NCBI RefSeq assembly: GCF_041320705.1
Contig: NZ_JBGGTQ010000008.1
Coordinates: 62,001 to 126,000, forward strand
From: Kineococcus mangrovi
GTDB lineage: Bacteria; Actinomycetota; Actinomycetes; Actinomycetales; Kineococcaceae
DNA: 64,000 nucleotides
Direction: 5' to 3'
Shown: piece after piece, positions 1-64,000 of the stretch
Layout of the letters: every line of letters starts with the position of its first letter
Numbering within the stretch: position 1 is the stretch's first letter
Position numbers and translations under genes: made by a program
The notes under the pieces: model-generated
Database searches by the model: none
The model's input: only the letters and a program-made list of their open reading frames with translations
What the model was told of the DNA's origin: nothing

Positions 1-2
1 CG

Positions 3-1055
3 CTGTCCTGGCTCGTGGCCCGCGTCGTCCCGCACGAGGTGAGCGCCGCGGCGCAGCGGGCCTACTTCGACGCCGCCGCGCTCGTCCTGCTCCTCGCCGC
101 GCTCGTCGTCGTCGTCGCCGTGCACGCGCTGGCGGGCCGCCGCCGCGGCTGGGACGCCGTGCTGCTCGCCGCGAGCCCCGTGCTCGTGCTGACGTCCCTG
201 CTCTCGTTCGACCTGGCGGCGCTCGCGCTGGCGACGGCCGGGCTGGCCTGCTGGGCGCGGCGCCGCCCGGTCGCGGCCGGCGTCCTGCTGGGCCTGGCCC
301 TCGCGGCCCGCGCCTACCCGGTGCTGCTGCTCGTGGCGCTGGTGCTCCTGGCGGTGCGCACGGGACGGCGCCGCGCGGCCGGGACGACCGTGGGGACCGC
401 CGTCGCGGTGTGGCTGCTCGCGAACCTGCCGGTGGTGCTGACGGCGCCGGACGCGTGGACCGCCCCGGTGCGGTCGTTCCTGGACCAGCGGGCGGGCTAC
501 GGCTCGCTGTGGCTGCTGCCCCAGCTCGTCCAGCAGGCCGTCGGCGCGCAGGGGGCCTCGGGGCTGCCCGGGGGTGCGGTCGTGGCCCTGACGCTGGGGG
601 CCTGGGTGGTCTGGGTGCTGCTGGTGGCCGTGTTCGTCCTGTGGGCGCCGCGCCGGCCGCGGCTGGCGCAGGTCGCGTTCCTGCTGGTGGCCGGGTGCTG
701 CGTCCTGGGCCCGTCCTTCCCGCCGCAGGCGTCGCTGTGGCTGCTGCCGCTGGCCGTGCTCGCGGTGCCCCGCTGGCGCGACCACGTGCTCTGGTGGGCG
801 GCCGAGGCGGCCTACTTCGGGGCCGTCTGGCTCTACATCGCGGGCCAGACGAACACCGAGCGCGCACTGCCGCCGGAGCTGTACGCGGCGCTGCTGCTGG
901 CCCGGGCCGCCGCGGTGGCCTGGCTGGTGGTGTGCGTGGTCCGGCAGGCGCGGCACCCGGCCGACGACCCCGTGCGCGCCACGCGCGGTCTCGACGACCC
1001 TGCGGGCGGTGACGTCGACCGGGCTCACGACGCGCTCGTCGTCCGCGTCGCGTGA
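3..1055 (+). CDS. Polytopic membrane protein, GT87/DUF2029-like mannosyltransferase (5' truncated)
   Basis: The reading frame is open to the left edge, and sense-like codons precede the first GTG (15), so the N-terminus lies outside the window. The visible 350 residues are almost all hydrophobic helices, with short Arg-rich loops between them. One segment reads as a polar loop followed by a Gly/Leu-rich helix ending in AARAYP, which resembles the conserved KxYP region of GT87 polyprenol-phosphate-mannose-dependent transferases. In many actinobacteria such a gene lies just upstream of rpsF. The substrate cannot be told from sequence. Membrane protein is certain; the glycosyltransferase assignment is moderate. 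Confidence 0.6.
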   Translation: MSWLVARVVPHEVSAAAQRAYFDAAALVLLLAALVVVVAVHALAGRRRGWDAVLLAASPVLVLTSLLSFDLAALALATAGLACWARRRPVAAGVLLGLALAARAYPVLLLVALVLLAVRTGRRRAAGTTVGTAVAVWLLANLPVVLTAPDAWTAPVRSFLDQRAGYGSLWLLPQLVQQAVGAQGASGLPGGAVVALTLGAWVVWVLLVAVFVLWAPRRPRLAQVAFLLVAGCCVLGPSFPPQASLWLLPLAVLAVPRWRDHVLWWAAEAAYFGAVWLYIAGQTNTERALPPELYAALLLARAAAVAWLVVCVVRQARHPADDPVRATRGLDDPAGGDVDRAHDALVVRVA

Positions 1056-1200
1056 CGTCCGCGGCTCCACAGGCGCCGGCCGCGCGCCGGCTGTGAACGG
1101 GGGAGCGGGGCGCGGCCGCCGTGGCGGCACGGTGGACTCCGTGGGGCCGGTAGACTCGTCGGGTTCCCCTCCTCGTCGTGGCTCGTCCACGGTCGCGGGC

Positions 1201-1266
1201 GGGGGCAGACACGCACCGAGACCCTCCTGCCACGGAGAGACCGTGGCCGCCTGAGACCGAAGGAGG
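1201..1266 (+). promoter_or_regulatory. rpsF leader with nested hairpins and strong ribosome binding site
   Basis: The 217 bases before rpsF hold no gene. A TAGACT box at 1149-1154 is a possible -10. Downstream, GGCAG (1204-1208) can pair with CTGCC (1227-1231), and CCACGG (1230-1235) with CCGTGG (1241-1246) around an AGAGA loop; the two stems share bases 1230-1231 and so compete. AGGAGG at 1261-1266 sits six bases before the ATG. S6:S18 leader RNAs are known in several phyla, but I cannot show the diagnostic CCG bulge here, so autoregulation is only a possibility. Confidence 0.35.
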
Positions 1267-1272
1267 TGGGGA

Positions 1273-1569
1273 ATGAGCGCGCGTCAGTACGAGCTCATGG
1301 TGATCCTCGACGCGGAGCTGGAAGAGCGGACCGTCGGTCCCTCGCTCGACCGCTTCCTCAACGTGGTTCGCCAGGGTGGTGGCGAGGTCGGCAAGGTCGA
1401 CATCTGGGGCCGCCGCCGGCTCTCCTACGACATCAAGAAGAAGTCCGAGGGCATCTACGCCGTCGTCGAGCTCACCACCGAGCCCGCCGTCGCGCAGGAG
1501 CTCGACCGTCAGCTGAACCTCAACGAGAGCGTTCTGCGGACCAAGCTGCTGCGAGCCGAGGCTGCCTGA
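1273..1569 (+). CDS. rpsF: 30S ribosomal protein S6
   Basis: This 98-residue protein has the usual bS6 start ([13 protein letters not shown]) and the central [16 protein letters not shown] segment. It binds the platform of the small subunit as a heterodimer with S18, encoded two genes downstream. The ATG has an ideal AGGAGG six bases upstream. Its TGA overlaps the ssb ATG (TGATG), so the two are translationally coupled. Length is normal and nothing is unusual. Confidence 0.98.
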
Positions 1570-2153
1570 TGGCGGGTGAAACCGTCATCACGCTGATCGG
1601 GAACCTCACCAACGACCCCGAGCTGCGCTTCACCCCGTCCGGCGCTGCGGTGGCCAACTTCACGGTCGCCTCCACGCCCCGCACCTTCGACCGCCAGTCG
1701 AACGAGTGGAAGGACGGCGAGACGCTGTTCATGCGCTGCGCGATCTGGCGGGAGGCGGCCGAGAACGTCGCCGAGTCGCTGACGCGGGGCACCCGGGTCG
1801 TGGTGACCGGCCGGTTGCAGTCGCGCACCTTCGACACGAAGGAGGGCGAGAAGCGCACCGTCATCGAGATGCAGGTCGACGAGGTCGGCCCCTCGCTCCG
1901 CTACGCCACCGCGAAGGTCAACAAGACCTCCCGCGGCGGCTCCGGCGGCGGCGGTGGTTTCGGTGGCGGCGGCGGGTTCTCCGGCGGCGGCAACGGCGGC
2001 GGTGGCAACAGCGGTGGCGGCGGCTGGGGTGGGAACTCCGGCGGCGGTGCCCCGCAGCAGCAGGACGACCCGTGGGCCACCGGCCCGTCCGGCGGCAGCC
2101 AGGGCGGCGGCGGTGGCTGGGGTGGCGCGTCGAACGACGACCCGCCCTTCTGA
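1569..2153 (+). CDS. ssb: Single-stranded DNA-binding protein
   Basis: The 194-residue protein has an N-terminal OB fold (about 1-110; [20 protein letters not shown] at the start). A long Gly-rich low-complexity linker follows, and the acidic tip DDPPF recruits replication and repair partners. It coats single-stranded DNA during replication, repair and recombination. Its ATG overlaps the rpsF stop. The glycine linker (about 120-185) is typical of actinobacterial SSB. The repetitive GGC codons create long spurious open frames on both strands, which are not genes. Confidence 0.98.
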
Positions 2154-2217
2154 CAGCTCTGAACACCATTCCATCCCAGGTGTGACGCCTGGGCTCTCAC
2201 GAGAGGGGAGCACCACG

Positions 2218-2454
2218 ATGGCCAAGCCGCCCGTGCGCAAGCCCAAGAAGAAGCAGAACCCGTTGAAGGCCGCCAAGATCGAGGCGGTCGACTACAAGGA
2301 CACCGCGCTGCTGCGCAAGTTCATCTCCGACCGCGGCAAGATCCGGGCGCGTCGGGTGACGGGCGTGTCCGTCCAGGAGCAGCGTCAGATCGCCAAGGCG
2401 ATCAAGAACGCTCGCGAGATGGCGCTGCTGCCCTACAGCAGCTCCGCGCGCTGA
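2218..2454 (+). CDS. rpsR: 30S ribosomal protein S18 (zinc-free form)
   Basis: This 78-residue protein ends in the invariant [11 protein letters not shown] and contains the [21 protein letters not shown]-binding region. It pairs with S6 on the 30S platform. It has no cysteine: the position where zinc-binding S18 carries a CxxC pair reads [10 protein letters not shown]. It is therefore the C-minus type, which does not need zinc. A GAGGGGAG element lies nine bases before the ATG. It sits between ssb and rplI in the classic operon. Confidence 0.97.
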
Positions 2455-2468
2455 GAAGGGGTAGCGAG

Positions 2469-2921
2469 ATGAAGCTCATCCTCACCCACGAGGTCACCGG
2501 CCTCGGGACCCCCGGCGACGTCGTCGAGGTCAAGGACGGCTACGGCCGCAACTTCCTCCTCCCGCGCAACCTGGCCACCCCGTGGACCAAGGGCGCGGAG
2601 AAGCAGATCGACGCGATCCGCAAGGCCCGCAAGGCCCGCGAGATCGCCTCGCTCGACGACGCCAAGGCCGTCAAGCAGTCGCTCGAAGCCCGCACGGTGG
2701 CCTTCGCCGCCCGGGCCGGCCAGGGTGGTCGCCTCTTCGGCGCCATCACCCCGGCCGACGTGGCCCAGGCGGTCTCGGCCGCCGGTGGTCCCTCGATCGA
2801 CAAGCGCAAGGTCGAGATCCCGCAGCCGATCAAGACGACCGGCACGCACAAGGCTCTCGTCCGCCTGCACGCGGACGTCTCCGCGACGGTGACCATCGAC
2901 GTCGTCGAGGCCACCGCCTGA
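2469..2921 (+). CDS. rplI: 50S ribosomal protein L9
   Basis: This 150-residue bL9 starts [17 protein letters not shown], with the N-terminal rRNA-binding domain and its G-rich NFLLPR motif. A long helix (about 50-75) joins it to the C-terminal domain. It begins 14 bases after rpsR behind AAGGGG and is the last gene of the operon. A strong hairpin follows 20 bases after the stop. Confidence 0.98.
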
Positions 2922-2940
2922 GCCGGTCCTGCTGAACGAC

Positions 2941-2980
2941 CGGAGGCCGGTCGCACCCCCGCGGGTGCGGCCGGCCTCCG
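2941..2980. terminator. Strong hairpin terminator between rplI and the MATE gene
   Basis: Bases 2941-2958 pair with 2963-2980 in an 18-bp stem (one G-U pair) around a four-base CCGC loop. It lies between convergent genes, 20 bases after rplI and 27 bases from the end of the minus-strand MATE gene. It can therefore stop transcription from both sides. There is no T tract, which is common for GC-rich actinobacterial terminators. Confidence 0.8.
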
Positions 2981-3006
2981 TCGTCCCCGGCGCCGCGGTC
3001 CCCGGG

Positions 3007-4332
3007 TCAGGGGCGGGTGCCGACGCCGGTGACCATCCAGACGTCCCCGCGCTCGCGCCGCACGAGCGTCACCAGGCGCGCGAGGGTGTAGAGCCCGGCG
3101 AACGCGATCCACAGCCAGACCAGCCCCCACCGCCCCTGCGGCGCGAGCCACAGCACCGCGAGCGCGGCCGGGACGTAGCAGGCGAGGGTGACGACGCCCG
3201 CCCGGGCCAGGTAGCGGCCGTCGCCGGCGCCGATGAGGACGCCGTCGAGGACGAACACCCAGCCGGCGGCCGGCAGGCACACCGCGAGGACGACGAGGGC
3301 CGCCACGAGGAAGTCCCGCACCTCGCCCTCGGGGGCGAAGAACCCGGCCAGCAGCGGGCTGGTGAACCCCACGAGCAGCCCGAGGCCGACGCCGACGGCG
3401 ACCCCCCACTGCACCATCCGCCGGATCGTGGCCCGCACGCCGTCGACGTCACCGGCCCCCAGCGACCGGCCGACGAGCGCCTGCGCGGCGATGGCGAGGG
3501 CGTCCAGGGCGAGCGCCGTCGTCGTCCACACGGTGTTCGCGACCTGGTGCGCGGCGATGCCGGCGTCGCCCTGGGCGGCGGCGACGAACGTCGTCAGCAG
3601 GGCCGCGACGCGCAGGGTCACCGTCCGCACGAGGAGGGGCACGCCGTCGCGGGCGTTGCGCAGGACGCCGACCGGGTGCGGCCGGACCCGGGCCCCGGTG
3701 CGCAGGACGCCGCGGGCGACGACGAGGGCCAGGGCGAGCGCCATGAGCAGCTGGGTGGCCGCCGTGCCGACGGCCGACCCCGCGATGCCCCACCCCACCC
3801 CGTGCACGAGCAGCAGGTTCAGGCCCGCGTTGAGCACGGCGCCGGCGGAGGCGACGACGAGGGGCGTGCGGGTGTCCTGCAGCCCGCGCAGCACCCCGGT
3901 GGCGGCCAGCACGACGAGCATCCCCGGCAGGCCGGGCAGGCTCCAGTGCAGGTAGGTCAGGGCGTACGGCCGGGCCTGCTCGCTGACGCCGAGCAGGTCC
4001 ACGACCGGCCCGGAGCCCAGCCGCAGCACCACCGCGGCGACGACGCCGAGCCCCAGCGCCAGCCACAGCCCGTCCACGCCCTGGGCCAGGGCACCGCGCA
4101 GGTCGCCCGCGCCGAGGCGGCGGGCGACGGCGGCCGTCGTGCCGTAGGCGAGGAAGACGAAGACGCTGACGGCCGTCGCCAGGACGGCCCCGGCGATGCC
4201 CAGCCCGGCCAGCGGGAGGGTGCCGAGGCGGGCGACGATCGCCGAGTCGGCCAGCAGGAACAGCGGTTCGGCGACGAGCGCGCCGAGCGCGGGGACGGCC
4301 AACCGGAGGATCTCGGCATCACGGTCGGTCAC
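3007..4332 (-). CDS. MATE family efflux transporter (DinF-like)
   Basis: The 441-residue protein has about twelve membrane helices and the pseudo-twofold layout of MATE antiporters. The N-terminal half starts LRLAVPALGALVAEPLFLL and continues through DSAIVARLGTLPLAGLGIA, which matches DinF-type members. Such proteins export cationic drugs or metabolites using Na+ or H+ gradients; the substrate here is unknown. The GTG at 4332 is chosen because AGAGGG lies six bases upstream. Upstream in-frame codons run into non-coding sequence. It is divergent from dnaB and convergent with rplI. Confidence 0.88.
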   Translation of the reverse strand: MTDRDAEILRLAVPALGALVAEPLFLLADSAIVARLGTLPLAGLGIAGAVLATAVSVFVFLAYGTTAAVARRLGAGDLRGALAQGVDGLWLALGLGVVAAVVLRLGSGPVVDLLGVSEQARPYALTYLHWSLPGLPGMLVVLAATGVLRGLQDTRTPLVVASAGAVLNAGLNLLLVHGVGWGIAGSAVGTAATQLLMALALALVVARGVLRTGARVRPHPVGVLRNARDGVPLLVRTVTLRVAALLTTFVAAAQGDAGIAAHQVANTVWTTTALALDALAIAAQALVGRSLGAGDVDGVRATIRRMVQWGVAVGVGLGLLVGFTSPLLAGFFAPEGEVRDFLVAALVVLAVCLPAAGWVFVLDGVLIGAGDGRYLARAGVVTLACYVPAALAVLWLAPQGRWGLVWLWIAFAGLYTLARLVTLVRRERGDVWMVTGVGTRP

Positions 4333-4416
4333 CTTGAGCCCTCTTGACACAGCGTTACCCAACCGCAACAGAACCGACTTCCCCTCGTCCGGACGAACGT
4401 TCTCGTCTCCACAGCT

Positions 4417-4578
4417 GGTGGACAACCTGTGGGCGACATCGTCGCAGGTCAGAGGACCCCTAGGTCTGGCCGACCACGGGTCGGACCGCGCTGTCCCCCG
4501 GTTGTCCCCAGCCTTGTCCACCCCCTGTGCACAACGGTCCCCAGTCAGTCCACAGCCTGTCCACCGCCCTGTGCACAG
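4417..4578. promoter_or_regulatory. Cluster of DnaA-box-like 9-mers upstream of dnaB
   Basis: The 366-base gap between the MATE gene and dnaB (4333-4698) holds no gene but many matches to the GC-rich actinobacterial DnaA box TTGTCCACA. These are TTGTCCACC on the minus strand at 4417-4425, TTGTCCCCA at 4502-4510, TTGTCCACC at 4514-4522, TTGTGCACA on the minus strand at 4526-4534, CTGTCCACC at 4557-4565 and CTGTGCACA on the minus strand at 4570-4578. Each differs from consensus by one or two bases. They could let DnaA control dnaB transcription or act as a DnaA titration site. Binding is inferred. Confidence 0.5.
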
Positions 4579-4698
4579 GGACATTTGACCGGCGGACGAC
4601 TCGTCGGTCACTGTGCCCGGGGACGTGTCGGAGCCGTCCGCTAGACCTGTGCCGAGGGATCGTCGCGGGGCGTCTCCGAGGGAAGAGGGTCTGCTGCT

Positions 4699-7600
4699 GT
4701 GACCACGTACGACGAGCCGCCGGTCGACGTCGGACCTCCCGACGACGGGGGGCGCGGGGGGCGCGGGCGGGAGCCCCGGGGCGAGTCGTTCGACCGGATG
4801 CCGCCGCAGGACATCGCCGCCGAGCAGGGCGTGCTCGGCGGGATGATGCTGTCCAAGGACGCCATCGCCGACGTCGTCGAGGTCATCAAGAGCCAGGACT
4901 TCTACCGCCCGGCCCACGAGCTGATCTACGACGCGATCCTCGACCTGTACTCCCGGGGTGAGCCGGCCGACCCCGTCACCGTCTCGGCGGAGCTGACGAA
5001 CAAGGGCGAGCTGACCCGCGTCGGCGGGACGCCCTACCTGCACGACCTCATCTCCACCGTCCCCACCGCGGCCAACGCCGCCTTCTACGCGCGGATCGTC
5101 GCCGAGCGAGCGGTCCTGCGCCGCCTCGTCGAGGCCGGCACCCGCATCGTGCAGATGGGCTACGGCTCCGACGGCATGGACGTCGAGGCCGTCGTCAACA
5201 GCGCGCAGGCCGAGGTGTACGCCGTCACCGAGAAGCGGACCAAGGAGGACTACGCCGTCCTCGGGGACGTCATCGAGGGCACCATCGACGAGATCGAGGC
5301 CAGCTCCCACCGCGGGGAGGGCATGGTCGGCGTGCCGACGGGCTTCGCCGACCTCGACGGCCTCACCAACGGCCTGCACCCGGGGCAGATGATCGTCATC
5401 GCGGCGCGGCCGGCGGTCGGCAAGGCCCTGGCTCTCGACACGCCCCTGCCGACGCCGACGGGCTGGACGACGATGGGCGAGGTCGCCGTCGGTGACGAGC
5501 TCGTCGGCGCCGACGGACGCCCGACGACGGTCGTGGCCGCGACGGAGGTGATGTTCGACCGCCCCTGCTACGAGGTTCACTTCTCCGACGGGAGCGCGAT
5601 CGTCGCCGACGAGCAGCACCAGTGGCCCCTCGACCGTGATGGTCGTCCCGTGGTCCGCACGACGGGTCAGCTCCGCGCCGACCTCTCCGCGGGCACCCCT
5701 GCCAGGATCGCGCCCGCCACGGTGCCGCAGCTCGTCGGTGCCGGGGGCGGTGGACCTGTGGAGGGCGCAGGGCACGAGGTCGTCGCGGTCGTCCCCGTGG
5801 CCTCCGTCCCCGTCCGCTGCGTGGAGGTGTCGGCTGCGGACCACTTGTACCTCGCGGGCCGGTCGATGGTCCCGACCCACAACTCGACGCTGGGGCTGGA
5901 CATCGCCCGCGCCGCGTCGATCAAGCACGGTCTCGCCTCGGTCATCTTCTCCCTGGAGATGGGGCGCAACGAGATCGCCATGCGCCTGCTGTCCGCCGAG
6001 GCCCGCGTCCCGCTGCAGAAGATGCGCAAGGGGAGCATGGACGACGCGGACTGGACGCGGTTCGCCCGCACGATGGGGTCCATCAACGAGGCGCCCCTCT
6101 ACATCGACGACTCCCCGAACATGTCGCTCATGGAGATCCGGTCGAAGTGCCGGCGCCTCAAGCAGCGGGCGGACCTGAAACTGGTCATCGTCGACTACCT
6201 GCAGCTCATGACGTCCGGCAAGCGCGTCGAGTCGCGCCAGCAGGAGGTCTCGGAGTTCTCCCGCGCCCTGAAGCTCCTGGCCAAGGAGATCGAGGTCCCC
6301 GTCATCGCGTTGTCGCAGCTGAACCGTGGTCCGGAGCAGCGCACGGACAAGCGGCCGATGGTGTCGGACCTGCGCGAATCGGGCTGCCTGACGGCGGACA
6401 CCCGTGTCCTGCGCGCCGACACCGGCGCGGAGACGACCATGGAGGAGTTGTTCGCCCTCCAGGCGCGCGACGTCCCGGTGTGGGCGCTCGACGAATCGCT
6501 GCGGTACGTGCGACGACACCTCACCCACGTCTTCCCGACGGGTGTGAAACCCGTGTTCCGGCTGCGGACGGCGTCGGGCAAGGAGGTGCGGGCGACGGCG
6601 AACCACCCGTTCCTCACCTACGACGGGTGGAAGCCGCTGGGGGAACTCGCCGTGGCGGAGCGGCTCGCCGTGCCCCGGCACGTCCCAGGCCCGGAAAAGG
6701 TGGCTGCCTGGGCGGATGACCTCGTGGTCCTGCTGGCCCACCTCATCGGAGACGGATCGTTCGTCCGACGTCAGCCGTTGCGCTACGCGAGCGTCGACGA
6801 GGACAACCTCGCTGCTGTCGCGGCCGCCGCTGCGAGTGCTTTCTCCATCACGGCCGTGCGCGACGAGTACGCCGCAGCGCGCTGCACTTCCTTGCGACTG
6901 CCTGCGCCCTACCGCTTGACGCACGGCCGACGGAACCCGGTAGCCGAGTGGCTCGACGAGCTCGGGCTCTTCGGTCGCCGCAGCTACGAGAAGTTCGTCC
7001 CCGAGGAGGTGTTCCACCTCCCCAAGCGGCAGATCGCGCTCTTCCTCCGTCATCTGTGGGCCACCGACGGCAGCGTGACCGTGAACAAGGGCGGACGGGG
7101 AGGTCGCGTCTACTACGCCTCGACGAGTCGCCGCCTCGTTGATGACGTGTCGCGCCTGCTGCTCCGGTTCGGCATCTCCGCGCGTGTCCGGGAGACGACC
7201 AAGAAGCAGGCCTACCGTCTTGGGTACACCCTCGACGTGTCGGGTGTGGACGATCAGCGGCGCTTCTTGCAGGAGGTCGGAGTTCACGGGGCTCGGGGTG
7301 TCTCGGCGCAGCAGCTCCTCGACATCGTCCGTGATGTCCCGGCCAACACGAACGTCGACACCGTCCCTCGTCAGGTGTGGGACGACGTCCGGCGACTCCT
7401 GACCGAGAAGGGGATGACCCATCGCGAGTTCGCGGCAGCGATGGGGTCGTCGTTCTGCGGGAGCACCCTGTGGAAGCACGCTCCGTCACGCGCCCGCATC
7501 GGGCGGGTCGCGCAGATCCTCGAAAGCGCAGAGCTGGACGTCATGGCGGTCAACGACGTGCTGTGGGACGAGGTCGTCGCCATCGAGCCCGACGGTGAGG

Positions 7601-7848
7601 AACAGGTCTTCGACGCCACCGTCGTCGGCGGCCACAACTTCGTCGCCAACGGCATCGCCGTCCACAACTCGATCGAGCAGGACGCCGACATGGTCATCCT
7701 GCTGCACCGCGAGGACATGTACGAGAAGGAGTCCCCGCGCGCGGGGGAGGCGGACTTCATCGTCGCCAAGCACCGCAACGGCCCCACGGACACGATCACC
7801 GTCGCGTTCCAGGGGCACTACTCGCGGTTCGTCGACATGGCGACCTGA
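4699..7848 (+). CDS. dnaB: Replicative DNA helicase DnaB, precursor with two inteins
   Basis: The 1049-residue precursor carries the DnaB N-terminal domain (about 30-140) and the RecA-like helicase domain, interrupted twice. The Walker A motif ARPAVGK|ST is split after Lys242, and the segment DLRESG|SIEQD is split after Gly562. Removing residues 243-395 and 563-990 leaves 468 residues, a normal DnaB length, with Walker B (KLVIVDYLQLM) and the C-terminal KHRNGPT and F-Q-G-H-Y-S-R-F elements intact. DnaB unwinds DNA at the replication fork. Both insertions disrupt essential sites, so splicing is required for function. The start is GTG with GAGGGAAGAGGG upstream. The 3' end overlaps a minus-strand methyltransferase gene by 31 bases. 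Confidence 0.97.
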   Translation: MTTYDEPPVDVGPPDDGGRGGRGREPRGESFDRMPPQDIAAEQGVLGGMMLSKDAIADVVEVIKSQDFYRPAHELIYDAILDLYSRGEPADPVTVSAELTNKGELTRVGGTPYLHDLISTVPTAANAAFYARIVAERAVLRRLVEAGTRIVQMGYGSDGMDVEAVVNSAQAEVYAVTEKRTKEDYAVLGDVIEGTIDEIEASSHRGEGMVGVPTGFADLDGLTNGLHPGQMIVIAARPAVGKALALDTPLPTPTGWTTMGEVAVGDELVGADGRPTTVVAATEVMFDRPCYEVHFSDGSAIVADEQHQWPLDRDGRPVVRTTGQLRADLSAGTPARIAPATVPQLVGAGGGGPVEGAGHEVVAVVPVASVPVRCVEVSAADHLYLAGRSMVPTHNSTLGLDIARAASIKHGLASVIFSLEMGRNEIAMRLLSAEARVPLQKMRKGSMDDADWTRFARTMGSINEAPLYIDDSPNMSLMEIRSKCRRLKQRADLKLVIVDYLQLMTSGKRVESRQQEVSEFSRALKLLAKEIEVPVIALSQLNRGPEQRTDKRPMVSDLRESGCLTADTRVLRADTGAETTMEELFALQARDVPVWALDESLRYVRRHLTHVFPTGVKPVFRLRTASGKEVRATANHPFLTYDGWKPLGELAVAERLAVPRHVPGPEKVAAWADDLVVLLAHLIGDGSFVRRQPLRYASVDEDNLAAVAAAAASAFSITAVRDEYAAARCTSLRLPAPYRLTHGRRNPVAEWLDELGLFGRRSYEKFVPEEVFHLPKRQIALFLRHLWATDGSVTVNKGGRGGRVYYASTSRRLVDDVSRLLLRFGISARVRETTKKQAYRLGYTLDVSGVDDQRRFLQEVGVHGARGVSAQQLLDIVRDVPANTNVDTVPRQVWDDVRRLLTEKGMTHREFAAAMGSSFCGSTLWKHAPSRARIGRVAQILESAELDVMAVNDVLWDEVVAIEPDGEEQVFDATVVGGHNFVANGIAVHNSIEQDADMVILLHREDMYEKESPRAGEADFIVAKHRNGPTDTITVAFQGHYSRFVDMAT
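5425..5883 (+). other. Class 3 mini-intein in the DnaB P-loop
   Basis: Residues 243-395 of the precursor (153 aa) sit between GK and ST of Walker A. The first residue is Ala, so a class 1 splice start is impossible. The class 3 WCT triad is present: Trp309 in block B (EQHQW), Cys374 in block F (VRCVEV) and Thr393 in block G (PTHN). Asn395 ends the intein and Ser follows. No LAGLIDADG motifs are present, so it is a mini-intein without a homing nuclease. A second cysteine (precursor Cys290, intein position 48) lies in RPCYEV. From memory, the M. smegmatis DnaBi1 intein has the same site and class. Confidence 0.9.
6385..7668 (+). other. Class 1 intein with LAGLIDADG homing endonuclease in DnaB
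   Basis: Residues 563-990 of the precursor (428 aa) begin with Cys (CLTADTRVL, block A) and end in VANGIAVHN, followed by Ser. The block B segment ATANHPFLT has the usual TxxH. The middle holds the two dodecapeptide motifs of a DOD nuclease, LLAHLIGDGSF and LRHLWATDGSV, so the homing domain looks intact. The site RESG|SIEQD is a well-known DnaB intein position. The endonuclease probably cuts intein-less dnaB alleles; that activity is inferred. Confidence 0.93.
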
Positions 7849-8615
7849 GGTGCCCCCACCCGCGCAGTGACGACGCGGCTGCCGTCCTCCTCGTCCCCGT
7901 CCCCCGGCGGGGCGGGGAGGACCTCCGCGACCAGCCCGTGCTGCCGCGCGCACGCCACGGCGGGGCCGGTCTGCTCCTCGTCGAGCTCGGAGAACAACCG
8001 CCCCCGCCCGGTCAACCGCTCCCCGGCCCCGGCCAGGACGCGCCGCACCAGGTCGAGACCGTCCGCGCCGCCGTCGAGGGTCCGCCGGTCCTCGTGCTCG
8101 CGCATCTCCGCCGGCAGGTGGGCGATCTCGGTGCTCGGGACGTACGGGACGTTGGCCAGCACGACGTCGAAGCGCAGCCCGGCCGGCACCGCGTCGAACA
8201 GGTCGCCGGTGTGCACGTGGGCGCCGGGCAGGTTCACGCGGGCGCAGGCCGTCGCCGCCGGCAGCAGGTCGGCGGCGTGGACGACGAGCCCGGGGACGCG
8301 GTCGGTGAGCGCACCGGCGAGGGCCCCGGTGCCGCAGCACAGGTCCAGCACGGTGTCCCCGGGACGGGCGTGCGCGGCCGCGGCGTCGACGAGGGCGGTG
8401 CTGCGGTGGCGGGGCACGAACACCCCCGGCGTGACGACGTACCGGCGGCCGTGGAACCCGGCCCACCCCAGGACGTCCTCCAGGCGCTCGCCCGCCACCC
8501 GGCGCGTGAGCAGCGGCTCGACGTCACCGCCGGCGGCGAGCAGGAGCTCCGCCTCGCGCTCGGCGAAGACGCAGCCCGCCGCCCGCAGGCGGCGCACCAC
8601 CTCGTCCGTGTCCAC
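7818..8615 (-). CDS. PrmC/HemK-like class I methyltransferase (putative N5-glutamine methyltransferase)
   Basis: The 265-residue protein has the SAM-binding motif [17 protein letters not shown] and the catalytic loop [14 protein letters not shown]. The loop reads NVPY instead of the canonical NPPY of PrmC, as in the actinobacterial PrmC-like paralogue group. It may methylate a glutamine of a release factor or another protein; the target is uncertain. I start at GTG 8615, because the upstream open frame is low-complexity and overlaps the promoter region of the next gene. The end overlaps dnaB by 31 bases on the opposite strand. Confidence 0.8.
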
Positions 8616-8727
8616 CCGCGGAGTCTGGCAGGGGCGCCAGCGGGGGAGTGGGCCGTGGTCCGGAATCGACGGGGGGCTGCGGCGGTTGGCACCTGCGGAA
8701 AGCACCACCCGTCGAAAGGTCGCCGTC

Positions 8728-9717
8728 ATGTCGCTCGCGCTCTCCGTCCTCGACCTGGCTCCCATCGCCCCGGGGCAGTCGGCGGGCGACAGCATCGCGG
8801 CGAGCGTCGCGCTCGCGCAGACCGCGGAGGAGCACGGCTACCGCCGCGTCTGGTACGCCGAGCACCACAACATGCCGCACATCGCCTCCTCGGCGCCGGC
8901 GGTCCTCATCGCCCACGTGGGGTCGAAGACGTCGACCATCCGGCTCGGCGCGGGTGGCGTGATGCTGCCCAACCACTCCCCGCTGAGCATCGCCGAGCAG
9001 TTCGGCACCCTCGAGGCGATGTACCCGGGGCGGATCGACCTCGGGCTGGGCCGTGCACCCGGTTCGGACGAGGCCACCACCTACGCGCTGCGCCGCGACC
9101 CGTCGCAGTCGGCGCAGTTCCCCGAGGACGTCCTGGAGCTGCAGGCCTACCTCGCGGGCCGCTCCCGGGTCCCGGGGGTCCAGGCCACGCCCGGTGGGGG
9201 GTCCGGCGTCCCCCTGTACGTGCTGGGCTCCTCGACGTTCGGCGCGCACCTGGCCGCCCGCTTCGGCCTGCCGTACGCGTTCGCCTCGCACTTCGCGCCG
9301 CAGCAGCTGCGCGCTGCGGTCGTCTCCTACCGCAACGAGTTCCAGCCCTCGGACCAGCTCGCCGAACCCCACGTCATCGCGGGGGTGAACGTCGTCGCGG
9401 CCGACACGACGGCGCAGGCGCGGGAGGCCTTCGGGCAGGTGCAGCGGCGGTTCGCGACCTCGCTGTTCGGTCGTGGACGCACGTTCACCGAGGCCGAGGT
9501 CGACGTCCTCATGGAGACCGCCGCGGGCCAGCACGTGCAGCAGATGCAGCACTACTCCGCGGTCGGCACCCCGTCGGAGGTCCGCACCTACCTGCAGGAC
9601 TTCGCCCGCGAGGCCGGTGCGGACGAGCTCATCGTCGCCCACCAGGCGCTGTCCACGCCGGCCCGGCTGCGGTCGGTGCAGTTGACCGCGGAGGCGTTCG
9701 AGGGCGCGACCGTCTGA
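8728..9717 (+). CDS. LLM class flavin-dependent oxidoreductase
   Basis: The 329-residue luciferase-like monooxygenase carries [14 protein letters not shown] near residue 50 and [22 protein letters not shown]. This is the pattern of the MsnO8/YhbW-type LLM subfamily, which resembles the alkanal monooxygenase alpha chain. These enzymes use reduced FMN, or sometimes F420; the substrate is unknown. AAAGG lies eight bases before the ATG. A short hairpin follows the stop. Confidence 0.85.
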
Positions 9718-9722
9718 GCGGT

Positions 9723-9740
9723 CCCGGTCAGCGGACCGGG
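9723..9740. terminator. Hairpin between convergent LLM and HD genes
   Basis: CCCGGTC (9723-9729) pairs with GACCGGG (9734-9740) around AGCG. It begins six bases after the LLM stop and overlaps the last codons of the minus-strand HD gene, so it could serve both. Confidence 0.5.
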
Positions 9741-10285
9741 CCGAGCCGGGCCTGCACCCGCGCCACCGCGGCGCGCAGGAACGGCTCGCGCTCGGCCCGC
9801 GCGCGCCGTTCGGCGTCCGCGTCGTCGCGGTGGCGGGCATGCAGGTCGCGCAGCCGGTCGGCGAACGGGACCCGCACACCGCCGGGGGTCGTCGTCATGT
9901 CGCAGTACAGCACCGCGTCGGCGACCGGGCCGCCCTCGTCGGGGTAGACGTCGAGCAGGTCCTCCAGGCCCCGGGCGCGGGCGAGGAACCGCGCACCGCT
10001 GTGGTGGGCGACGAGACCCACGAGGCGCAGCGGCCAGCCCAGACCCTTGAGGTGGTCGGCCCCGTCGAGGGGGTGGAAGCCGGTCCGCTGCACGCCCGGT
10101 GCGTAGCCGACGTCGTGCAGGGTCACCGCCGCCACGAGCAGGTCCCGGTCCTGCTCGGGCACGGTGCGGGCGACCTCGGCCGCGGTGCGGGCGGCCGTGG
10201 CCGCGTGTTCCCACCGGTGGTCCACGTCCGCGAGCAGCTCACGGGCCAGTGCCAGCGCCTCCTCGGCGCTCGTGCCGTCCATCAT
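9728..10285 (-). CDS. HD domain phosphohydrolase-like protein
   Basis: The 185-residue protein holds an HD-type metal site: His in the N-terminal helix (HRWEHAAT), the pair in LHDVGYAPG, and the later HHSGARF. HD proteins hydrolyse phosphate esters of nucleotides, but nothing fixes the substrate. GGGGAG lies before a pair of ATGs (10285 and 10282), so I take the first. It stands alone between convergent and divergent neighbours. The function is known only at family level. Confidence 0.8.
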   Translation of the reverse strand: MMDGTSAEEALALARELLADVDHRWEHAATAARTAAEVARTVPEQDRDLLVAAVTLHDVGYAPGVQRTGFHPLDGADHLKGLGWPLRLVGLVAHHSGARFLARARGLEDLLDVYPDEGGPVADAVLYCDMTTTPGGVRVPFADRLRDLHARHRDDADAERRARAEREPFLRAAVARVQARLGPVR

Positions 10286-10417
10286 CCGACTCCCCGCTGC
10301 TGGAGACCGCGTCGTCACCTGCGGCCGAGCCGTCACGACGACGCGCTCGCAGGTGACCTGCCAACAGTCGGTGGAACGTCCCAGGTCGCTGTGGGTTCCC
10401 GAGCCCGGGGGGCGGGA

Positions 10418-11430
10418 TCACCAGGCGTAGGCCTCCGGGGCGGGCTTGCTGCCGTTCGGGAACGGGGCCGGGAAGAGCTCGTCGAGGCGGTCGAGCGCGG
10501 CCTGGTCCAGCTCCAGCTCCAGGGCCCGCAGCGAGCCCGTCAGCTGCTGCACGGTGCGCGGCCCGATGATCGGGGCGGTCACCGCCGGGCGGGTCAGCAG
10601 CCACGCGATGCCGACGTCCGCGGGGTCAGCACCCAGTTCCCGGCAGAACTCCTCGTACGCCTCGATGGCCGCGCGGTTCGCCGCGAGGCCGTCGGTGTTC
10701 GACGTGCCGCGACCCTCGTCCCCGCTGGCCTGCTTGGCCAGGACCCCGCCGAGCAGCCCGCCGGCGAGCGGGGACCACGGGATGACGCCGAGGCCGAGGT
10801 GCTCGGCCGCCGGCAGGACCTCCAGCTCCACCCAGCGGGACAGGAGGTTGTAGAGCGACTGCTCGCTGACGAGCCCGACGACGCCGCGTTCGGCGGCGCT
10901 GGCCTGGGCGGCGGCGAGGTGCCAGCCGGCGAAGTTCGAGGACCCCGCGTAGAGGATCTTGCCCTGCTGGCGCAGGACGGACATGCCCTCCCAGATCTCC
11001 TCCCACGGCGTGGCCCGGTCGACGTGGTGCATCTGGTAGAGGTCGATGTGGTCGGTCTGCAGGCGTCGCAGCGACGCGTCGCACGCCTGCCGGATGTTGT
11101 AGGCGGACAGCTTGCCGTCGTTGGGCCAGTCGGTCATGTCGCCGTAGAGCTTGGTCGCCAGCACCGTCTTCTCCCGGCGACCACCGCCCTGGGCGAACCA
11201 GCGGCCGACGATCTCCTCCGTCTCGCCCTTGTGGCTGCCGTAGCCGTTGGCGGTTGGGGGCACCTCCCGGCGCGCTAGCGCCGGGGGACGAAGAAGTTGA
11301 CGCCGTGCTCGTGGGCGGCGTCCATCACGGTGCGGCTGTCGGCCTCGCTGGTGCGGGGGCCGAAGTTCATGGTTCCGAGGCACAGCGGCGAGACGCGTAG
11401 ACCTGTGCGGCCGAGGTGGCGGTACTCCAT
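10418..11430 (-). pseudogene. Aldo/keto reductase broken by a short palindromic insertion
   Basis: The N-terminal part MEYRHLGRTGLRVSPLCLG...EHGVNFF runs from 11430. The C-terminal part ANGYGSHKGETEEIVGRWF...EAYAW is in another frame and ends at 10418. Between them, intact family members read NFFDTANxYG. Here 35 bases replace the Asp codon (near 11247-11281), with an in-frame TAG and a palindrome CCCGGCGC-TAGC-GCGCCGGG. Removing a net 32 bases gives exactly 327 codons, the normal size. Everything else (catalytic-region KTVLATK, YQMHHVD, SSNFAGW, IPWSPLAGG) is well kept, so the break is recent. The product would have been an NADPH-dependent oxidoreductase. Confidence 0.85.
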
Positions 11431-11738
11431 CCCGAAACCGTACGCGCGGGGCGCGGCTCCGGCGCGGCCGAACCGTCCCACCTGCTGCCGGGCGCGGAGG
11501 GGGCCGTCGACGTCCTCGTCCTGGACGTCGCCCTGCCCGGTCTCGACGGTGCCAGGGCACGAGTTCCGCGAGGGGGCGGGGGTTTCGAGGGGGCGACGGG
11601 CGCAGCACCTCGCGTCGACGGAGGAGTGATCGGTGCGTGCTCGTGCTGGCGCGGCGCCGGTCCTGCGGCCCGACCACCGAGGCGTTCAGCAGGACCGTGA
11701 CGGTGGTGTCGAGGGTGCTGCCCGGGTGGCACCCGGCC
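11431..11738. other. Non-coding stretch before the MazEF-like relic
   Basis: No frame here gives a convincing protein. One plus-strand stretch (about 11497-11550) translates to AVDVLVLDVALPGLDG. It resembles the phosphoacceptor region of a response regulator but has no receiver domain around it. Together with the broken gene on its left and the relic on its right, this looks like a patch of decaying sequence. Confidence 0.4.
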
Positions 11739-12050
11739 GGGAAGTTCAGCACCGGCCTCTCCGCAGCCGACGTCGCCGCCCTCGACGAGCCCGTCCGCGA
11801 GGCCGGTCTGCCCTCTCGCTCCGCAGCTGTGCAGCGAGCCGTCCGGGCCCTGGCCCCCGGTCGTGGTCGGCGACGACCGGGCCGACGCGGTCGCTGAGCG
11901 CCTGGGGCGGGGTGTGGTGCCGGCGACCAGCGACGTCACCGGGGTCTTCCCCTCCCGGGTGCTGCTCGCCGCCCAGGACACCTCCGAGGTCGGCGACCTG
12001 CCGGTCAGCGCCGTGCGCGGTGCACCGGCCGACCTCTACCGGCGGGAGAG
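11739..12050 (+). pseudogene. Decayed MazEF-type toxin-antitoxin pair
   Basis: Bases 11739-11850 translate to GKFSTGLSAADVAALDEPV and then PSRSAAVQRAVRAL, the pattern of the short antitoxins that precede MazF. The start codon position reads GGG. About 11854-12050, one frame over, translates to PVVVGDDRADAVAERLGRGV, then VPATSDVTGVFPSRVLL and a degenerate tail. This matches the middle of MazF (RPVVVVSND, VVPVTSN, VYPFQVLL) without its first 25-30 residues. The antitoxin end is fused to the toxin middle with a frame change, which points to an internal deletion. The 3' end overlaps a minus-strand gene. Family assignment rests on pattern recall. Confidence 0.55.
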
Positions 12051-13187
12051 CCGCAGCGTCACCGTGGCGGTCCCGTCGGCACGTGCGGGGTCGGGAGGGG
12101 CCGACCTGGCACGTACCGTGCCGGTCCACTCGACCGGCGCCGAGAACGTCAGCTCGTCCTCCGCGGCGCGTTCGACGTAGACCGACCACCCGTCCCAGGG
12201 CATCCACATGCCCCACCCGTCGTGCAGCGGGGGACGCGCACCGGGGTCGACGAGGTCCCCCTCGGTCCGGTCGACCAGGAGCGAGGCGGCGTTCCCGGTG
12301 ACGCGGCGAGAGGGGGACAGGACCCGGCACGCGACGCGGTGCCCACCGTCGGGGAACGAGCCCGCGCTGATCGCGTCGAGGTGGACCGCGAAGACCCCTG
12401 CGCGGATGCGGTCCAGGTGGGCGGTGGTCCGGGGCCGACCGTCGCCGCCGACCCCGAAGCGGGCCACCACCAGCGCCGGTTCGCGGCCCCGGCGCACCTC
12501 GGTCGTGACGGACAGGTCGACGGTGAAGGCGTCGGCGGGGTGGGGTTCCGGCGGGGCGGGCTCCCACGGGTTCTCCCGGTCCCGGCGTCGGTGCGCCAGG
12601 TAGGCGACGTGGCTGTCGAACCACCCCGGCCGGCCCCGTTCCCGGCGGTCGTCCTCGGCGTCCAGGCCCCGTTGCAGCCTGCGGCGGGTCAGACCGTCCA
12701 GCGGGGTGACGGTGACGTCCGGTCGCCGCCCGCGCAGCAGGTCTGCTTCGGCCGCGGTGAGGGCGGCGGTGATGACGGTTCCGCCGTCGTCGACCTCGGC
12801 GAGGGTGTTCTCGGCGGCGTCCAGGACGCGGACGCCGAGGCTGGCGGTGGCGTAGGTGCGGGCCGTGACCCACAGGGCGTCGTCACCGGCGTCGATCCAC
12901 ACCGCGCCGGGCCAGCGGCCGGTGCGGGTGGGGGCGGGCAGTTCGCGCAGGTCGTGCTCGGCCCACCGCTGCTGGGGGTGCAGGTCGACGGGCAGCAGGG
13001 AGGAGTCGTCCTCGACCCAGCGGTCGGCGGCCAGGTCGACGACCAGGCTCGTCGTGACCGGCCGCAGGACGTCCAGGGTCGCCACGACCGCCCGGGCCCG
13101 GTCGGTGGGGTCGGGCCAGCTCGCGTCCACCCGTCGGGGGGCGACGACGTGGACGAGGCGACCGGGCAGGTCCGAGCGGGACAGCAC
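12036..13187 (-). CDS. Hypothetical protein, 383 aa
   Basis: I do not recognise this family. The soluble protein has no signal peptide, no membrane helices and no obvious catalytic motif. It contains a charged middle (RRRLQRGLDAEDDRRERGRPGW, about 180-200) and a C-terminal beta-rich half rich in Trp and Arg (WGMWMPWDGWSVYVERA). GTG 13187 is chosen because AGGA lies a few bases upstream and the longer frame is low-complexity. Codon use is typical of the window, which supports a real gene. It precedes no obvious partner; the lipoprotein gene behind it lies 86 bases upstream on the same strand and could share a transcript. Confidence 0.6.
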   Translation of the reverse strand: MLSRSDLPGRLVHVVAPRRVDASWPDPTDRARAVVATLDVLRPVTTSLVVDLAADRWVEDDSSLLPVDLHPQQRWAEHDLRELPAPTRTGRWPGAVWIDAGDDALWVTARTYATASLGVRVLDAAENTLAEVDDGGTVITAALTAAEADLLRGRRPDVTVTPLDGLTRRRLQRGLDAEDDRRERGRPGWFDSHVAYLAHRRRDRENPWEPAPPEPHPADAFTVDLSVTTEVRRGREPALVVARFGVGGDGRPRTTAHLDRIRAGVFAVHLDAISAGSFPDGGHRVACRVLSPSRRVTGNAASLLVDRTEGDLVDPGARPPLHDGWGMWMPWDGWSVYVERAAEDELTFSAPVEWTGTVRARSAPPDPARADGTATVTLRLSRR

Positions 13188-13273
13188 ACGGTGATCCTGC
13201 CCCGGCGGCGGCTGCCCGCGCAGCCCGGTTCCAGCGCCCTGCGGGACGCCGGGCCACCGCTCGCGGGCGCTTC

Positions 13274-13711
13274 TCAGGAGACCGGTTCGGTGGAGACGCT
13301 GCTCCCGACGTTGAAGACGATCACCTCCGAGCCCACGTCGACGCCGCACTCGCGCAGCGCGTCGGCCGCGTCCGGGCCGCAGAGCGAGTCGACCGAGGAC
13401 GTCGTCATGCTGCCCCCGCCGCCGGAGACGTCGTCGCCCAACCCGACCGGAGTGCTGTCCGGGAGCACCAGGGACTCCGCGTCCTCGTCCCAGCTGACGC
13501 CGTCGGGCCACACCACCATCGACTCGCCCAGCCCGATGCAGGGACCGACCCGGGCGAGCTGACCGCCCAGTGCCGCCGCCATGCCGCTGTCCCACCGCCC
13601 GTCCGAGACCAGGAGGGGCCCGTGCAGCCTCGCCGAGGCCGAGGAACCGGAGCAGGCCGTCAGCAGGGAGACGCACACCAGGGCACCGGCGGCGGCCAGG
13701 GGTCGAACCAT
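13274..13711 (-). CDS. Small secreted lipoprotein, unknown function
   Basis: The 145-residue protein begins with a lipoprotein signal peptide ending in the lipobox LTAC (MVRPLAAAGALVCVSLLTAC), so it should be anchored outside the membrane. The mature part is Gly/Ser/Asp-rich with cysteines in CIGLG, LCGPD and ECGVD that could form disulfides. No family is recognised. GGAGGAG lies eight bases before the ATG. A (CCA)n run lies just upstream of the start. Confidence 0.75.
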   Translation of the reverse strand: MVRPLAAAGALVCVSLLTACSGSSASARLHGPLLVSDGRWDSGMAAALGGQLARVGPCIGLGESMVVWPDGVSWDEDAESLVLPDSTPVGLGDDVSGGGGSMTTSSVDSLCGPDAADALRECGVDVGSEVIVFNVGSSVSTEPVS

Positions 13712-14144
13712 CGCGTCACGCTCCTCCACCACCACCACCACCACGGGGTCCGGCCTCGCTGGTGACCCGCGCTTCGACGCGCCGGCGGGCGTCGGCGTTC
13801 CCGGTCCTCCCGCGGGTAGGTCCCGGTGGAGCGGGGCTCGTCGCTCGGGTACGCGGTTCACCACCCGGATCGGGCGGTCCACGCCGGCCGGCGCCTGCAC
13901 GGACTGCGCGGCGACGACGCACGCCGGCGCGAGGACGGCCGCGGTGTCCGCCCGGGTCCCGCCGTGCCCGGCCTCATCGTCTCCTCGCCCGGGGTCGCAC
14001 CGGTGCGGCTGCTGACCGTCGTCGATCCCGCTGGCCGCCGGTCCCGGCGGTGCTGCCCGCGCGTGCCGGGCACCGGTGGCCGGTGTTGGGCCGACCGGGT
14101 CACCGGCGGTGCAGCGCCGGACCGCGGCTGCCGAGGACCAGAGC
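13712..14144. other. Intergenic region between lipoprotein and diguanylate cyclase
   Basis: This 433-base divergent gap contains a short (CCA)n tract at about 13727-13745 beside the lipoprotein ribosome binding site. Several open frames exist on both strands, but none has a good start signal or protein-like composition. I see no gene, hairpin or recognisable promoter. Confidence 0.5.
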
Positions 14145-15206
14145 GTGGGGGGAGACGAGACGGGGTCGGCGCTGCGCGCCAGCCAGGTCTTCATCGTGCT
14201 GTGCGCCCCGGCCCTGCTCCTGCTCGCGCTGGTGGTGGTGCTGCTGGTGCCGGACGTCCTGCGTCCCGGCACCGCGCCCGGTGTCCTCGCGGCGGGGTTC
14301 GCGGCGCCGCCGGTGGCGCTGCTCGCGGTCGTGCGGCACCGCCGGACCGGGCGTCCGCAGGGGTGGTGGTCGGTGTGGGCGACGGCTCTCCTCGCCGTGC
14401 TGGCGCTGTGCGTCGCCGACCCGGTGTTCCGGCAGGCCACCGTCTCGGGCCTCGTCGTCGGTCCCCTCTACGTCGCGATGTTCTGCGGGAAGCGGTCGAC
14501 GGTCCTGCACCTGGCCCTCACCGCGGTCGTCGCGGGAGTGCTGGTGGCGGTCCTGCCCGGTGAGCCGCTGGTGCGGGCGGTGCGCGTGATCGGGGTCGAG
14601 GTGGTCCTCGTCCTCACGGTCGCCGGGCTGGCGGTGCTGCGGGCCCGGCTCGACGCCGCGGTGACCCGCGCGGTGGCCGCCCGGGACCGGGCCGACCTGA
14701 ACGCGGCGCGCGACCCGTTGACGGGTCTGCTGAACCGCCGGGGGTTGCGCTGCGAGCTGTCCGGGGTCGAGGACCGCCCCGTGGGTGCGGTGCTGCTCGA
14801 CATCGACCACTTCAAGCGCGTCAACGACGCCTTCGGGCACGGCGCCGGGGACGACGTCCTCGTCCGGGTCGCGGCGGTGCTGGCCGCGACCGTCCGCCCC
14901 GGTGACCTGGTCTGCCGCATCGGTGGGGAGGAGTTCTTCGTCCTGGCCCCCGCCGGCGGGATCGAGGAGGTGGCGGCGCTGGCCGAACGGTTGCGCGCCG
15001 CCGTGGCCGCCGACGTCGGGGTGCCCCCGGTCACCGTCAGCGCCGGGGCGGCGGTGCGGTTCCCGGACGGCACGGCCGGGGACGTCGTCGACGAGCTGTA
15101 CGCCCGCACCGACCGGTTGCTCTACCGGGCCAAGCACGAGGGGCGCGACCGCGTGTGCGCGGAGCCGGGGGCGGGGGCCGGAGCGGCGGTGCCCTCGGCG
15201 GGCTGA
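14145..15206 (+). CDS. Membrane-bound diguanylate cyclase (GGDEF)
   Basis: The 353-residue protein has five or six membrane helices (about 12-165) and a C-terminal GGDEF domain (about 185-345). The active site is GGEEF (260-264), and RPGD ends five residues before it, so the inhibitory I-site RxxD is intact. It should make c-di-GMP and be product-inhibited. The helices form an uncharacterised sensor. GTG 14145 has GAGG upstream; GTG 14076 would add 23 residues. A chemoreceptor gene follows 262 bases downstream with its own promoter. Confidence 0.88.
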   Translation: MGGDETGSALRASQVFIVLCAPALLLLALVVVLLVPDVLRPGTAPGVLAAGFAAPPVALLAVVRHRRTGRPQGWWSVWATALLAVLALCVADPVFRQATVSGLVVGPLYVAMFCGKRSTVLHLALTAVVAGVLVAVLPGEPLVRAVRVIGVEVVLVLTVAGLAVLRARLDAAVTRAVAARDRADLNAARDPLTGLLNRRGLRCELSGVEDRPVGAVLLDIDHFKRVNDAFGHGAGDDVLVRVAAVLAATVRPGDLVCRIGGEEFFVLAPAGGIEEVAALAERLRAAVAADVGVPPVTVSAGAAVRFPDGTAGDVVDELYARTDRLLYRAKHEGRDRVCAEPGAGAGAAVPSAG

Positions 15207-15391
15207 CCGGTCGGGTCAGGAGGTGCCGCAGCACCACCTCACCGGCGCCTCCCGGGGGCGGCACCCGCCGCGACCACAGCGTCACCGCCCGCACGCCCGG
15301 GCACCCACCGCGCCCACGGCGGGAGCGGTGGGGGTCGGCACCGGGGCGGGGTGCCCGGGGCCGCGGCGCTCGTCACCGGACCGCCGGAACG

Positions 15392-15419
15392 CTCAGGACC
15401 CTGACTGTTGCGTCGATAA
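15392..15419 (+). promoter_or_regulatory. FliA (sigma-28)-type promoter of the chemoreceptor gene
   Basis: CTCA (15392-15395) is followed after 16 bases by GTCGATAA (15412-15419). It fits the CTCA-N15-17-GCCGAA rule I recall for the Actinoplanes flagellar sigma factor, and the GCCGATAA box of sigma-28 in general, with one mismatch. Transcription would start about 40 bases before the GTG at 15469. Two similar sites precede other signalling genes in this window. Confidence 0.6.
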
Positions 15420-15468
15420 AACGACGGGTCCTCGGGCGTCGAGGCGATCAAGGAGGTCGAGGTAGTCC

Positions 15469-17049
15469 GTGTCGGTTCGTCTGCGCGATCTGCGCGTGTC
15501 CACGAAGCTCGTCGCCGGTTTCGGCGTCGTGGTGCTGCTGCTGGTGGTGATCACCGGTTTCGCGGTGCTGCGGCTGCGGGCCGCGCAGGACAACCTCGAG
15601 CACCTCTCCACCTCCGGCGTCGCCTCCGTCGCCGCGGCCGGTCACCTCGAGACCTCGTTCGGCACCGTCCGCGAGGACCTCCTGCGCGCCTCGCTGCCCG
15701 GGGCCGACATCGGGGCCGCGTTGTCGACCCTCTCGGACGACGAGGCCGCGCTGGACCAGACGTGGGCCGACTACCGGGCCGCGGGGCCCGCGGCCACCGC
15801 CGACCAGCAGTCCGCCTACACGGCCGCGCTGACGACGTACCGCGCTGCGGTGCAGGAGTTCATCACGGTCGGCACCTCCTCCGGCCCGGAGGCCGCGACC
15901 GCTCTCGCTGCGCAGGAGATCGCGCCGGCCGCCCAGCAGGTCAAGGCCGCGCTCGAGGACCTGACGAGCGCGGAGTCCGCCTCCGCCGCCGAGATCGCCG
16001 CCCGCGGCGGCGCCGACCACCGGCGCGACCTCGTCGCGCTCCTCGTCGTCGCGGCGTCGGCCGTGGCGCTGGCCGTGGCGCTCTCGCTGTCCACCGCCCG
16101 GTCGATCTCGCGTCCGCTGGCCCAGACGCTGCGCGTCGTCGAGGGGCTCGCGCAGGGCAGGCTGGACCGCCGCGTCCCGAACCCGGGTCGCGACGAGGTC
16201 GGGCGCCTGGCGGCGGCCACGAACGACTCGATGGACACCCTGACGACGTTGCTGCGCGACGTCACGTCCACCGCGGGTGCGCTCACCTCCTCCTCCCAGC
16301 GGCTCACGGGGGTCGCCTCGCAGTTGTCCGCCGGTGCGGCGCAGTCCGCCTCGCAGTCGCAGGTGGTCTCGGCCGCGACCGGGGAGATCAGCGCAAACAT
16401 CGGGACCGTCGCGGCGGCCGGGGAGGAGATGACCTCGGCGATCCGGGAGATCGCGTCCTCGACCGCGGCGGCCTCGCAGACGGCGGCCACGGCGGTGGCC
16501 GCGGCGGCCGACGCCGAGGCGACCATCTCCCGGTTGGGGGCTTCGAGCCGGGAGATCGGTGAGGTGGTCAAGCTGATCACCTCGATCGCGGAGCAGACGA
16601 ACCTGCTGGCGTTGAACGCCACGATCGAGGCGGCGCGGGCCGGGGATGCGGGCAAGGGGTTCGCGGTGGTGGCCGGTGAGGTGAAGGAGCTGGCGCAGCA
16701 GACGGCGCGGGCGACGGAGGAGATCGTGGCGAGGGTGAACGCCACGCAGGCCGATGCGGGGGCTGCGACGGGGGTGATCGGGCAGATCGCGGAGGTGATC
16801 GGGCAGATCGACGGGTTGCAGGCCACGATCGCGGCGGCGGTGGAGGAGCAGTCGGCGACGACGAGTGAGATGGTGCGCAACGTGACGGAGGTCTCGGGCG
16901 GGTCGCAGGAGATCGCGGCGAGCATCACCGGTATCGCGCAGGCGGCGGGTCAGACGACCGAGAGCGCGTCGGTGACCGCGGCCACGGCTGAGGAGGTCTC
17001 CCGCGCGGCGCACCGGCTGGAGGAACTGGTGGCGGGCTTCCGCCTCTGA
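15469..17049 (+). CDS. Methyl-accepting chemotaxis protein (transmembrane)
   Basis: The 526-residue chemoreceptor has a short N-terminal cytoplasmic arm, TM1 (about 14-37), a helical extracellular sensor (about 38-183), TM2 (about 185-207), HAMP (about 208-260) and the MA signalling domain. The hairpin tip contains [45 protein letters not shown], of which the core [18 protein letters not shown] is diagnostic. It senses an unknown ligand outside the cell and controls CheA. AAGGAGG lies 12 bases before the GTG, a slightly long spacing. No che kinase gene is nearby. Confidence 0.96.
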
Positions 17050-17079
17050 TCCGGGCGGGCGCCGGGGGACGGGACGGGC

Positions 17080-18063
17080 ATGATGGCTGCCATGAGCAGC
17101 TTGCCGACCACGCCCGACCGGAACCTGGCCCTCGAACTCGTCCGGGCGACGGAGGCGGCGGCGATCCGCGCCACCCCGTACATCGGCCGCGGCGACAAGA
17201 ACGGTGCGGACGGGGCCGCCGTCGACGCGATGCGCGAGTTCCTCGGCACCGTCGACTTCGCCGGTGTCGTCGTCATCGGCGAGGGCGAGAAGGACGAGGC
17301 GCCCATGCTGTTCAACGGCGAGGAGGTCGGCACGGGGAACGGCCCGGCCTGCGACATCGCCGTCGACCCCATCGACGGGACCTCCCTGACCGCGCTGGGC
17401 CGCCGCAACGCGATCTCCATGATCGCGGCCGCCGACCGGGGGGCGATGCTCGACGCCCACTCGGTCTTCTACATGGAGAAGATCGTCACCGGCCCCGAGG
17501 GGCACGGGGTCGTCGACCTGCGCCAGCCGGTCGGGGAGAACGTGCGCGCGCTGGCGCGGGCCAAGGGCAAGGACGTCTCGGAGATCTCCGTCGGCGTCCT
17601 GGACCGTCCCCGCCACGAGCAGCTCATCGCCGACATCCGCGCGGCCGGGGCCGGGACCCGCCTCCTGCTGGACGGCGACGTCGCCGGCGGCATCGACGCC
17701 GCGTCCTACGAGGGCCGGCTCGACATGTGCGTCGGCGTCGGCGGCAGCCCCGAGGGCGTCGCGACGGCGTGCGCGATCAAGGCGCTCGGGGGTCTCATCC
17801 AGGCCCGGCTCGCCCCCAAGACCGACGACGAGCGCCAGCACGGCCTCGACGCGGGGCTGAAGTTCGACCACGTCTACACCGCTGACGAACTCGTCAGGGG
17901 TGACAACACGTTCTTCGTCGCGACCGGGGTGACGGACGGGAACCTCGTCGGCGGCGTGCGGCGGCTGGGGCCGGTCATCCGCACCGAGTCCATCGCGCTG
18001 CGGGCCCGTTCCGGCACCATCCGGCACATCCGGGCCGACCACCTCGCCGAGAAGTGGCTCTGA
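17080..18063 (+). CDS. glpX: Class II fructose-1,6-bisphosphatase
   Basis: The 327-residue GlpX has the metal and substrate motifs GEGEKDEAP (about 66-74), DPIDGTS (about 94-100) and CVGVGGSPEG. It dephosphorylates fructose 1,6-bisphosphate in gluconeogenesis. GlpX is the main FBPase in actinobacteria. Three ATGs lie close together (17080, 17083, 17092), with GGGGGAC upstream; I take the first. The gene is not obviously linked to the chemoreceptor before it. Confidence 0.95.
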   Translation: MMAAMSSLPTTPDRNLALELVRATEAAAIRATPYIGRGDKNGADGAAVDAMREFLGTVDFAGVVVIGEGEKDEAPMLFNGEEVGTGNGPACDIAVDPIDGTSLTALGRRNAISMIAAADRGAMLDAHSVFYMEKIVTGPEGHGVVDLRQPVGENVRALARAKGKDVSEISVGVLDRPRHEQLIADIRAAGAGTRLLLDGDVAGGIDAASYEGRLDMCVGVGGSPEGVATACAIKALGGLIQARLAPKTDDERQHGLDAGLKFDHVYTADELVRGDNTFFVATGVTDGNLVGGVRRLGPVIRTESIALRARSGTIRHIRADHLAEKWL

Positions 18064-18070
18064 GGTCCGC

Positions 18071-19183
18071 TCAGGACCGTTCCGTGCGCGCGGGTCGGTC
18101 GTGTCCGCCCAGCCACCCCGACGGCAACGTCCGCGCGCGCCGTCCCAGGGCCGCGCGGCGGGCCGCGGAGAACTCCACGAACTCCTCGACGGCCGGGTGG
18201 TCCCCGGCGCGGGTCCACGCGCCCACGACCCGGCCACCCGCGACGACCGTGCCGCGGAAGACCCCGTTCCCACCGGGGGTGAGGCGGCCGGCGAACTCGG
18301 GGTCCAGGACGGCGGACCGGTCGGCGTAGCCCAGCAGGAACTCGTCGAAACCCGGGAGCAGGTGCACCCGCCGGGCGGCGGTGCGGTGGTTCGCGACGAG
18401 GTCGGGCAGCGCGGGGTCGACGAGGTGTTCCGCGCCGTCGAACCCCTCGACCTGGACGGCGTCGAACTCGGCGCGGACGGCCTCGAACCCGCGCCGCGCG
18501 GTGCCCAGGGGCAGACCGGTCCAGAACGCGGCGTCGGCGGGCGTCGCCGGGCCGTGCCCGCGCAGGTAGCGGCGCGTCCACTCCGCGAGCGGATCCGGTG
18601 GAGCCTGCGCCGCCTGGACCCACGAGGCCGAGGGGACGAACAGCTGTTCCCGCCCGGCGAGGGGGCCCAGGCACACGTCGCCCGTGAGCGCGAGGTGGTG
18701 CAGCAGGTGGTAGCCGCGCCCGCCGCCCGTGGCCTGCCCCACCGCCTCGAGCGCGGCGAGCACCGCCGCCCGGGTCGTTCCCCCCGGCGGGCAGTGCGCG
18801 AGGACGGTCTCGCGGGCCACGGCGAGGTCGGCGTCGGAGATGGACAGCTGCTCGCGCCGTCGGCGGGTGGCCGCGATCGTGCGGGGGCCGCACAGGGCCA
18901 GCACCCAGGGCAGGTCGACCGCCCGCAGCAGGTGCAGGGTGCCGCGCATCGGCCAGGACCTGACCACCGTCCCGGCGTCCAGGGCGGCGGCCAGGCCGGT
19001 CGGTGTGCCGGTGCCGGTCGGGGTGGCCGTCCGCAGCGCCACGGCCGTCGCCGCGGCCCGCAGGTCCTGGGCCTGCACGGCCCCGAGGTGCGCCACGGCC
19101 GCCGCGGCGTCCTCGGACGGGGTGACGACCCGCTGGGCGACGAGTCGCCAGGTCCCCACGTCCTGGCGCCGGATCCGGAACAC
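18071..19183 (-). CDS. Winged-helix DNA-binding protein, AlkZ/YcaQ-like DNA glycosylase family (HTH_42)
   Basis: The 370-residue protein belongs to the HTH_42 superfamily. Early in the protein, LGAVQAQDLRAA carries the Q-x-Q motif that is catalytic in AlkZ and YcaQ glycosylases. WPMRGTLHLL and the later FDEFLLGYADRSAVL are also typical. AlkZ-type enzymes unhook interstrand cross-links or remove bulky alkylated bases. Whether this member has that activity is unknown. It overlaps nothing, and ends seven bases from the glpX stop on the other strand. Other repair genes (dinB, alkA) lie within 2 kb. Confidence 0.75.
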   Translation of the reverse strand: MFRIRRQDVGTWRLVAQRVVTPSEDAAAAVAHLGAVQAQDLRAAATAVALRTATPTGTGTPTGLAAALDAGTVVRSWPMRGTLHLLRAVDLPWVLALCGPRTIAATRRRREQLSISDADLAVARETVLAHCPPGGTTRAAVLAALEAVGQATGGGRGYHLLHHLALTGDVCLGPLAGREQLFVPSASWVQAAQAPPDPLAEWTRRYLRGHGPATPADAAFWTGLPLGTARRGFEAVRAEFDAVQVEGFDGAEHLVDPALPDLVANHRTAARRVHLLPGFDEFLLGYADRSAVLDPEFAGRLTPGGNGVFRGTVVAGGRVVGAWTRAGDHPAVEEFVEFSAARRAALGRRARTLPSGWLGGHDRPARTERS

Positions 19184-19210
19184 CGGCCCAGCCTGCCGGA
19201 CGCCGGCCGG

Positions 19211-19966
19211 TCAGCGCAGCAGGTTCAACCCCGAGACGACGGACAACCCGAGCACCCACTTCTCGAACGTCCTGATGTCCATCCGCTTCGCGACCCACCA
19301 CCCGATGAGCGCCCCCGCGACGACGGCCGGCGCCAGCCGCAGGTCCAGCCACAGCGAGTCGACGCTGATGAGGCCGAGGCCGACGCTGAACGGCACCTTG
19401 AAGCAGTTGACGATGAAGAAGAACCAGGCGCCCGTGCCGAGGAACGACATGACGCCCAGCCCCATGGTGAACAGGTAGATGGACATCGGGGCCCCGCCGG
19501 CGTTGGCGACCATCGTCGTGAACCCGGCGAGGAAACCGAGACCGATGGAGGCCCAGCGGCGCCTGGTCGCCGACATCGGCACGACGTCGGTGTTCTGACG
19601 CAACTTCCGCTGCCGCCAGACGTGGATCGCCACCAGCAGGACGAGCAGCGCGCCGATGGAGCGGCGCATGACCGTGTCGTCGACGAGACCGACGAAACCC
19701 GCCCCGGCCACGACCCCGACCGCCACGTACGGGAAGAGCCGCACCAGCAGGCCCCAGTCGGCGTGCCGGCGGTAGATGGAGATGGCGAAGAGGTCACCGA
19801 GGATGAGCAGGGGCAGGATGATCCCCGTGGACTCCTTGGCGGGCAGCACCGCGGCGAACACCGCGACGGCGATCGTGCCCGCCCCGCCGATGGAGGTCTT
19901 GGAGAACCCGATGACGAGGGCCGCCAGGTACAGGGGGATCAGGTCGGTCGTCGACAGGTCCAGCAC
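19211..19966 (-). CDS. TauE/SafE family sulfite/anion permease
   Basis: This 251-residue protein has eight or so membrane helices and the two family repeats, each with a G-G-G/A element (GFSKTSIGGAGTIAVAVFAA near the N-terminus, AGFTTMVANAGGAPMSIYLF in the middle). TauE/SafE proteins export sulfite or related sulfur anions or organosulfur acids. GTG 19966 lies only 23 bases from the divergent dinB start, so promoters must overlap the coding ends. Confidence 0.88.
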   Translation of the reverse strand: MLDLSTTDLIPLYLAALVIGFSKTSIGGAGTIAVAVFAAVLPAKESTGIILPLLILGDLFAISIYRRHADWGLLVRLFPYVAVGVVAGAGFVGLVDDTVMRRSIGALLVLLVAIHVWRQRKLRQNTDVVPMSATRRRWASIGLGFLAGFTTMVANAGGAPMSIYLFTMGLGVMSFLGTGAWFFFIVNCFKVPFSVGLGLISVDSLWLDLRLAPAVVAGALIGWWVAKRMDIRTFEKWVLGLSVVSGLNLLR

Positions 19967-19989
19967 CGGGGGAGCGTAACCGTGACTCG

Positions 19990-21354
19990 GTGCCGGTCGT
20001 GACGGACCCGTCCGTGCCCGGAGTCATGCACCTCGACCTCGACGCGTTCTTCGCGGCGGTGGAGCAGCGGGACAAGCCCTCGCTGCGCGGCAAACCCGTC
20101 GTCGTGGGCGGGACCGGTGGCCGCGGCGTGGTGTCCACCGCGAGCTACGAGGCGCGGGTGTTCGGCATCGGGTCGGCCATGCCGACGGCCCGCGCCCGCC
20201 GCCTGTGCCCCAACGCGGCCTACCTCGCGGGCCGGTTCGACGCCTACCGGGAGGTCTCCCGCCACGTCATGGACCTCGCCCACGAGTTGTCCCCGCTGGT
20301 GGAGCCGCTGTCGCTGGACGAGGCGTTCGTCGACCTCGCGGCCGTCCACCCCGGTCTCGACGTCGCGGCCGCGACCGCCGTCGCCACCGACTTCCGGGCG
20401 GCCGTGCGCGCGCGGACGGGGCTGACGGTGTCGGTGGGGGTGGGGGCGAGCAAGCTGGTCGCGAAGATCGCCTCGGACCTGCGCAAACCCGACGCCCTCG
20501 TCGTCGTGCCCCCGGCCGAGCAGGAGGCGCTGCTGTCCCCGATGAGCGTCCGCACCATCCCCGGGGTCGGCGCGGTCACGGGCGACCGGCTCGTCCGGGC
20601 GGGGCTGAAGACCATCGGGGCGCTCGCGGCGGCCGACGAGGCCGAACTGGTGCGGATGCTCGGCAAGGCGCACGGCACCGCCCTGCTCGCCTTCGCCCGC
20701 GGCGTCGACCCCCGGCCGGTCGTGGCCGAGCGCGAGGCGAAGTCCGTGTCGGCCGAGGAGACGTTCGCCGTCGACCTCACCGACCGCCGCGACCTCGCGG
20801 AGCGGTTGCGGCGCATGGCGGACCGGGTGGCGGCGCGGCTGGCGAAGGCGGGGTTGTCGGGGCGCACGGTGACGGTCAAGGTGCGGCGCTACGACTTCTC
20901 GACGTTGAACCGCTCGCGCACGCTGGCGCACGCGACGAGCTCGGCGCGGGAGATCGCGCACAACGCCGGTGAACTGCTCGCCGGTGTCGACGTCGCCGAC
21001 GGGGTCCGGTTGCTGGGGGTCGGGGTGTCGGGGTTGAGCGAGTTCAGCCAGATCGACCTGCTCGCCGAGCTGGAACCCGACCCCGTGCAGGACGAGGAGA
21101 CGGGCACCGCCGAGGAGGAACCCCTGGAGTCCCCGCAGCCCTACGGCCCGCCCGCGGCGCCGGGCTGGCGCCCGGGCCAGGACGTCGAGCACGCCGAGTT
21201 CGGGGCCGGTTGGGTGCAGGGGTCGGGCGCGGGACGGGTCACCGTACGGTTCGAGGGTCCGCACACCCCCGTCGGCCGGATCCGCACGTTCCGCGACGAC
21301 GACCCCGCCCTGGCACCCGCCGACCCGCCCGTCTTCGACCCGGAGCACCTGTGA
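19990..21354 (+). CDS. dinB: DNA polymerase IV (Y family)
   Basis: The 454-residue enzyme has the catalytic motifs MHLDLDAFFAAVEQ (about 13-26) and SLDEAFVDL (about 105-113), the HhH finger IPGVGAVTGDRL, and a little-finger domain. A 100-residue tail with a WRPGQDVEHAEFGAGWVQG segment, seen in other actinobacterial DinB proteins, replaces a clear beta-clamp motif. It performs error-prone translesion synthesis. Its TGA overlaps the GTG of alkA (GTGA), so the two are coupled. Confidence 0.93.
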   Translation: MPVVTDPSVPGVMHLDLDAFFAAVEQRDKPSLRGKPVVVGGTGGRGVVSTASYEARVFGIGSAMPTARARRLCPNAAYLAGRFDAYREVSRHVMDLAHELSPLVEPLSLDEAFVDLAAVHPGLDVAAATAVATDFRAAVRARTGLTVSVGVGASKLVAKIASDLRKPDALVVVPPAEQEALLSPMSVRTIPGVGAVTGDRLVRAGLKTIGALAAADEAELVRMLGKAHGTALLAFARGVDPRPVVAEREAKSVSAEETFAVDLTDRRDLAERLRRMADRVAARLAKAGLSGRTVTVKVRRYDFSTLNRSRTLAHATSSAREIAHNAGELLAGVDVADGVRLLGVGVSGLSEFSQIDLLAELEPDPVQDEETGTAEEEPLESPQPYGPPAAPGWRPGQDVEHAEFGAGWVQGSGAGRVTVRFEGPHTPVGRIRTFRDDDPALAPADPPVFDPEHL

Positions 21355-22193
21355 AACTGCCCGTCCCCGGCGGTCTGGCCGCCGAACCGTTGCGGCGCTG
21401 GCTGCTCGCGCACGCCCTGCCCGGGGCCGAGACGCACTCCGGCGGCGTGCACCGCAGGGTGTTCTGGACCAGCCGCGGCCCGGTGGAGGCCTCCGTCGAC
21501 CTCGGGACGGGGGAACGCTGCGACGGCGTCCTCCTCGACGGTCCGCACCTGGACGAGATCGCGCCCGCCGTGCGCCGCTGGCTCGACCTCGACGGGCACC
21601 AGGCGCAGGCCGAGCGCCACCTGGCCGGGGACCCGCTGCTCGCCCCGCTCGTCGCGGCCCGCCCCGGGCTGCGGGTCCCGCGCGCGGTGTCGGGGGCCGA
21701 GACGGCGCTGCTCACGGTGCTGGGTCAGCAGGTCTCGCTCGCGGCGGCGCGCACGTTCGCCGGCCGCCTCGTCGCCGCGTACGGCACCCCCGTCGCCTCC
21801 CTGACCGCGTTCCCCACCCCCGACGCCCTCGCCGGTGCGGGCCCGGACGCGATCCGCGCCGTCACGGGGGTGACGGGGGCGCGGGCCAGGACGCTGCACG
21901 TCCTCGCCCAGACGCTCGCCGACGGCCTCGACCTGGACGCCGCGGCCACCACCGACCCCGCCGCGGCGCGCGCCGAGCTCCTCGCGCTGCCGGGCATCGG
22001 GCCGTGGACCGCGGACTACGTGGCCCTGCGCGTCCTGGGTGACTCCGACGCCTTCCTGCCCTCCGACCTCGTGCTGCGCCGCGCGCTGGGCGGGATCACG
22101 GCGCGGGAGGCGACGGCGCGCGCCGAGGCGTGGCGGCCCTGGCGCGGCCACGCCCTGCTGCACCTGTGGACCGCGGAGGTCTTCGTCGACTGA
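21351..22193 (+). CDS. alkA: DNA-3-methyladenine glycosylase II-type enzyme
   Basis: The 280-residue HhH-GPD protein contains LGQQVSLAAARTFAGRL, the helix-hairpin-helix LPGIGPWTADYVALR, and the catalytic Asp in FLPSDLVLRR. It removes alkylated purines from DNA. GTG 21351 overlaps the dinB stop, pairing an alkyl-base glycosylase with a translesion polymerase. The N-terminal 90 residues resemble the AlkA N-domain. Confidence 0.88.
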   Translation: MKLPVPGGLAAEPLRRWLLAHALPGAETHSGGVHRRVFWTSRGPVEASVDLGTGERCDGVLLDGPHLDEIAPAVRRWLDLDGHQAQAERHLAGDPLLAPLVAARPGLRVPRAVSGAETALLTVLGQQVSLAAARTFAGRLVAAYGTPVASLTAFPTPDALAGAGPDAIRAVTGVTGARARTLHVLAQTLADGLDLDAAATTDPAAARAELLALPGIGPWTADYVALRVLGDSDAFLPSDLVLRRALGGITAREATARAEAWRPWRGHALLHLWTAEVFVD

Positions 22194-22213
22194 CGTTTCG
22201 CTACGGTGCGTCG

Positions 22214-22948
22214 GTGCGAGGAACCGTCGTCGTGACCGGTGGCAGCCGCGGGATCGGGGCGGCGGTGGTCCTGGCGCTCGCCGCGCGCGGGGTGCGGACC
22301 TGCTTCGGCTACGCCACCCACCGGGAGGCCGCGGACGAGGTGGCCGCGACCGCGGCCGACCTCGGGACGCCCTCCATCGCCGTGCGGGCCGACGTGTCGG
22401 TCGAGTCCGACGTCACGCGCCTGTTCCAGGCCGCCCGCGAGCTCGGCCCCGTGACGGGTCTGGTCAACAACGCCGGCATCACCGCGCCGCGGTCGAAGGT
22501 CGTCGACCTGGACGCCGACCGGATCCGGCGGCTCCTCGACGTCAACGTCGTCGGGGCGTTCCTGTGCGCGCGCGAGGCCGTGAAGCACCTGACGGCCGCC
22601 GGCGGCGGGACGATCGTCAACGTCTCCAGCCGGGCCGCCGTCCTCGGCAGCCCGGGGGAGTACGTCGACTACGCCGCCTCCAAGGCCGCCGTCGACACCC
22701 TCACGGTCGGTCTCGCGCACGAGGTCGCCGCCGACGGGATCCGCGTCGTCGGCGTCCGGCCGGGACTCATCCGCACCGACATCCACGCCGCCTCGGGGGA
22801 ACCCGGCCGCGTGGAACGGCTGCGGGGGACGGTGCCGCTGGGGCGGGGCGGGGAGGCCGACGAGGTGGCCGAGGCCGTGGTGTGGTTGCTGTCGGACGCC
22901 GCCTCCTACGTCACGGGCACGACGCTGGACGTGTCCGGGGGCCGCTGA
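22214..22948 (+). CDS. SDR family oxidoreductase (FabG-like)
   Basis: The 244-residue short-chain dehydrogenase has the cofactor motif VTGGSRGIGAAV, NNAG (LVNNAGIT), the catalytic Ser in VNVSSRAAV, and YAASKAAVDTLT. VRPGLIRTD and the C-terminal YVTGTTLDVSGG complete the classical form. Substrate and role are unknown. The in-frame bases after its stop encode the start of a GrpB-like sequence. Confidence 0.92.
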   Translation: MRGTVVVTGGSRGIGAAVVLALAARGVRTCFGYATHREAADEVAATAADLGTPSIAVRADVSVESDVTRLFQAARELGPVTGLVNNAGITAPRSKVVDLDADRIRRLLDVNVVGAFLCAREAVKHLTAAGGGTIVNVSSRAAVLGSPGEYVDYAASKAAVDTLTVGLAHEVAADGIRVVGVRPGLIRTDIHAASGEPGRVERLRGTVPLGRGGEADEVAEAVVWLLSDAASYVTGTTLDVSGGR

Positions 22949-22990
22949 GCCGCTCGACCCGCGCGCATCCTGACCGCCCTGGCCGGGCAG

Positions 22991-23419
22991 GTGGAGCACA
23001 TCGGCTCGACGTCGGTGCCCGGCCTGGCCGCGAAACCCGTCGTCGACGTGGTCGTGGTCGTGGTCGTGGAGGACATCACCGTCGAGGAGGACCACCTCGA
23101 CCCGCTGCTGGCCGCCGGGTACGTGCTGCGCGTGCGGGAACCGGGGCACCGGCTCGTCCGCACACCCGGGCGCGACGTCCACGTGCATGTCCACGTGCAC
23201 GTCCACGGCCGCGGTGACCGGGCCGTCGAGGACCACCTGCTGCTGCGCGACCGCCTGCGCGTCGACGCCGCCGACCGCGAGCTCCACGAGGCGACCGAGC
23301 GCGAGCTGGTGGCGAGGACGTGGGACGACACGAACGACTGCGCCGAGGCCAAGACCGAGGTCATCACCGCCATCAGGGCGCGGGCGCGCCGGGCCCGGCG
23401 GGGAGGCTCCCGCCGGTGA
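22991..23419 (+). CDS. GrpB/UPF0157 family protein, N-terminally truncated
   Basis: The 142 residues carry the family motif EHIGSTSVPGLAAKPVVDV, a nucleotidyltransferase-like GS...D signature, then ELVARTWDDTNDCAEAKTE. Full-length members are about 170 residues and begin some 30-35 residues earlier. Here the frame runs back only to the SDR stop at 22948, with family-like codons (RILTALAGQ) between but no start codon. GTG 22991 is the first possible start, inside the conserved motif. Either translation starts there or this is a 5'-deleted pseudogene. A His-Val run (VHVHVHVHVH) is near the middle. Confidence 0.55.
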   Translation: MEHIGSTSVPGLAAKPVVDVVVVVVVEDITVEEDHLDPLLAAGYVLRVREPGHRLVRTPGRDVHVHVHVHVHGRGDRAVEDHLLLRDRLRVDAADRELHEATERELVARTWDDTNDCAEAKTEVITAIRARARRARRGGSRR

Positions 23420-23422
23420 CCC

Positions 23423-23442
23423 CCGGGCCGGGTCCGGCCCGG
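23423..23442 (+). terminator. Hairpin after the GrpB-like gene
   Basis: CCGGGCCGG (23423-23431) is complementary to CCGGCCCGG (23434-23442). With the innermost pairs open to form a loop, the stem is eight pairs. It lies four bases after the stop codon. Confidence 0.45.
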
Positions 23443-23494
23443 CGCCGTCCGACCACTCGCGCTCGGGCCCGGACGTCCGCCACACTGGGGGTGC

Positions 23495-23540
23495 GCCGCC
23501 GGGCGGGACGTCGTGGGGAAGCTTCGTCCGGCCCGGCGGC
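23495..23540 (-). terminator. Interrupted hairpin after the LysR gene
   Basis: GCCGCCGGGC (23495-23504) pairs perfectly with GCCCGGCGGC (23531-23540). Inside the loop, GGACG (23506-23510) can pair with CGTCC (23525-23529). It lies about 20 bases beyond the minus-strand LysR stop, which fits a terminator. Confidence 0.5.
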
Positions 23541-23560
23541 GTCCGCACGTCCCGCCGGTC

Positions 23561-24469
23561 TCAGGGCAGCAGCAGGTCCCGGCGCGCCAGCACCACCTCG
23601 CGGAACGCGGCCGCCACCCGGGGCAGCTCCCCGTCGCGCCGGACCAGCCCCAGGACGCGCCTGGACCCCGGCCCGGTGAGCGGCCGTTCCACGACCCCGG
23701 CGAACGCCTCCGACGTGCCGCGCTGCGCGGCCGGCAGGACGGCCACGCCCAGACCGGCCGCCACGAGGCCCCGCAGCGTGTGGCTGTCCTGGCCCTCGAA
23801 CGCGACGCGGGGCACGACGCCGTGCTGGGCGAACAGCACCTCGGCGGCCTCGCGCAGCCCGTAGCCCGGCTCGAACAGCACGAACTCCTCGTCGGCGACG
23901 GCCGACAGCGCGACGGGACCCTCCACGGCCATCGGGTGCTCGGCGGGGAACCCCACGACGAGCTGCTGCTCGACGAGCGGGTCGGTCCGCAGGCCGGGGC
24001 GGTCGGGGACGGGGGAGGTGAGGACGAGGTCCACCTCGCCGGCGGTGAGCTGGTCCAGCACGGCCCCCGCCGCCCCCTGGTGGAGCTGGAAGCGGACCCC
24101 GGGGTGCTCCTGCCGGAACGCGCGCACGAGCCCGGGGACGGCCGCGGCCCCGAGCGTGTGGAGGAACCCCAGCGCCACGCGGCCCGTGTCGACGGCGTCG
24201 TCGTCGCGCACGGTCCGCACCCCGCGGTCCAGGTCGGCCACGGCCCGCGCGGCGACGTCGGCGAGCGCCCGGCCCGCGGCCGTCAGCCGGACACCCCGCC
24301 CCTCGGGCACGACGAGCGGCACCCCCACGGCCCGCTGCACCCGGGCCAGCGCCCGGCTCACCGTCGGCTGCTGCAGGTCCAGCGCCTCCGCCGCCCGGGT
24401 CACGTGCCGGGTCTCGCCGACCGTCGCGAGCACCCGCCACGGCCCCGCCAGCGCCTCCGCCTCGTCCAC
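23561..24469 (-). CDS. LysR family transcriptional regulator
   Basis: The 302-residue protein has the N-terminal winged helix (HVTRAAEALDLQQPTVSRALARVQRAVGVPL), a linker helix, and the two-lobed effector domain starting VALGFLHTLGAAAVPGLVR. It is divergent from an MFS exporter gene with 86 bases between starts, the usual layout when a LysR protein controls its neighbour. Resemblance to regulators paired with YnfM-type transporters is high. GTG 24469 is chosen; GTG 24484 is also possible. The effector is unknown. Confidence 0.9.
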   Translation of the reverse strand: MDEAEALAGPWRVLATVGETRHVTRAAEALDLQQPTVSRALARVQRAVGVPLVVPEGRGVRLTAAGRALADVAARAVADLDRGVRTVRDDDAVDTGRVALGFLHTLGAAAVPGLVRAFRQEHPGVRFQLHQGAAGAVLDQLTAGEVDLVLTSPVPDRPGLRTDPLVEQQLVVGFPAEHPMAVEGPVALSAVADEEFVLFEPGYGLREAAEVLFAQHGVVPRVAFEGQDSHTLRGLVAAGLGVAVLPAAQRGTSEAFAGVVERPLTGPGSRRVLGLVRRDGELPRVAAAFREVVLARRDLLLP

Positions 24470-24491
24470 TCCCGCAGTGTGCACCACGCCA

Positions 24492-24531
24492 GACGCATGA
24501 TTCCGGCCCGGTCGGGGCATTGGACGCATGA
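24492..24531. promoter_or_regulatory. Direct repeats in the LysR/MFS divergent promoter
   Basis: GACGCATGA occurs perfectly at 24492-24500 and 24523-24531. The spacing is 31 bases, about three helical turns, so both copies face the same side of the DNA. Paired sites between a LysR gene and its divergent target are typical of LysR recognition and activation sites. Binding is inferred. Confidence 0.45.
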
Positions 24532-24555
24532 CTCACCCGTTCCTACCGTCGACGG

Positions 24556-25794
24556 GTGACCCTCGACGCCCGCACCGGCACCCCGCCCTGGCTGGGGCAC
24601 GAGCGCGGCACCCCCGGCTACCGGCGCCTCGTCGTCGCCCTCTTCGCCGCGGGCGTCGCCACCTTCGCCCAGCTGTACTCGGTGCAGTCCGTGCTGCCCG
24701 CGCTCGCGACCGGCCTGCACCTGCGGGCCTCGCAGGCCGCGCTCGGGGTGTCCGTCGCGACCGGGGCGCTCGCGGTGTCCGTCGTCGGCTGGAGCGCCCT
24801 GGCCGACCGGCTCGGCCGCGTCCCGGCGATGGTCGTCTCCGTGGTGGTGGCCAGCCTGCTGGGCCTCGCCGTCCCGCTGGCCCCCTCGCTGGGGCCGCTG
24901 CTGGTCCTGCGCGCCCTGCAGGGCGCGGCGCTCGGGGGGTTGCCCGCCGTGGCGATGGCCCACCTCGCCGAGGAGGTGCACGCGCGCGAGGTCGCGCTCG
25001 CCGCCGGCGCCTACGTCTCGGGGAACTCCGTCGGTGGGCTCACCGGCCGCATCGTGTCCTCCGGGGTCGCCGACCTGTTCGGCTGGCGGTGGGGGGTCGC
25101 GGCCGTCGCCCTCGTCGGGATCGCCGCGACGGCCGTGTTCTGCGTCCTGGTCCCCCGCTCGCGGGGTTTCGTCCGGCACCGCCGCGCCGGCGGCCCGCCG
25201 CTGCGGGAACGGTTGCGGCGCGCGCTGTCCGACCCCGCCCTCCTCGTCCTCTACGCGCAGGCGCTGCTGCTCATGGGTGGTTTCGTCACGGTCTACAACT
25301 ACCTCGGGTTCCGACTCCTGCAGGCCCCGTTCTCGCTGTCCCAGACCGTGGTCGGGTTGCTGTTCGTCGTCTACCTCGCCGGCACGCTGAGTTCCTCGGT
25401 CGCCGGGCGCCTCACCGCCCACGGCCGGTTGCGGGTCCTGCTGGGGGCGTGCGCCGTCTTCGCGGCCGGTTGCGCGCTGACGCTGTCGGGGCAGGTCGTG
25501 GTGGTCGTCGCCGGGCTGGTGCTGCTGACGGCGGGGTTCTTCGCCGCGCACGCCGTCGCCAGCGGCTGGGTCGGGGCGCGGGCTCAGCCGGGGGTGCGGG
25601 CGCAGGCCTCGGCGCTCTACACGTTCGCCTACTACGCCGGGTCCAGCCTCGTCGGCTGGCTCGCGGGCTTCGCCTTCGCCGGCGGTGGCTGGGTCGTCGT
25701 GGTGGGGGTCGTCACCGGGCTCGCCGCGCTCGCGGCCGTCCTGGCGACCCTGGGTCTGCGGAGCCGGACGCCGGCGGGCAGCATGGGGACGTGA
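24556..25794 (+). CDS. MFS transporter (YnfM-like)
   Basis: The 412-residue protein has twelve predicted membrane helices. It contains the MFS loop motif between TM2 and TM3 (ADRLGRVPAMVVS) and the early segment FAQLYSVQSVLPALA, typical of YnfM-like drug and metabolite exporters. Its GTG is close behind the divergent LysR regulator. Its stop overlaps the GTG of the sirtuin gene, so the two may share a message. Confidence 0.9.
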   Translation: MTLDARTGTPPWLGHERGTPGYRRLVVALFAAGVATFAQLYSVQSVLPALATGLHLRASQAALGVSVATGALAVSVVGWSALADRLGRVPAMVVSVVVASLLGLAVPLAPSLGPLLVLRALQGAALGGLPAVAMAHLAEEVHAREVALAAGAYVSGNSVGGLTGRIVSSGVADLFGWRWGVAAVALVGIAATAVFCVLVPRSRGFVRHRRAGGPPLRERLRRALSDPALLVLYAQALLLMGGFVTVYNYLGFRLLQAPFSLSQTVVGLLFVVYLAGTLSSSVAGRLTAHGRLRVLLGACAVFAAGCALTLSGQVVVVVAGLVLLTAGFFAAHAVASGWVGARAQPGVRAQASALYTFAYYAGSSLVGWLAGFAFAGGGWVVVVGVVTGLAALAAVLATLGLRSRTPAGSMGT

Positions 25795-26615
25795 TCGAGG
25801 AACTCGCCGGTCTGGTCGGCGCGGGTGGGGTCTGCGTGCTCGAGGGCGCCGGGATGTCGACCGGCTCCGGGATCCCCGACTACCGCGGGCCGAACGGGTC
25901 CCTGCAGCGGCACACACCCATGACCTACCGCGAGTTCACGGGGTCGGCGGAGAACCGGCGACGGTACTGGGGGCGCAGCCACGTCGGGTGGGAGCACTTC
26001 CGCAGGGCGCAGCCGAACGACGCCCACCGGGCCGTCGCCGCCCTGGAACGTGCGGGGTTGCTGACGGGCGTCATCACGCAGAACGTCGACGGGCTCGACC
26101 TCGCCGCGGGCACGCGGGAGGTCGTCGAACTGCACGGGAACCTCGACCGCGTCGTCTGCCTGCGGTGCGGGGAGTCCACCGACCGCGCCGAACTCGCCGA
26201 ACGGCTCACGGCCGCGAACCCGGGGTTCACCGGCCGCGTCCAGGAGTTCCGGGCGCTGAACCCCGACGGGGACGCCGACCTCACCGACGCCCAGCTCGAG
26301 GGGTTCACCACCGTCCCGTGCCGGCGGTGCGGGCAGGACGCGCTCAAGGCCGACGTCGTGTTCTTCGGTGAGACGGTGCCGAAGGACCGCGTCGCGCGGT
26401 GCTTCGAACTGCTCGACGGGTCCCGTTCCCTGCTGGTGCTCGGGTCCTCGCTGGCCGTCATGTCGGGCTACCGGTTCGTGCTGCACGCGGCCAAGCACGC
26501 CCGGCCCGTGGCGATCGTCACCGCCGGTCCGACCCGGGGTGACGCGAAGGCGACCGTCCGCCTCGACGCCCCCCTGCAGGACGTCCTGCCCGACCTGCTG
26601 CGCCGTCTCGGCTGA
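25791..26615 (+). CDS. Sir2 family NAD-dependent protein deacylase
   Basis: The 274-residue sirtuin has GAGMSTGSGIPDYR (NAD binding, about 19-32), TQNVDGLD (about 100-107), the catalytic His in ELHGN, and two zinc pairs, CLRCG and CRRCG. It removes acyl groups from lysines using NAD+. An insert of about 45 residues separates the zinc pairs. Its GTG overlaps the MFS stop (GTGA). Confidence 0.93.
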   Translation: MIEELAGLVGAGGVCVLEGAGMSTGSGIPDYRGPNGSLQRHTPMTYREFTGSAENRRRYWGRSHVGWEHFRRAQPNDAHRAVAALERAGLLTGVITQNVDGLDLAAGTREVVELHGNLDRVVCLRCGESTDRAELAERLTAANPGFTGRVQEFRALNPDGDADLTDAQLEGFTTVPCRRCGQDALKADVVFFGETVPKDRVARCFELLDGSRSLLVLGSSLAVMSGYRFVLHAAKHARPVAIVTAGPTRGDAKATVRLDAPLQDVLPDLLRRLG

Positions 26616-26725
26616 GCCCCCGATCGTCGAGACGCGGCCGGGCGGGCACCCCGGTTCCACCTGCACCCCACCCCGACCTGCTCAGCGCAGCGACCACCGC
26701 GGCGTCCGGGCCCTGGAGGAGGACG

Positions 26726-28279
26726 CTAGACGCCGGTGGGGTCGTGGACCGTCCCGGACGGGGGCTGGGACGCAGCCGTGGGCGAGGACACGGTGGTGGT
26801 GGTGGACGTGGTGCGCGCGTCCAGGGGGGCCGGGCGGCCGTACAGGTAACCCTGCACGAGCCGCACACCCAGTTCGTGCACCGCGGCGGCCTCCTCGGCC
26901 CGTTCGACCCCTTCGGCGACCAGGTAGGCGCCGCTCTCCTGGGCGAAGGTGACCAGGGCGCGGGTCAGGGCCTTCTTCACGGGGTCGGCGTCGATGTCGC
27001 GGATGAGGCTGATGTCGATCTTGATGACGTCGGGTCGCAGCTGCAGGATGTGGTTGAAGCTGGCGAAGCCGGCGCCGGCGTCGTCGACGACGATCAGCGC
27101 TCCGGCCGCCTTCAGCCGTTGCGTCGCCGCGGCCAGGGCGGGGTAGTCGCCGACCCGCGTGTGCTCGGTCACCTCGACCCCGACCATGCGCCCGGTCTGC
27201 CGCGCGCGGGCGCAGGCGCGCAGGAGGACGTCCTGGGTGGGCTCGTCGACGATGGCCTCGGCGGACAGGTTCACGCACATCAAGGTCCCGATCTCGAGGC
27301 GGTCCAGCTGCTGCAGCGCGGTGTGCGCGGCCAGCCGTTCCAGCTCGACGCCCAGACCCACCCGGGCGGCGGCCGCGAAGGCGACGTCGGGTCGGGTGAA
27401 GACGGTGTCGGGGAAGCGGGCCAGCGCCTCGTACGCCACCGCCTGCAGCCGGCCGCCGGGGGTGGCCGGAGAGGGGTCGGCGCGGTGAGCGTCGACGTCG
27501 TGGCCGGTGCCGGCCGCGGTCGGCGGGTCGGGCAGACGCCACACCGGCTGGAAGACCATGCGCACCGATCGCTGCTCGAGCAGGGCCCGCACCTGCTGCA
27601 CCAGTCGCTCCTGCTCCGGCTCGACGGGGTCCGCGCTCAGCTCCCCGGGCGCGCTGTCGGTGTCGGCGTCGGCGTGGACGTCGCTGACGAGGTCGGCGAC
27701 GAAGGCCAGGAAGGTGCCGGCGGTGTCGTCCAGCGCGGGGTTGGCGCTGCGGCTGAGGCAGCACACCATGCCGACCACGCGGCCGTCGCGGTCACGCACG
27801 GGGGCGCCGACGTAGGAACCGATCCCCAGGTCGGCCGTGACCGGCAGGTCGCGGGTGACGGGATGGCGGCGGGCGTCGGTGACGGTGGCCGGCAGCCCAC
27901 CGGCGAGGACCCGCACGCAGAAGGAGCCGGACCGCTCCAACCGCGCACCGGGGTGCACGCCCATGGCCTCGGCGTCGCCGTCGACGACGTCCAGCACCTG
28001 CGCGTCCGGCACGTCCCGGTCGCTGCGCGTGGGGTCGACGTCGAAGTGGGAGGTCCAGGCCAGGTCCATGCCCAGGTGGGTGCGGGCGCGCTCCAGGATG
28101 CGCTGGACGCGCCGGTCAGTCGCACCGGCCCGCGCGGGGCGCAGCGGCTCCGTCGCCGTCCCGCCGGACCTGCCCGGGGCCTCGAACCCGGTGCCGGGGT
28201 GCGCCGCGGGGCCGGAGCGGGAAGGGGCGGACGTGGGCGACGACCGCGGTGCGCGGTGGTCGGAGTCACGGGTGCTCAT
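26726..28279 (-). CDS. GAF-EAL cyclic-di-GMP phosphodiesterase
   Basis: The 517-residue protein has a disordered N-terminus, a GAF domain (about 60-210) and an EAL domain (about 235-490). The catalytic set looks complete: YEALARF, CVNLSAE, VEVTEHT, VVDDAGAG, IKIDISL and VAEGVE. The DDFGTG motif is varied to DDAGAG. It should cleave c-di-GMP in response to a GAF ligand. The ATG has GAGGGGG six bases upstream, and a FliA-like promoter lies 70 bases further. A GAF-PAS-GAF-GGDEF gene is directly upstream. Confidence 0.92.
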   Translation of the reverse strand: MSTRDSDHRAPRSSPTSAPSRSGPAAHPGTGFEAPGRSGGTATEPLRPARAGATDRRVQRILERARTHLGMDLAWTSHFDVDPTRSDRDVPDAQVLDVVDGDAEAMGVHPGARLERSGSFCVRVLAGGLPATVTDARRHPVTRDLPVTADLGIGSYVGAPVRDRDGRVVGMVCCLSRSANPALDDTAGTFLAFVADLVSDVHADADTDSAPGELSADPVEPEQERLVQQVRALLEQRSVRMVFQPVWRLPDPPTAAGTGHDVDAHRADPSPATPGGRLQAVAYEALARFPDTVFTRPDVAFAAAARVGLGVELERLAAHTALQQLDRLEIGTLMCVNLSAEAIVDEPTQDVLLRACARARQTGRMVGVEVTEHTRVGDYPALAAATQRLKAAGALIVVDDAGAGFASFNHILQLRPDVIKIDISLIRDIDADPVKKALTRALVTFAQESGAYLVAEGVERAEEAAAVHELGVRLVQGYLYGRPAPLDARTTSTTTTVSSPTAASQPPSGTVHDPTGV

Positions 28280-28348
28280 CGTTGCCCCCTCTCGAGCTGG
28301 ACGTTCGCGTCTGCGGTGACTGCTGAGCGCACCGGTGGTCATCTGTCG

Positions 28349-28374
28349 ATCGGCAGGTCTCCGCCGGACTTGAG
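28349..28374 (-). promoter_or_regulatory. FliA-type promoter of the GAF-EAL gene
   Basis: On the minus strand CTCA (28374-28371) is followed after 16 bases by GCCGAT (28354-28349). Both boxes match the FliA rule, and the -35 box continues as CTCAAG. It lies in the 158-base gap between the GGDEF gene and the EAL gene, so the EAL gene can be transcribed alone with the motility genes. Confidence 0.6.
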
Positions 28375-28437
28375 CCCTGCGCGGGGTCCGGCGCGTGGAC
28401 GGTGACAGCTCGTGCGGTCCCGGTCGGGCAGGCGTCG

Positions 28438-30621
28438 TCAACGGGGCGGGTGCAGGACGGTGCGGTCGCGTCCGCTGCTCTTGCCCCGGTACAGCGCGGC
28501 GTCGGCCTGCGCGAGGGCCTCGGTGGCGGTGGTGCCCCGGACCCACTGGACGACCCCGATGGTGGCGCTCTGCCCGGCCGGGACGCAGCCGCGGATGCGG
28601 TCGGCGATGGCCACGGCGTCGGCACCCGCGCAGCGGGGCAGGACGGCGACGAACTCCTCCCCTCCCCACCGGGCCAGGACGTCGACCTCGCGCAGGCAGC
28701 CCCGGGCGGCGGCGGCGAAGTCGCGCAGCAGTTCGTCCCCGGCCAGGTGGCCCCGGGTGTCGTTGTAGGTCTTGAAGTGGTCCAGGTCGACCAGCAGGAA
28801 CGACAGCGGCTCGCCGTCGCGGGTGGCGCGGGCGATCTCCCGGGCCGCGTGCCGGTCCCAGCTGCGGCGGTTGGCCAACCCCGTCAACGGGTCGTGGTCG
28901 GCGGCCCGGGCCAGTCGCTGCAGCAGCGCGTCGCGTTCGATGGCGGCCGCGGCCTCCCCGGCCAGGGTGCTGAGCATGGCCCGCGTGGTCGCCGGGACGT
29001 CGTCGACGGGGCGGTTCCAGACCACCGCGAGGACCCCCACGGACTGACCGGCGGTCCTCCCGGCCCCGCGCTCGAGCCCGCCGAGGTGCTGGGTGCCGGC
29101 ATCGCCGGGGTCGTGGTCGGCACCGACCCCGGCGCGCACGGTGATCGGCTGCCACGCACCCGAGACCGTGTCGCAGACCGCACGCAGGCTCTCGTCGCGC
29201 CGCGGGTCGGCGGCGACGTCGGCGACGAAGAGGAACTCCCCGGAGGTGAACGACGTCGCGGCCAGGCTCTGCGGGAGGCCGTCGGTGGTCGCGCCCGTCA
29301 CCCCGGCGGTCCCGGTCAGGGGCACGGGCAGTGCTGCGGCGAGGTGCGTGCCGGCGGGCAGCCCGGACGTCGCGGTCGCTTCCAGCCGCCCGCCGCGGGG
29401 CTGGAGCAGGAAGGCGGCATCGGCGTCCATGAGCTCCCGGACGGCGTCGCAGATGGCCTGGCGGGGGTTCTCGGCGGTGGTGACCGAGTGCGCGGCGCGG
29501 GCCAGGGTCGCCGCCTGGTCGGCGTGGCGGGTGAGCTGGTCGTGAGCGTCCTGCAGGGCGCTCTCGCGGGCGCGCAGGACCGACACGTCGTGCAGCGCGG
29601 CGACGGCGCCGGTCAGGACGCCGTCGTCGTCGTGCAGCGGGCGGGCCGAGCAGACCACCGCCCGTCGGGTGCCGTCGGGGGCGACGATGACCATCTCGAC
29701 CTGGTCGACGGGTCCCTCGTTCAGGGCCCGGTGCAGCGGCAGGTCACCGGTGGGCAAGGTGGTGGTGCCGTCGGCGCTGCGCAGGTCGTAGGCGCCGGCG
29801 TGCTCGTCCAGGGACAACCGGGGGTCGATGGGCCGGCCCAGCCACTGCGTCGCGGTGCTGTTCATCGTCATCAGGTGCCCGTCGACGTCGGAGACGACGA
29901 TGCCGACGCCCGCGCTGTCGAAGACGGCCTCGAGGAGCCGGTGGCGGTGGTCCGCCTCGGCGATGAGCAGCTCGGCCAGGGCGCGCTGCTCGTCGGCTTC
30001 GGCGACGAGGCGGGCGCTGAGGTGGGCCTGGCGTCGTCGTTCGAACAGGGAGACCACGACGCGGGACAGGTCGCTCAACGCGCCGAGCTGGTCCGCGGTC
30101 AGGGTGCGGGGGGCGGTGTCGGCGACGCACAGGGTGCCCAACGGGTGGCCGTCGTCGGTGACCAGGGGGACCGAGGCGTAGGCGCGCATCGAGCCCAGCC
30201 GGCCGTCGACGTGGGCGTTGCCCGCCAGGCGCGGGTCCAGGCTGGCGTCGGGGGTGTGGACCAGCTCCCCGTCGAGGAAGTGGGTGGCGCAGGGGGACTC
30301 GGCGCGCGGGCTGGTGGAGGCGGGGAACCCGACGGTGCTCAACTGCACCTGGCGGGTGGCGTCGAACAGGTTCAACGCCGCCAGGGGCAGCCCCGTCACG
30401 ACGACCGCCAGCCGGGTCAAGGCCGCGACGTCCTCGCGGATGTCGGCGGCGGACTCGCCGGGGTGGCGGTCCGCGGCGGGCGTCACCCCCTCGAGCGGTG
30501 CGGCCTGCCCGAGCAGGCGGTACCGGGCGAGCGCCTGCAGGCGCCGGTCCTCCGACGACTGCTCCGCGGGCTGGGCCACCGCTGGATCCACCACCTTCCT
30601 GGTTCCTGTCCGCCCGTCCAT
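28438..30621 (-). CDS. GAF-PAS-GAF-GGDEF diguanylate cyclase
   Basis: The soluble 727-residue protein has GAF (about 60-205), PAS (about 235-345), a second GAF (about 365-560) and GGDEF (about 565-725). The active site is WGGEEF, with REVD five residues upstream, so the I-site is intact. It should synthesise c-di-GMP under multiple sensory inputs. ATG 30621 has no ribosome binding site. GTGs at codons 10 and 11 lie just behind AGGAAG and may be the true start. A GCCGAT hexamer overlaps the ATG with a poor -35. It pairs with the downstream phosphodiesterase. Confidence 0.88.
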   Translation of the reverse strand: MDGRTGTRKVVDPAVAQPAEQSSEDRRLQALARYRLLGQAAPLEGVTPAADRHPGESAADIREDVAALTRLAVVVTGLPLAALNLFDATRQVQLSTVGFPASTSPRAESPCATHFLDGELVHTPDASLDPRLAGNAHVDGRLGSMRAYASVPLVTDDGHPLGTLCVADTAPRTLTADQLGALSDLSRVVVSLFERRRQAHLSARLVAEADEQRALAELLIAEADHRHRLLEAVFDSAGVGIVVSDVDGHLMTMNSTATQWLGRPIDPRLSLDEHAGAYDLRSADGTTTLPTGDLPLHRALNEGPVDQVEMVIVAPDGTRRAVVCSARPLHDDDGVLTGAVAALHDVSVLRARESALQDAHDQLTRHADQAATLARAAHSVTTAENPRQAICDAVRELMDADAAFLLQPRGGRLEATATSGLPAGTHLAAALPVPLTGTAGVTGATTDGLPQSLAATSFTSGEFLFVADVAADPRRDESLRAVCDTVSGAWQPITVRAGVGADHDPGDAGTQHLGGLERGAGRTAGQSVGVLAVVWNRPVDDVPATTRAMLSTLAGEAAAAIERDALLQRLARAADHDPLTGLANRRSWDRHAAREIARATRDGEPLSFLLVDLDHFKTYNDTRGHLAGDELLRDFAAAARGCLREVDVLARWGGEEFVAVLPRCAGADAVAIADRIRGCVPAGQSATIGVVQWVRGTTATEALAQADAALYRGKSSGRDRTVLHPPR

Positions 30622-30713
30622 CGGCTGCGGTCACGGGAACCTTCGCGGCCACCCGCCTCCGGACCCGGCCGGCTCCGCCGCCGGGCGCGCGCCCGGGGCC
30701 GGTGCCGGTGAGC

Positions 30714-31961
30714 TCACGGGGTCGTCGAGGTCGACTCCGACCGTTCGCCCGTGGACCGCCCGGACGCGCCGCGGCGCCCGGCGAGGACCATGACCGTCAC
30801 GCCGAGGACGGCGGCGGCGATGGAGCCGGTGAAGATGCCGACCTTGGCGGTGGCCACGAGGGCGGGGTCGGTGTAGGCCAGCTCGGCGATGAACAGGGAG
30901 ACGGTGAACCCGATGCCGGCCACCGCGGACACCCCGGCCACGTGCAGGGGCCGCACCCCCTCGGGCAGCCGGCCCAGGCCGGTGCGCACGCACAACCAGA
31001 CGGCCGCGCAGATCCCGACGATCTTTCCCACGACCAGGCCGAGGGCGATGGCCCAGGTCAGGGAACTGCCCATCGCCTCGCCGAACAACCCCCCGCGGAA
31101 GTCGACACCGGCGTTGGCCAGGGCGAACAGCGGGACGATGAGGAACGACGAGAAGGGGTGCAGCCGGTGTTCGAGGGTGTCCAGCACGTCGCGGCCACCG
31201 ACGGAGCCGGTGGGGGTGAGCAGGCCGAGCGCGACCCCGGCGATGGTGGCGTGCACCCCGGACTCCAGGGTGCACACCCACGCCGCGAGCCCCACGAGCA
31301 CGTAGGGCCAGATGGCGTGCACGCCCAGCCGGCGCAGCAGGACCACGACGGCCAGCGAGGCGACCGCCCCGGCCAGCCAGAGGGCCGAGACGGTGTCGGT
31401 GTAGAAGACGGCGATGACCCCGATGGCGATGATGTCGTCGACGATCGCGGCGGTCAGCAGCAGCAGCTTGGCCCCGACCGGGACCCGCTTGCCCAGCAGC
31501 GCCAGGACTCCCACGGCGAAGGCGATGTCGGTCGCCATCGGGATGCCCCACCCGGCGGAGGCCGGGCCCGACGTCAGCGCGAGGAAGATGGCTGCCGGCA
31601 GCAGGACCCCGCCGACGGCGGCGACGGCCGGCAGGGCCGCGGCGCGGGGGTCGCGCAGTTCCCCGGTGACGAGCTCACGCTTGATCTCCAGGCCCACGAC
31701 GAAGAAGAAGACCGCCATGAGCCCGTCGTTGACCCAGTGCTGCAGGTCCTCGGTGATCGCCGCCGGACCCCAGCCCAGGGTGAGGTAGTGACCCCAGAAG
31801 GAGGTGTAGGCCCCGGAGGCCGGGCTGTTGGCCCACACGACCGCTGCCACCGCGGCCACGACGAGGACCACCCCGCCGGCCGCCTCGTCGTGCAGGAAGT
31901 GCCGCAAGCGGTCGGTGAACCCCGACGGGGTGGGCGTGGAGGTGGGGGGTGAGGACGACAT
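30714..31961 (-). CDS. nhaA: Na+/H+ antiporter NhaA
   Basis: The 415-residue antiporter has about twelve helices and the family hallmarks VNDGLMAVFFFVVGLEIKREL, PMATDIAFAVGVLALLG, and the adjacent aspartates in AAIVDDIIAIGVIAVFY that bind the cation. It exchanges Na+ or Li+ for protons in pH and salt homeostasis. GGGAG precedes the ATG. It stands alone, with a terminator-backed GH15 gene upstream on the same strand. Confidence 0.96.
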   Translation of the reverse strand: MSSSPPTSTPTPSGFTDRLRHFLHDEAAGGVVLVVAAVAAVVWANSPASGAYTSFWGHYLTLGWGPAAITEDLQHWVNDGLMAVFFFVVGLEIKRELVTGELRDPRAAALPAVAAVGGVLLPAAIFLALTSGPASAGWGIPMATDIAFAVGVLALLGKRVPVGAKLLLLTAAIVDDIIAIGVIAVFYTDTVSALWLAGAVASLAVVVLLRRLGVHAIWPYVLVGLAAWVCTLESGVHATIAGVALGLLTPTGSVGGRDVLDTLEHRLHPFSSFLIVPLFALANAGVDFRGGLFGEAMGSSLTWAIALGLVVGKIVGICAAVWLCVRTGLGRLPEGVRPLHVAGVSAVAGIGFTVSLFIAELAYTDPALVATAKVGIFTGSIAAAVLGVTVMVLAGRRGASGRSTGERSESTSTTP

Positions 31962-32047
31962 GTCGTGTGCTCCCGGAGCGGTGGTGGACAGGGTTCACCT
32001 CAGCGAACGCCGACCAGACTTCCCGGCACACCGAGGTCGAGGTTATC

Positions 32048-32087
32048 GCCGTCCCGGTCGGTGCGCGAACACCGGGCCCGGGACGGC
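32048..32087 (-). terminator. Hairpin terminator after the GH15 gene
   Basis: GCCGTCCCGG (32048-32057) pairs perfectly with CCGGGACGGC (32078-32087). An inner CGGTG/CACCG stem caps it with a CGCGAA loop. It lies five bases beyond the minus-strand stop. Confidence 0.7.
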
Positions 32088-32091
32088 GGGG

Positions 32092-33909
32092 TCAGGTCCC
32101 CGCCTCCTCCGTGCGGGCCAGCAGCACGGCGGAGGAGATGAGACCGATGTGGCTGAACGCCTGCGGGAAGTTCCCGAGGAACTCCCCGGACGTCGGGTCG
32201 ACCTCCTCGGCCAGCAACCCCACGTGGTTCACCCGGGCCACCAGGCTCTCGAACAGTTCACGCCCCTCCCGCAGCCGGCCGCTCTGCACGAGGTTGTCCA
32301 CCCACCAGAACGAGCACAGCAGGAAGGCGCCCTCGTCGCCCTGCAGGCCGTCGGGGGAGTCGGCGTGCAGGTAGCGGAACAGGAGCCCGCCACCGGCGGA
32401 CAGCTCGCGGGCCACGGCGTCCACCGTCGCGACCATCCGCGGGTCGGCGGCGTCGACCACGCGCCGCAGGGGCAGGGCGAGCAGGCTCGCGTCGAGCGTC
32501 CCCGGCTGGTCGAGGTGCTCGGTGAAGCAGCCGTCCTCCTCGCTCCAGGCGCGGTCCAGCAGCTCGGTGCGGACCTCGTCAGCCAGGGTCCGCCAGTGCT
32601 CGGCGCGCCCGGGCCGTCCCGTGACCTCGGCCAGCCGCGCGAGGCGGTCGAACGCGACCTGGCACATCGCCACCGAGTAGGTGAACGGCCGGCCCGTGTC
32701 GCGGATCTCCCAGATCCCCTGGTCGGGCGTCAGGTGGTGCCGCTCGGCGAGCCCACCCAGCCGTTCGAGGTGTTCCCACTGCCCGTCGTCGAGGGTCCCG
32801 CCGTGCCGGACGTACTGGTAGGCGCAGTCGAGGATCTCCCCGTAGACGTCGTGCTGCAGCTGCCCGCTCGCGCCGTTGCCCCAGCGGACGGGAGCCGAAC
32901 CCCGGTACCCCTCGAAACCCTCGTCCTCCACCTCGGCCGCCGGGAACGTCCCGTCCAGCGTGTAGAGGACGTCCGGGCGCCCGTCCTCCCGGGTGCAGGC
33001 CTGCAGGACCCAGTCCAGGAACGCGTCGGACTCCTCGACCATCCCGATGCGCCGCAACGCGTACACCGTGTACGCGGCGTCGCGGACCCACGTGAAGCGG
33101 TAGTCCCAGTTCCGTTCCCCGCCGATCGCCTCCGGCAGCGACGACGTCGGGGCGGCGACGACGGCACCGCTGGTGTGGTGGTCGCACAGCTTGAGCGTGA
33201 TCGCGCTGCGCAGCACCAGGTCGGCGTACCGGCCCCGGTAGCTCACCCCCGCGCTCCACCGCCGCCACGCCTCGTCCGTGCGGGCCAGGGCGTCGGCGAG
33301 GGCGTCGGCTCCCAGGTCGAGCGGTTCCCCCCGCCACGACAGCGTCAACGCCCAGCGCTCCCCGACGCCGAGGTCGTGCTCGGCCCCGGTGTCGCGGGAG
33401 GACGACAGGTGCAGGCGGCGCTCGCCGCCGCCGGGCAGCGGGACGACCGCCCCCTCGACCGGCGCACCGTCTCGCCCGCGCAGGAGGCTGCGGACCGACA
33501 CCGTCCCGCTGGTCACCTCCAGGAGCCGGCCGAAGGCGTGCGTCGCGACCGAGCGGCGGGGTTCCAGCGCCCCGTCCAGGAGCAGGGCGTCGGTGACGCG
33601 CAGCGTCCCGGTGCCCGTCGTCAGCTCGGTGACGAGCACCGCCGAGGACGGCAGGTAGTGCTGGTGGCTGCTGCGCAGGTCCTGCACCGGCAGGTCCCAC
33701 CGGCCACCGCGGTCGGCGTCGAGCAGCGAGGCGAACACGGCGGGGGAGTCGAAGCGCGGCAGGCACGCCCAGGCCACGCGCGCGTCCAAACCCACGAGGG
33801 CGGCGGTCTCCCCGTCCCCGACCAGGGCGTGGTCGGCGATGGGCGGGTAGCGGTCGGCGAGGTCCCGGCGGACGTCGTCGGTCTGCACGGGGCGGTTCAT
33901 CGTCGTCAC
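32092..33909 (-). CDS. Glycoside hydrolase family 15 protein (glucoamylase/trehalase type)
   Basis: The 605-residue protein has the N-terminal beta-sandwich domain and the (alpha/alpha)6 catalytic barrel of GH15. Visible signatures are NWDYRFTWVRDAAYTVYAL, the general acid in GIWEIRD, and the C-terminal LAEEVDPTSGEFLGNFPQAFSH with the general base Glu. Actinobacterial members hydrolyse trehalose or alpha-glucans; which one is not clear. There is no signal peptide, so it acts in the cytoplasm. GTG 33909 has GGGAG upstream; an ATG three codons later is an alternative. Confidence 0.92.
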   Translation of the reverse strand: MTTMNRPVQTDDVRRDLADRYPPIADHALVGDGETAALVGLDARVAWACLPRFDSPAVFASLLDADRGGRWDLPVQDLRSSHQHYLPSSAVLVTELTTGTGTLRVTDALLLDGALEPRRSVATHAFGRLLEVTSGTVSVRSLLRGRDGAPVEGAVVPLPGGGERRLHLSSSRDTGAEHDLGVGERWALTLSWRGEPLDLGADALADALARTDEAWRRWSAGVSYRGRYADLVLRSAITLKLCDHHTSGAVVAAPTSSLPEAIGGERNWDYRFTWVRDAAYTVYALRRIGMVEESDAFLDWVLQACTREDGRPDVLYTLDGTFPAAEVEDEGFEGYRGSAPVRWGNGASGQLQHDVYGEILDCAYQYVRHGGTLDDGQWEHLERLGGLAERHHLTPDQGIWEIRDTGRPFTYSVAMCQVAFDRLARLAEVTGRPGRAEHWRTLADEVRTELLDRAWSEEDGCFTEHLDQPGTLDASLLALPLRRVVDAADPRMVATVDAVARELSAGGGLLFRYLHADSPDGLQGDEGAFLLCSFWWVDNLVQSGRLREGRELFESLVARVNHVGLLAEEVDPTSGEFLGNFPQAFSHIGLISSAVLLARTEEAGT

Positions 33910-34079
33910 GGGCGTCTCCCGGCTCGTGGCTGGCGGTGGGGGACACGTTAGGGCGGACCGCGGTGCGCCGCCCGCCGACGGTCGCGGGACGACCGGCCCG
34001 CGAACCACCCGTCCGGGCGCTCCGCACCGCCCCCGACGGTGCCGATGCCCACGTCGACCGCGCCGACCGTGAGGAAACC

Positions 34080-35009
34080 GTGCACCCGTCCACCGACACC
34101 GCTGCGGCCTCCCCCCGAGCGGGGGACGGCCCCGTGCGGGGCTGCGACCTGCCGCACCCGGTCACCGGCGTCCCCGACGCCTCCGCCGTGCTGGCCCGGC
34201 ACTGCGTGAACGTCACCGGCGACCCCGACGGACCGGTGCTGCTGCTGGTGCACGGCTTCGGGGCCGGGCAGCAGGCGTGGCAGCGACTGCTGCCGCACTT
34301 CACCGACCACCGGGTCGTCCTGTTCGACGGCGCGGGGTCCGGTGCGACGCGGCTGGCGGACTTCGACCCGGTGCGCCACGGCACGCTGACCGGGTACGCC
34401 CAGGACCTCCTGGAGGTCTGCGCCGCGCTCGACCTGCGCGAGGTCCACGTGGTGGCCCACTCCGTCAGCGCAGTCGTCGCCCTGCTGGCCGCCGCGGCCC
34501 AGCCCGACCGGTTCTCGACGCTGTCCCTGGTGGCTCCCTCCCCCCGTTACGTGGACGACCCCGAGACCGGGTGGACGGGTGGTTTCTCCCTGCAGGACGT
34601 CGTGGAACTGCTCGAGTCCCTGGACAGCAACTACTACGCCTGGTCCGCGGCCGTGGCGCCGGTCGTCATGGGGACGCCGGAGGCTCCGGAGCTGGGCCGG
34701 GAGCTGACGAACAGCTTCCTGGGCACCCACCCCGACGCGGCCGCCACCTTCGCGCGGGCGATCTTCCTCAGCGACGCACGCTCGGTGCTGCCCCGGGTGG
34801 ACGTCCCCACGGTCGTCCTGCAGTGCCGGCACGACGCGCTGGCGCCGCAGGAGGTGGGCGCCGCCGTGGCGGCCACCTTGCCGCACGGGCACCTCGTCCC
34901 CCTGCGGGCCACGGGGCACTGCCCGCACATCAGCGCCCCCGAGGAGGTGGCCGCGGCCGTGCGCGCCCACCTGCTCCGTCACGCGGGCGGTGCGGTGTGC
35001 CGGACCTGA
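34080..35009 (+). CDS. RsbQ/KAI2-type alpha/beta hydrolase
   Basis: The 309-residue hydrolase matches the RsbQ subfamily: VLLLVHGFGAGQQAWQ (oxyanion region), the nucleophile in VAHSVSAVVAL, the Asp in LQCRHDALAP, and the His in ATGHCPHISAP. In B. subtilis, RsbQ activates the PAS domain of the RsbP phosphatase, probably by supplying a small molecule. Here the next gene overlaps by 13 bases and also starts with a PAS domain. GAGGA precedes the GTG by four bases. An extra N-terminal stretch of about 35 residues is present. Confidence 0.88.
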   Translation: MHPSTDTAAASPRAGDGPVRGCDLPHPVTGVPDASAVLARHCVNVTGDPDGPVLLLVHGFGAGQQAWQRLLPHFTDHRVVLFDGAGSGATRLADFDPVRHGTLTGYAQDLLEVCAALDLREVHVVAHSVSAVVALLAAAAQPDRFSTLSLVAPSPRYVDDPETGWTGGFSLQDVVELLESLDSNYYAWSAAVAPVVMGTPEAPELGRELTNSFLGTHPDAAATFARAIFLSDARSVLPRVDVPTVVLQCRHDALAPQEVGAAVAATLPHGHLVPLRATGHCPHISAPEEVAAAVRAHLLRHAGGAVCRT

Positions 35010-36823
35010 CACCGCCGGCGGCCGTCCCGGACGAGTGGTGGCAGGCGTCCCCGTGCGCCCACCTCGTCCTCGACGGGGACGCCGGGCTCGTGCTGGACGC
35101 CAACGGGACGTTCGCGGTCTGGACCGGTCTGAGCCGCGACCAGGTCGTGGGGACGCCCTTCGCGCGGTTGCTGCCGGTGGGGGACCGCATCGTGTGGACC
35201 ACCCACGGACTGCCGAAGCTCGCGACGTCCGGTGCCGTGCAGGAGGTCTCGGTCGAGGTGCTGGGAGCCGGGGGGACGCGGCACGCGGCCTTCCTCAGCG
35301 CCGTCACCCTGCCCGACCCCACCGGCGGGGACGGCGGGGGCGGGTCGGGCGACCGCGTCCTCGTCGCCCTCTACGGGGCCCGGGAACGCCGGCGCTACGA
35401 GCAGGAGCTGCTGGCCTCGACCCGGGCCGCCGAGGCCTCCGAGGCGCGGCGGGCTCGTGCGGAGGCGCACCTGCAGCACCTGGCCCACCACGACCCGGTC
35501 ACCGGGGCGCTGAACCGCGCCGGGCTGCACGCCGCCCTCACCGGCGCCCTGAGCACCGCCCCGGCCGAGGGGGTGGGCCTGGCCGTGTTCTTCCTGGACC
35601 TCGACGGCTTCAAGGCGGTCAACGACAGCGTGGGGCACGCCGGGGGGGACGAACTGCTGCGCATCCTCGCCGGGCGCCTGCGGGCCGCGTTGCGGCCCGA
35701 GGCCGTCCTGGCCCGGTTCGCCGGGGACGAGTTCGTCGTCCTGGAGTTCCTGGCCGGTGAGGCCGAGGCGGTCGCCCTGTGCCGTCGGCTCCTGGCGGCG
35801 CTGGCCGTCCCCGTCGTCGTGAGCGGGATCGAGGTCGTCCCCTCGGCCAGCGCCGGGATCGCCCTGGCGCAGGGGCTGGAGGACCTGACGGCCCCGTGCC
35901 GCGTGGACGAGGCGGTGGACGAGGCGGTGGACGCGGCGGCGGTCGGCGGTGCGCGGGCGTGCGGGGAGGCGGCCGACGCGTTGCTCCGCCGGGCCGACAC
36001 CGCGATGTACCAGGTCAAGAGCAGCGGACGCGGCGGGCTGGCGGTGCACGACCTCCGGGGCGCCGACGGCGCCGCCGACCGGTTGCGGCTGCTGCAGGAA
36101 CTGCGCACGGCGCTCGCCGAGGACCAGTTCCGCCTGCACTTCCAGCCCCGGGTCCGGTTGTCCGACGGGTCGACCACGGGGGTGGAGGCGCTGGTCCGCT
36201 GGCAGCACCCCGAACGCGGTCTCCTCAGACCCGAGGCGTTCATCGAGGTCGCGGAGGCGTCCGGCCTCATTCGCGAGATCGGCGCGTGGGTGCTGGACGG
36301 GGCGGTGGCGCAGGCGGCGGTCTGGAACGCGGCGGGTGCCGGTGCGCAGGTCAGCGTGAACATCTCGACGCGGCAGCTGAACGACCCCGACCTCGTGCTG
36401 CTGGTGACCAGCGCGCTGGCCCGGCACGGGGTTCCCGCGGCCCAGGTGGTGCTGGAGATCACCGAGACCGCGTTGATGGTGGACCCGGACGCCGCGCTGG
36501 TCACCCTGCGGGCCCTGGCGGAGCTGGGGATGCAGGTCGCCGTGGACGACTTCGGCACGGGGTACGCGAGCCTGACGTACCTGCAGCGGTTCCCCGTGCA
36601 CGAGCTGAAGATCGACCGGTCCTTCGTCGCACGCGTCGTGGACAGCGCGTCGGACCGGGCCATCGTCGGCGCCTGCGTCCACCTGGCGCGTTCGCTCGGA
36701 CTGGTCAGCGTGGCGGAGGGGGTGGAGACCCGGGAGCAGCGCGACGCGCTGGTGTCCCTCGGCTGCGACCTGGCGCAGGGGTACCTGTTCAGCCCGCCCC
36801 GGCCGCCCGGACCCCACCCCTGA
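34997..36823 (+). CDS. PAS-GGDEF-EAL protein, partner of the RsbQ-like hydrolase
   Basis: The soluble 608-residue protein has PAS (about 10-120), a coiled region, GGDEF (about 150-345) and EAL (about 355-600). The cyclase site reads FAGDEF, the AGDEF form that is often active, with no RxxD I-site (RPEA instead). An Asp/Glu-Ala insert (DEAVDEAVDAAA) lies late in the GGDEF domain. The EAL set is complete: GVEALVRW, SVNIS, LEITETA, VDDFGTGYAS, LKIDRSFV, VAEGVE. The protein may be bifunctional. GTG 34997 lies inside the hydrolase gene, so the two are co-translated. Confidence 0.92.
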   Translation: MPDLTPPAAVPDEWWQASPCAHLVLDGDAGLVLDANGTFAVWTGLSRDQVVGTPFARLLPVGDRIVWTTHGLPKLATSGAVQEVSVEVLGAGGTRHAAFLSAVTLPDPTGGDGGGGSGDRVLVALYGARERRRYEQELLASTRAAEASEARRARAEAHLQHLAHHDPVTGALNRAGLHAALTGALSTAPAEGVGLAVFFLDLDGFKAVNDSVGHAGGDELLRILAGRLRAALRPEAVLARFAGDEFVVLEFLAGEAEAVALCRRLLAALAVPVVVSGIEVVPSASAGIALAQGLEDLTAPCRVDEAVDEAVDAAAVGGARACGEAADALLRRADTAMYQVKSSGRGGLAVHDLRGADGAADRLRLLQELRTALAEDQFRLHFQPRVRLSDGSTTGVEALVRWQHPERGLLRPEAFIEVAEASGLIREIGAWVLDGAVAQAAVWNAAGAGAQVSVNISTRQLNDPDLVLLVTSALARHGVPAAQVVLEITETALMVDPDAALVTLRALAELGMQVAVDDFGTGYASLTYLQRFPVHELKIDRSFVARVVDSASDRAIVGACVHLARSLGLVSVAEGVETREQRDALVSLGCDLAQGYLFSPPRPPGPHP

Positions 36824-36875
36824 CCCGCGGTGCGGTAGAACGGCGGGGACCGATCGGGCGACCTGGGGGACGGGC

Positions 36876-37178
36876 GTGGGGAAACTGGTGCGCGACCACA
36901 TCCCGGACGTGATCCGGGCGAACGGGGAGGAACCCGAGGTCCGGGTCCTGACCGAGGACGAGTTCGCCGGTGCGCTGCTCGACGAGGTGGTCGAGGAGGC
37001 GCTGGAACTGCGCGCCGCGACGAGCGTGGACGACCGGCTGACCGAGGCGGCCGACGTCTACGAGGTGCTGCTGGCCGTCGCCCGCCTGTGCGGCACCACG
37101 ATCGAGGAGGTCACCCGCCGGGCGGACGCCAAGCGCGCGGCGCGCGGGGGGTTCGAGGACCGCGTCTGGCTCGACTGA
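36876..37178 (+). CDS. MazG-like nucleotide pyrophosphohydrolase family protein
   Basis: The small all-helical 100-residue protein starts MGKLVRDHIPDVIRANG and has DEVVEEALEL and EAADVYEVLLAVA. These are the E-x3-E and D metal-binding helices of phosphoribosyl-ATP pyrophosphatase-like/MazG-like proteins. It could hydrolyse non-canonical NTPs. The GTG sits 53 bases after the GGDEF-EAL stop. The exact substrate is unknown. Confidence 0.75.
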   Translation: MGKLVRDHIPDVIRANGEEPEVRVLTEDEFAGALLDEVVEEALELRAATSVDDRLTEAADVYEVLLAVARLCGTTIEEVTRRADAKRAARGGFEDRVWLD

Positions 37179-37231
37179 CGGGTCCCGCGCGGCGCCCGGG
37201 GCCCCGGGGGCTCTGAGATGATGGGGGCCTC

Positions 37232-38359
37232 ATGCAGTGCTCGTACTTCGACGCCCACGCCTGCCGCTCCTGCACCCTGATCGAGCTGCCCTACGCCGAC
37301 CAGGTGCGCGGCAAGGAGGAGCGCTGCGCCGAGCTGCTGGGCGAACACCCGGGCCTGCAGTGGCTGCCCACGGTGCGCAGCCGCGAGGACGGGTACCGCA
37401 ACAAGGCCAAGATGGTCGTCGGCGGGACGGTGGAGCGGCCGACCCTGGGCATCCTGGACGCGGGCGGCCGGGGCGTCGACCTGCGGGAGTGCCCCGTCGT
37501 GGCCGACGGGATCCGCGCCGTGCTGCCCCAGGTCGCGCGCTTCGTGACGCGCGCCGGGCTCACCCCGTACGACGTGCCCCGCCGCCGCGGCGAGCTCAAG
37601 CACGTGCTCGTCACGCAGTCGCCGACGGGTGAGCTCATGGTGCGGTTCGTCCTGCGCTCCGACCGCGCCCTGGCGCGGCTGCGCGAGCACCTGCCGCGCC
37701 TGCTCCGGGAGGCGCCGGGCGTCGCGGTCGTCACGGCGAACCTCCTGCCCGAGCACAAGGCGGTGCTGGAGGGCGACGTGGAGGTCGCGCTCACCGGGCG
37801 GACGACGCTGCCCATGCCGCTGGGGGCCGTCGAACTGGACCTGCGCCCGCGCAGCTTCTTCCAGACCAACACGGACGTCGCGACGGCCCTCTACGGGCAG
37901 GTCCGGCAGTGGGTCGACGAGGTGGCCCCCTCCTCGGTCTGGGACCTGTACTGCGGTGTCGGTGGCTTCGCGCTGCACTGCGCGGCGCCCGGCCGCCGCG
38001 TCGTGGGCATCGAGGTGAGCGAGGAGGCCGTCGAGAGCGCGCGCCTGGCCGCGCGGGACCTGCCGGACGTCGAGTTCACCGCCGGTGACGCGACGTCCTT
38101 CGCCCTCGCGGCCACGGACGTCCCCGACCTCGTCGTGGTCAACCCGCCCCGCCGGGGCACCGGCCCCGAGCTGGCGGGCTGGCTCGAACGCTCCGGCGTC
38201 CGCCACGTCGTCTACTCCAGCTGCAACCCCGAGACGCTCGCCGCGGACCTGCGGGAGATGCCCTCGTTGCGGCCCGTGCGGGCGAGGGTCATGGACATGT
38301 TCCCGCACACCGCGCACGTCGAGGTCGCCGTCCTGCTCTCGCGCCGACCGGCGGCCTGA
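37232..38359 (+). CDS. rlmC: 23S rRNA (uracil-C5)-methyltransferase, RlmC-like
   Basis: The 375-residue TrmA-family enzyme starts MQCSYFDAHACRSCTLIE, giving the cysteines of a 4Fe-4S cluster. It has the SAM motif VWDLYCGVGGFALHCA, the VVNPPRRG motif, and the catalytic YSSCNPETLAADL near the C-terminus. RlmC methylates U747 of 23S rRNA in E. coli, and the short N-terminus without a TRAM domain supports RlmC over RlmD. The precise nucleotide is inferred. Confidence 0.88.
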   Translation: MQCSYFDAHACRSCTLIELPYADQVRGKEERCAELLGEHPGLQWLPTVRSREDGYRNKAKMVVGGTVERPTLGILDAGGRGVDLRECPVVADGIRAVLPQVARFVTRAGLTPYDVPRRRGELKHVLVTQSPTGELMVRFVLRSDRALARLREHLPRLLREAPGVAVVTANLLPEHKAVLEGDVEVALTGRTTLPMPLGAVELDLRPRSFFQTNTDVATALYGQVRQWVDEVAPSSVWDLYCGVGGFALHCAAPGRRVVGIEVSEEAVESARLAARDLPDVEFTAGDATSFALAATDVPDLVVVNPPRRGTGPELAGWLERSGVRHVVYSSCNPETLAADLREMPSLRPVRARVMDMFPHTAHVEVAVLLSRRPAA

Positions 38360-38497
38360 ACACCGCGCGCCGGTCCTGCGGGAACTCCCCCCCCCGTGGA
38401 ACGGTGGGTGGGGTTCTGCTCACCGCGCGGCGGTTTCCATCGTTGCAGAGGTGCTGGAGTTCTAGACAACGGGGTTCGGTGGCCCCTGTTCGACCGC

Positions 38498-39136
38498 TCA
38501 GGCGCAGGAGCCGTCGAGCCAGCTCTGCAGGACCCGGCACAGCGGACGGAGTTCCTCGTCCAGCTCGGAGAGCTGCGCGCGTCCGGGGTTCTCGATCTGC
38601 AGCCAGCGGCGCAGCATCGCCACGTACCCGCCGTGGACGGCGCCGGCGATGCTCTGGGGCGCCACGCCCCGTGCCTCGAACCCGTGCCGCCGGGCCACGA
38701 ACGAGGCGACTCGGTCGCGCCACGCGGCCCACTGCTCGGACTCGCCCGAGCGCAACTCGGTGGACTCCTCCAGGACCCTGACGCGTTGCATCCAGAGCCC
38801 CTCCTCGTCGATGACCCGTTCCACCGCAGTGACGATGCTCGACCGGACGAGGTCCATCGTCGCGTCCGGGGAGGTCGCGACGGCGTCGAGCGCCTCCGCG
38901 AAACCCGCCGTGAACTCGTCGAAGCGCCACCAGATGATGGATCCCTTGGACGGGAAGTAGCGGAAGAAGCTCGTCTTGCTGACCCCGGCCGCCGCGGTGA
39001 TCTCCGCCAGCGTCGTCTCCTCGAACCCCCGCCGCAGGAAGAGTTCGATGGCGACGGTCTCGATCTCCTCGCGGGAGGAGGCGGGCGGGCGTCCACGGCG
39101 CGGGGCGGCGGTTGCTTCCACCGACTGCTCAGTCAC
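38498..39136 (-). CDS. TetR family transcriptional regulator
   Basis: The 212-residue protein has an N-terminal helix-turn-helix (IELFLRRGFEETTLAEITAAAGVSKTSFFRYFPSKG) and a ligand domain of the type seen in MftR-like members. Its GTG overlaps the stop of the triple-CheW gene by eight bases, so it is the last gene of the chemoreceptor operon. That is unusual for TetR and suggests feedback on, or a link to, that pathway. The ligand is unknown. Confidence 0.9.
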   Translation of the reverse strand: MTEQSVEATAAPRRGRPPASSREEIETVAIELFLRRGFEETTLAEITAAAGVSKTSFFRYFPSKGSIIWWRFDEFTAGFAEALDAVATSPDATMDLVRSSIVTAVERVIDEEGLWMQRVRVLEESTELRSGESEQWAAWRDRVASFVARRHGFEARGVAPQSIAGAVHGGYVAMLRRWLQIENPGRAQLSELDEELRPLCRVLQSWLDGSCA

Positions 39137-40631
39137 GGGTGACAGCGTGCCACAGCCCCGACTCCCGGGAGGGGGTTGTCGTGCCCGTCGTCACCCGGAC
39201 GAAGGGGTCGGCGAGAGCGTGCAGGTCGACGCACGCGAGCAACGGGCCGGTGGCCGAACTCGTCCGCACGAGCGGGGCGCGTTCCTCGGCCGCGGCCTCG
39301 TCCAGGTCCTCCCGCCAGACGGGCCGCTCGATGTCGGACAGTCCCTCGACGACCAGCCCGACCCGCCGCGGGGGACCGTCCGGGTCCCCGGCCGGGGGCC
39401 GGACCAGCAGGACGACGCCCGCGGTGGGGTCGGCGAGCCGGCCGCGCCCCAGGAGCTCGGCCAGGTCGACGAGCGGCACGACGTCGTGGGCGGTGACGAG
39501 GGCGCCGAGGTCGGAGCGCCCGCCGATCCACGGCACGGGGTCGGCCGGGAACGGCACCACCCCGTCGACCTGGTGCAGGGGAGCGGTGACGGTCCCGCGG
39601 GCCCGGAACAGGACGACGGGCTCCAGGAGCGGGTCCCCGGTGCCGGCCCGGTCGGTGGGCGCCGTGGCCGACCCCGAACCGGTGTTGAGCGACGTGAGGG
39701 CGCTGACCTCGGGGTCGGCGAGCAGCGCGGGGACGTCCAGGACGAACGCCGGCCCCTGCGGCAACCGGGCGACCCCCCGCACGACGGTGGCCGCCAGCCC
39801 GTGCGAGACCGGGGCGAGCGAGTGCGCCGACGGCGCCACGCGCACGATGTCGAGCGCCTCGGCGAAGACGAGGGCGAGCAGACCCCGGTCGGAACGGACG
39901 AGCAGGGCCTGCCAGGCGGCGGTGCGGTCCGCGGGCGGCAACCCCAGCAGGGCCAGCGGGTCGAGCACCGGCAGGCGGACGTCGCCGTGGTCGGTGACGC
40001 CCAGGCAGGACGCCGAGGACAGCTGCGACGGCCGGGGGGTCAGCGAGGGCAGGGTGGTCTGGACGTCGGCGACGTCGAGCGCCAGCAGGACGTCCGCGGT
40101 GCCGTCGGCCGAGGTGCAGCGCACGACGAGGTGGGCCGGGTCGAGCTCACCGCCACCGGTCCCCGCCGGCGGCGCCCCACCCCCGTCCCGGCTCGTCGTC
40201 ATGGCCAGGACGCCGGGGACGCCGAAGACGGCCGCCGGGTCCAGCAGGCTGCCCACCTCGCCCGTGCCCGGTCGCACGAACGCGGCCGTGAACAGGCGCT
40301 GGTCCCCGGCGGCGAGGGGCTGCAGCGCGGCGGTGTCCAGGGTGACGACGTCGTGCACGCTGTCGACGAGCAGCCCGAGGGCGCGGCCGTCGTGGACGAG
40401 GACGACGACCCCCATCGCCGCCTGCGTCGCCGGACCCGTGCCCGTCGTGCCGCTGAGCGCGGCGAGGTCGAGGACCGGCAGCACCGACTCCCGCAGGAGC
40501 ACCGCCCCCACGAGCCCCGGCGCGGCCGTCGGGAGGGCGTCGAAGCGTTCGGGCAGGGGGACGACCTCGCGCAGCACGTCGACGGGCAGGGCGACCAGGG
40601 CGCCCTGCACGCGCAGCAGCCCGACCTTCAC
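39129..40631 (-). CDS. Protein with three tandem CheW-like domains
   Basis: The 500-residue protein appears to be three CheW-type SH3-like modules in a row (about 1-145, 165-315, 335-480). They are recognised by repeated patterns such as [31 protein letters not shown] and [16 protein letters not shown], each followed by a V-x-LLV-D strand. CheW scaffolds link receptors to the CheA kinase. A three-domain version could cross-link several receptors. Its ATG overlaps the chemoreceptor stop (ATGA) and its stop overlaps a TetR start, making a three-gene operon. No CheA is in the window. Confidence 0.75.
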
Positions 40632-42691
40632 GACTCGGCGCCGGTCCTGGCCGCCAGGTCGGCGATGAGGGCGCGCACGACGGCGGAGGTGTCCTGCTGC
40701 AGCTGGGTGGCACCGGCGATCGTCGAGATCGACTCCGACGTCTGCGCGACGCTGCTCACGATGTTCTCGAACGCCTCCTGGGCGGCGCGGGAGACCTCGG
40801 CGCCCTCGGCGACGCGGGTCTCGGACTCGGCGATGAGCTCGGCGATCTGCCCGGCCGCGGTGGACGAGCGTTCCGCCAGCTTGCGGACCTCCCCGGCCAC
40901 GACGGAGAACCCCACCCCGTGCTCACCGGCCCGCGCGGCCTCGATCGAGGCGTTGAAGGCCAGCAGGTTCGTCTGCGCCGCGATCTCGGTGATGACGCGG
41001 ACGATCTCGGCGATCGACCCGGACGAGCGCCGGATGAGCTCGATCGCCGCCATCGAGCTCTTCAGCGCCTCGAACCCCGTCTGGGCGTCGCCGTGGGTCC
41101 GGGCGGCGAGGTCGCTGGCCTGCACGGCGTTGGTGGCGATGGAGTCGATGGAGTGCGACAGCTCGGCGACGGTCTCGGTCATCTCCCCGCTCTTGGCGGT
41201 GATGAGCTGTTCGAGCTGGGCCTGCGCCGTGACGTCGTCGGCGTACTTGATGACCTTGAACGGCCGGCCGCGCAGGTCGAACACGGGGTTGTACGTGGCC
41301 TGGATCCACACGTCCCGGTCGAACTTGCCGACCCGGTGGAACCGGCCCGCGATGAAGTCGCCCTTGCGCAACCGCAGCCAGAAGTCGCGGTACTCCGGCG
41401 AGACCCGGTACTCGGGCGAGCAGAACAGGCTGTGGTGCTGACCCTGCAGCTCCTTGAGCGAGTAGCCCATCGTCCGCAGGAAGTTCTCGTTGGCCGTGAG
41501 CACGTTGCCCTCGAGGTCGAACTCGATGACGGCCTGGGCACGGTCGACCGCCTGGACGCGACTGGCGAACTCCGCGTTCTCCACGGTGTTCTGCGTGACG
41601 TCCACGGCGTACTTGACGACCTTCAACGGTCGGCCCTCTGGGTCGAGGATCGGGTTGTACGTCGCCTGGATGAAGACGTCCGCCCCGGACTTGGTGATCC
41701 GGCGGTAGGTGCCCTCGTCGTAGTGCCCGCGCGCGAGCTTCTCCCAGAACCTCTGGTACTCCACCGACGCCGCGTCCTCGGGGTCGACGAACATCCGGTG
41801 GTGCTGGCCCACGACCTCGGCCTCGGAGTAGCCCAGCAGGGTGAGGAAGTTCTCGTTCACCGCGGTCACGGTGCCGTCGAGGGCGAACTCGATGACCGCC
41901 TGGGACCGGTCGATCGCCGCCACCCGCCCCTCCAGCTCCACGGCGCGCCGGGCGGCGCCGGTGACGTCGTAGGCGTACTTGATGACCTTGACGACCTTGC
42001 CGTCGGCGCCGAAGACGGGGTTGTAGGTGGCGCGGATGCGGATCTCCTGACCGCTGGCGCCGTAGCGGGTGAACTCCCCCGCCTCGGTGCTGCCGGCGCG
42101 CAGGCGGCGCCAGAACGCCGTGTAGTCCGGGCTCGCGGCGTAGGCCGGGTCGCAGAACGCGCGGTGGTGCTGCCCGACGATGTCGTCGGCCTCGTAGCCG
42201 AGGAGGTCCAGGGCGGTGTCGTTGGCCCGGAGCACGACGCCCTCGGGGGACAGCTCCACGACGACCTGGGAGCGTTCGACGGCGCGCGCCTTGCTGCGCA
42301 GGTCCCACAGCTCGGCGCGGGCGGTGCTCACGTCCGCCAGCAGCACGAGGGTCGCCCCGGTCCCGTCGATGCGCCGGGAGGTGCAGCGCGCCCAGCGCTC
42401 GCCCGCTGCGCCGTTGACGAGGGCCTCCAGGGCCTGGCTGCGGTCGCCGAGCAGTTCGGCCACGTCGCCGCCGGGCGGGGTGGTGAACAGGTCGGTCAGG
42501 CTCCGGCCCGTGAGCTCCTCGAAGGAGGAACCGAGCAGTTCGGTGGCCCGCGGGCACGCGTGCAGGACGGCGCCGCTGGTGGCGTCCACGACGAGGAAGG
42601 CCTCGCGCTCGGCCAGGAGCGCCGTGAGCGTCTGCTGCAGGGGGGCCGCCGACAGGTCGACGGGACGGACGGCGGTGGGGCGGGCGGTCAC
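40628..42691 (-). CDS. Soluble chemoreceptor with four PAS domains
   Basis: The 687-residue protein lacks membrane helices and HAMP. PAS1 (about 20-115) is divergent. PAS2-4 (about 135-490) are close repeats, each with a GYxxxEVVGQHH-type helix and an ATYNPVF...VIKYAxDVT C-terminal strand. The MA domain (about 500-687) has [21 protein letters not shown] at the tip. It should report an internal signal such as redox or oxygen via PAS cofactors, unproven. GTG 42691 lies 10 bases from a FliA-like -10 box, so the message may be nearly leaderless. Confidence 0.93.
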
Positions 42692-42700
42692 CCCCGCAGG

Positions 42701-42727
42701 ATCGGCGCCTCGGGCGGTCGGCTTGAG
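42701..42727 (-). promoter_or_regulatory. FliA-type promoter of the PAS chemoreceptor operon
   Basis: On the minus strand CTCA (42727-42724, continuing AAG) is followed after 17 bases by GCCGAT (42706-42701). The -10 box ends ten bases before the GTG of the chemoreceptor, which predicts a start of transcription at or just before the start codon. The same 63-base gap must hold the promoter of the divergent NYN gene, for which TAACCT at about 42742 is a possible -10. Confidence 0.6.
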
Positions 42728-42754
42728 CCCGGTGCGATGGCCTAACCTCGACGT

Positions 42755-43324
42755 GTGGTGACTGACGGGCAGCGGACGACCTACGTCGTCGTCGACGGCG
42801 AGAACATCGACGCGACGCTGGGGGCCTCGATCCTCGAGGGCCGCCCCGGGCCCGAGCAGCGTCCCCGGTGGGAACGCCTGCTGAACTTCGCCCGCACCAC
42901 CTTCGACCAGCCCGCCAAGGGGCTGTTCTTCCTCAACGCCTCCAGCGGGCACCTGCCGATGTCCTTCGTGCAGGCGTTGCTGGCCCTGGGCTACCAGCCG
43001 ATCCCGCTCGCCGGGGGCCCGGGGGAGAAGGTCGTCGACATCGGCATCCAGCGCACGCTGGACGCGCTCGTCGAGCGCGAGGGCGACGTGCTCCTCGGCT
43101 CGCACGACGTGGACTTCCTGCCGCAGGTCGACCGCCTGCTGACCGGTGACCGGCTCGTCGGCATGGTCGGTTTCCGCGAGTTCATGAACTCCCAGTACGC
43201 CGGGCTGGCCGAACGCGGCCTGAAGGTGTTCGACCTCGAGGACGACGTCCGCGCGTTCAACGTCGTGCTGCCGCGCGTCCGGATCATCCCGCTGGCCGAC
43301 TTCGACCCGACGCGGTACCTCTGA
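42755..43324 (+). CDS. NYN domain (PIN-like) putative ribonuclease
   Basis: The 189-residue protein has the acidic pattern of NYN/LabA-type nucleases: [13 protein letters not shown] at the N-terminus, [15 protein letters not shown], and [17 protein letters not shown]. Such proteins cleave RNA with Mg2+. The target is unknown. Its last 41 bases overlap the end of the DNA ligase gene on the other strand. It is divergent from the chemoreceptor operon. Confidence 0.82.
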
Positions 43325-44840
43325 CGGTCTCGAGGGTGTCGGCGTCCGCGGCGGTCTTGTCGTCGCGGTAGCGCACGACGCGCGCGAACCGCAGGGCCAC
43401 CCCGCCGGGGTAGCGGGTCGAGCGCTGCAGCCCGTCGAACGCGACCTCCACGACCTGTTCGGGGCGGACGCGGACCACGTGCCCGTCCTCACCCACCTGC
43501 AGCTCGCGGAAGCGCTGCGTCTGCCACGCCAGCACCTCGTCCGTCATGCCCTTGAACGTCTTGCCCAGCATGACGAAACCGCCCGTCCCCGGGTCCCGGG
43601 CGCCGAGGTGGACGGTGGACAGCCACCCCGACCGGCGTCCCGAGCCGCGTTCGACGGCCAGCACGACGAGGTCGAGCGTGTGGACGGGTTTCACCTTGAC
43701 CCACGCCCCGCCGCGCCGGCCGGCCGCGTACGGCGAGGCCAGGTCCTTGACGACGACGCCCTCGTGCCCGGCGGCCACCGCCTCCCGCGAGAACGCGGTG
43801 GCGGCACCGGAGTCGGCCGTGACGAGGCGCGCGACGCGGTGCCGCTGCGGCACCAGGTCGTCCAGGACGTCCAGCCGCTCGCGCAGCGGCACGTCGAGCA
43901 GGTCGCGGCCACCGGCGTGCAGCACGTCGAAGAAGAACGGGGTGAGGACCGTCCCGACCCCCGCCGCCGTCGTCCGGGCCGTGCGGGAGGCCGTGTCCTG
44001 GAACGCCGCCGGTCGGCCGTCCTCGTCCAGCACGAGCACCTCGCCGTCGAGGACGACGTCGCCGCCGGGCAGCGCCTCGACGACCTCGACGACCTCGGGC
44101 AGCCGCGCGGTGACGTCCTCCAGCGTGCGGGTCGCGACGAGCACCCGACCGTCGCGGCGGTGCACCTGCACGCGGATCCCGTCGAGCTTGGTGTCGACGG
44201 CCACCGGACCCCCGCCCAGGCCGGTCAGGGCGTCGGCGACCGCCGTCGCGCTCGAGGCCAGCATCGGCAGCAGCGGACGACCGACCTCCAGCCCGAACCC
44301 CGCGAGCTCCGCCGCCCCTCCGTGCAGGGCCGCGACGACCGCCGCCACCGTCGAGCCGGCCAGCATCGCCGCGCGCCGCACGTCCGCGGCGGGTACGCCC
44401 GCGACGGCGGCCGCCGCGTCCTGCACGAGCGCGTCGAGCGCACCCTGCCGCAGCTCACCGGTGACGACGCCGCGCAGCCACCGCTGCTCCTGCGCTGTGG
44501 CGCGGCCGAGCAGGTCGGTGACCGCGGCCTCCCGGCGCCCCTTCGACCCGGTCCCGGTGAGCGCCGCGATCGCCTCGAACCGGGCGTGGACGTCGCGCAC
44601 CTGCAGGGAGGGCACCGCGGCCGCCGGCGGCGCGGACGCCATCGACCGCCAGCCCAGCCCCGTCCGGCGCTGCGGCAGGCTCCCGGCGAGGTAGCTGGCC
44701 ACGACTCCCGTCAGCTCCAGCCCCGCGGGGTCGCCCGGCTGCAGGCGGCGCAGCAGCGCGGCGAGCTCGGCGACCTTGCGCGTGCGCGCCCGGGTCGCGG
44801 CCACGGCGGCGGAGGTGGTGACGACGTCGGCGAGGAGCAC
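43284..44840 (-). CDS. ATP-dependent DNA ligase (LigB-type)
   Basis: The 518-residue ligase has an N-terminal DNA-binding domain (about 1-190), the adenylation motif [14 protein letters not shown] with the nucleotidyl Lys, motif III ([11 protein letters not shown]), motif IV (HEGVVVKD), and motif V ([19 protein letters not shown]). The OB domain follows. Actinobacteria use NAD-dependent LigA for replication, so this is a repair ligase. AGGA lies eight bases before GTG 44840. It diverges from the reverse transcriptase across a 213-base region that holds the candidate retron RNA. Confidence 0.93.
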
Positions 44841-44893
44841 CCGGCCATCCTGCCCATCCCCACCCGCGAGCGCCGTCCGTGTGCCAGGGTGGC

Positions 44894-45054
44894 CGGGTGC
44901 GGTGGCGCCGGGACGAGAGAGCTCATCCGAGCGGCTCCGGGGTTCCCCCGGGGACAGCACGTCACCTCCGGCACGACACCGCAGGATCCTGTGTGCGCTG
45001 CGCGCACGGTGGATCCCGCACCGCAGGACAGGTCGTCCCGGCCCACCGCACCCG
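44894..45054 (+). ncRNA. Candidate retron msr-msd RNA
   Basis: Bases 44894-44916 are complementary to 45033-45054: a 12-bp perfect stem (44894-44905 with 45043-45054), one bulged C (44906), then 10 bp (44907-44916 with 45033-45042). This matches the a1/a2 repeats that bound retron RNAs. The enclosed 116 bases include an AGC soon after a1 (44920-44922), whose G44921 could be the branching base, and a CCGGGG-TTC-CCCCGG hairpin (44937-44951). A second hairpin (44984-45016) has GGATCC arms around GTGCGC-TGC-GCGCAC and is flanked by 10-base direct repeats (44977, 45019). The reverse transcriptase begins at the end of a2. Expression and msDNA are untested. Confidence 0.6.
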
Positions 45055-46388
45055 TGCCTGACCGCCGGGGCGAGCCCGCCGACCCCGTCGCCGCGGCGCT
45101 CGCGGCGGCGTTCCTCGACGGCCCCTGGACGGTGGCCGACCTCGACCGGCGCGGTCGGTGGGCCGTGGGACGGCCCCGGGCGCGCTGGGTCCGGCAGCTC
45201 GCCGGGACCGTCCTGGAACGGTTCCCGCGTCCTCCGCTCGACGAACCCCGCGCGCTGCGGGCGTTCGTGGCGGGGTCCACCCCGTACGCGCGGGCCCGTG
45301 CCGCCGCGTCCGGAGCGGGCGAGCCCCTGCGGGTCGCGCACCTGGCCGCGACGACGACCGCGATGGGCCGCGACCGGTGGGGGGTGCCGGGTCTGGACAC
45401 CGTCGCCGACCTCGCCGCGTTCCTCGACCTCGACGACGCCCACCTGGACTGGTTCGCCGACCTGCACCGCTTCCAGGTCCGCGCCCCCGCCGGGCCGCTG
45501 CACCACTACCGGTCGCGGTGGGCCGGGAAACGGGGTGCCCCGCGGCTGCTCGAGGCGCCGCTGCCGCGGCTGAAGGTGGTGCAGCGCACGCTGCTGCACC
45601 GGGTGCTGGCCCGGTTCCCGGTGCACGACGCCGCGCACGGTTTCGTCCCGGGCCGGTCGGCGTTGACGGGGGCCTCGCAGCACGTGCGGGCCCGGACCGT
45701 CGTCCGCTTCGACCTGGAGGGGTTCTTCGCCGCCGTCCCGGCCGGGCGGGTCTTCGGGTTGTTCCGCCAGGGCGGGTACCCCGAACCCGTCGCGCACGCG
45801 CTGACGGGTCTGGTCACCCACGTCACCCCGCTGACGGTGCTGCGGGCCATGCCCGACGGTGGCTCGGGGGACGAGCGGCACCGGTTGCGCCGCAACCTGT
45901 CCCGGGCGCACCTGCCGCAGGGGGCGCCGACGTCACCGGCGCTGGCGAACCTGGTCGTGCTCGGGCTGGACCGTCGCCTGGCCGGCTGGGCGCGGGCCGG
46001 GGGCCTGACGTACACGCGCTACGCGGACGACCTGACGTTCTCCGCGGCCGACGGCCTCGACCCGCACCGGCTGCGACGGGCGGTGGTGGCGATCGCCGCC
46101 GACGAGGGGTTCCGGCTCAACGCGGCCAAGACGCGGGTGCGGGGGGCCGGGGCGCGCCAGCTCGTCACGGGCCTGGTCGTCAACGAGCGGCTCAACGTGC
46201 CGCGCGAGGAGTTCGACCGGCTCAAGGCCGTGCTGCACCACTGCGCGCAGCACGGCCCGGACGGTCAGGACCGGGAGGGCCACCCGGACTTCCGCGCCCA
46301 CCTGCTCGGCCGCATCGCCCGGGTGGAGGCCGTCAACCCCGCGAAGGGGCGGCGGCTGCGGGCGCGCTTCGACGCGATCGCCTGGTGA
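45054..46388 (+). CDS. Retron-type reverse transcriptase
   Basis: The 444-residue protein has an N-terminal helical extension (about 1-110) and a complete RT core. Motifs: LLEAPLPRLKVVQR; AHGFVPGRSALTGASQH (a variant of retron NAxxH at 206-210); RFDLEGFF with catalytic Asp220; LPQGAPTSPALANL (287-300); YADDLTFS with catalytic Asp325 and Asp326; LVTGLVVN (retron VTG, 371-373); and a C-terminal NPAKGRRLRARFDAI. No group II intron maturase domain, DGR elements or fused effector are present. The layout with a long N-terminal extension recalls myxobacterial retron RTs. GTG 45054 is the only sensible start; no clear ribosome binding site. The end overlaps a minus-strand DUF3817 gene by 56 bases. 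Confidence 0.9.
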   Translation: MPDRRGEPADPVAAALAAAFLDGPWTVADLDRRGRWAVGRPRARWVRQLAGTVLERFPRPPLDEPRALRAFVAGSTPYARARAAASGAGEPLRVAHLAATTTAMGRDRWGVPGLDTVADLAAFLDLDDAHLDWFADLHRFQVRAPAGPLHHYRSRWAGKRGAPRLLEAPLPRLKVVQRTLLHRVLARFPVHDAAHGFVPGRSALTGASQHVRARTVVRFDLEGFFAAVPAGRVFGLFRQGGYPEPVAHALTGLVTHVTPLTVLRAMPDGGSGDERHRLRRNLSRAHLPQGAPTSPALANLVVLGLDRRLAGWARAGGLTYTRYADDLTFSAADGLDPHRLRRAVVAIAADEGFRLNAAKTRVRGAGARQLVTGLVVNERLNVPREEFDRLKAVLHHCAQHGPDGQDREGHPDFRAHLLGRIARVEAVNPAKGRRLRARFDAIAW

Positions 46389-46689
46389 GCAGGCCCTGGC
46401 GCAGCAGCCAGCGCTCGAAGACGATGGTGCCGAACGGGGGGACCCCCGCCGCGAGACCGACCACGAGGGTCTTGACCGTCCAGCGCATCGTGCGGGCGGC
46501 CCACAACGTCGAGAGCAGGTAGACGACGAACCCGATCCCGTGGACCATCCCCACGACCGGGACCCCGCCCTCGTGGGGGGCGTGGACGACCCACTTGAGG
46601 AACATCGCGATGAGCAGCGCGGTCCACGAGATCGCCTCGAACGTGGCGATGAGGCGGAACCAGCGGGCGGCGAGCGGCCCGGACGTCAT
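46333..46689 (-). CDS. DUF3817 small membrane protein
   Basis: The 118-residue protein has three membrane helices and the family pattern RWFRLIATFEAISWTALLIAMFLKW, then GMVHGIGFVVYLLSTLWAA. The function is unknown; it is common in actinobacteria. AAGGAGG lies six bases before the ATG. Its last 56 bases overlap the end of the reverse transcriptase gene on the opposite strand. It is a housekeeping-type gene and an unlikely retron effector. Confidence 0.85.
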   Translation of the reverse strand: MTSGPLAARWFRLIATFEAISWTALLIAMFLKWVVHAPHEGGVPVVGMVHGIGFVVYLLSTLWAARTMRWTVKTLVVGLAAGVPPFGTIVFERWLLRQGLLTRRSRRSAPAAAAPSRG

Positions 46690-46769
46690 GGGGTCCTCCT
46701 TCGACGGGGTGGTCCCCCGAGTCTGACGGGCTGTCGTAGACGCGGGGACCAGCGGAGCTGTGGGATCGC

Positions 46770-47801
46770 TCACCCGAGGACGACGCGGTCCCGTCCCGTC
46801 GCCTTGGCCGCGTACAGGGCCGCGTCGGCGCGCGAGAGCAGGGCCGAGAGGTCGAAGGGGCCAGGGCCGGTCGCGGCGACGCCGGCGCTCACGGTCACGG
46901 GTGCGCCGGCGGCCGTCGAGGCCTCGGCCACCCGGTCGCGGAACCGGTTGGCGGAACCGACCGCGGCGTGGACGTCGGGCCAACGCCCGATCCAGGCGAG
47001 TTCCTCGCCGCCGAGGCGCACCAGCACGTCGTCGGGCCGGGAACACTCTCGCAGGGCCTGGGCCACGACGACGAGGACGGCGTCGCCGACGTCGTGCCCG
47101 TGGCGGTCGTTGATGCTCTTGAAGTGGTCGATGTCGGCGACGACGGCGGTGACACCCTCCCCGCCCAGCCCGGTGCAGGCGTCCCGCAGACCGCGCCGGT
47201 TCAGCAGCCCCGTGAGGGCGTCGGTGCCGGCCGCCCGCGTGGTCGCTCGCAGGGCGCGCCGACGGCCGTGCTCGAGCCAGGCGATCACCCCCGTCGTCGC
47301 CACGCCCGCGGCGACGACGGTGCAGACGTCGGCGAGGAGTCGCGGTGTCGAGGTACCGCCGTCCACGGCGTGCAGGAGGACGGCCTGTCCGACGGCGGCC
47401 GGCAGGACGACGAACGGCAGGTGCCGGGTACGGGTCAGGAGAGCGGCCGCGGCGCACAGCGCCAGCAGTCCGACCGAGGCCGTCGTGACGTTGCCCGGCC
47501 TCGGTGGGGACAGACCGCTCAGGGTGAGGACCACGACGTCGAGCGCGAGGGCGACGGTGACGATCGGACGGGCGGCGCGACGGTCCCGGCGGGCGGCCCG
47601 CAGCGCGACGACGGCGAGCACGGACCACAGCACCGCGCTCGCGGCGACCGGCGCGAGAGCGTCGAGGCTCCGCGTCAGCACGGCGACCGCGAGACCGGGC
47701 AGGTGCAGCGCCGCGAAGACGCCGAAGGCGACGGCCTCGACGCGGCCGTCGCGCAGGTCGAGGTCAGGCACGAGGAGAACATCGACAGGCACCGGTCTCA
47801 C
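46770..47801 (-). CDS. Membrane GGDEF protein with GGEEL signature
   Basis: The 343-residue protein has about six membrane helices (20-180) and a GGDEF domain (185-343). The signature reads GGEEL in place of GGEEF, and RPDD five residues before it keeps the I-site. Metal and GTP residues (VVADIDHFKSINDRHGHDVGD) are present, so activity is possible but the last position is altered. It begins 18 bases after the GGDEF-EAL gene on the same strand, so the two form an operon. Confidence 0.85.
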   Translation of the reverse strand: MRPVPVDVLLVPDLDLRDGRVEAVAFGVFAALHLPGLAVAVLTRSLDALAPVAASAVLWSVLAVVALRAARRDRRAARPIVTVALALDVVVLTLSGLSPPRPGNVTTASVGLLALCAAAALLTRTRHLPFVVLPAAVGQAVLLHAVDGGTSTPRLLADVCTVVAAGVATTGVIAWLEHGRRRALRATTRAAGTDALTGLLNRRGLRDACTGLGGEGVTAVVADIDHFKSINDRHGHDVGDAVLVVVAQALRECSRPDDVLVRLGGEELAWIGRWPDVHAAVGSANRFRDRVAEASTAAGAPVTVSAGVAATGPGPFDLSALLSRADAALYAAKATGRDRVVLG

Positions 47802-47819
47802 CTTGATCGTTCCGACCCG

Positions 47820-50051
47820 TCAGCCCGCCAGCACCTCCTCGCCCGCGCGACCGGTGCGTCGCACGAACCCCGGCACGTCCGCCGCGGGCATCGCCGTCCC
47901 GAACAGGTGCCCCTGCGCCCGGCGCACGCCGAGGGCCCGCAGCGGGGCGACCTGGTCGGCGTGCTCGACGCCCTCGGCGAGGATCTGCACGTCCAGCGCC
48001 CGGCACAGCGCGGCGATGCCCTCCAGCAGCGCGGTGTCCCCGCCGGTCGCCAGCGTCGTCAGCGAGCGGTCCAGCTTCACCGTCGAGACGGGGAACCGGC
48101 GCATGTACGACAGCGACGTGTAGCCGATGCCGAAGTCGTCGAGGTCGAGCCGGAAACCCGCGGCGACGACCTCGCGCAGCGACGCCGCGATGCGGGGGTC
48201 GTCCGGCAGTTCCTCGTGCTCGGTGATCTCCAGGTGCACCCGGCCGGGGTCGATCCCGTGGCGGGCGGTCAGCTCCGAGATCCAGCGGGCCGTGCCCCGG
48301 CGGTGCAGGCTGCCGATGCCGAGGTTCACGGCCAGGTGGAGCCCGCCCGCGCCGGCCGCGTCCCAGCGGGCGAGGTCGCGCAGCGCCCGGCCGGTGACGT
48401 GCTCGTCCAGGCGCGCCCCCAACCCCGCGTCCTCGGCGTGCTGGAGGAACCGGTCGGGCAGCAGGAGCCCGCGGCGGGGGTGGTCCCAGCGCACGAGCGC
48501 CTCGACGCCGACGACGCGCGGGCCGCCCTCGCCCGCCAGGTCCACGACCGGCTGGTGCACGACGAGGAGCTCCCCGACGTCCTCCGGGCGGCCGCCCTGC
48601 AGCAGGAGGGACCTCAGCTCCTGCTGCACGACCAGAGCGCCGAGGACCTTCTCGCGCAGCTGCGGCCGGTAGACCAGGGCGCGTCCCTTGCCGGCCTGCT
48701 TCGCGGCGTACATCGCGACGTCGGCGTCGACGAGCGCCTCCTCGAAGGCCACGCCCGCGCGCAGCGGGGCGATCCCGATGCTCGCGCTCACCCGGTAGGG
48801 CAACCGGTCGGGCTCGAAGGGCGCGTCGAGCGCCTCCAGCACGAGGTCGGCCGGGCCGCCGTGGTGGTCCTCGGCGGTCCACACGACGACGATGAACTCG
48901 TCCCCGCCGGTGCGGGACACGACCCCGTGGCGCCCCACCGCCCGGCGCAACCGGTTCGAGACCTCGACGAGCAGCGCGTCGCCGACGGCGTGCCCGCGCG
49001 TGTCGTTGATCTGCTTGAAGTCGTCGAGGTCCACGAGGCACAGGTGCAGGTCCCGGCCGTGCAGCCGTCGTCGCAGGTCCTCCGCCGCCCCGGGCAGCCC
49101 GCGGCGGTTCACCAGGTCGGTGAGCGGGTCGCGCTCGGCGCTGCGCTCGGCCCGCCGCACCGCGAGCGCGGCCCAACCGACGCCCGCGCAGGCCAGGACG
49201 TACCCGCTGGGTGCGACCACCTCGACGGCCACGTCCGGCAGCACGTGCACGCTGCCGAGCAGCCACAGCGCCGGCACGGTGCAGAACACCGGCAGCACGC
49301 TCAGCAGCCGCTGCCCGTCACCGCGCAGCGCACCACCCGCGCAGGGGGTGCCGACGTGGCGCATGCTCGGGTGCAGGGCGGCCGCGGCCAGCAGCACCAC
49401 CGCCAGGCTCTGGGTGGCGTGCAGCACGTGCCCGCCACCGCCGAGCAGGTCGGGGCGGGCGGTGACGAGCGCCGCCACGGCCAGCAGCAGCCCCGCCGCC
49501 AGCAGCACGAGGACCGTGGCGGGGGCCGTGCCCGTGCGGGTCGTGAGGATCCGCAGCAGGACGATGGCCAGCACGATGTCGGCGGCCGTCCCGACGAGCA
49601 CGGCCGGGTCGCGGCCCAGGCCGGTCTCGTGCAGCATCCCGAGCACCTGCGCGACGACGAGCGCCCCCGCGCACGCGGTGAGGACGACGTCGGGCCACGT
49701 GCGGCGGCCGGGCACCCGGGCCTGGCGCAGCGTGCGGACCACGAAGGGCACGAGGGCGAGGGCGACCACCTGCACGGCGACGACGCCCCACCGGGCCCAC
49801 GACGTGCCCGGACCGGTGAGCAGGCACCCCGCCGTCGCCGCCGTCGCGGCGAGGACGAGGGCCAGGACGGCCCCCCACGCCTGCGGCAGCACCGGGCGGT
49901 GCCGGCGGATCCCGAGGACCGTCAGCGCGAGGGCGCCCACGTCGACGACGAGCGCGACGACGGTCCCCGCGCCACCGGTGGCGACGGGCAGCGCCACGAG
50001 GAGGCCGAGGACGGCCAGCGCCGCCAGCGCCGCCACGTCGCGCCTGGTCAT
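47820..50051 (-). CDS. Membrane GGDEF-EAL protein
   Basis: The 743-residue protein has nine or ten membrane helices (about 5-310), GGDEF (about 320-475) with an intact TGGDEF but no I-site, and EAL (about 490-735). EAL residues are VEALVRWDHP, AVNLG, LEITEHE, LDLDDFGIGYTS, VKLDRS and LAEGVE. Both activities are plausible. ATG 50051 has GGGGAGGG just upstream. A weaker FliA-like site lies 50 bases further. The GGEEL cyclase gene follows in the same operon. Confidence 0.92.
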   Translation of the reverse strand: MTRRDVAALAALAVLGLLVALPVATGGAGTVVALVVDVGALALTVLGIRRHRPVLPQAWGAVLALVLAATAATAGCLLTGPGTSWARWGVVAVQVVALALVPFVVRTLRQARVPGRRTWPDVVLTACAGALVVAQVLGMLHETGLGRDPAVLVGTAADIVLAIVLLRILTTRTGTAPATVLVLLAAGLLLAVAALVTARPDLLGGGGHVLHATQSLAVVLLAAAALHPSMRHVGTPCAGGALRGDGQRLLSVLPVFCTVPALWLLGSVHVLPDVAVEVVAPSGYVLACAGVGWAALAVRRAERSAERDPLTDLVNRRGLPGAAEDLRRRLHGRDLHLCLVDLDDFKQINDTRGHAVGDALLVEVSNRLRRAVGRHGVVSRTGGDEFIVVVWTAEDHHGGPADLVLEALDAPFEPDRLPYRVSASIGIAPLRAGVAFEEALVDADVAMYAAKQAGKGRALVYRPQLREKVLGALVVQQELRSLLLQGGRPEDVGELLVVHQPVVDLAGEGGPRVVGVEALVRWDHPRRGLLLPDRFLQHAEDAGLGARLDEHVTGRALRDLARWDAAGAGGLHLAVNLGIGSLHRRGTARWISELTARHGIDPGRVHLEITEHEELPDDPRIAASLREVVAAGFRLDLDDFGIGYTSLSYMRRFPVSTVKLDRSLTTLATGGDTALLEGIAALCRALDVQILAEGVEHADQVAPLRALGVRRAQGHLFGTAMPAADVPGFVRRTGRAGEEVLAG

Positions 50052-50100
50052 GGCCCTCCCCGTGCTCCGTGGTCCGTGGGGAGATCCCCGCCGTCGGTGC

Positions 50101-50128
50101 TTCGGCGCGAACGGGTGTGGACTTGTTC
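50101..50128 (-). promoter_or_regulatory. Weak FliA-like site upstream of the GGDEF-EAL operon
   Basis: On the minus strand GAACAAG (about 50128-50122) is followed after 15 bases by GCCGAA (50106-50101). The -10 matches fully, but the -35 differs from CTCAAG at two positions. It is 50 bases upstream of the ATG. Lower confidence than the other three sites. Confidence 0.35.
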
Positions 50129-50187
50129 GCCCGATCAGGGGGCGGTGCGGCTGGAACAGCGGTGCCCCGGGCACGGTTGGCGACCCC

Positions 50188-51042
50188 ATGAGCGTGATCA
50201 GTCTGTGGGGCGGCGGCCCGTGGCAGGACCCGTCGAGGGCCGAGGAGGCGAGGGAGGTCGCGGCCGAGGTCGAGGAGCTGGGCTACCACCGCCTGTGGTT
50301 CTCCGGCGGTTTCGAGCCCGGTGTCCTGCCCGCCTTCGGGGAACTGCTCGACGCGACCCGCACCCTCGGGGTCGCCAGCGGCATCGTCAGCATCTGGACG
50401 GCCACCCCCGACCAGTCCGCGGAGGCGTTCGCGCGCCTGGAGGCCGAGCACCCGGGGCGGTTCCTGCTGGGGCTGGGCAACTCCCACGCCCCGGCGGTCG
50501 AGGGGCAGGGGCAGCGGTACGACAAGCCGTACACGCGCACGGTCGAGTACCTCGACGCGCTCGGCGACCGGGTCCCGTCCGAGCGGGTGGTCCTGGCCGC
50601 GCTCGGGCCGAGGATGCTGGAGCTGGCCCGCGACCGGACCGCGGGGGCGCACCCCTACTTCGTGACGGTCGAGCACACCGTCGCCGCCCGCGCGGCGCTG
50701 GGCGCGGGGTCGTGGCTGGCCCCCGAGGCGGCCGTCGTCCTGGACGAGGACCCCGCCACCGCGCGGGCCACGGCCCGCGAGCACCTGGCGACGTACCTCG
50801 CGCTGCCGAACTACACGAACAACCTCCGCCGCTACGGCTGGGGCGACGACGACCTGCTGCACGGCGGCAGCGACCGCCTCGTCGACGAGCTCGTCGCCTG
50901 GGGGTCGCTGGACCAGGTGGTCGCCGGGGTGCGCCGGCACGTCGACGCGGGGGCCGACGAGGTGGCGCTGCAGGTGCTGGGCGGGCGCGGCGGGTTCCCG
51001 CGCGCGGCGTTCCGGGAGCTGGCGGGGGCGTTGTCGGGCTGA
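50188..51042 (+). CDS. LLM class (F420-type, TIGR03620-like) oxidoreductase
   Basis: The 284-residue luciferase-like protein has LGYHRLWFSGG near the N-terminus and FLLGLGNSHAPAVEGQGQRYDKP. This is the pattern of a small actinobacterial LLM subfamily predicted to use coenzyme F420. The substrate is unknown. The upstream bases ACCCC before the ATG are not a good ribosome binding site, so the message may be leaderless. It is divergent from the GGDEF-EAL operon. Confidence 0.8.
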   Translation: MSVISLWGGGPWQDPSRAEEAREVAAEVEELGYHRLWFSGGFEPGVLPAFGELLDATRTLGVASGIVSIWTATPDQSAEAFARLEAEHPGRFLLGLGNSHAPAVEGQGQRYDKPYTRTVEYLDALGDRVPSERVVLAALGPRMLELARDRTAGAHPYFVTVEHTVAARAALGAGSWLAPEAAVVLDEDPATARATAREHLATYLALPNYTNNLRRYGWGDDDLLHGGSDRLVDELVAWGSLDQVVAGVRRHVDAGADEVALQVLGGRGGFPRAAFRELAGALSG

Positions 51043-51892
51043 GCGCCCACCTCCCGGTGCGGTGCCAGGTCGTGGTGGGCAGGAGGACACGCTCTCCTGC
51101 ACCTCCACGACCCGGCGGCGCGGCGCCGGTCGACGGTTCACGGCACCTCCTGCACCGCTGACGTGCGCCCGGGGACCGTCCAGAGGAGCCGCGGAGCGCT
51201 TCCCGGCTCCGGCTCTGCTCAGCGGTCGTCACGGCTCTCGTCCTGATCCGGCTGGACGACCGACACCGGTGGAGCCCCGGCAGCAGTACCGACGGGGAGC
51301 GCGCGAGCTCCGCGTCCGGGCGAGGGGGACGAGCCTCCCCCTCCGCGTCGCTGCTCGGGCTGTCCGGGCGAAACCCGTGTTCCTCGATCTGCCGGCTGGT
51401 GGGCGCGCTTCCCGTCCGGAGGAGGTGATCGCGAGAGTTCGACCGGGGTGCGCACCACCGGTCCGGGATCGTTACCCCATCGAGACCCCGAATCCGTTCC
51501 GGTGGTCAATGAACTCCGATAGCCCTGCAGGGCAAAACGATCGCTGTCGAACCGAGCTGTGGACGAGACCTGTCGATCTGGACGGCCACCTCCTCGCGAG
51601 GGTGAGCTCGCAGCACCGGTGCGGTGCCGGCTCGAGATCTCGGTTACGGTCGACGCGACCTGATGGACGGAGAAGCGCGCCGCTCAGCGGTGCATGAAGA
51701 GGTTCACACCGAGAGCCCTTCTCGTCGTCTTCTTGTGCCCTGGACCGAGTGGTCCAGCGGTGTGCGGTGGGGTCGGCCGGGACTCGCGGCCGAGCATCGT
51801 GTTCGCAGCGCCGAGACACCGGCGTGCGACCGGGGGTCGAGGTCGTTCCGCCGCGCGTCGTCGTGGGTTCGAGGAGGATGAGGAGGTCGCCT
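51043..51892. other. 850-base non-coding region before the betaine ABC operon
   Basis: No convincing gene. Open frames exist, but they have weak starts and unusual codon use. The base composition is less GC-rich than the surroundings, notably about 51460-51560. A hairpin GAGGGGGA/TCCCCCTC lies at 51322-51343, and an AGGAGG at 51418-51427 leads into a frame without protein-like content. The size and composition suggest a long regulatory leader for the osmoprotectant importer, or a decayed gene. I recognise no riboswitch. Confidence 0.45.
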
Positions 51893-52987
51893 GTGCCGGA
51901 CGTGCACGCGCGAGGACTGTTCAAGGTGTTCGGCAGGAAGCCCGAGGAGGCCGTCCAGCGGTTGCGGGACGGGGCCACGGCCGCCGAGCTGCGGGCCGAG
52001 GGGATCTCGGCCGCGGTCGTCGACGTCGATCTCGACGTCGCTCCGGGCGAGATCTTCGTCGTCATGGGGTTGTCCGGATCGGGCAAGTCCACGCTCATCC
52101 GCATGCTCAACGGGCTGCTCAGGCCCAGCGCCGGCACCGTGGAGATCGACGGCCAGGACATCACGGCCCTCGACGAGACCGGTCTGCGGCGAGTGCGGCA
52201 GGACACCATGAGCATGGTCTTCCAGCACTTCGCGCTCCTGCCGCACCGCACCGCCCTCGACAACGCCGCGTACGCCCTCGAGCTGCGGGGTGTCCCGACG
52301 CAGGAACGCCGCGCCACCGCCGCCCGGGCACTGCGGCGCGTCGGCCTGGGCGGCTGGGAGGACCGCTACCCCGGTGACCTGTCCGGCGGGATGCAGCAGC
52401 GCGTCGGTCTGGCCCGTGCGCTGGCCGCCGGTACGGACCTGCTGCTGATGGACGAGGCGTTCAGCGCCCTCGACCCGCTGATCCGTCGCGAGATGCAGGA
52501 CGAGCTGCTCACCCTGCAGGAGGAACTCGGGCAGACCATCGTCTTCATCACCCACGACCTCAACGAGGCCATGCGCCTGGGCGACAGGGTGATGGTCATG
52601 CGCGACGGGCGCAGCGTCCAGGTGGGCACGCCGCAGGAGATCCTCCTCGATCCCGTCGATTCGTACGTCGCCCAGTTCCTGGCCGACGTCGACCGGGCCC
52701 GCGTCCTCACGGCTGCTGACGTCAGCAGGAGAACCGGTCGCGGCGACGGTGCGGACGCCGTCCCGTCCAGCGCCCCCGTGGGCCGGGTCAGCGCCGACAC
52801 CCCGCTGGCCGACCTGCTCGAACCCATGGCCGCCACCGGTGCCCCCATCACCGTCGTCGACGAGGCCGGCAACCCGCAGGGGTTCGTGGAGACCGCGGAC
52901 GTCCTCGGTGCCCTGAGCGCCGCGACCGCCCCCCCGACCGGGGAGAGCCCCCGGGCCGCAGCGGAGAAGGAGGATGCCCGTGCGTGA
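51893..52987 (+). CDS. Glycine betaine/proline-type ABC transporter ATPase
   Basis: The 364-residue ProV/OpuAA-type ATPase has Walker A (GLSGSGKST), the Q-loop, the signature LSGGMQQRVGLARAL, Walker B (LLLMDEAFSALDP) and the His switch (THDLNEAMRLGD). A short CBS-like C-terminus (SADTPLADLLEPM) may sense ionic strength, as in OpuA. AGGAGG lies six bases before GTG 51893; an upstream ATG (51878) is too close to its own Shine-Dalgarno. It powers osmoprotectant uptake and overlaps the permease gene. Confidence 0.93.
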   Translation: MPDVHARGLFKVFGRKPEEAVQRLRDGATAAELRAEGISAAVVDVDLDVAPGEIFVVMGLSGSGKSTLIRMLNGLLRPSAGTVEIDGQDITALDETGLRRVRQDTMSMVFQHFALLPHRTALDNAAYALELRGVPTQERRATAARALRRVGLGGWEDRYPGDLSGGMQQRVGLARALAAGTDLLLMDEAFSALDPLIRREMQDELLTLQEELGQTIVFITHDLNEAMRLGDRVMVMRDGRSVQVGTPQEILLDPVDSYVAQFLADVDRARVLTAADVSRRTGRGDGADAVPSSAPVGRVSADTPLADLLEPMAATGAPITVVDEAGNPQGFVETADVLGALSAATAPPTGESPRAAAEKEDARA

Positions 52988-53903
52988 CCTGTTCCCCGTC
53001 CCCCGACTGCTCGTCGGGGACACCTTCGACGTCGCCTTCGACTGGATCACGACCCACCTGGCGTGGTTGTTCGACGCGATCGCCTGGGTGACCGGGGGGG
53101 CCACGGAGCTGTTGACCGACGCGCTGGCCTGGCCGCCGCCGGTCGTCCTGGCGCTGGCGCTGGCGATCCTGGGGGTGCTGCTGCGTTCGGTGACCTTCGG
53201 TGTCGTCTCCTTCGCCGGTCTGCTCCTGGTCATCAGCATGGAGCTGTGGACCGAGGCGATGGAAACCCTCGCCCTGGTGCTGACCGCCACCATCGCCGCG
53301 ACGGTGATCGCTGTTCCCGTGGGGATCCTCGCCGCCCGGTACGACCGGTTCAGCACCGTTCTCCGGCCCGTCCTGGACTTCATGCAGACGATGCCCGCGT
53401 TCGTCTACCTCGTCCCGGCCGTCACCCTCTTCAGCATCGGCACCGTCCCGGGCGTGGTGGTCACCATCATCTTCGCGATGCCTCCCGGGGTCCGCCTCAA
53501 CGAACTCGGCATCCGCCAGGTCGACGCGGAGGTCGTCGAGGCCGGCAACGCGTTCGGCGGGTCCCCGCGGCAGATCCTGCGCGGCATCCAGTTGCCCCTG
53601 GCCCTGCCGACGATCATGGCCGGCGTCAACCAGGTGATCATGCTGGCCCTGTCCATGGCCGTCATCGCCGGCCTCATCGGCGCCAACGGGCTCGGGTCCA
53701 CCGTGACCACCGCCATCTCCCGCCTGAACGTCGGCCTGGGGGTCGAGGCCGGTCTCTCGGTCGTCGTCATCGCCATCTACCTGGACCGGATCACCGGCGC
53801 CCTCGGCACCGACGGCGGTCTGCTGCGCGCCCTGCGCCGGCGGGGAGCGGCCGGGACCTCCAGGGTCACGCGGTCGGCGGCGAAAGAACCCGCCGGCGTC
53901 TGA
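52980..53903 (+). CDS. Glycine betaine/proline-type ABC transporter permease
   Basis: The 307-residue ProW/OpuAB-type permease has about six or seven membrane helices. It carries the inner-membrane coupling loop EAGNAFGGSPRQILRGIQLPLALPTIMAG, and DFMQTMPAFVYLVP. AAGGAGG lies six bases before GTG 52980. An ATG two codons earlier abuts the Shine-Dalgarno and is less likely. It overlaps the ATPase gene by eight bases. Confidence 0.92.
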   Translation: MRDLFPVPRLLVGDTFDVAFDWITTHLAWLFDAIAWVTGGATELLTDALAWPPPVVLALALAILGVLLRSVTFGVVSFAGLLLVISMELWTEAMETLALVLTATIAATVIAVPVGILAARYDRFSTVLRPVLDFMQTMPAFVYLVPAVTLFSIGTVPGVVVTIIFAMPPGVRLNELGIRQVDAEVVEAGNAFGGSPRQILRGIQLPLALPTIMAGVNQVIMLALSMAVIAGLIGANGLGSTVTTAISRLNVGLGVEAGLSVVVIAIYLDRITGALGTDGGLLRALRRRGAAGTSRVTRSAAKEPAGV

Positions 53904-53948
53904 ACCGCTCGTCCAGCACCAGAACCCGTATCGACAGGAAGAGATCTC

Positions 53949-54914
53949 GTGACCCAGAAGACAGTGTCCCGCGCCACCTTCGGCCGTCTGAGCGTCGGTC
54001 TCGCAGCAGCCGGGGTGGTGGCGGCGTGCTCCGGTGAGTCGGCCACCAACTCGGCCGGGAGCAGCCAGGCCAGCACCAGCGACGACGTCCGCACCGTCAA
54101 CCTGGGGTTCCTCCCCGGGTGGACCGACGGTCTGAGCACCGCCTACCTCTGGAAGAACCTCCTCGAGGGTGAGGGGTACGCCGTGGAGTTCACGGAACTC
54201 TCCGACGCCGCCCCGTTGTACACGGCGCTCGCTCAGGGCGACGTGGACGTCTACCCCTCGGGCTGGCCGCAGGTGACCCACCAGGACTACATGAACCAGT
54301 ACGGCGACCAGATCGAGGACCTCGGTGCCTGGTACGAGGGGGCCGTCCTGACCCTGGTCGTCCCGGAGTACACCGACGTCGACTCGATCGACCAGCTCGC
54401 CGGGCAGGGAGCTCGTTTCGGTGGCCGGATCGTCGGGATCGAACCCGGCGCGGGTTTGACCCGCATCACCCGCGAACAGGCCATGCCCGAGACCTACGAG
54501 GACGCCGACGGCGACGAGCAGCAGGGGTACGGCCTGGAGGGTGAGTACGAGCTCGTCACCTCCTCGACCGCCGCCATGCTCGCGGAACTGCAGTCGGCCA
54601 CCGATGCCCAGCAGGACATCGTCGTGACCCTGTGGCGCCCGTTCTGGGCCAACACCTCCTTCCCGGTGAAGGACCTCGCCGACCCCCGGGGCGCGATGGG
54701 GCAGGCCGAGACGCTGAACTCCCTGGCCCGACAGGGGTTCGCCGAGGACATGCCCGACGTGGCGGACATGATGTCGAACTTCACCTTGACCGACGAGCAG
54801 TACGGCACGCTCGAGGACACGGTCGTGAACGAGTACGGCGAGGGCCGCTACGACGAGGGCGTGCAGGCCTGGCTCGACCAGAACCCGGACTTCCGGGAGA
54901 GCCTGAGGAGCTGA
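53949..54914 (+). CDS. Glycine betaine/proline-type substrate-binding lipoprotein
   Basis: The 321-residue lipoprotein has a signal peptide with lipobox VAAC (about 24-27). The OpuAC-type fold shows VNLGFLPGWTDGLSTAYLWKN, YPSGWPQVTH and VVTLWRPFWANTSF, supplying the tryptophans that form the cage for a quaternary ammonium. It follows the permease by 45 bases with GGAAGAG before the GTG. The set of ATPase, permease and binding protein makes a complete importer. Confidence 0.92.
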   Translation: MTQKTVSRATFGRLSVGLAAAGVVAACSGESATNSAGSSQASTSDDVRTVNLGFLPGWTDGLSTAYLWKNLLEGEGYAVEFTELSDAAPLYTALAQGDVDVYPSGWPQVTHQDYMNQYGDQIEDLGAWYEGAVLTLVVPEYTDVDSIDQLAGQGARFGGRIVGIEPGAGLTRITREQAMPETYEDADGDEQQGYGLEGEYELVTSSTAAMLAELQSATDAQQDIVVTLWRPFWANTSFPVKDLADPRGAMGQAETLNSLARQGFAEDMPDVADMMSNFTLTDEQYGTLEDTVVNEYGEGRYDEGVQAWLDQNPDFRESLRS

Positions 54915-55047
54915 TCGGCGGGAACTGCGCCTCGGGCTCCCACCGGGGCGTCGTCCGGTGCTGATGCCGCTGGTCCCGCGGGCCGTGACCCCGGTGCGCT
55001 CCAGGGCCGTGGCGCACCGCTCACCCCGACCTCGTGAGGGACCGAGG

Positions 55048-55983
55048 TCAGTCGTGCGCGCCGCTCTCGTGCCCGGAGTGCCCGACGGGTTCGAGCTGGA
55101 ACGTCGCGTGCTGCACGGCGACGGGGAAGTGCTCGGCCACGCACGCCTGCAGCCGGTCCAGGATCTCGGGTGCGTGACCGTCCCGGAAGCACGTGTCGTC
55201 CAGGACGACGTGCGCCGACAGGACGGGCAACCCGGAGGTGATCTGGCTGGCGTGCAGGTCGTGCACGGCGTGCACGTGCGGCAGCTCCAGCAGGTGGCGG
55301 CGGACGTCCTCCAGGTCCAGCCCGGGCGGGGTGGACTCCAGGAGGACCGACGTCGTCTCCCGCAGCAGCTTCACCGTCCTCGGCACGATGAGGACGCCGA
55401 TGAGCAGCGAGACGACGGCGTCGGCGCGGGTCCAGCCGGTGAGCGCGATGACGGCGGCCGCGACGAGGACGGCGATCGAGCCCAGACCGTCGTTGACGAC
55501 CTCCAGCACGGCGGCCCGCACGTTGACGTTCGCCTCCCCGGTCCCGCGCAGGAGCAGCCACAGGGCGACGACGTTGCCGACCAGACCGACGGCGCCGAAG
55601 ACGACCATGGCCCCGGAGCTCACCTCCGGGGGTGTCAGCAGGCGCCGCACCCCCTCGACGAGGACGAGGACGCCGACGGCGAGCAGGGCGGCCGCCTGCA
55701 GCGTGGCGGCGAGCACCTCGGCCCGCCGGTAGCCCCACGTGCGCTGCGCCGACGCCGGGCGCGCGGCGAGGGTCGCCGCGATGAGCGCGATCGTCAGCCC
55801 GGCGACGTCGGTGAGCATGTGACCGGCGTCGGCCAGCAGGGCCAGGGAACCGGACACGAGGGCGCCGACGGCCTCGGCGACGAGGACGGTCGCGGTGACG
55901 GCGAGGGCGGCTGTCAGCCGGCGACGGTTCCGGGCGAGGTCGGCGCCCCCGTGGCCGTGCCCGTGGCCGTGTCCGTGGCTCAC
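55048..55983 (-). CDS. Cation diffusion facilitator (zinc-type) exporter
   Basis: The 311-residue protein starts with a His-rich arm (HGHGHGHGHGG), has six membrane helices, and shows LLADAGHMLTDVAGL in TM2 and EVVNDGLGSIAVLVAA in TM5, the HxxxD and D site pairs of CDF exporters. A cytoplasmic C-terminal domain follows. It exports Zn2+ or a similar ion. Its GTG overlaps the stop of the ArsR gene (GTGA), so the pair is one operon. Confidence 0.93.
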   Translation of the reverse strand: MSHGHGHGHGHGGADLARNRRRLTAALAVTATVLVAEAVGALVSGSLALLADAGHMLTDVAGLTIALIAATLAARPASAQRTWGYRRAEVLAATLQAAALLAVGVLVLVEGVRRLLTPPEVSSGAMVVFGAVGLVGNVVALWLLLRGTGEANVNVRAAVLEVVNDGLGSIAVLVAAAVIALTGWTRADAVVSLLIGVLIVPRTVKLLRETTSVLLESTPPGLDLEDVRRHLLELPHVHAVHDLHASQITSGLPVLSAHVVLDDTCFRDGHAPEILDRLQACVAEHFPVAVQHATFQLEPVGHSGHESGAHD

Positions 55984-56327
55984 CCGGCCACCGCCTCGGC
56001 CGCGCAGTGGTCCTCGCCGACCGCCAGCACGACGCCGAGGAGGTCCCCCAGGGCGTGGCTGAGCCGGGCGTCGGCGATCTCGTAGCGCACCCTGCGGCCC
56101 TGCGGCACCGAGACGACGAGGCCGCAGCCGCGCAGGCACGCGAGGTGGTTCGACAGCGACTGGCGCGAGACGCCGAGGAGGTCGGCCAGCTCCGCGGGGT
56201 ACCCCGGAGCCTCCCGCAGCGCGAGCAGCAGCCGGGTCCGCGTCGGGTCGGACAGGGCGTGCCCGAAGCGGGCGAGGACCTCTGCGTGGCCGATTGCCTG
56301 CGGTGCGATCACGCGACGACAGTACAT
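55980..56327 (-). CDS. ArsR/SmtB family metal-sensing repressor
   Basis: The 115-residue winged-helix protein has ALSDPTRTRLLLALREAPGYPAELADLLGVSRQSLSNHLACLR, the recognition region of ArsR proteins, and a C-terminal helix with AVGEDHCAAEA that can supply metal ligands. It probably represses itself and the CDF exporter until Zn2+ or a related metal binds. An inverted repeat lies 30 bases upstream of its ATG. Confidence 0.9.
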   Translation of the reverse strand: MYCRRVIAPQAIGHAEVLARFGHALSDPTRTRLLLALREAPGYPAELADLLGVSRQSLSNHLACLRGCGLVVSVPQGRRVRYEIADARLSHALGDLLGVVLAVGEDHCAAEAVAG

Positions 56328-56355
56328 CGAGAACTGGACGATGGGGGACTTGACC

Positions 56356-56370
56356 CTGACGCGACGTCAG
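56356..56370. promoter_or_regulatory. Inverted repeat upstream of the ArsR-CDF operon
   Basis: CTGACG (56356-56361) and CGTCAG (56365-56370) form a perfect 6-3-6 inverted repeat in the 45-base gap between arsR and the divergent VOC gene. This is a plausible ArsR operator that could act on both directions. It is less AT-rich than classic SmtB sites; binding is inferred. Confidence 0.4.
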
Positions 56371-56372
56371 GC

Positions 56373-56933
56373 GTGAGCGTGCTCCTCGTGCGCTACGTCG
56401 TGGACACCTCCCACAGCACCGTCCCCCTCCCGGCCCTGGACGCCGAGCCCCCGCCCGTCGAGGACCGCGTCTACGGGATGCCGATGTTCCCCACGCTCCC
56501 GACCGCCGACCTGGCCGCGTCGGTCGGGTTCTGGACGCGTGGGCTGGGGTTCGTCGAGCTGTTCTCGATCCCCGGCCACCTGGTCCACCTGCGCCGGTGG
56601 CGCTTCCAGGACGTCCTGCTCGTCCTGGGCGAACCCCCGGCCGCACCGCCACCGGGCACCCTGAGCGTGGCGTGCGTACCGCGCCAGCTCGAGGAGGTCG
56701 CGGCGGCGTGCGAGGCGTTGCGGCCGGGCAGCACGAGCGGCCCGGAACGCCGGCCGTGGAACAGCGTCGACCTGCACGTCGTGACGCCGGAGCGGGCGCG
56801 GGTGGTGTGCACGGCGGTGCTGCCCCTGGACTCCGGCGCGGCGCGCGACCTGCGGGCGGTGGGCGTCGATGCGCCCCCGGTGACACCCTCGACGTCGTGG
56901 CGGAGACCGGACCGGGGCGGGGTGGGGTGCTGA
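56373..56933 (+). CDS. VOC (glyoxalase-like) family protein
   Basis: The 186-residue protein has a vicinal oxygen chelate fold. PTLPTADLAASVGFWTRGLGFVELFS is the opening beta-alpha unit, and VDLHVVTPERARV is near the end. The function is unknown; members include lyases, dioxygenases and resistance proteins. It starts at GTG 56373 just beside the inverted repeat, with later GTGs possible. The stop overlaps the start of the MerR gene. Confidence 0.65.
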   Translation: MSVLLVRYVVDTSHSTVPLPALDAEPPPVEDRVYGMPMFPTLPTADLAASVGFWTRGLGFVELFSIPGHLVHLRRWRFQDVLLVLGEPPAAPPPGTLSVACVPRQLEEVAAACEALRPGSTSGPERRPWNSVDLHVVTPERARVVCTAVLPLDSGAARDLRAVGVDAPPVTPSTSWRRPDRGGVGC

Positions 56934-57706
56934 CCGTGGGCCGGGTGGCGGAACTGCTCGGCGTCAGCGTCCGCACGCTGCACCACTGGGAGTCGCTGGG
57001 ACTCCTCTCCGCCTCCCGGACGGCCGGCGGGTACCGCACCTACGGCCCCGACGAGGTGGCGCGCCTGCAGCGGGTCGTGCGCTACCGCGAACTCGGGGTT
57101 CCGTTGGCGGTGGTCGCCGAACTCCTCGACGACGGTTCGCCCTCCGGCGGCCTGGACGCCCTGCGCCGGCAGCGGGCGGAACTCCTCGACCGGCTGGACC
57201 GGACCCGCGACGCCCTCGAAGCGGTGGACCAGCTCATCGACGCCACCGAACGTGGCACGACGCTCAGCTCGCAGGAGCAGGCCGCCCTGTTCGGCGCCGA
57301 CTGGGACCCGTCCTGGCCCGGGCAGGCGCGCGAGCGGTGGGGGGGCTCGCCCCAGTGGCGACAGCACGCCGAACGGGCGGCCGACCGGGCATTCGCGGAC
57401 TGGGCCGCGCTCGCCGCGCGGGTCGAGGCCCTGGAGGCCGATCTCGCGGCGGCGTTCCGCGCCGGGACCGCACCGGGTTCGGAGCGGGCCGCGGAACTGG
57501 CCGAACGGCACCGCGCGTCGGTGGCCGAGCACGTCGACTGCACGTACGCCGTGCACGTCTGCCTGGCCCGCGGCTACGTCGACGACCCCCGGTTCCGCGA
57601 GCACTACGACCGCCGCGAACCCGGTCTGGCCACGTGGCTGCGGGCCGTCGTGGCGGAGAACGCGCGGGCCCACGGCGTCGACCCCGCCACCGCCGTGTGG
57701 GAGTAG
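56927..57706 (+). CDS. TipA-like MerR family regulator
   Basis: The 259-residue protein has an N-terminal MerR winged helix (VGRVAELLGVSVRTLHHWESLGLLSASRTAGGYRTYGPDEVARLQ), a coiled coil and a C-terminal TipAS-type antibiotic-recognition domain (about 110-255, with FREHYDRREPGLATWL). TipA proteins bind thiopeptides and activate promoters. GTG 56927 overlaps the VOC stop, so both may be one drug-response operon. Confidence 0.88.
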   Translation: MLTVGRVAELLGVSVRTLHHWESLGLLSASRTAGGYRTYGPDEVARLQRVVRYRELGVPLAVVAELLDDGSPSGGLDALRRQRAELLDRLDRTRDALEAVDQLIDATERGTTLSSQEQAALFGADWDPSWPGQARERWGGSPQWRQHAERAADRAFADWAALAARVEALEADLAAAFRAGTAPGSERAAELAERHRASVAEHVDCTYAVHVCLARGYVDDPRFREHYDRREPGLATWLRAVVAENARAHGVDPATAVWE

Positions 57707-57716
57707 CGTTCCGCGG

Positions 57717-58538
57717 GTGAGGATCCACGAGGGCATCCACGACGACAGTGCGGACGGCGTGCCGGTCCGGGTCTACCGTCCTGACACCGAACTCCACCCC
57801 GAACCCCGGGCCGCCCTCGTCTGGGCGCACGGCGGGGGTTTCGTGGTCGGCGACCTCGACATGCCCGAGTCCGACGCGGTCGCGCGGCGCTTGCAGGAGA
57901 ACGGGATCCTCGTCGTCGCGGTGGACTACCGCCTCGCCGGCCCCGGTACCACCTACCCCGCCCCGTCCGACGACGTGCTGACGGCGTGGCGGTGGGGCCG
58001 GGAGTTCTGCCGTTCCTCGGGTGTTCCGGTGCAACGCATCCAGCTCGGTGGCGCCAGTGCCGGCGGGAACCTCGCCGCGGGAGCGGTGCTGCGCCTGCTC
58101 GCGGGTGGGGGCGACGTCCCGGCCGCGGTGTTCCTCGCCTACCCGACGCTGCACGCCGTCCCGCCGGCCGCCTCGTCCGTGGCGCAGGCCGCCGTCGGGA
58201 CGCTGCCGCAGGACGAGCGGTGGTCACCGGCCCAGGTCGCGGCGATGTACGAGGCGTACCTCGGGGGTCCGCTCGACGAGGCTCCCGCACCCGCCGTCCC
58301 CGGCACCGCCGACCTGGAGGGTTTCCCGCCGACGTTCGTCCTCACGAGCGAGACCGACGGGTTGCGCGGCTCGGCCGACGAGTTCGCCCGCCGGCTCGTG
58401 CTGGCGGGTTCGCCCGTGGTGTCGGTGTGCGAACCGGGCACGGTGCACGGCCACCTCAACACCCCCGGTCCGCTGTTCGACGCGAGCCTGCGGCGGGTCG
58501 TGCGCTGGCTGCTGTCGGCGGGTGAGCTCGCAGGCTGA
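57717..58538 (+). CDS. Alpha/beta hydrolase (HSL-type esterase)
   Basis: The 273-residue enzyme has the oxyanion motif HGGGFVVGD, the nucleophile in GGASAGGNLA, the acid in SETDGLRGSAD and the base in GTVHGHL. This is the hormone-sensitive-lipase family, active on short acyl esters. It starts ten bases after the MerR stop and probably shares its transcript. The physiological ester is unknown. Confidence 0.9.
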   Translation: MRIHEGIHDDSADGVPVRVYRPDTELHPEPRAALVWAHGGGFVVGDLDMPESDAVARRLQENGILVVAVDYRLAGPGTTYPAPSDDVLTAWRWGREFCRSSGVPVQRIQLGGASAGGNLAAGAVLRLLAGGGDVPAAVFLAYPTLHAVPPAASSVAQAAVGTLPQDERWSPAQVAAMYEAYLGGPLDEAPAPAVPGTADLEGFPPTFVLTSETDGLRGSADEFARRLVLAGSPVVSVCEPGTVHGHLNTPGPLFDASLRRVVRWLLSAGELAG

Positions 58539-58621
58539 ACCTCCGACGGTCCACGGCGGCGGCCGTCGGCGGCACCGCGCGAGCGGCCGCGGTGCTCACC
58601 CGGACCCCGCTCGGTTCCCGG

Positions 58622-58966
58622 TCAGTCCTCGACGTCGAAGATCGTCACCAGCTTGGTGACCTGGAGCAGGTACAGCACCTGCGGCGCGGGTTTCACGAGG
58701 GTGACCCGGTGCGGTGCGGCCGCCCGGGTCAGGCGCACGAGGAACGAGGCGCCGGTGGACTCCAGGAACGTCACGGCGGACAGGTCCACGCGCACGGGCA
58801 GGCCGGCGGCGTCCGCGCGCGCGTGCAGGTCGTCGAGGACCGACCCGAGGGCCGCGTCCACCTCACCGTGCAGGGTGATGACGGTGAGCCCGGCCTCGTG
58901 GTCGACCTCGAGGTGACCGCCGTCGGTCGCCTCGTCGGGGCCCTGGTCGCGCTCGGAATCGCTCAC
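58622..58966 (-). CDS. STAS domain protein, anti-sigma factor antagonist type
   Basis: The 114-residue SpoIIAA-like protein has LTVITLHGEVDAAL and VDLSAVTFLESTGASFLVRL, where the Ser in FLESTG is the position phosphorylated by RsbW-type kinases. GAAGGA precedes the GTG. It lies 42 bases downstream of a HATPase kinase gene on the same strand, so the two form a partner-switching pair. Confidence 0.88.
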   Translation of the reverse strand: MSDSERDQGPDEATDGGHLEVDHEAGLTVITLHGEVDAALGSVLDDLHARADAAGLPVRVDLSAVTFLESTGASFLVRLTRAAAPHRVTLVKPAPQVLYLLQVTKLVTIFDVED

Positions 58967-59008
58967 ACTGGTCCTTCGCTTCGTCGTCCACCCCGGTCCG
59001 GGGCGGTC

Positions 59009-59587
59009 TCACGGGGAGAGTAGGTCACGTCGGCTCGCCCCCACAGGGGCCGGCGTGGCGCGCTGGTCCCTCGTCCGCCCGCCGTCGTCGTGCCGCGGTC
59101 CGGGCCCGGGGGCGTCCTGCCGGCTGAGCCGGCACCACACGGTCTTGGCGAGGGCGGCGTCGTGGGGGTGGCCGTCCGCCCCGCCGCGGTCGGGGTGGTG
59201 GTCGACCCCCCAGGCCCGGCTGAGCAGGTCCACGAGGTGCACCCCGCGACCACCGAGGTCCGAGGGGTCGGCGAGCGTCGTCACGGGTGGTGCCGGGTCG
59301 CCGTCGCTGACGGACAGGACGACACCGTCGGCCTCCACGCACTCCACGCGCAGCAGGATCGGCGGGCCGGCGTGCCGGACGGCGTTGGTCACCAGCTCGG
59401 TGAGCAGCAGCTTCGCCTGGTCCAGGGGGGCGCTGGAGTGCTGGTGGCACCAGTGCTCCTCCAGGAAGTGCCGCGCCACCCTTCCCGACGACAGGGCGCC
59501 GGCGACGACCAGGGTCGAGGCCGGGGTGGGGGAACACACGTGTTCATCGTGGACGGCCGGGACGTTCCGCGCGCGCCGGCGCGTCAC
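59009..59587 (-). CDS. RsbW-like ATP-binding anti-sigma factor/kinase
   Basis: The 192-residue protein has a HATPase_c fold of the GHKL group, with the N box LLLTELVTNAVRHAGPP and the GGRGVHLVDLLSRAWG lid. Such proteins bind a sigma factor or phosphorylate a STAS partner. The long Gly/Arg-rich C-terminal tail (from about 155) is unusual. The GTG start is not supported by a ribosome binding site, and a later start is possible. It is divergent from an ECF sigma gene. Confidence 0.82.
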   Translation of the reverse strand: MTRRRARNVPAVHDEHVCSPTPASTLVVAGALSSGRVARHFLEEHWCHQHSSAPLDQAKLLLTELVTNAVRHAGPPILLRVECVEADGVVLSVSDGDPAPPVTTLADPSDLGGRGVHLVDLLSRAWGVDHHPDRGGADGHPHDAALAKTVWCRLSRQDAPGPGPRHDDGGRTRDQRATPAPVGASRRDLLSP

Positions 59588-59769
59588 CGCACCCGGGGTG
59601 CGGGCTCCTCCGCGTCGTCGCGCGGCCGCCGGTCCGCGGGGGTGGGAGTGCGCGCGGAGACGATCGTCACGGCCCTCCTGGCCGGTTCCCCCGACCCGGG
59701 ATCGTCCGACTCGCGGCAGGAGGGGTCACGTGGTGCGCTTCACCCGGACCGGGGGCACCGCCGTCCGGG

Positions 59770-59811
59770 AGACCCCGTGGAGAAGACCCCGTGGAGAAGA
59801 CCCCGTGGATG
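59770..59811 (+). repeat. Three tandem 14-base repeats at the start of the sigma gene
   Basis: AGACCCCGTGGAGA occurs at 59770-59783 and 59784-59797, and as AGACCCCGTGGATG at 59798-59811. Each unit carries a GTG preceded, in the second and third copies, by GGAGAAG. Because 14 is not a multiple of three, each GTG opens a different frame; only the third (59805) reads into the sigma factor. Copy-number change would reposition the start. Confidence 0.8.
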
Positions 59812-60374
59812 CAGGACGCGCTGAGGTCGCCGACGACGTGCTCGCCCGGCGGGCGGCTCTGGGGGACCGCGACGCCTTCGCGCTCATCGTGGACCGGCAC
59901 GGCCCGGCGCTCCTGCGGTACACCGGCAACCTGCTCCGCCGCGGTGACCAGGCGGAGGACTGCGTCCAGGACACCTTCCTCGCCGCCTGGCGGGGTCTTC
60001 CGTCCTTCCGCGGGGACTCCTCGCTGCGCACCTGGCTGTTCACGCTCGCCCGGCACGCGGCCTTCGCCCGGCTGCGGCGGTTCCCGGCCGGGGGCAGCCG
60101 CCCCTTCGTCCCCGTGGAGGAGGTGCAGGACCGGCTGCGTGACCTGCGGGAGGACCCCGAGCGGTCCAGCGTGGAGAACGCCCTGCGGGAGGCCCTGGAA
60201 CTGGCGCTGCAGCTCCTGCCGCCGCGGCAGCGGACCGCCTGGCTGATGCGCGAGGTGGAGGGCATGAGCTACGAGGAGGTCGCCTCCGTCCTCGGCACCA
60301 CCACGACCGCGGTGCGCGGACTCCTCGAACGCTCCCGGACCACCCTGGCCACGACCCTGGAGGAGTGGCGGTGA
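59805..60374 (+). CDS. ECF-type RNA polymerase sigma factor
   Basis: The 189-residue protein has sigma region 2 (DAFALIVDRHGPALLRYTGNLLRRGDQAEDCVQDTFLAAWRG) and region 4 (LPPRQRTAWLMREVEGMSYEEVASVLGTTTTAVRGLLERSR). It lacks regions 1 and 3. GTG 59805 has GGAGAAG upstream within the tandem repeat; longer in-frame starts exist, but their N-termini are low-complexity. Its stop overlaps the next gene. It probably directs an envelope or stress regulon. Confidence 0.9.
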   Translation: MDAGRAEVADDVLARRAALGDRDAFALIVDRHGPALLRYTGNLLRRGDQAEDCVQDTFLAAWRGLPSFRGDSSLRTWLFTLARHAAFARLRRFPAGGSRPFVPVEEVQDRLRDLREDPERSSVENALREALELALQLLPPRQRTAWLMREVEGMSYEEVASVLGTTTTAVRGLLERSRTTLATTLEEWR

Positions 60375-60811
60375 CCACCACCCCGCAGCACTCCCACGGG
60401 GAGCAGGTGCTGGCCCGGGCGACCGGCTCGCTGCGCCTGCACACCCCCGCGGGCTGGCGGGTCTCCCGCGCCGACCTCCTCGAGACCGTCCGCCGAGCCC
60501 ACCGGCCCGCCGCACCGGTCCGCGGGCGGCACGCGCTGGGGGAGTTCGTCGTCTCCTGCGACGTGCTGACCACCGGTGTGCGGGGGGCCGTGGACCGGCT
60601 GCCCCGGGCGGACGTCACCACCGTCCGCTGCGTCACCGACGCCGAGGACCACCTCGACCTGCTCACCGTCGAGACCGGTGTCCGCTACGGCGCCCACGTC
60701 CCCACCACGGCCGAGGAGGTCCGCACCGCCGTCGTCGCCGCGGTCCGCGACCTGCTCGGCGAGGTCGACGGCCTCCGGGTCCACGTCCACGTGGGCGACG
60801 TCTTCGAGTGA
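60371..60811 (+). CDS. Asp23/Gls24-like protein, putative
   Basis: The 146-residue protein is coupled to the sigma gene by a GTGA overlap. Its C-terminal stretch EVRTAVVAAVRDLLGEVDGLRVHVHVGDVF resembles the end of Asp23/Gls24 envelope-stress proteins. The N-terminal half (GSLRLHTPAGWRV) is not recognised. It may be the target or the regulator of the sigma factor. Family assignment is tentative. Confidence 0.5.
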   Translation: MTTTPQHSHGEQVLARATGSLRLHTPAGWRVSRADLLETVRRAHRPAAPVRGRHALGEFVVSCDVLTTGVRGAVDRLPRADVTTVRCVTDAEDHLDLLTVETGVRYGAHVPTTAEEVRTAVVAAVRDLLGEVDGLRVHVHVGDVFE

Positions 60812-60858
60812 CCACGCCCTCGTCCCTCCCTGCGGGGAGGGCCGAGGGCGAGGTGGTC
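60810..60858. terminator. Hairpin terminator between convergent genes
   Basis: GACCAC-GCCCTCG-CCCTCCC (from 60810) pairs with GGGAGGG-CGAGGGC-GTGGTC (to 60858) with a small bulge and a TGCG loop, giving about 20 base pairs. It starts at the stop of the Asp23-like gene and reaches the stop of the minus-strand gene at 60857. Confidence 0.75.
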
Positions 60859-61408
60859 AGCTCCGCCCGCCGGGCAGCAGGCCCTTCACGACCTGGGACG
60901 CCTTCTGCTGCTCGCCCTGCTGGGCCGTCAGCACGAGGAGGACGCCCGTCAGCGCGGGGACGGTCCACTGCAGCACCTTGAGCCGCTTCATCGACGTGGC
61001 GACGTCCGGCGGGGTGTCGGCGTTGGGGTCGACACCGGAGTTCGCCGGGGCCTTGGAGTCCTTGCCGAGCCGAGCCCCCTCGATCCCCGACCAGGCGGTG
61101 GCGCCCATCGCGGCCAGGGTGATGACGGTCTTGACGGCGGTGTTGCCGCGCGTGCCGGACTGGGCGACGACCCGGCCGCGGTTCGCGCGGAGCAGGCCGA
61201 TCGCCCCCACCGAGTGGGCGGCCAGCGCCGCGGCGTTGACGGGCGCCCAGCGGGCCCAGCCGGCGGCGGCGACGTGCGTGCGGTCGGAGGGGTCGCCCAC
61301 GGCGGCGGAGGCACCGTTGAGGCCGACCGCCCCGAAGAGCGAGCCGCCGAACCAGGCGGCGAGCCCGATGTCGTGCAGCGAACGGATGACGGTCTGACGT
61401 TCTCCCAC
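60857..61408 (-). CDS. Hypothetical actinobacterial membrane protein
   Basis: The 183-residue protein has about four helices (LHDIGLAAWFGGSLFGAVGLNGASA, APVNAAALAAHSVGAIGLL, AVKTVITLAAMGATAWSG, VLQWTVPALTGVLLVLTAQQG). Proteins of this type are common in high-GC actinobacteria, but I know no function. GAGGAGGAG lies upstream of GTG 61408. Confidence 0.75.
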   Translation of the reverse strand: MGERQTVIRSLHDIGLAAWFGGSLFGAVGLNGASAAVGDPSDRTHVAAAGWARWAPVNAAALAAHSVGAIGLLRANRGRVVAQSGTRGNTAVKTVITLAAMGATAWSGIEGARLGKDSKAPANSGVDPNADTPPDVATSMKRLKVLQWTVPALTGVLLVLTAQQGEQQKASQVVKGLLPGGRS

Positions 61409-61908
61409 GGTGTCCTGCTCCTCCTCGGTCGTCCCCGCCCGCGGTGACCCGCGGGCGGCGCCGGTGCGGTGACCGGCAGCCTCCCCCTACCCCGTGCGGT
61501 CCCCGGCAACCCCCCGCGGTCGGAAGTGCCCCGCCGCGGGCAGGGGGAGTGCGCAGGTCGGTGCGACCACGAAGCGCCGCGGCCAACGGACGAGGGGGAA
61601 GGCGTTGCCCCGCAACAGCTCCACCCCCGAAGACCCGCGCGAGGCCACCGTCGCCGGTGATGACGACCGCGCGATCGTCGAGGTCGAGGGCGTCTGCCTC
61701 GACGACGGCACCGGCCAGCCGGGGCGGGTCCTGCGTCACGGCCGGCCCGGCTGGCGAGCTCGCCGTGGTGACCCTGACCGGGGAGGACGTCGCCGGGGCG
61801 GCGCTGCGCCCCGAGCGGTCCGAGGTGCTCGGGCAGCCGTCCCCGGACGCCCGAGCACCGGGAACCGACCGGCCGGGGAGGCGTTCAGCAGGAGTGGAGG
61901 CACTGGGG
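61409..61908. other. 500-base region between membrane protein and hydrolase
   Basis: This is a divergent gap. Open frames exist on both strands, but none shows a known family or a good start. The base pattern in the right half (about 61600-61850) has codon-like periodicity on both strands and may be the remains of a gene. I see no hairpin or promoter that I would name. Confidence 0.4.
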
Positions 61909-63072
61909 GTGCTCGCGCGGACGCTGCGCGACAGGGACGGGGGCAGGGTCGACCGGCCCCTCGCCGGTGGCGGCTCGTTCCCCCTCAGCTGGGTGCGGTC
62001 CGGGCCCGCGGACGATGTGCCCGTCCTCTTCGTCCCCGGCGGGCCGGGCATGGCGACCGTCCTGCCCTACGAGCGGTTGCGGGCGACGGCGGCCGCCCAC
62101 GGCGTCGGCAGCGTCATGGTCGAGCACCGCGGGACCGGGCTGTCGCGCGAGGACTCCCGCGGCCGGGACCTGAGCCTGGGCGACGTCACCGTGGAGGCGG
62201 CGGCCGACGACCTCGCGGCCGTGCTGGACCACCTGCGCGTCGAGCGGGCGGTCGTCCACGGCAGCTCCTACGGCACCTACCTGGCTCAGGTCTTCGGCGT
62301 CCGGCACCCGGGGCGCGTCGCCGCGATGGTGCTCGACTCACCGCTGCTGTCCGTCGCGGGCGACCTCGCCGACGTCCGGGCGCACCGGCGCCGCCTGCTG
62401 TGGGACGCCGACACGGACCTGGCCGCGGCCGTGCGCTCGGCGCCGGCACCGGCCGACGAGGTCGCCGCGGTCGTCCCGACCGTCTACGAGTTCGCCGGCC
62501 CCGACGCGCTGCTGCGCCTGCTGGCGGCCCGGCGCGAGGGGCGGCTGGGGACGGTGTGGCGGCAGCTGGCGCACCTGGTCGACGGCGAGTTCGAGGGCCG
62601 CGGAGTGCGGCACGTCACCGAACCTGACCTGGTCGCGGGCATCGCCTTCGGCCAGCTCGGGTTCGGCCTGCCCCCCGACGGCGGGCCGCTGGACCCGCAG
62701 GTGGCCTTCGCGCGCGTCGCCGCCGACCGCCCGCCCTACCGGGGGGAACCGTACGACCTGCCCTCGCTGCTGCCCGGTTTCCCGTGGCCGACGGTCGTCG
62801 TCTCCGGCGAGCGCGACCTGACGACACCCCGGTCCACCGCCGAGCGGGTGGCCGGTCTGCTGCCCGCGGGGGTCCTGCTCGACCTGCCCGGCCTGGGGCA
62901 CAGCGCGATGGACACCCACCAGCGGGCGGCCGTCCTCGTCGCCGCCGCGGTCCGGGCCGGCAACGCCCGCCGGTTGCCGGCGCTGGCCGAGCGCATCGCG
63001 GCCCTGCCCCGGCGGGGGGCCTCGCGCTGGCTCGGCACGGCCGTGCGGGCGGCGGTCCGCCTCGGCGGGTAG
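61909..63072 (+). CDS. Alpha/beta hydrolase, proline iminopeptidase-like
   Basis: The 387-residue hydrolase has PVLFVPGGPGMATVLPYERL (oxyanion HGGPG-type loop, here PGGPG), VEHRGTGLS, the nucleophile in VVHGSSYGTYLAQVFG, the Asp in VVSGERDLTTP, and the His in LPGLGHSAMD. The overall pattern is that of S33 prolyl aminopeptidases and related TAP-like hydrolases. GGAGG lies eight bases before GTG 61909; GTG 61894 is an alternative. The substrate is unknown. Confidence 0.82.
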   Translation: MLARTLRDRDGGRVDRPLAGGGSFPLSWVRSGPADDVPVLFVPGGPGMATVLPYERLRATAAAHGVGSVMVEHRGTGLSREDSRGRDLSLGDVTVEAAADDLAAVLDHLRVERAVVHGSSYGTYLAQVFGVRHPGRVAAMVLDSPLLSVAGDLADVRAHRRRLLWDADTDLAAAVRSAPAPADEVAAVVPTVYEFAGPDALLRLLAARREGRLGTVWRQLAHLVDGEFEGRGVRHVTEPDLVAGIAFGQLGFGLPPDGGPLDPQVAFARVAADRPPYRGEPYDLPSLLPGFPWPTVVVSGERDLTTPRSTAERVAGLLPAGVLLDLPGLGHSAMDTHQRAAVLVAAAVRAGNARRLPALAERIAALPRRGASRWLGTAVRAAVRLGG

Positions 63073-63081
63073 GCCCGGTCC

Positions 63082-64000
63082 TCACTCACCGTCGGCGAGC
63101 ACGAACGGCGACACCGAGTCCGCCCCGGCCCGCCGGAGCTGGCGCGCGGCGACCGTGAGCGTCCAGCCGCTGCGGGCCCGGTCGTCGACGAGCAGGAGGT
63201 TCCGGCCGCGGACGAGGTCCGGGTCGGGCAGCTCGAACCGGCGCACGACCTGGGCGAGCCGGTGCGCGGAGTTCACGTCCGTGCGCGTGGGGGAGTCCTC
63301 CAGCAGCCGGAACGTCGTGACGAGCGGCAGACCCGTGTACCGCGCCAGCCCCTCCGCGAGGTGGGACACGAGCTGCGGGCGCGAGGCCGAGCACATCGCC
63401 ACGATCCCGTCCAGACCCGACCCGCGGGCCCAGTCGTCGAGCACCGCGGCCGCGGCGTGCCGCAGGGGGACCGGGGTCTGCTGGTCGGGCGACCCGGGGG
63501 CGAAGAGCGCGCGCACCGCGCCGCCCCAGCCGAGGTCGGTCGTCCGGGCCACGGCGCGGCCGGTGCGCGGTTGCTCGGCCGGGGCGATCCGTCCCGACAG
63601 CGCGACGTCGAGCCCCTTCATGCCCGTCGGCCACACCTTCTTGGGTTCCAGCGGGACCCCGGGGCGGTCGAGGTCGGCGCCGGCCCGCGCCACGGCGGCC
63701 TCGTCCACGTCGACCGGCACGGCGAAACCGCCGCAGTTGTCGCAGCGTCCGCAGGGCGCCGCGTCGGGGTCGTCGAGGGCCCGGCGCAGGAACTCCAGCC
63801 GGCACCCGTCGGTCGTGACGTAGTCGACCATCGCCTGCTGCTCGACCTCGCGGGTCGCGCCCACCCGCGCGTACCGCTCGGCGTCGTAGACCCACTCCTG
63901 CCCGGTGGCCTGCCAGCCGCCGCGGACCCGGCGCACCGCGCCGTCGACGTCGAGGACCTTCAGCATCAGCTCCAGACGGTTGCGCCGCAACGCCACCCGG
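63082..64000 (-). CDS. RecQ-type DNA helicase, C-terminal part with phosphoribosyltransferase-like domain
   Basis: The gene runs off the right edge, so only about 306 C-terminal residues are seen. They include the RecQ zinc-binding part (DGCRLEFLRRAL and CGRCDNCGG), then WPTGMKGLDVALSGRI, and a C-terminal domain with ARYTGLPLVTTFRLL and LLLVDDRARSGWTLTVAARQL. The latter resembles the PRPP loop and fold of phosphoribosyltransferases. This fusion occurs in actinobacterial RecQ homologues. Its N-terminal helicase motifs are outside the window. Confidence 0.82.
   Translation of the reverse strand, partial: RVALRRNRLELMLKVLDVDGAVRRVRGGWQATGQEWVYDAERYARVGATREVEQQAMVDYVTTDGCRLEFLRRALDDPDAAPCGRCDNCGGFAVPVDVDEAAVARAGADLDRPGVPLEPKKVWPTGMKGLDVALSGRIAPAEQPRTGRAVARTTDLGWGGAVRALFAPGSPDQQTPVPLRHAAAAVLDDWARGSGLDGIVAMCSASRPQLVSHLAEGLARYTGLPLVTTFRLLEDSPTRTDVNSAHRLAQVVRRFELPDPDLVRGRNLLLVDDRARSGWTLTVAARQLRRAGADSVSPFVLADGE

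What the first reader, a model, noticed from the sequence alone, without database searches (positions are those of the whole stretch)
44894..46388. Candidate retron: reverse transcriptase with an upstream msr-msd-like RNA
The RT at 45054-46388 has YADD, VTG and a TGASQH variant of the retron NAxxH motif. The 161 bases directly before it are bounded by a 22-bp inverted repeat with a single bulge (44894-44916 with 45033-45054), and enclose an early AGC, a small hairpin and a 33-base hairpin (44984-45016). This is the a1-msr-msd-a2-RT order of retrons. The boundary repeat is far longer than expected by chance in 213 bases. Retron identity of the RT rests on known motifs; the RNA call is from pairing seen in the sequence.
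Basis: partly seen in the sequence, partly recalled or inferred. Interest (0 to 1): 0.92.

Follow-up and report, generated by a model that had tools for sequence, protein, structure and literature searches.

The report
Retron without a recognisable partner toxin
This actinobacterial chromosome very probably carries a genuine retron, a reverse transcriptase with its own structured template RNA just upstream; it belongs to a widespread chromosomal group for which no shared partner toxin gene was found and whose purpose is still unknown.

Summary
The 22-bp, one-bulge arms 44894-44916/45033-45054 are exact (0 of 300 shuffles and 0 of 200 other window stretches reach 22). The RNA they enclose covaries (score 0.308 against 0.121 shuffled, 0 of 500). 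A covariance model from 11 loci finds it upstream of the RT in 76 of 88 fetched loci, 65 of them unseen. In the host genus, RNA and RT occur in the same 6 of 11 genomes. The arms abut an AG kept in 71 of 76 RNAs, and the preceding pair is G-C in 47 and A-U in 24. The RT is PADLOC RT_other/RT_outgroup; its AF2 model matches 18 solved retron RT chains first. It has a five-helix N-terminal domain without a significant PDB match. No neighbour gene recurs across families; lineage-specific ones exist. No phage record matches, and no Rfam family reaches threshold. msDNA synthesis and function were not testable here.

The parts
44894..44916 (+). arm a1 of the retron RNA (22 pairs with a2, one bulged C)
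   Evidence: Exact complement to 45033-45054; in alignment A1 of 11 sequences the outer helix pairs in 92.3% of cells with 5 pairs changed on both sides.
44917..44917 (+). predicted 2'-5' priming guanosine, in CGAGA (inferred)
   Evidence: G in 73 of 76 RNAs; AG at 44916-44917 in 71 of 76; neighbouring pair 44915:45034 is G-C in 47 and A-T in 24. Simon 2019 (PMC6868368, passages): the arm contains or ends just before the priming G; known contexts TAGC, CAGC, CAGA, GAGC, ACGC.
44921..44932 (+). small msr stem
   Evidence: 3 pairs, all 3 changed on both sides in at least one sequence, 97.0% of cells paired.
44935..44953 (+). msr hairpin, CTCCGGGG/CCCCGGGG, the most conserved element
   Evidence: 8 pairs, 97.7% of cells paired, 7 of the 8 invariant in A1.
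   Evidence: 13 pairs in two helices, 98.7% and 97.0% of cells paired, 5 pairs with changes on both sides; e.g. one pair is AU 3, CG 3, GC 2, UA 2.
44960..45032 (+). approximate reverse-transcribed stretch (msd); first template base 45032; the 3' limit of the DNA (about 44960-44975) is a guess
   Evidence: Inference from the a1/a2 end and the msd stem; possible cDNA printed; no experiment.
45033..45054 (+). arm a2 of the retron RNA; its last base is the first base of the RT start codon
   Evidence: covariation.
45054..46388 (+). retron-type reverse transcriptase, 444 aa, GTG start
   Evidence: PADLOC RT_other 8.8e-168, RT_outgroup 2.4e-159; Pfam RVT_1 2.7e-18; AF2 mean pLDDT 95.0, Foldseek ranks 1-18 all retron RTs.
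45075..45317 (+). five-helix N-terminal domain, residues about 8-88
   Evidence: Helices 11-21, 27-38, 44-56, 65-74, 76-87; no PDB match with E <= 0.001 for residues 1-109.
45666..45683 (+). region X motif TGASQH (variant of NAxxH)
   Evidence: the histidine (H210) is invariant in the 48 aligned relatives.
46020..46031 (+). YADD catalytic motif
   Evidence: Invariant in the 48 aligned relatives.
46164..46172 (+). VTG, start of region Y
   Evidence: definition of region Y from PMC6868368 passages.

Best explanation
This is a chromosomal retron of the PADLOC RT_other/RT_outgroup class. The precursor RNA 44894-45054 folds so that a1 pairs with a2 and leaves G44917 beside the end of the duplex. 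The RT, made from the next gene, binds the msr, uses the 2'-OH of G44917 as primer, and copies leftward from G45032 through the msd stem, giving a branched RNA-DNA molecule (msDNA) with roughly 60-70 nt of DNA. Shown here: the RNA is real, non-coding in at least part of its relatives, structurally conserved and coupled to this RT clade. Inferred from known retrons: priming, msDNA synthesis and msDNA length. No neighbour gene was found that could be a shared effector, so the functional unit is probably RNA plus RT, with the fused five-helix domain as the likeliest built-in interaction module; what the complex does (phage sensing or another chromosomal role) is open.
For: Exact 22-bp arms, 0 of 300 shuffles. 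Covariation: 95.7% of cells paired, 33-52% when slid by 1-3 columns; score 0.308 against 0.121, 0 of 500 shuffles. Model R1 hits 76 of 88 loci upstream of the RT, E from 2.9e-30 to 0.0013, 65 of the 77 loci not used in building. Genus: RNA and RT in the same 6 of 11 genomes, RNA in none of the 5 genomes without RT. Priming position kept and compensated: AG in 71 of 76; G-C 47, A-U 24. In-frame stop between the RNA's 5' end and the RT start in 36 of 74 loci, so the RNA region is not simply coding there. RT: PADLOC, AF2/Foldseek, tree in which all 47 RNA-positive rows fall in one clade of 51 rows, support 100/99.
Against: No RNA or DNA product was observed. 12 of 88 loci gave no R1 hit with default filters; with filters off three of four retested gave weak hits upstream of the RT (E 3.7e-4, 9.8e-4, 0.046) and L077, inside the RT clade, gave none there on the + strand. 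A search of 296 phylum genomes with R1 found only the own genome, though that mode scored few candidates per genome. The RT lacks the N of NAxxH. No effector was found, unlike the well-studied defence retrons.
Confidence: 0.88

Rival explanations
1. A tripartite defence retron whose effector is encoded elsewhere in the genome or differs between lineages, so that neighbourhood analysis misses it.
For: Known retrons are described as RT + RNA + effector (abstract of PMC12548924). Local neighbours recur within lineages: a pentapeptide-repeat gene starting -24 to +23 from the RT stop in 3 loci (L038, L039, L043), and an ORF group just downstream of the RT in 7 Burkholderia loci, one member of which (L050) carries an H-NS C-terminal domain.
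Against: Among 126 neighbouring ORFs of 44 loci no Pfam family occurs in more than 6 proteins and no PADLOC family in more than 4; the window's neighbours are a DNA ligase and DUF3817.
Confidence: 0.3
2. The RNA is a structured regulatory leader of the RT mRNA (attenuator or autoregulatory element) rather than an RT template.
For: It directly precedes the start codon, and in the window a2 covers it.
Against: The arms end beside an invariant AG with compensatory change, as retron priming demands; the RT is of the retron group; RNA presence follows one RT clade across phyla.
Confidence: 0.07
3. The upstream repeat is a chance palindrome in GC-rich DNA and the RT is a stray retron-like enzyme.
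For: The window is GC-rich and long spurious ORFs abound.
Confidence: 0.01

Closest known systems
PADLOC retron RT classes RT_other (PDLC02949) and RT_outgroup (PDLC03740)
   Same: Best profile matches, 557.4 and 528.9 bits, nearly full length; same top class for five further RTs scanned (L010, L050, L047, L033, L077) and for L133 and L134.
   Different: The profiles carry no functional description in this library beyond 'retron'; whether their authors described a cognate RNA could not be checked (Mestre 2020 not held).
Myxobacterial retrons Mxa1 (Mx162) and Mxa2 (Mx65)
   Same: Extended N-terminus; priming contexts CAGC and GAGC rather than TAGC; Mxa2 also lacks the N of NAxxH (PMC6868368 passages). 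Mx162-like (L155, 485 aa) and Mx65-like (L150, 427 aa, TGAAPH) RTs from one unnamed myxobacterial genome are 40.6% and 40.7% identical to the window RT over 350 and 332 columns. The names rest on recalled lengths and sequence features.
   Different: They fall outside the RNA-positive clade; the Mx162-like RT scores best with RT_XIII; model R1 gives no significant hit upstream of either. The predicted msd here is much shorter than 162 nt.
Retron Eco1 (Ec86), solved structure 7v9x/7v9u
   Same: Best PDB match by sequence (2.9e-33) and by fold (E 8.4e-22, TM 0.80 by target length).
   Different: Ec86 lacks the five-helix N-terminal domain; 7v9x shows Ec86 with a separate effector, none of which is recognisable here.

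Membership tests
retron | RT of the retron group with QGAPTSP-type, YADD and VTG motifs | tested here: met
retron | region X motif NAxxH | tested here: inconclusive
   TGASQH: A and H kept, N replaced; RT-Mxa2 and RT-Eco6 also replace N (PMC6868368 passages).
retron | structured msr-msd RNA upstream of the RT, bounded by complementary a1/a2 | tested here: met
retron | priming G at the inner end of the a1/a2 duplex, usually in AGC | tested here: inconclusive
   AG kept at the duplex end in 71 of 76, following base C in 25, A in 26, G in 19; use as primer is untested.
retron | production of branched msDNA with a 2'-5' bond | not testable with these tools
   Needs nucleic acid extraction and sequencing.
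defence retron (tripartite, with effector) | effector gene linked to or fused with the RT | tested here: inconclusive
   No gene recurring across families within 1 upstream and 2 downstream ORFs of 44 loci; local ones in two lineages; the N-terminal domain matches no solved fold significantly. Gene calls were rough.
PADLOC retron type XIII | RT best matched by RT_XIII | tested here: not met
   298.8 bits against 557.4 for RT_other.
group II intron or DGR RT | closest to those RT groups | tested here: not met
   Retron profiles and structures rank first; group II intron RT first appears at Foldseek rank 19 and a DGR RT at 26; TIGR04416 49.6 bits, cut-off 300.

The most novel reading that the evidence does not exclude
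The RT_other/RT_outgroup RTs and this RNA form one ancient, mostly chromosomal retron type found in at least six bacterial phyla, in which the effector function is not a separate gene but lies in the fused five-helix N-terminal domain or in a host protein, so that it acts as a resident chromosomal msDNA system rather than a mobile defence cassette.
Probability: 0.35. Interest if true: 0.7.

Novelty: new member of a known kind. Interest (0 to 1): 0.5.

Why it matters
It gives a defined, testable RNA (a1, priming G, msd stem, a2) for a large class of retron RTs that a current defence library files only as 'other' or 'outgroup', and for which no Rfam family reached threshold in the window. Because no shared effector is visible and the family is nearly absent from the phage and plasmid records searched (0 of 50,697 at E <= 1e-30; 4 of 72,556 at E <= 1e-50), it bears on the old question of what chromosomal msDNA does. 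A five-helix domain with no solved relative marks where to look.

Tried and rejected
Effector search: all-against-all BLAST of ORFs of 90 residues or more in the fetched loci. Only the first 33 or so clusters with at least 3 loci were printed. The largest spanned 15 loci at scattered positions and on both strands; most others were confined to Burkholderia or to the host genus. Pfam and PADLOC scans of 126 neighbour ORFs (GC3-based rough gene calls, 1 upstream and up to 2 downstream in 44 loci, long ones cut to 500 aa) found nothing recurrent. A directed look just behind the RT found two lineage-bound neighbours.

RT start further upstream: the frame is open upstream in the window, but in-frame stops lie between the RNA's 5' end and the RT start in 36 of 74 loci. 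Note that my start codons were chosen with the RNA end as a limit, so RNA-to-start distances (57 of 76 within 0-60 nt) are not independent.

Rfam: no match at gathering threshold; two chance-level matches at E <= 5 in 44800-45100. Sigma-70-type promoter and terminator scan: nothing. R1 over 296 phylum genomes: only the own genome, with a prefilter that scored 9 candidates per genome in the listed rows, so it is insensitive. R1 also gave weak minus-strand mirror hits at its own loci (L010 E 4.1e-4; L011, L079 about 1e-3; L047, L058 0.06-0.13); other off-target hits had E 0.3 or more.

Literature: seven searches listed no paper that I recognised as describing this RNA; the two papers most likely to (Mestre 2020, the 2024 retron census) are not held, so absence from print is not claimed.

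Full report
What is in the sequence. Between a divergent ATP-dependent DNA ligase gene (minus strand, start codon at 44838-44840) and a convergent DUF3817 gene lies a 444-aa RT (GTG 45054 to TGA 46388). The stretch 44886-45060 folds with z = -5.38.

The RNA is conserved and covaries. Eleven loci (six from the host genus including the window's own, two Kineosporia, three Microbacterium) align over 198 columns. RNAalifold gives 42 pairs, 15 of them with changes on both sides in at least one sequence. Counted against controls, 95.7% of cells are paired (33.3-51.9% with partners slid by 1-3 columns), and the covariation score is 0.308 against a shuffled mean of 0.121, 0 of 500. The msd stem changes its letters and keeps its pairs, whereas 7 of the 8 pairs of the msr hairpin 44935-44953 do not vary in these 11 sequences.

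It travels with the RT. A covariance model from those 11 (R1) was run on the window and 89 loci. It matched 76 of the 88 RT loci L001-L088 upstream of the RT, 75 at E <= 0.001 and one (L030) at 0.0013; 65 of the 76 were not used in building. The 12 misses were L008 (a weak partial RT match), L065 (44 bases before the RT match), L068, L070, L075, L077, L080, L081 and L085-L088. With filters off, L068, L070 and L075 gave weak hits upstream of the RT (E 3.7e-4, 9.8e-4, 0.046) and L077 gave none there on the plus strand. Of the other misses, L080, L085, L086 and L088 have RTs whose best PADLOC profile is RT_XIII rather than RT_other; L081 and L087 were not scanned. In 26 loci from a myxobacterial family R1 was significant in two, L133 and L134, whose RTs are RT_other; a third, L146, scored E 0.029. 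In the host genus R1 hits the same 6 of 11 genomes that hold the RT and none of the other 5.

Likely priming site. In the 76 RNAs, aligned to the model, the base at 44917 is G in 73, AG stands at 44916-44917 in 71, and the pair 44915:45034 is G-C in 47 and A-U in 24, a compensatory change absent from the 11 training sequences. Published retrons prime from a G at the inner end of this duplex, in TAGC, CAGC, CAGA, GAGC or ACGC (PMC6868368, passages). I therefore infer G44917 (in CGAGA) as priming G, with copying from 45032.

The RT. PADLOC: RT_other 557.4 bits, RT_outgroup 528.9, next RT_XIII 298.8. NCBIfam retron families match below their cut-offs. The AF2 model (48 sequences, mean pLDDT 95.0, pTM 0.89) matches 18 solved retron RT chains before the first group II intron RT; best is Ec86. 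A tree of 60 RTs puts all 47 RNA-positive rows in one clade of 51 rows (100/99), apart from Mx162-like, Mx65-like and Ec86 rows; several deep forks are weak, and the Ec86 row is long and partial. The first 88 residues form five helices without a PDB match at E <= 0.001 when modelled alone.

Setting. In all 6 RT-bearing genomes of the genus the RT abuts DUF3817, and in 4 of 6 the ligase lies on the other side. In two genomes without RT (G005, G007) the two genes are neighbours, 217 and 93 bases apart, with no RT or RNA between them; the other three could not be judged this way. This suits inheritance with loss, or an old insertion. No phage record matched (0 of 50,697 at E <= 1e-30), 4 of 72,556 plasmid records did, and the best 80 of 371 relatives in viral contigs reached at most 39% identity, none aligned before query residue 67.

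Partner genes. Among 126 neighbour ORFs from 44 loci no Pfam family occurs in more than 6 and no PADLOC family in more than 4. Lineage-bound exceptions: a pentapeptide-repeat gene starting at the RT stop in L038, L039 and L043 (the domain was scanned in the first two), and an ORF group behind the RT in seven Burkholderia loci, of which one scanned member has an H-NS C-terminal domain. The window's own neighbours are housekeeping or signalling genes.

Verdict. Retron anatomy is shown by sequence; msDNA and function are inferred. I judge it a new member of a known kind: the RT class is already in a defence library, while its RNA matched no Rfam family. Whether others have described this RNA I could not check, since the key surveys are not held. 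Papers seen as passages only: PMC6868368, PMC12548924, PMC4244168, PMC8934634, PMC8867640.

Noticed in passing
window 45054: The RT start codon overlaps the last base of arm a2, so folding of the RNA could hide the translation start; in most relatives the start lies somewhat further downstream.
   Followed up: partly
L038 6008-6613, L039 5969-6559, L043 downstream of RT: A pentapeptide-repeat gene begins within -24 to +23 bases of the RT stop in three Pseudonocardiaceae loci; possible local retron partner (domain scanned in L038 and L039).
   Followed up: partly
L050, L052, L054, L057, L059, L063, L067 just behind the RT: Related ORFs lie directly downstream of the RT in seven Burkholderia loci; the L050 member carries an H-NS C-terminal domain.
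   Followed up: partly
L133, L150, L155 (unnamed myxobacterial genome G371): One genome holds three different retron-type RTs: RT_other with an R1-type RNA, an Mx65-like and an Mx162-like one (the two names rest on recall).
   Followed up: partly
window 46333-46388: The DUF3817 reading frame (minus strand) runs on to a stop at about 46333, overlapping the RT 3' end convergently.
   Followed up: no
window 39132-42601 and 46773-50189: Signalling genes flank the locus: a CheW-like triple-domain protein, a PAS-MCP protein, a GGDEF protein and a GGDEF-EAL protein.
   Followed up: no
window 42755-43321: A 189-aa ORF beside the ligase matches no Pfam family.
   Followed up: no
window 51749-54911: An ABC ATPase, permease and OpuAC binding protein, a likely glycine betaine uptake operon.
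   Followed up: no
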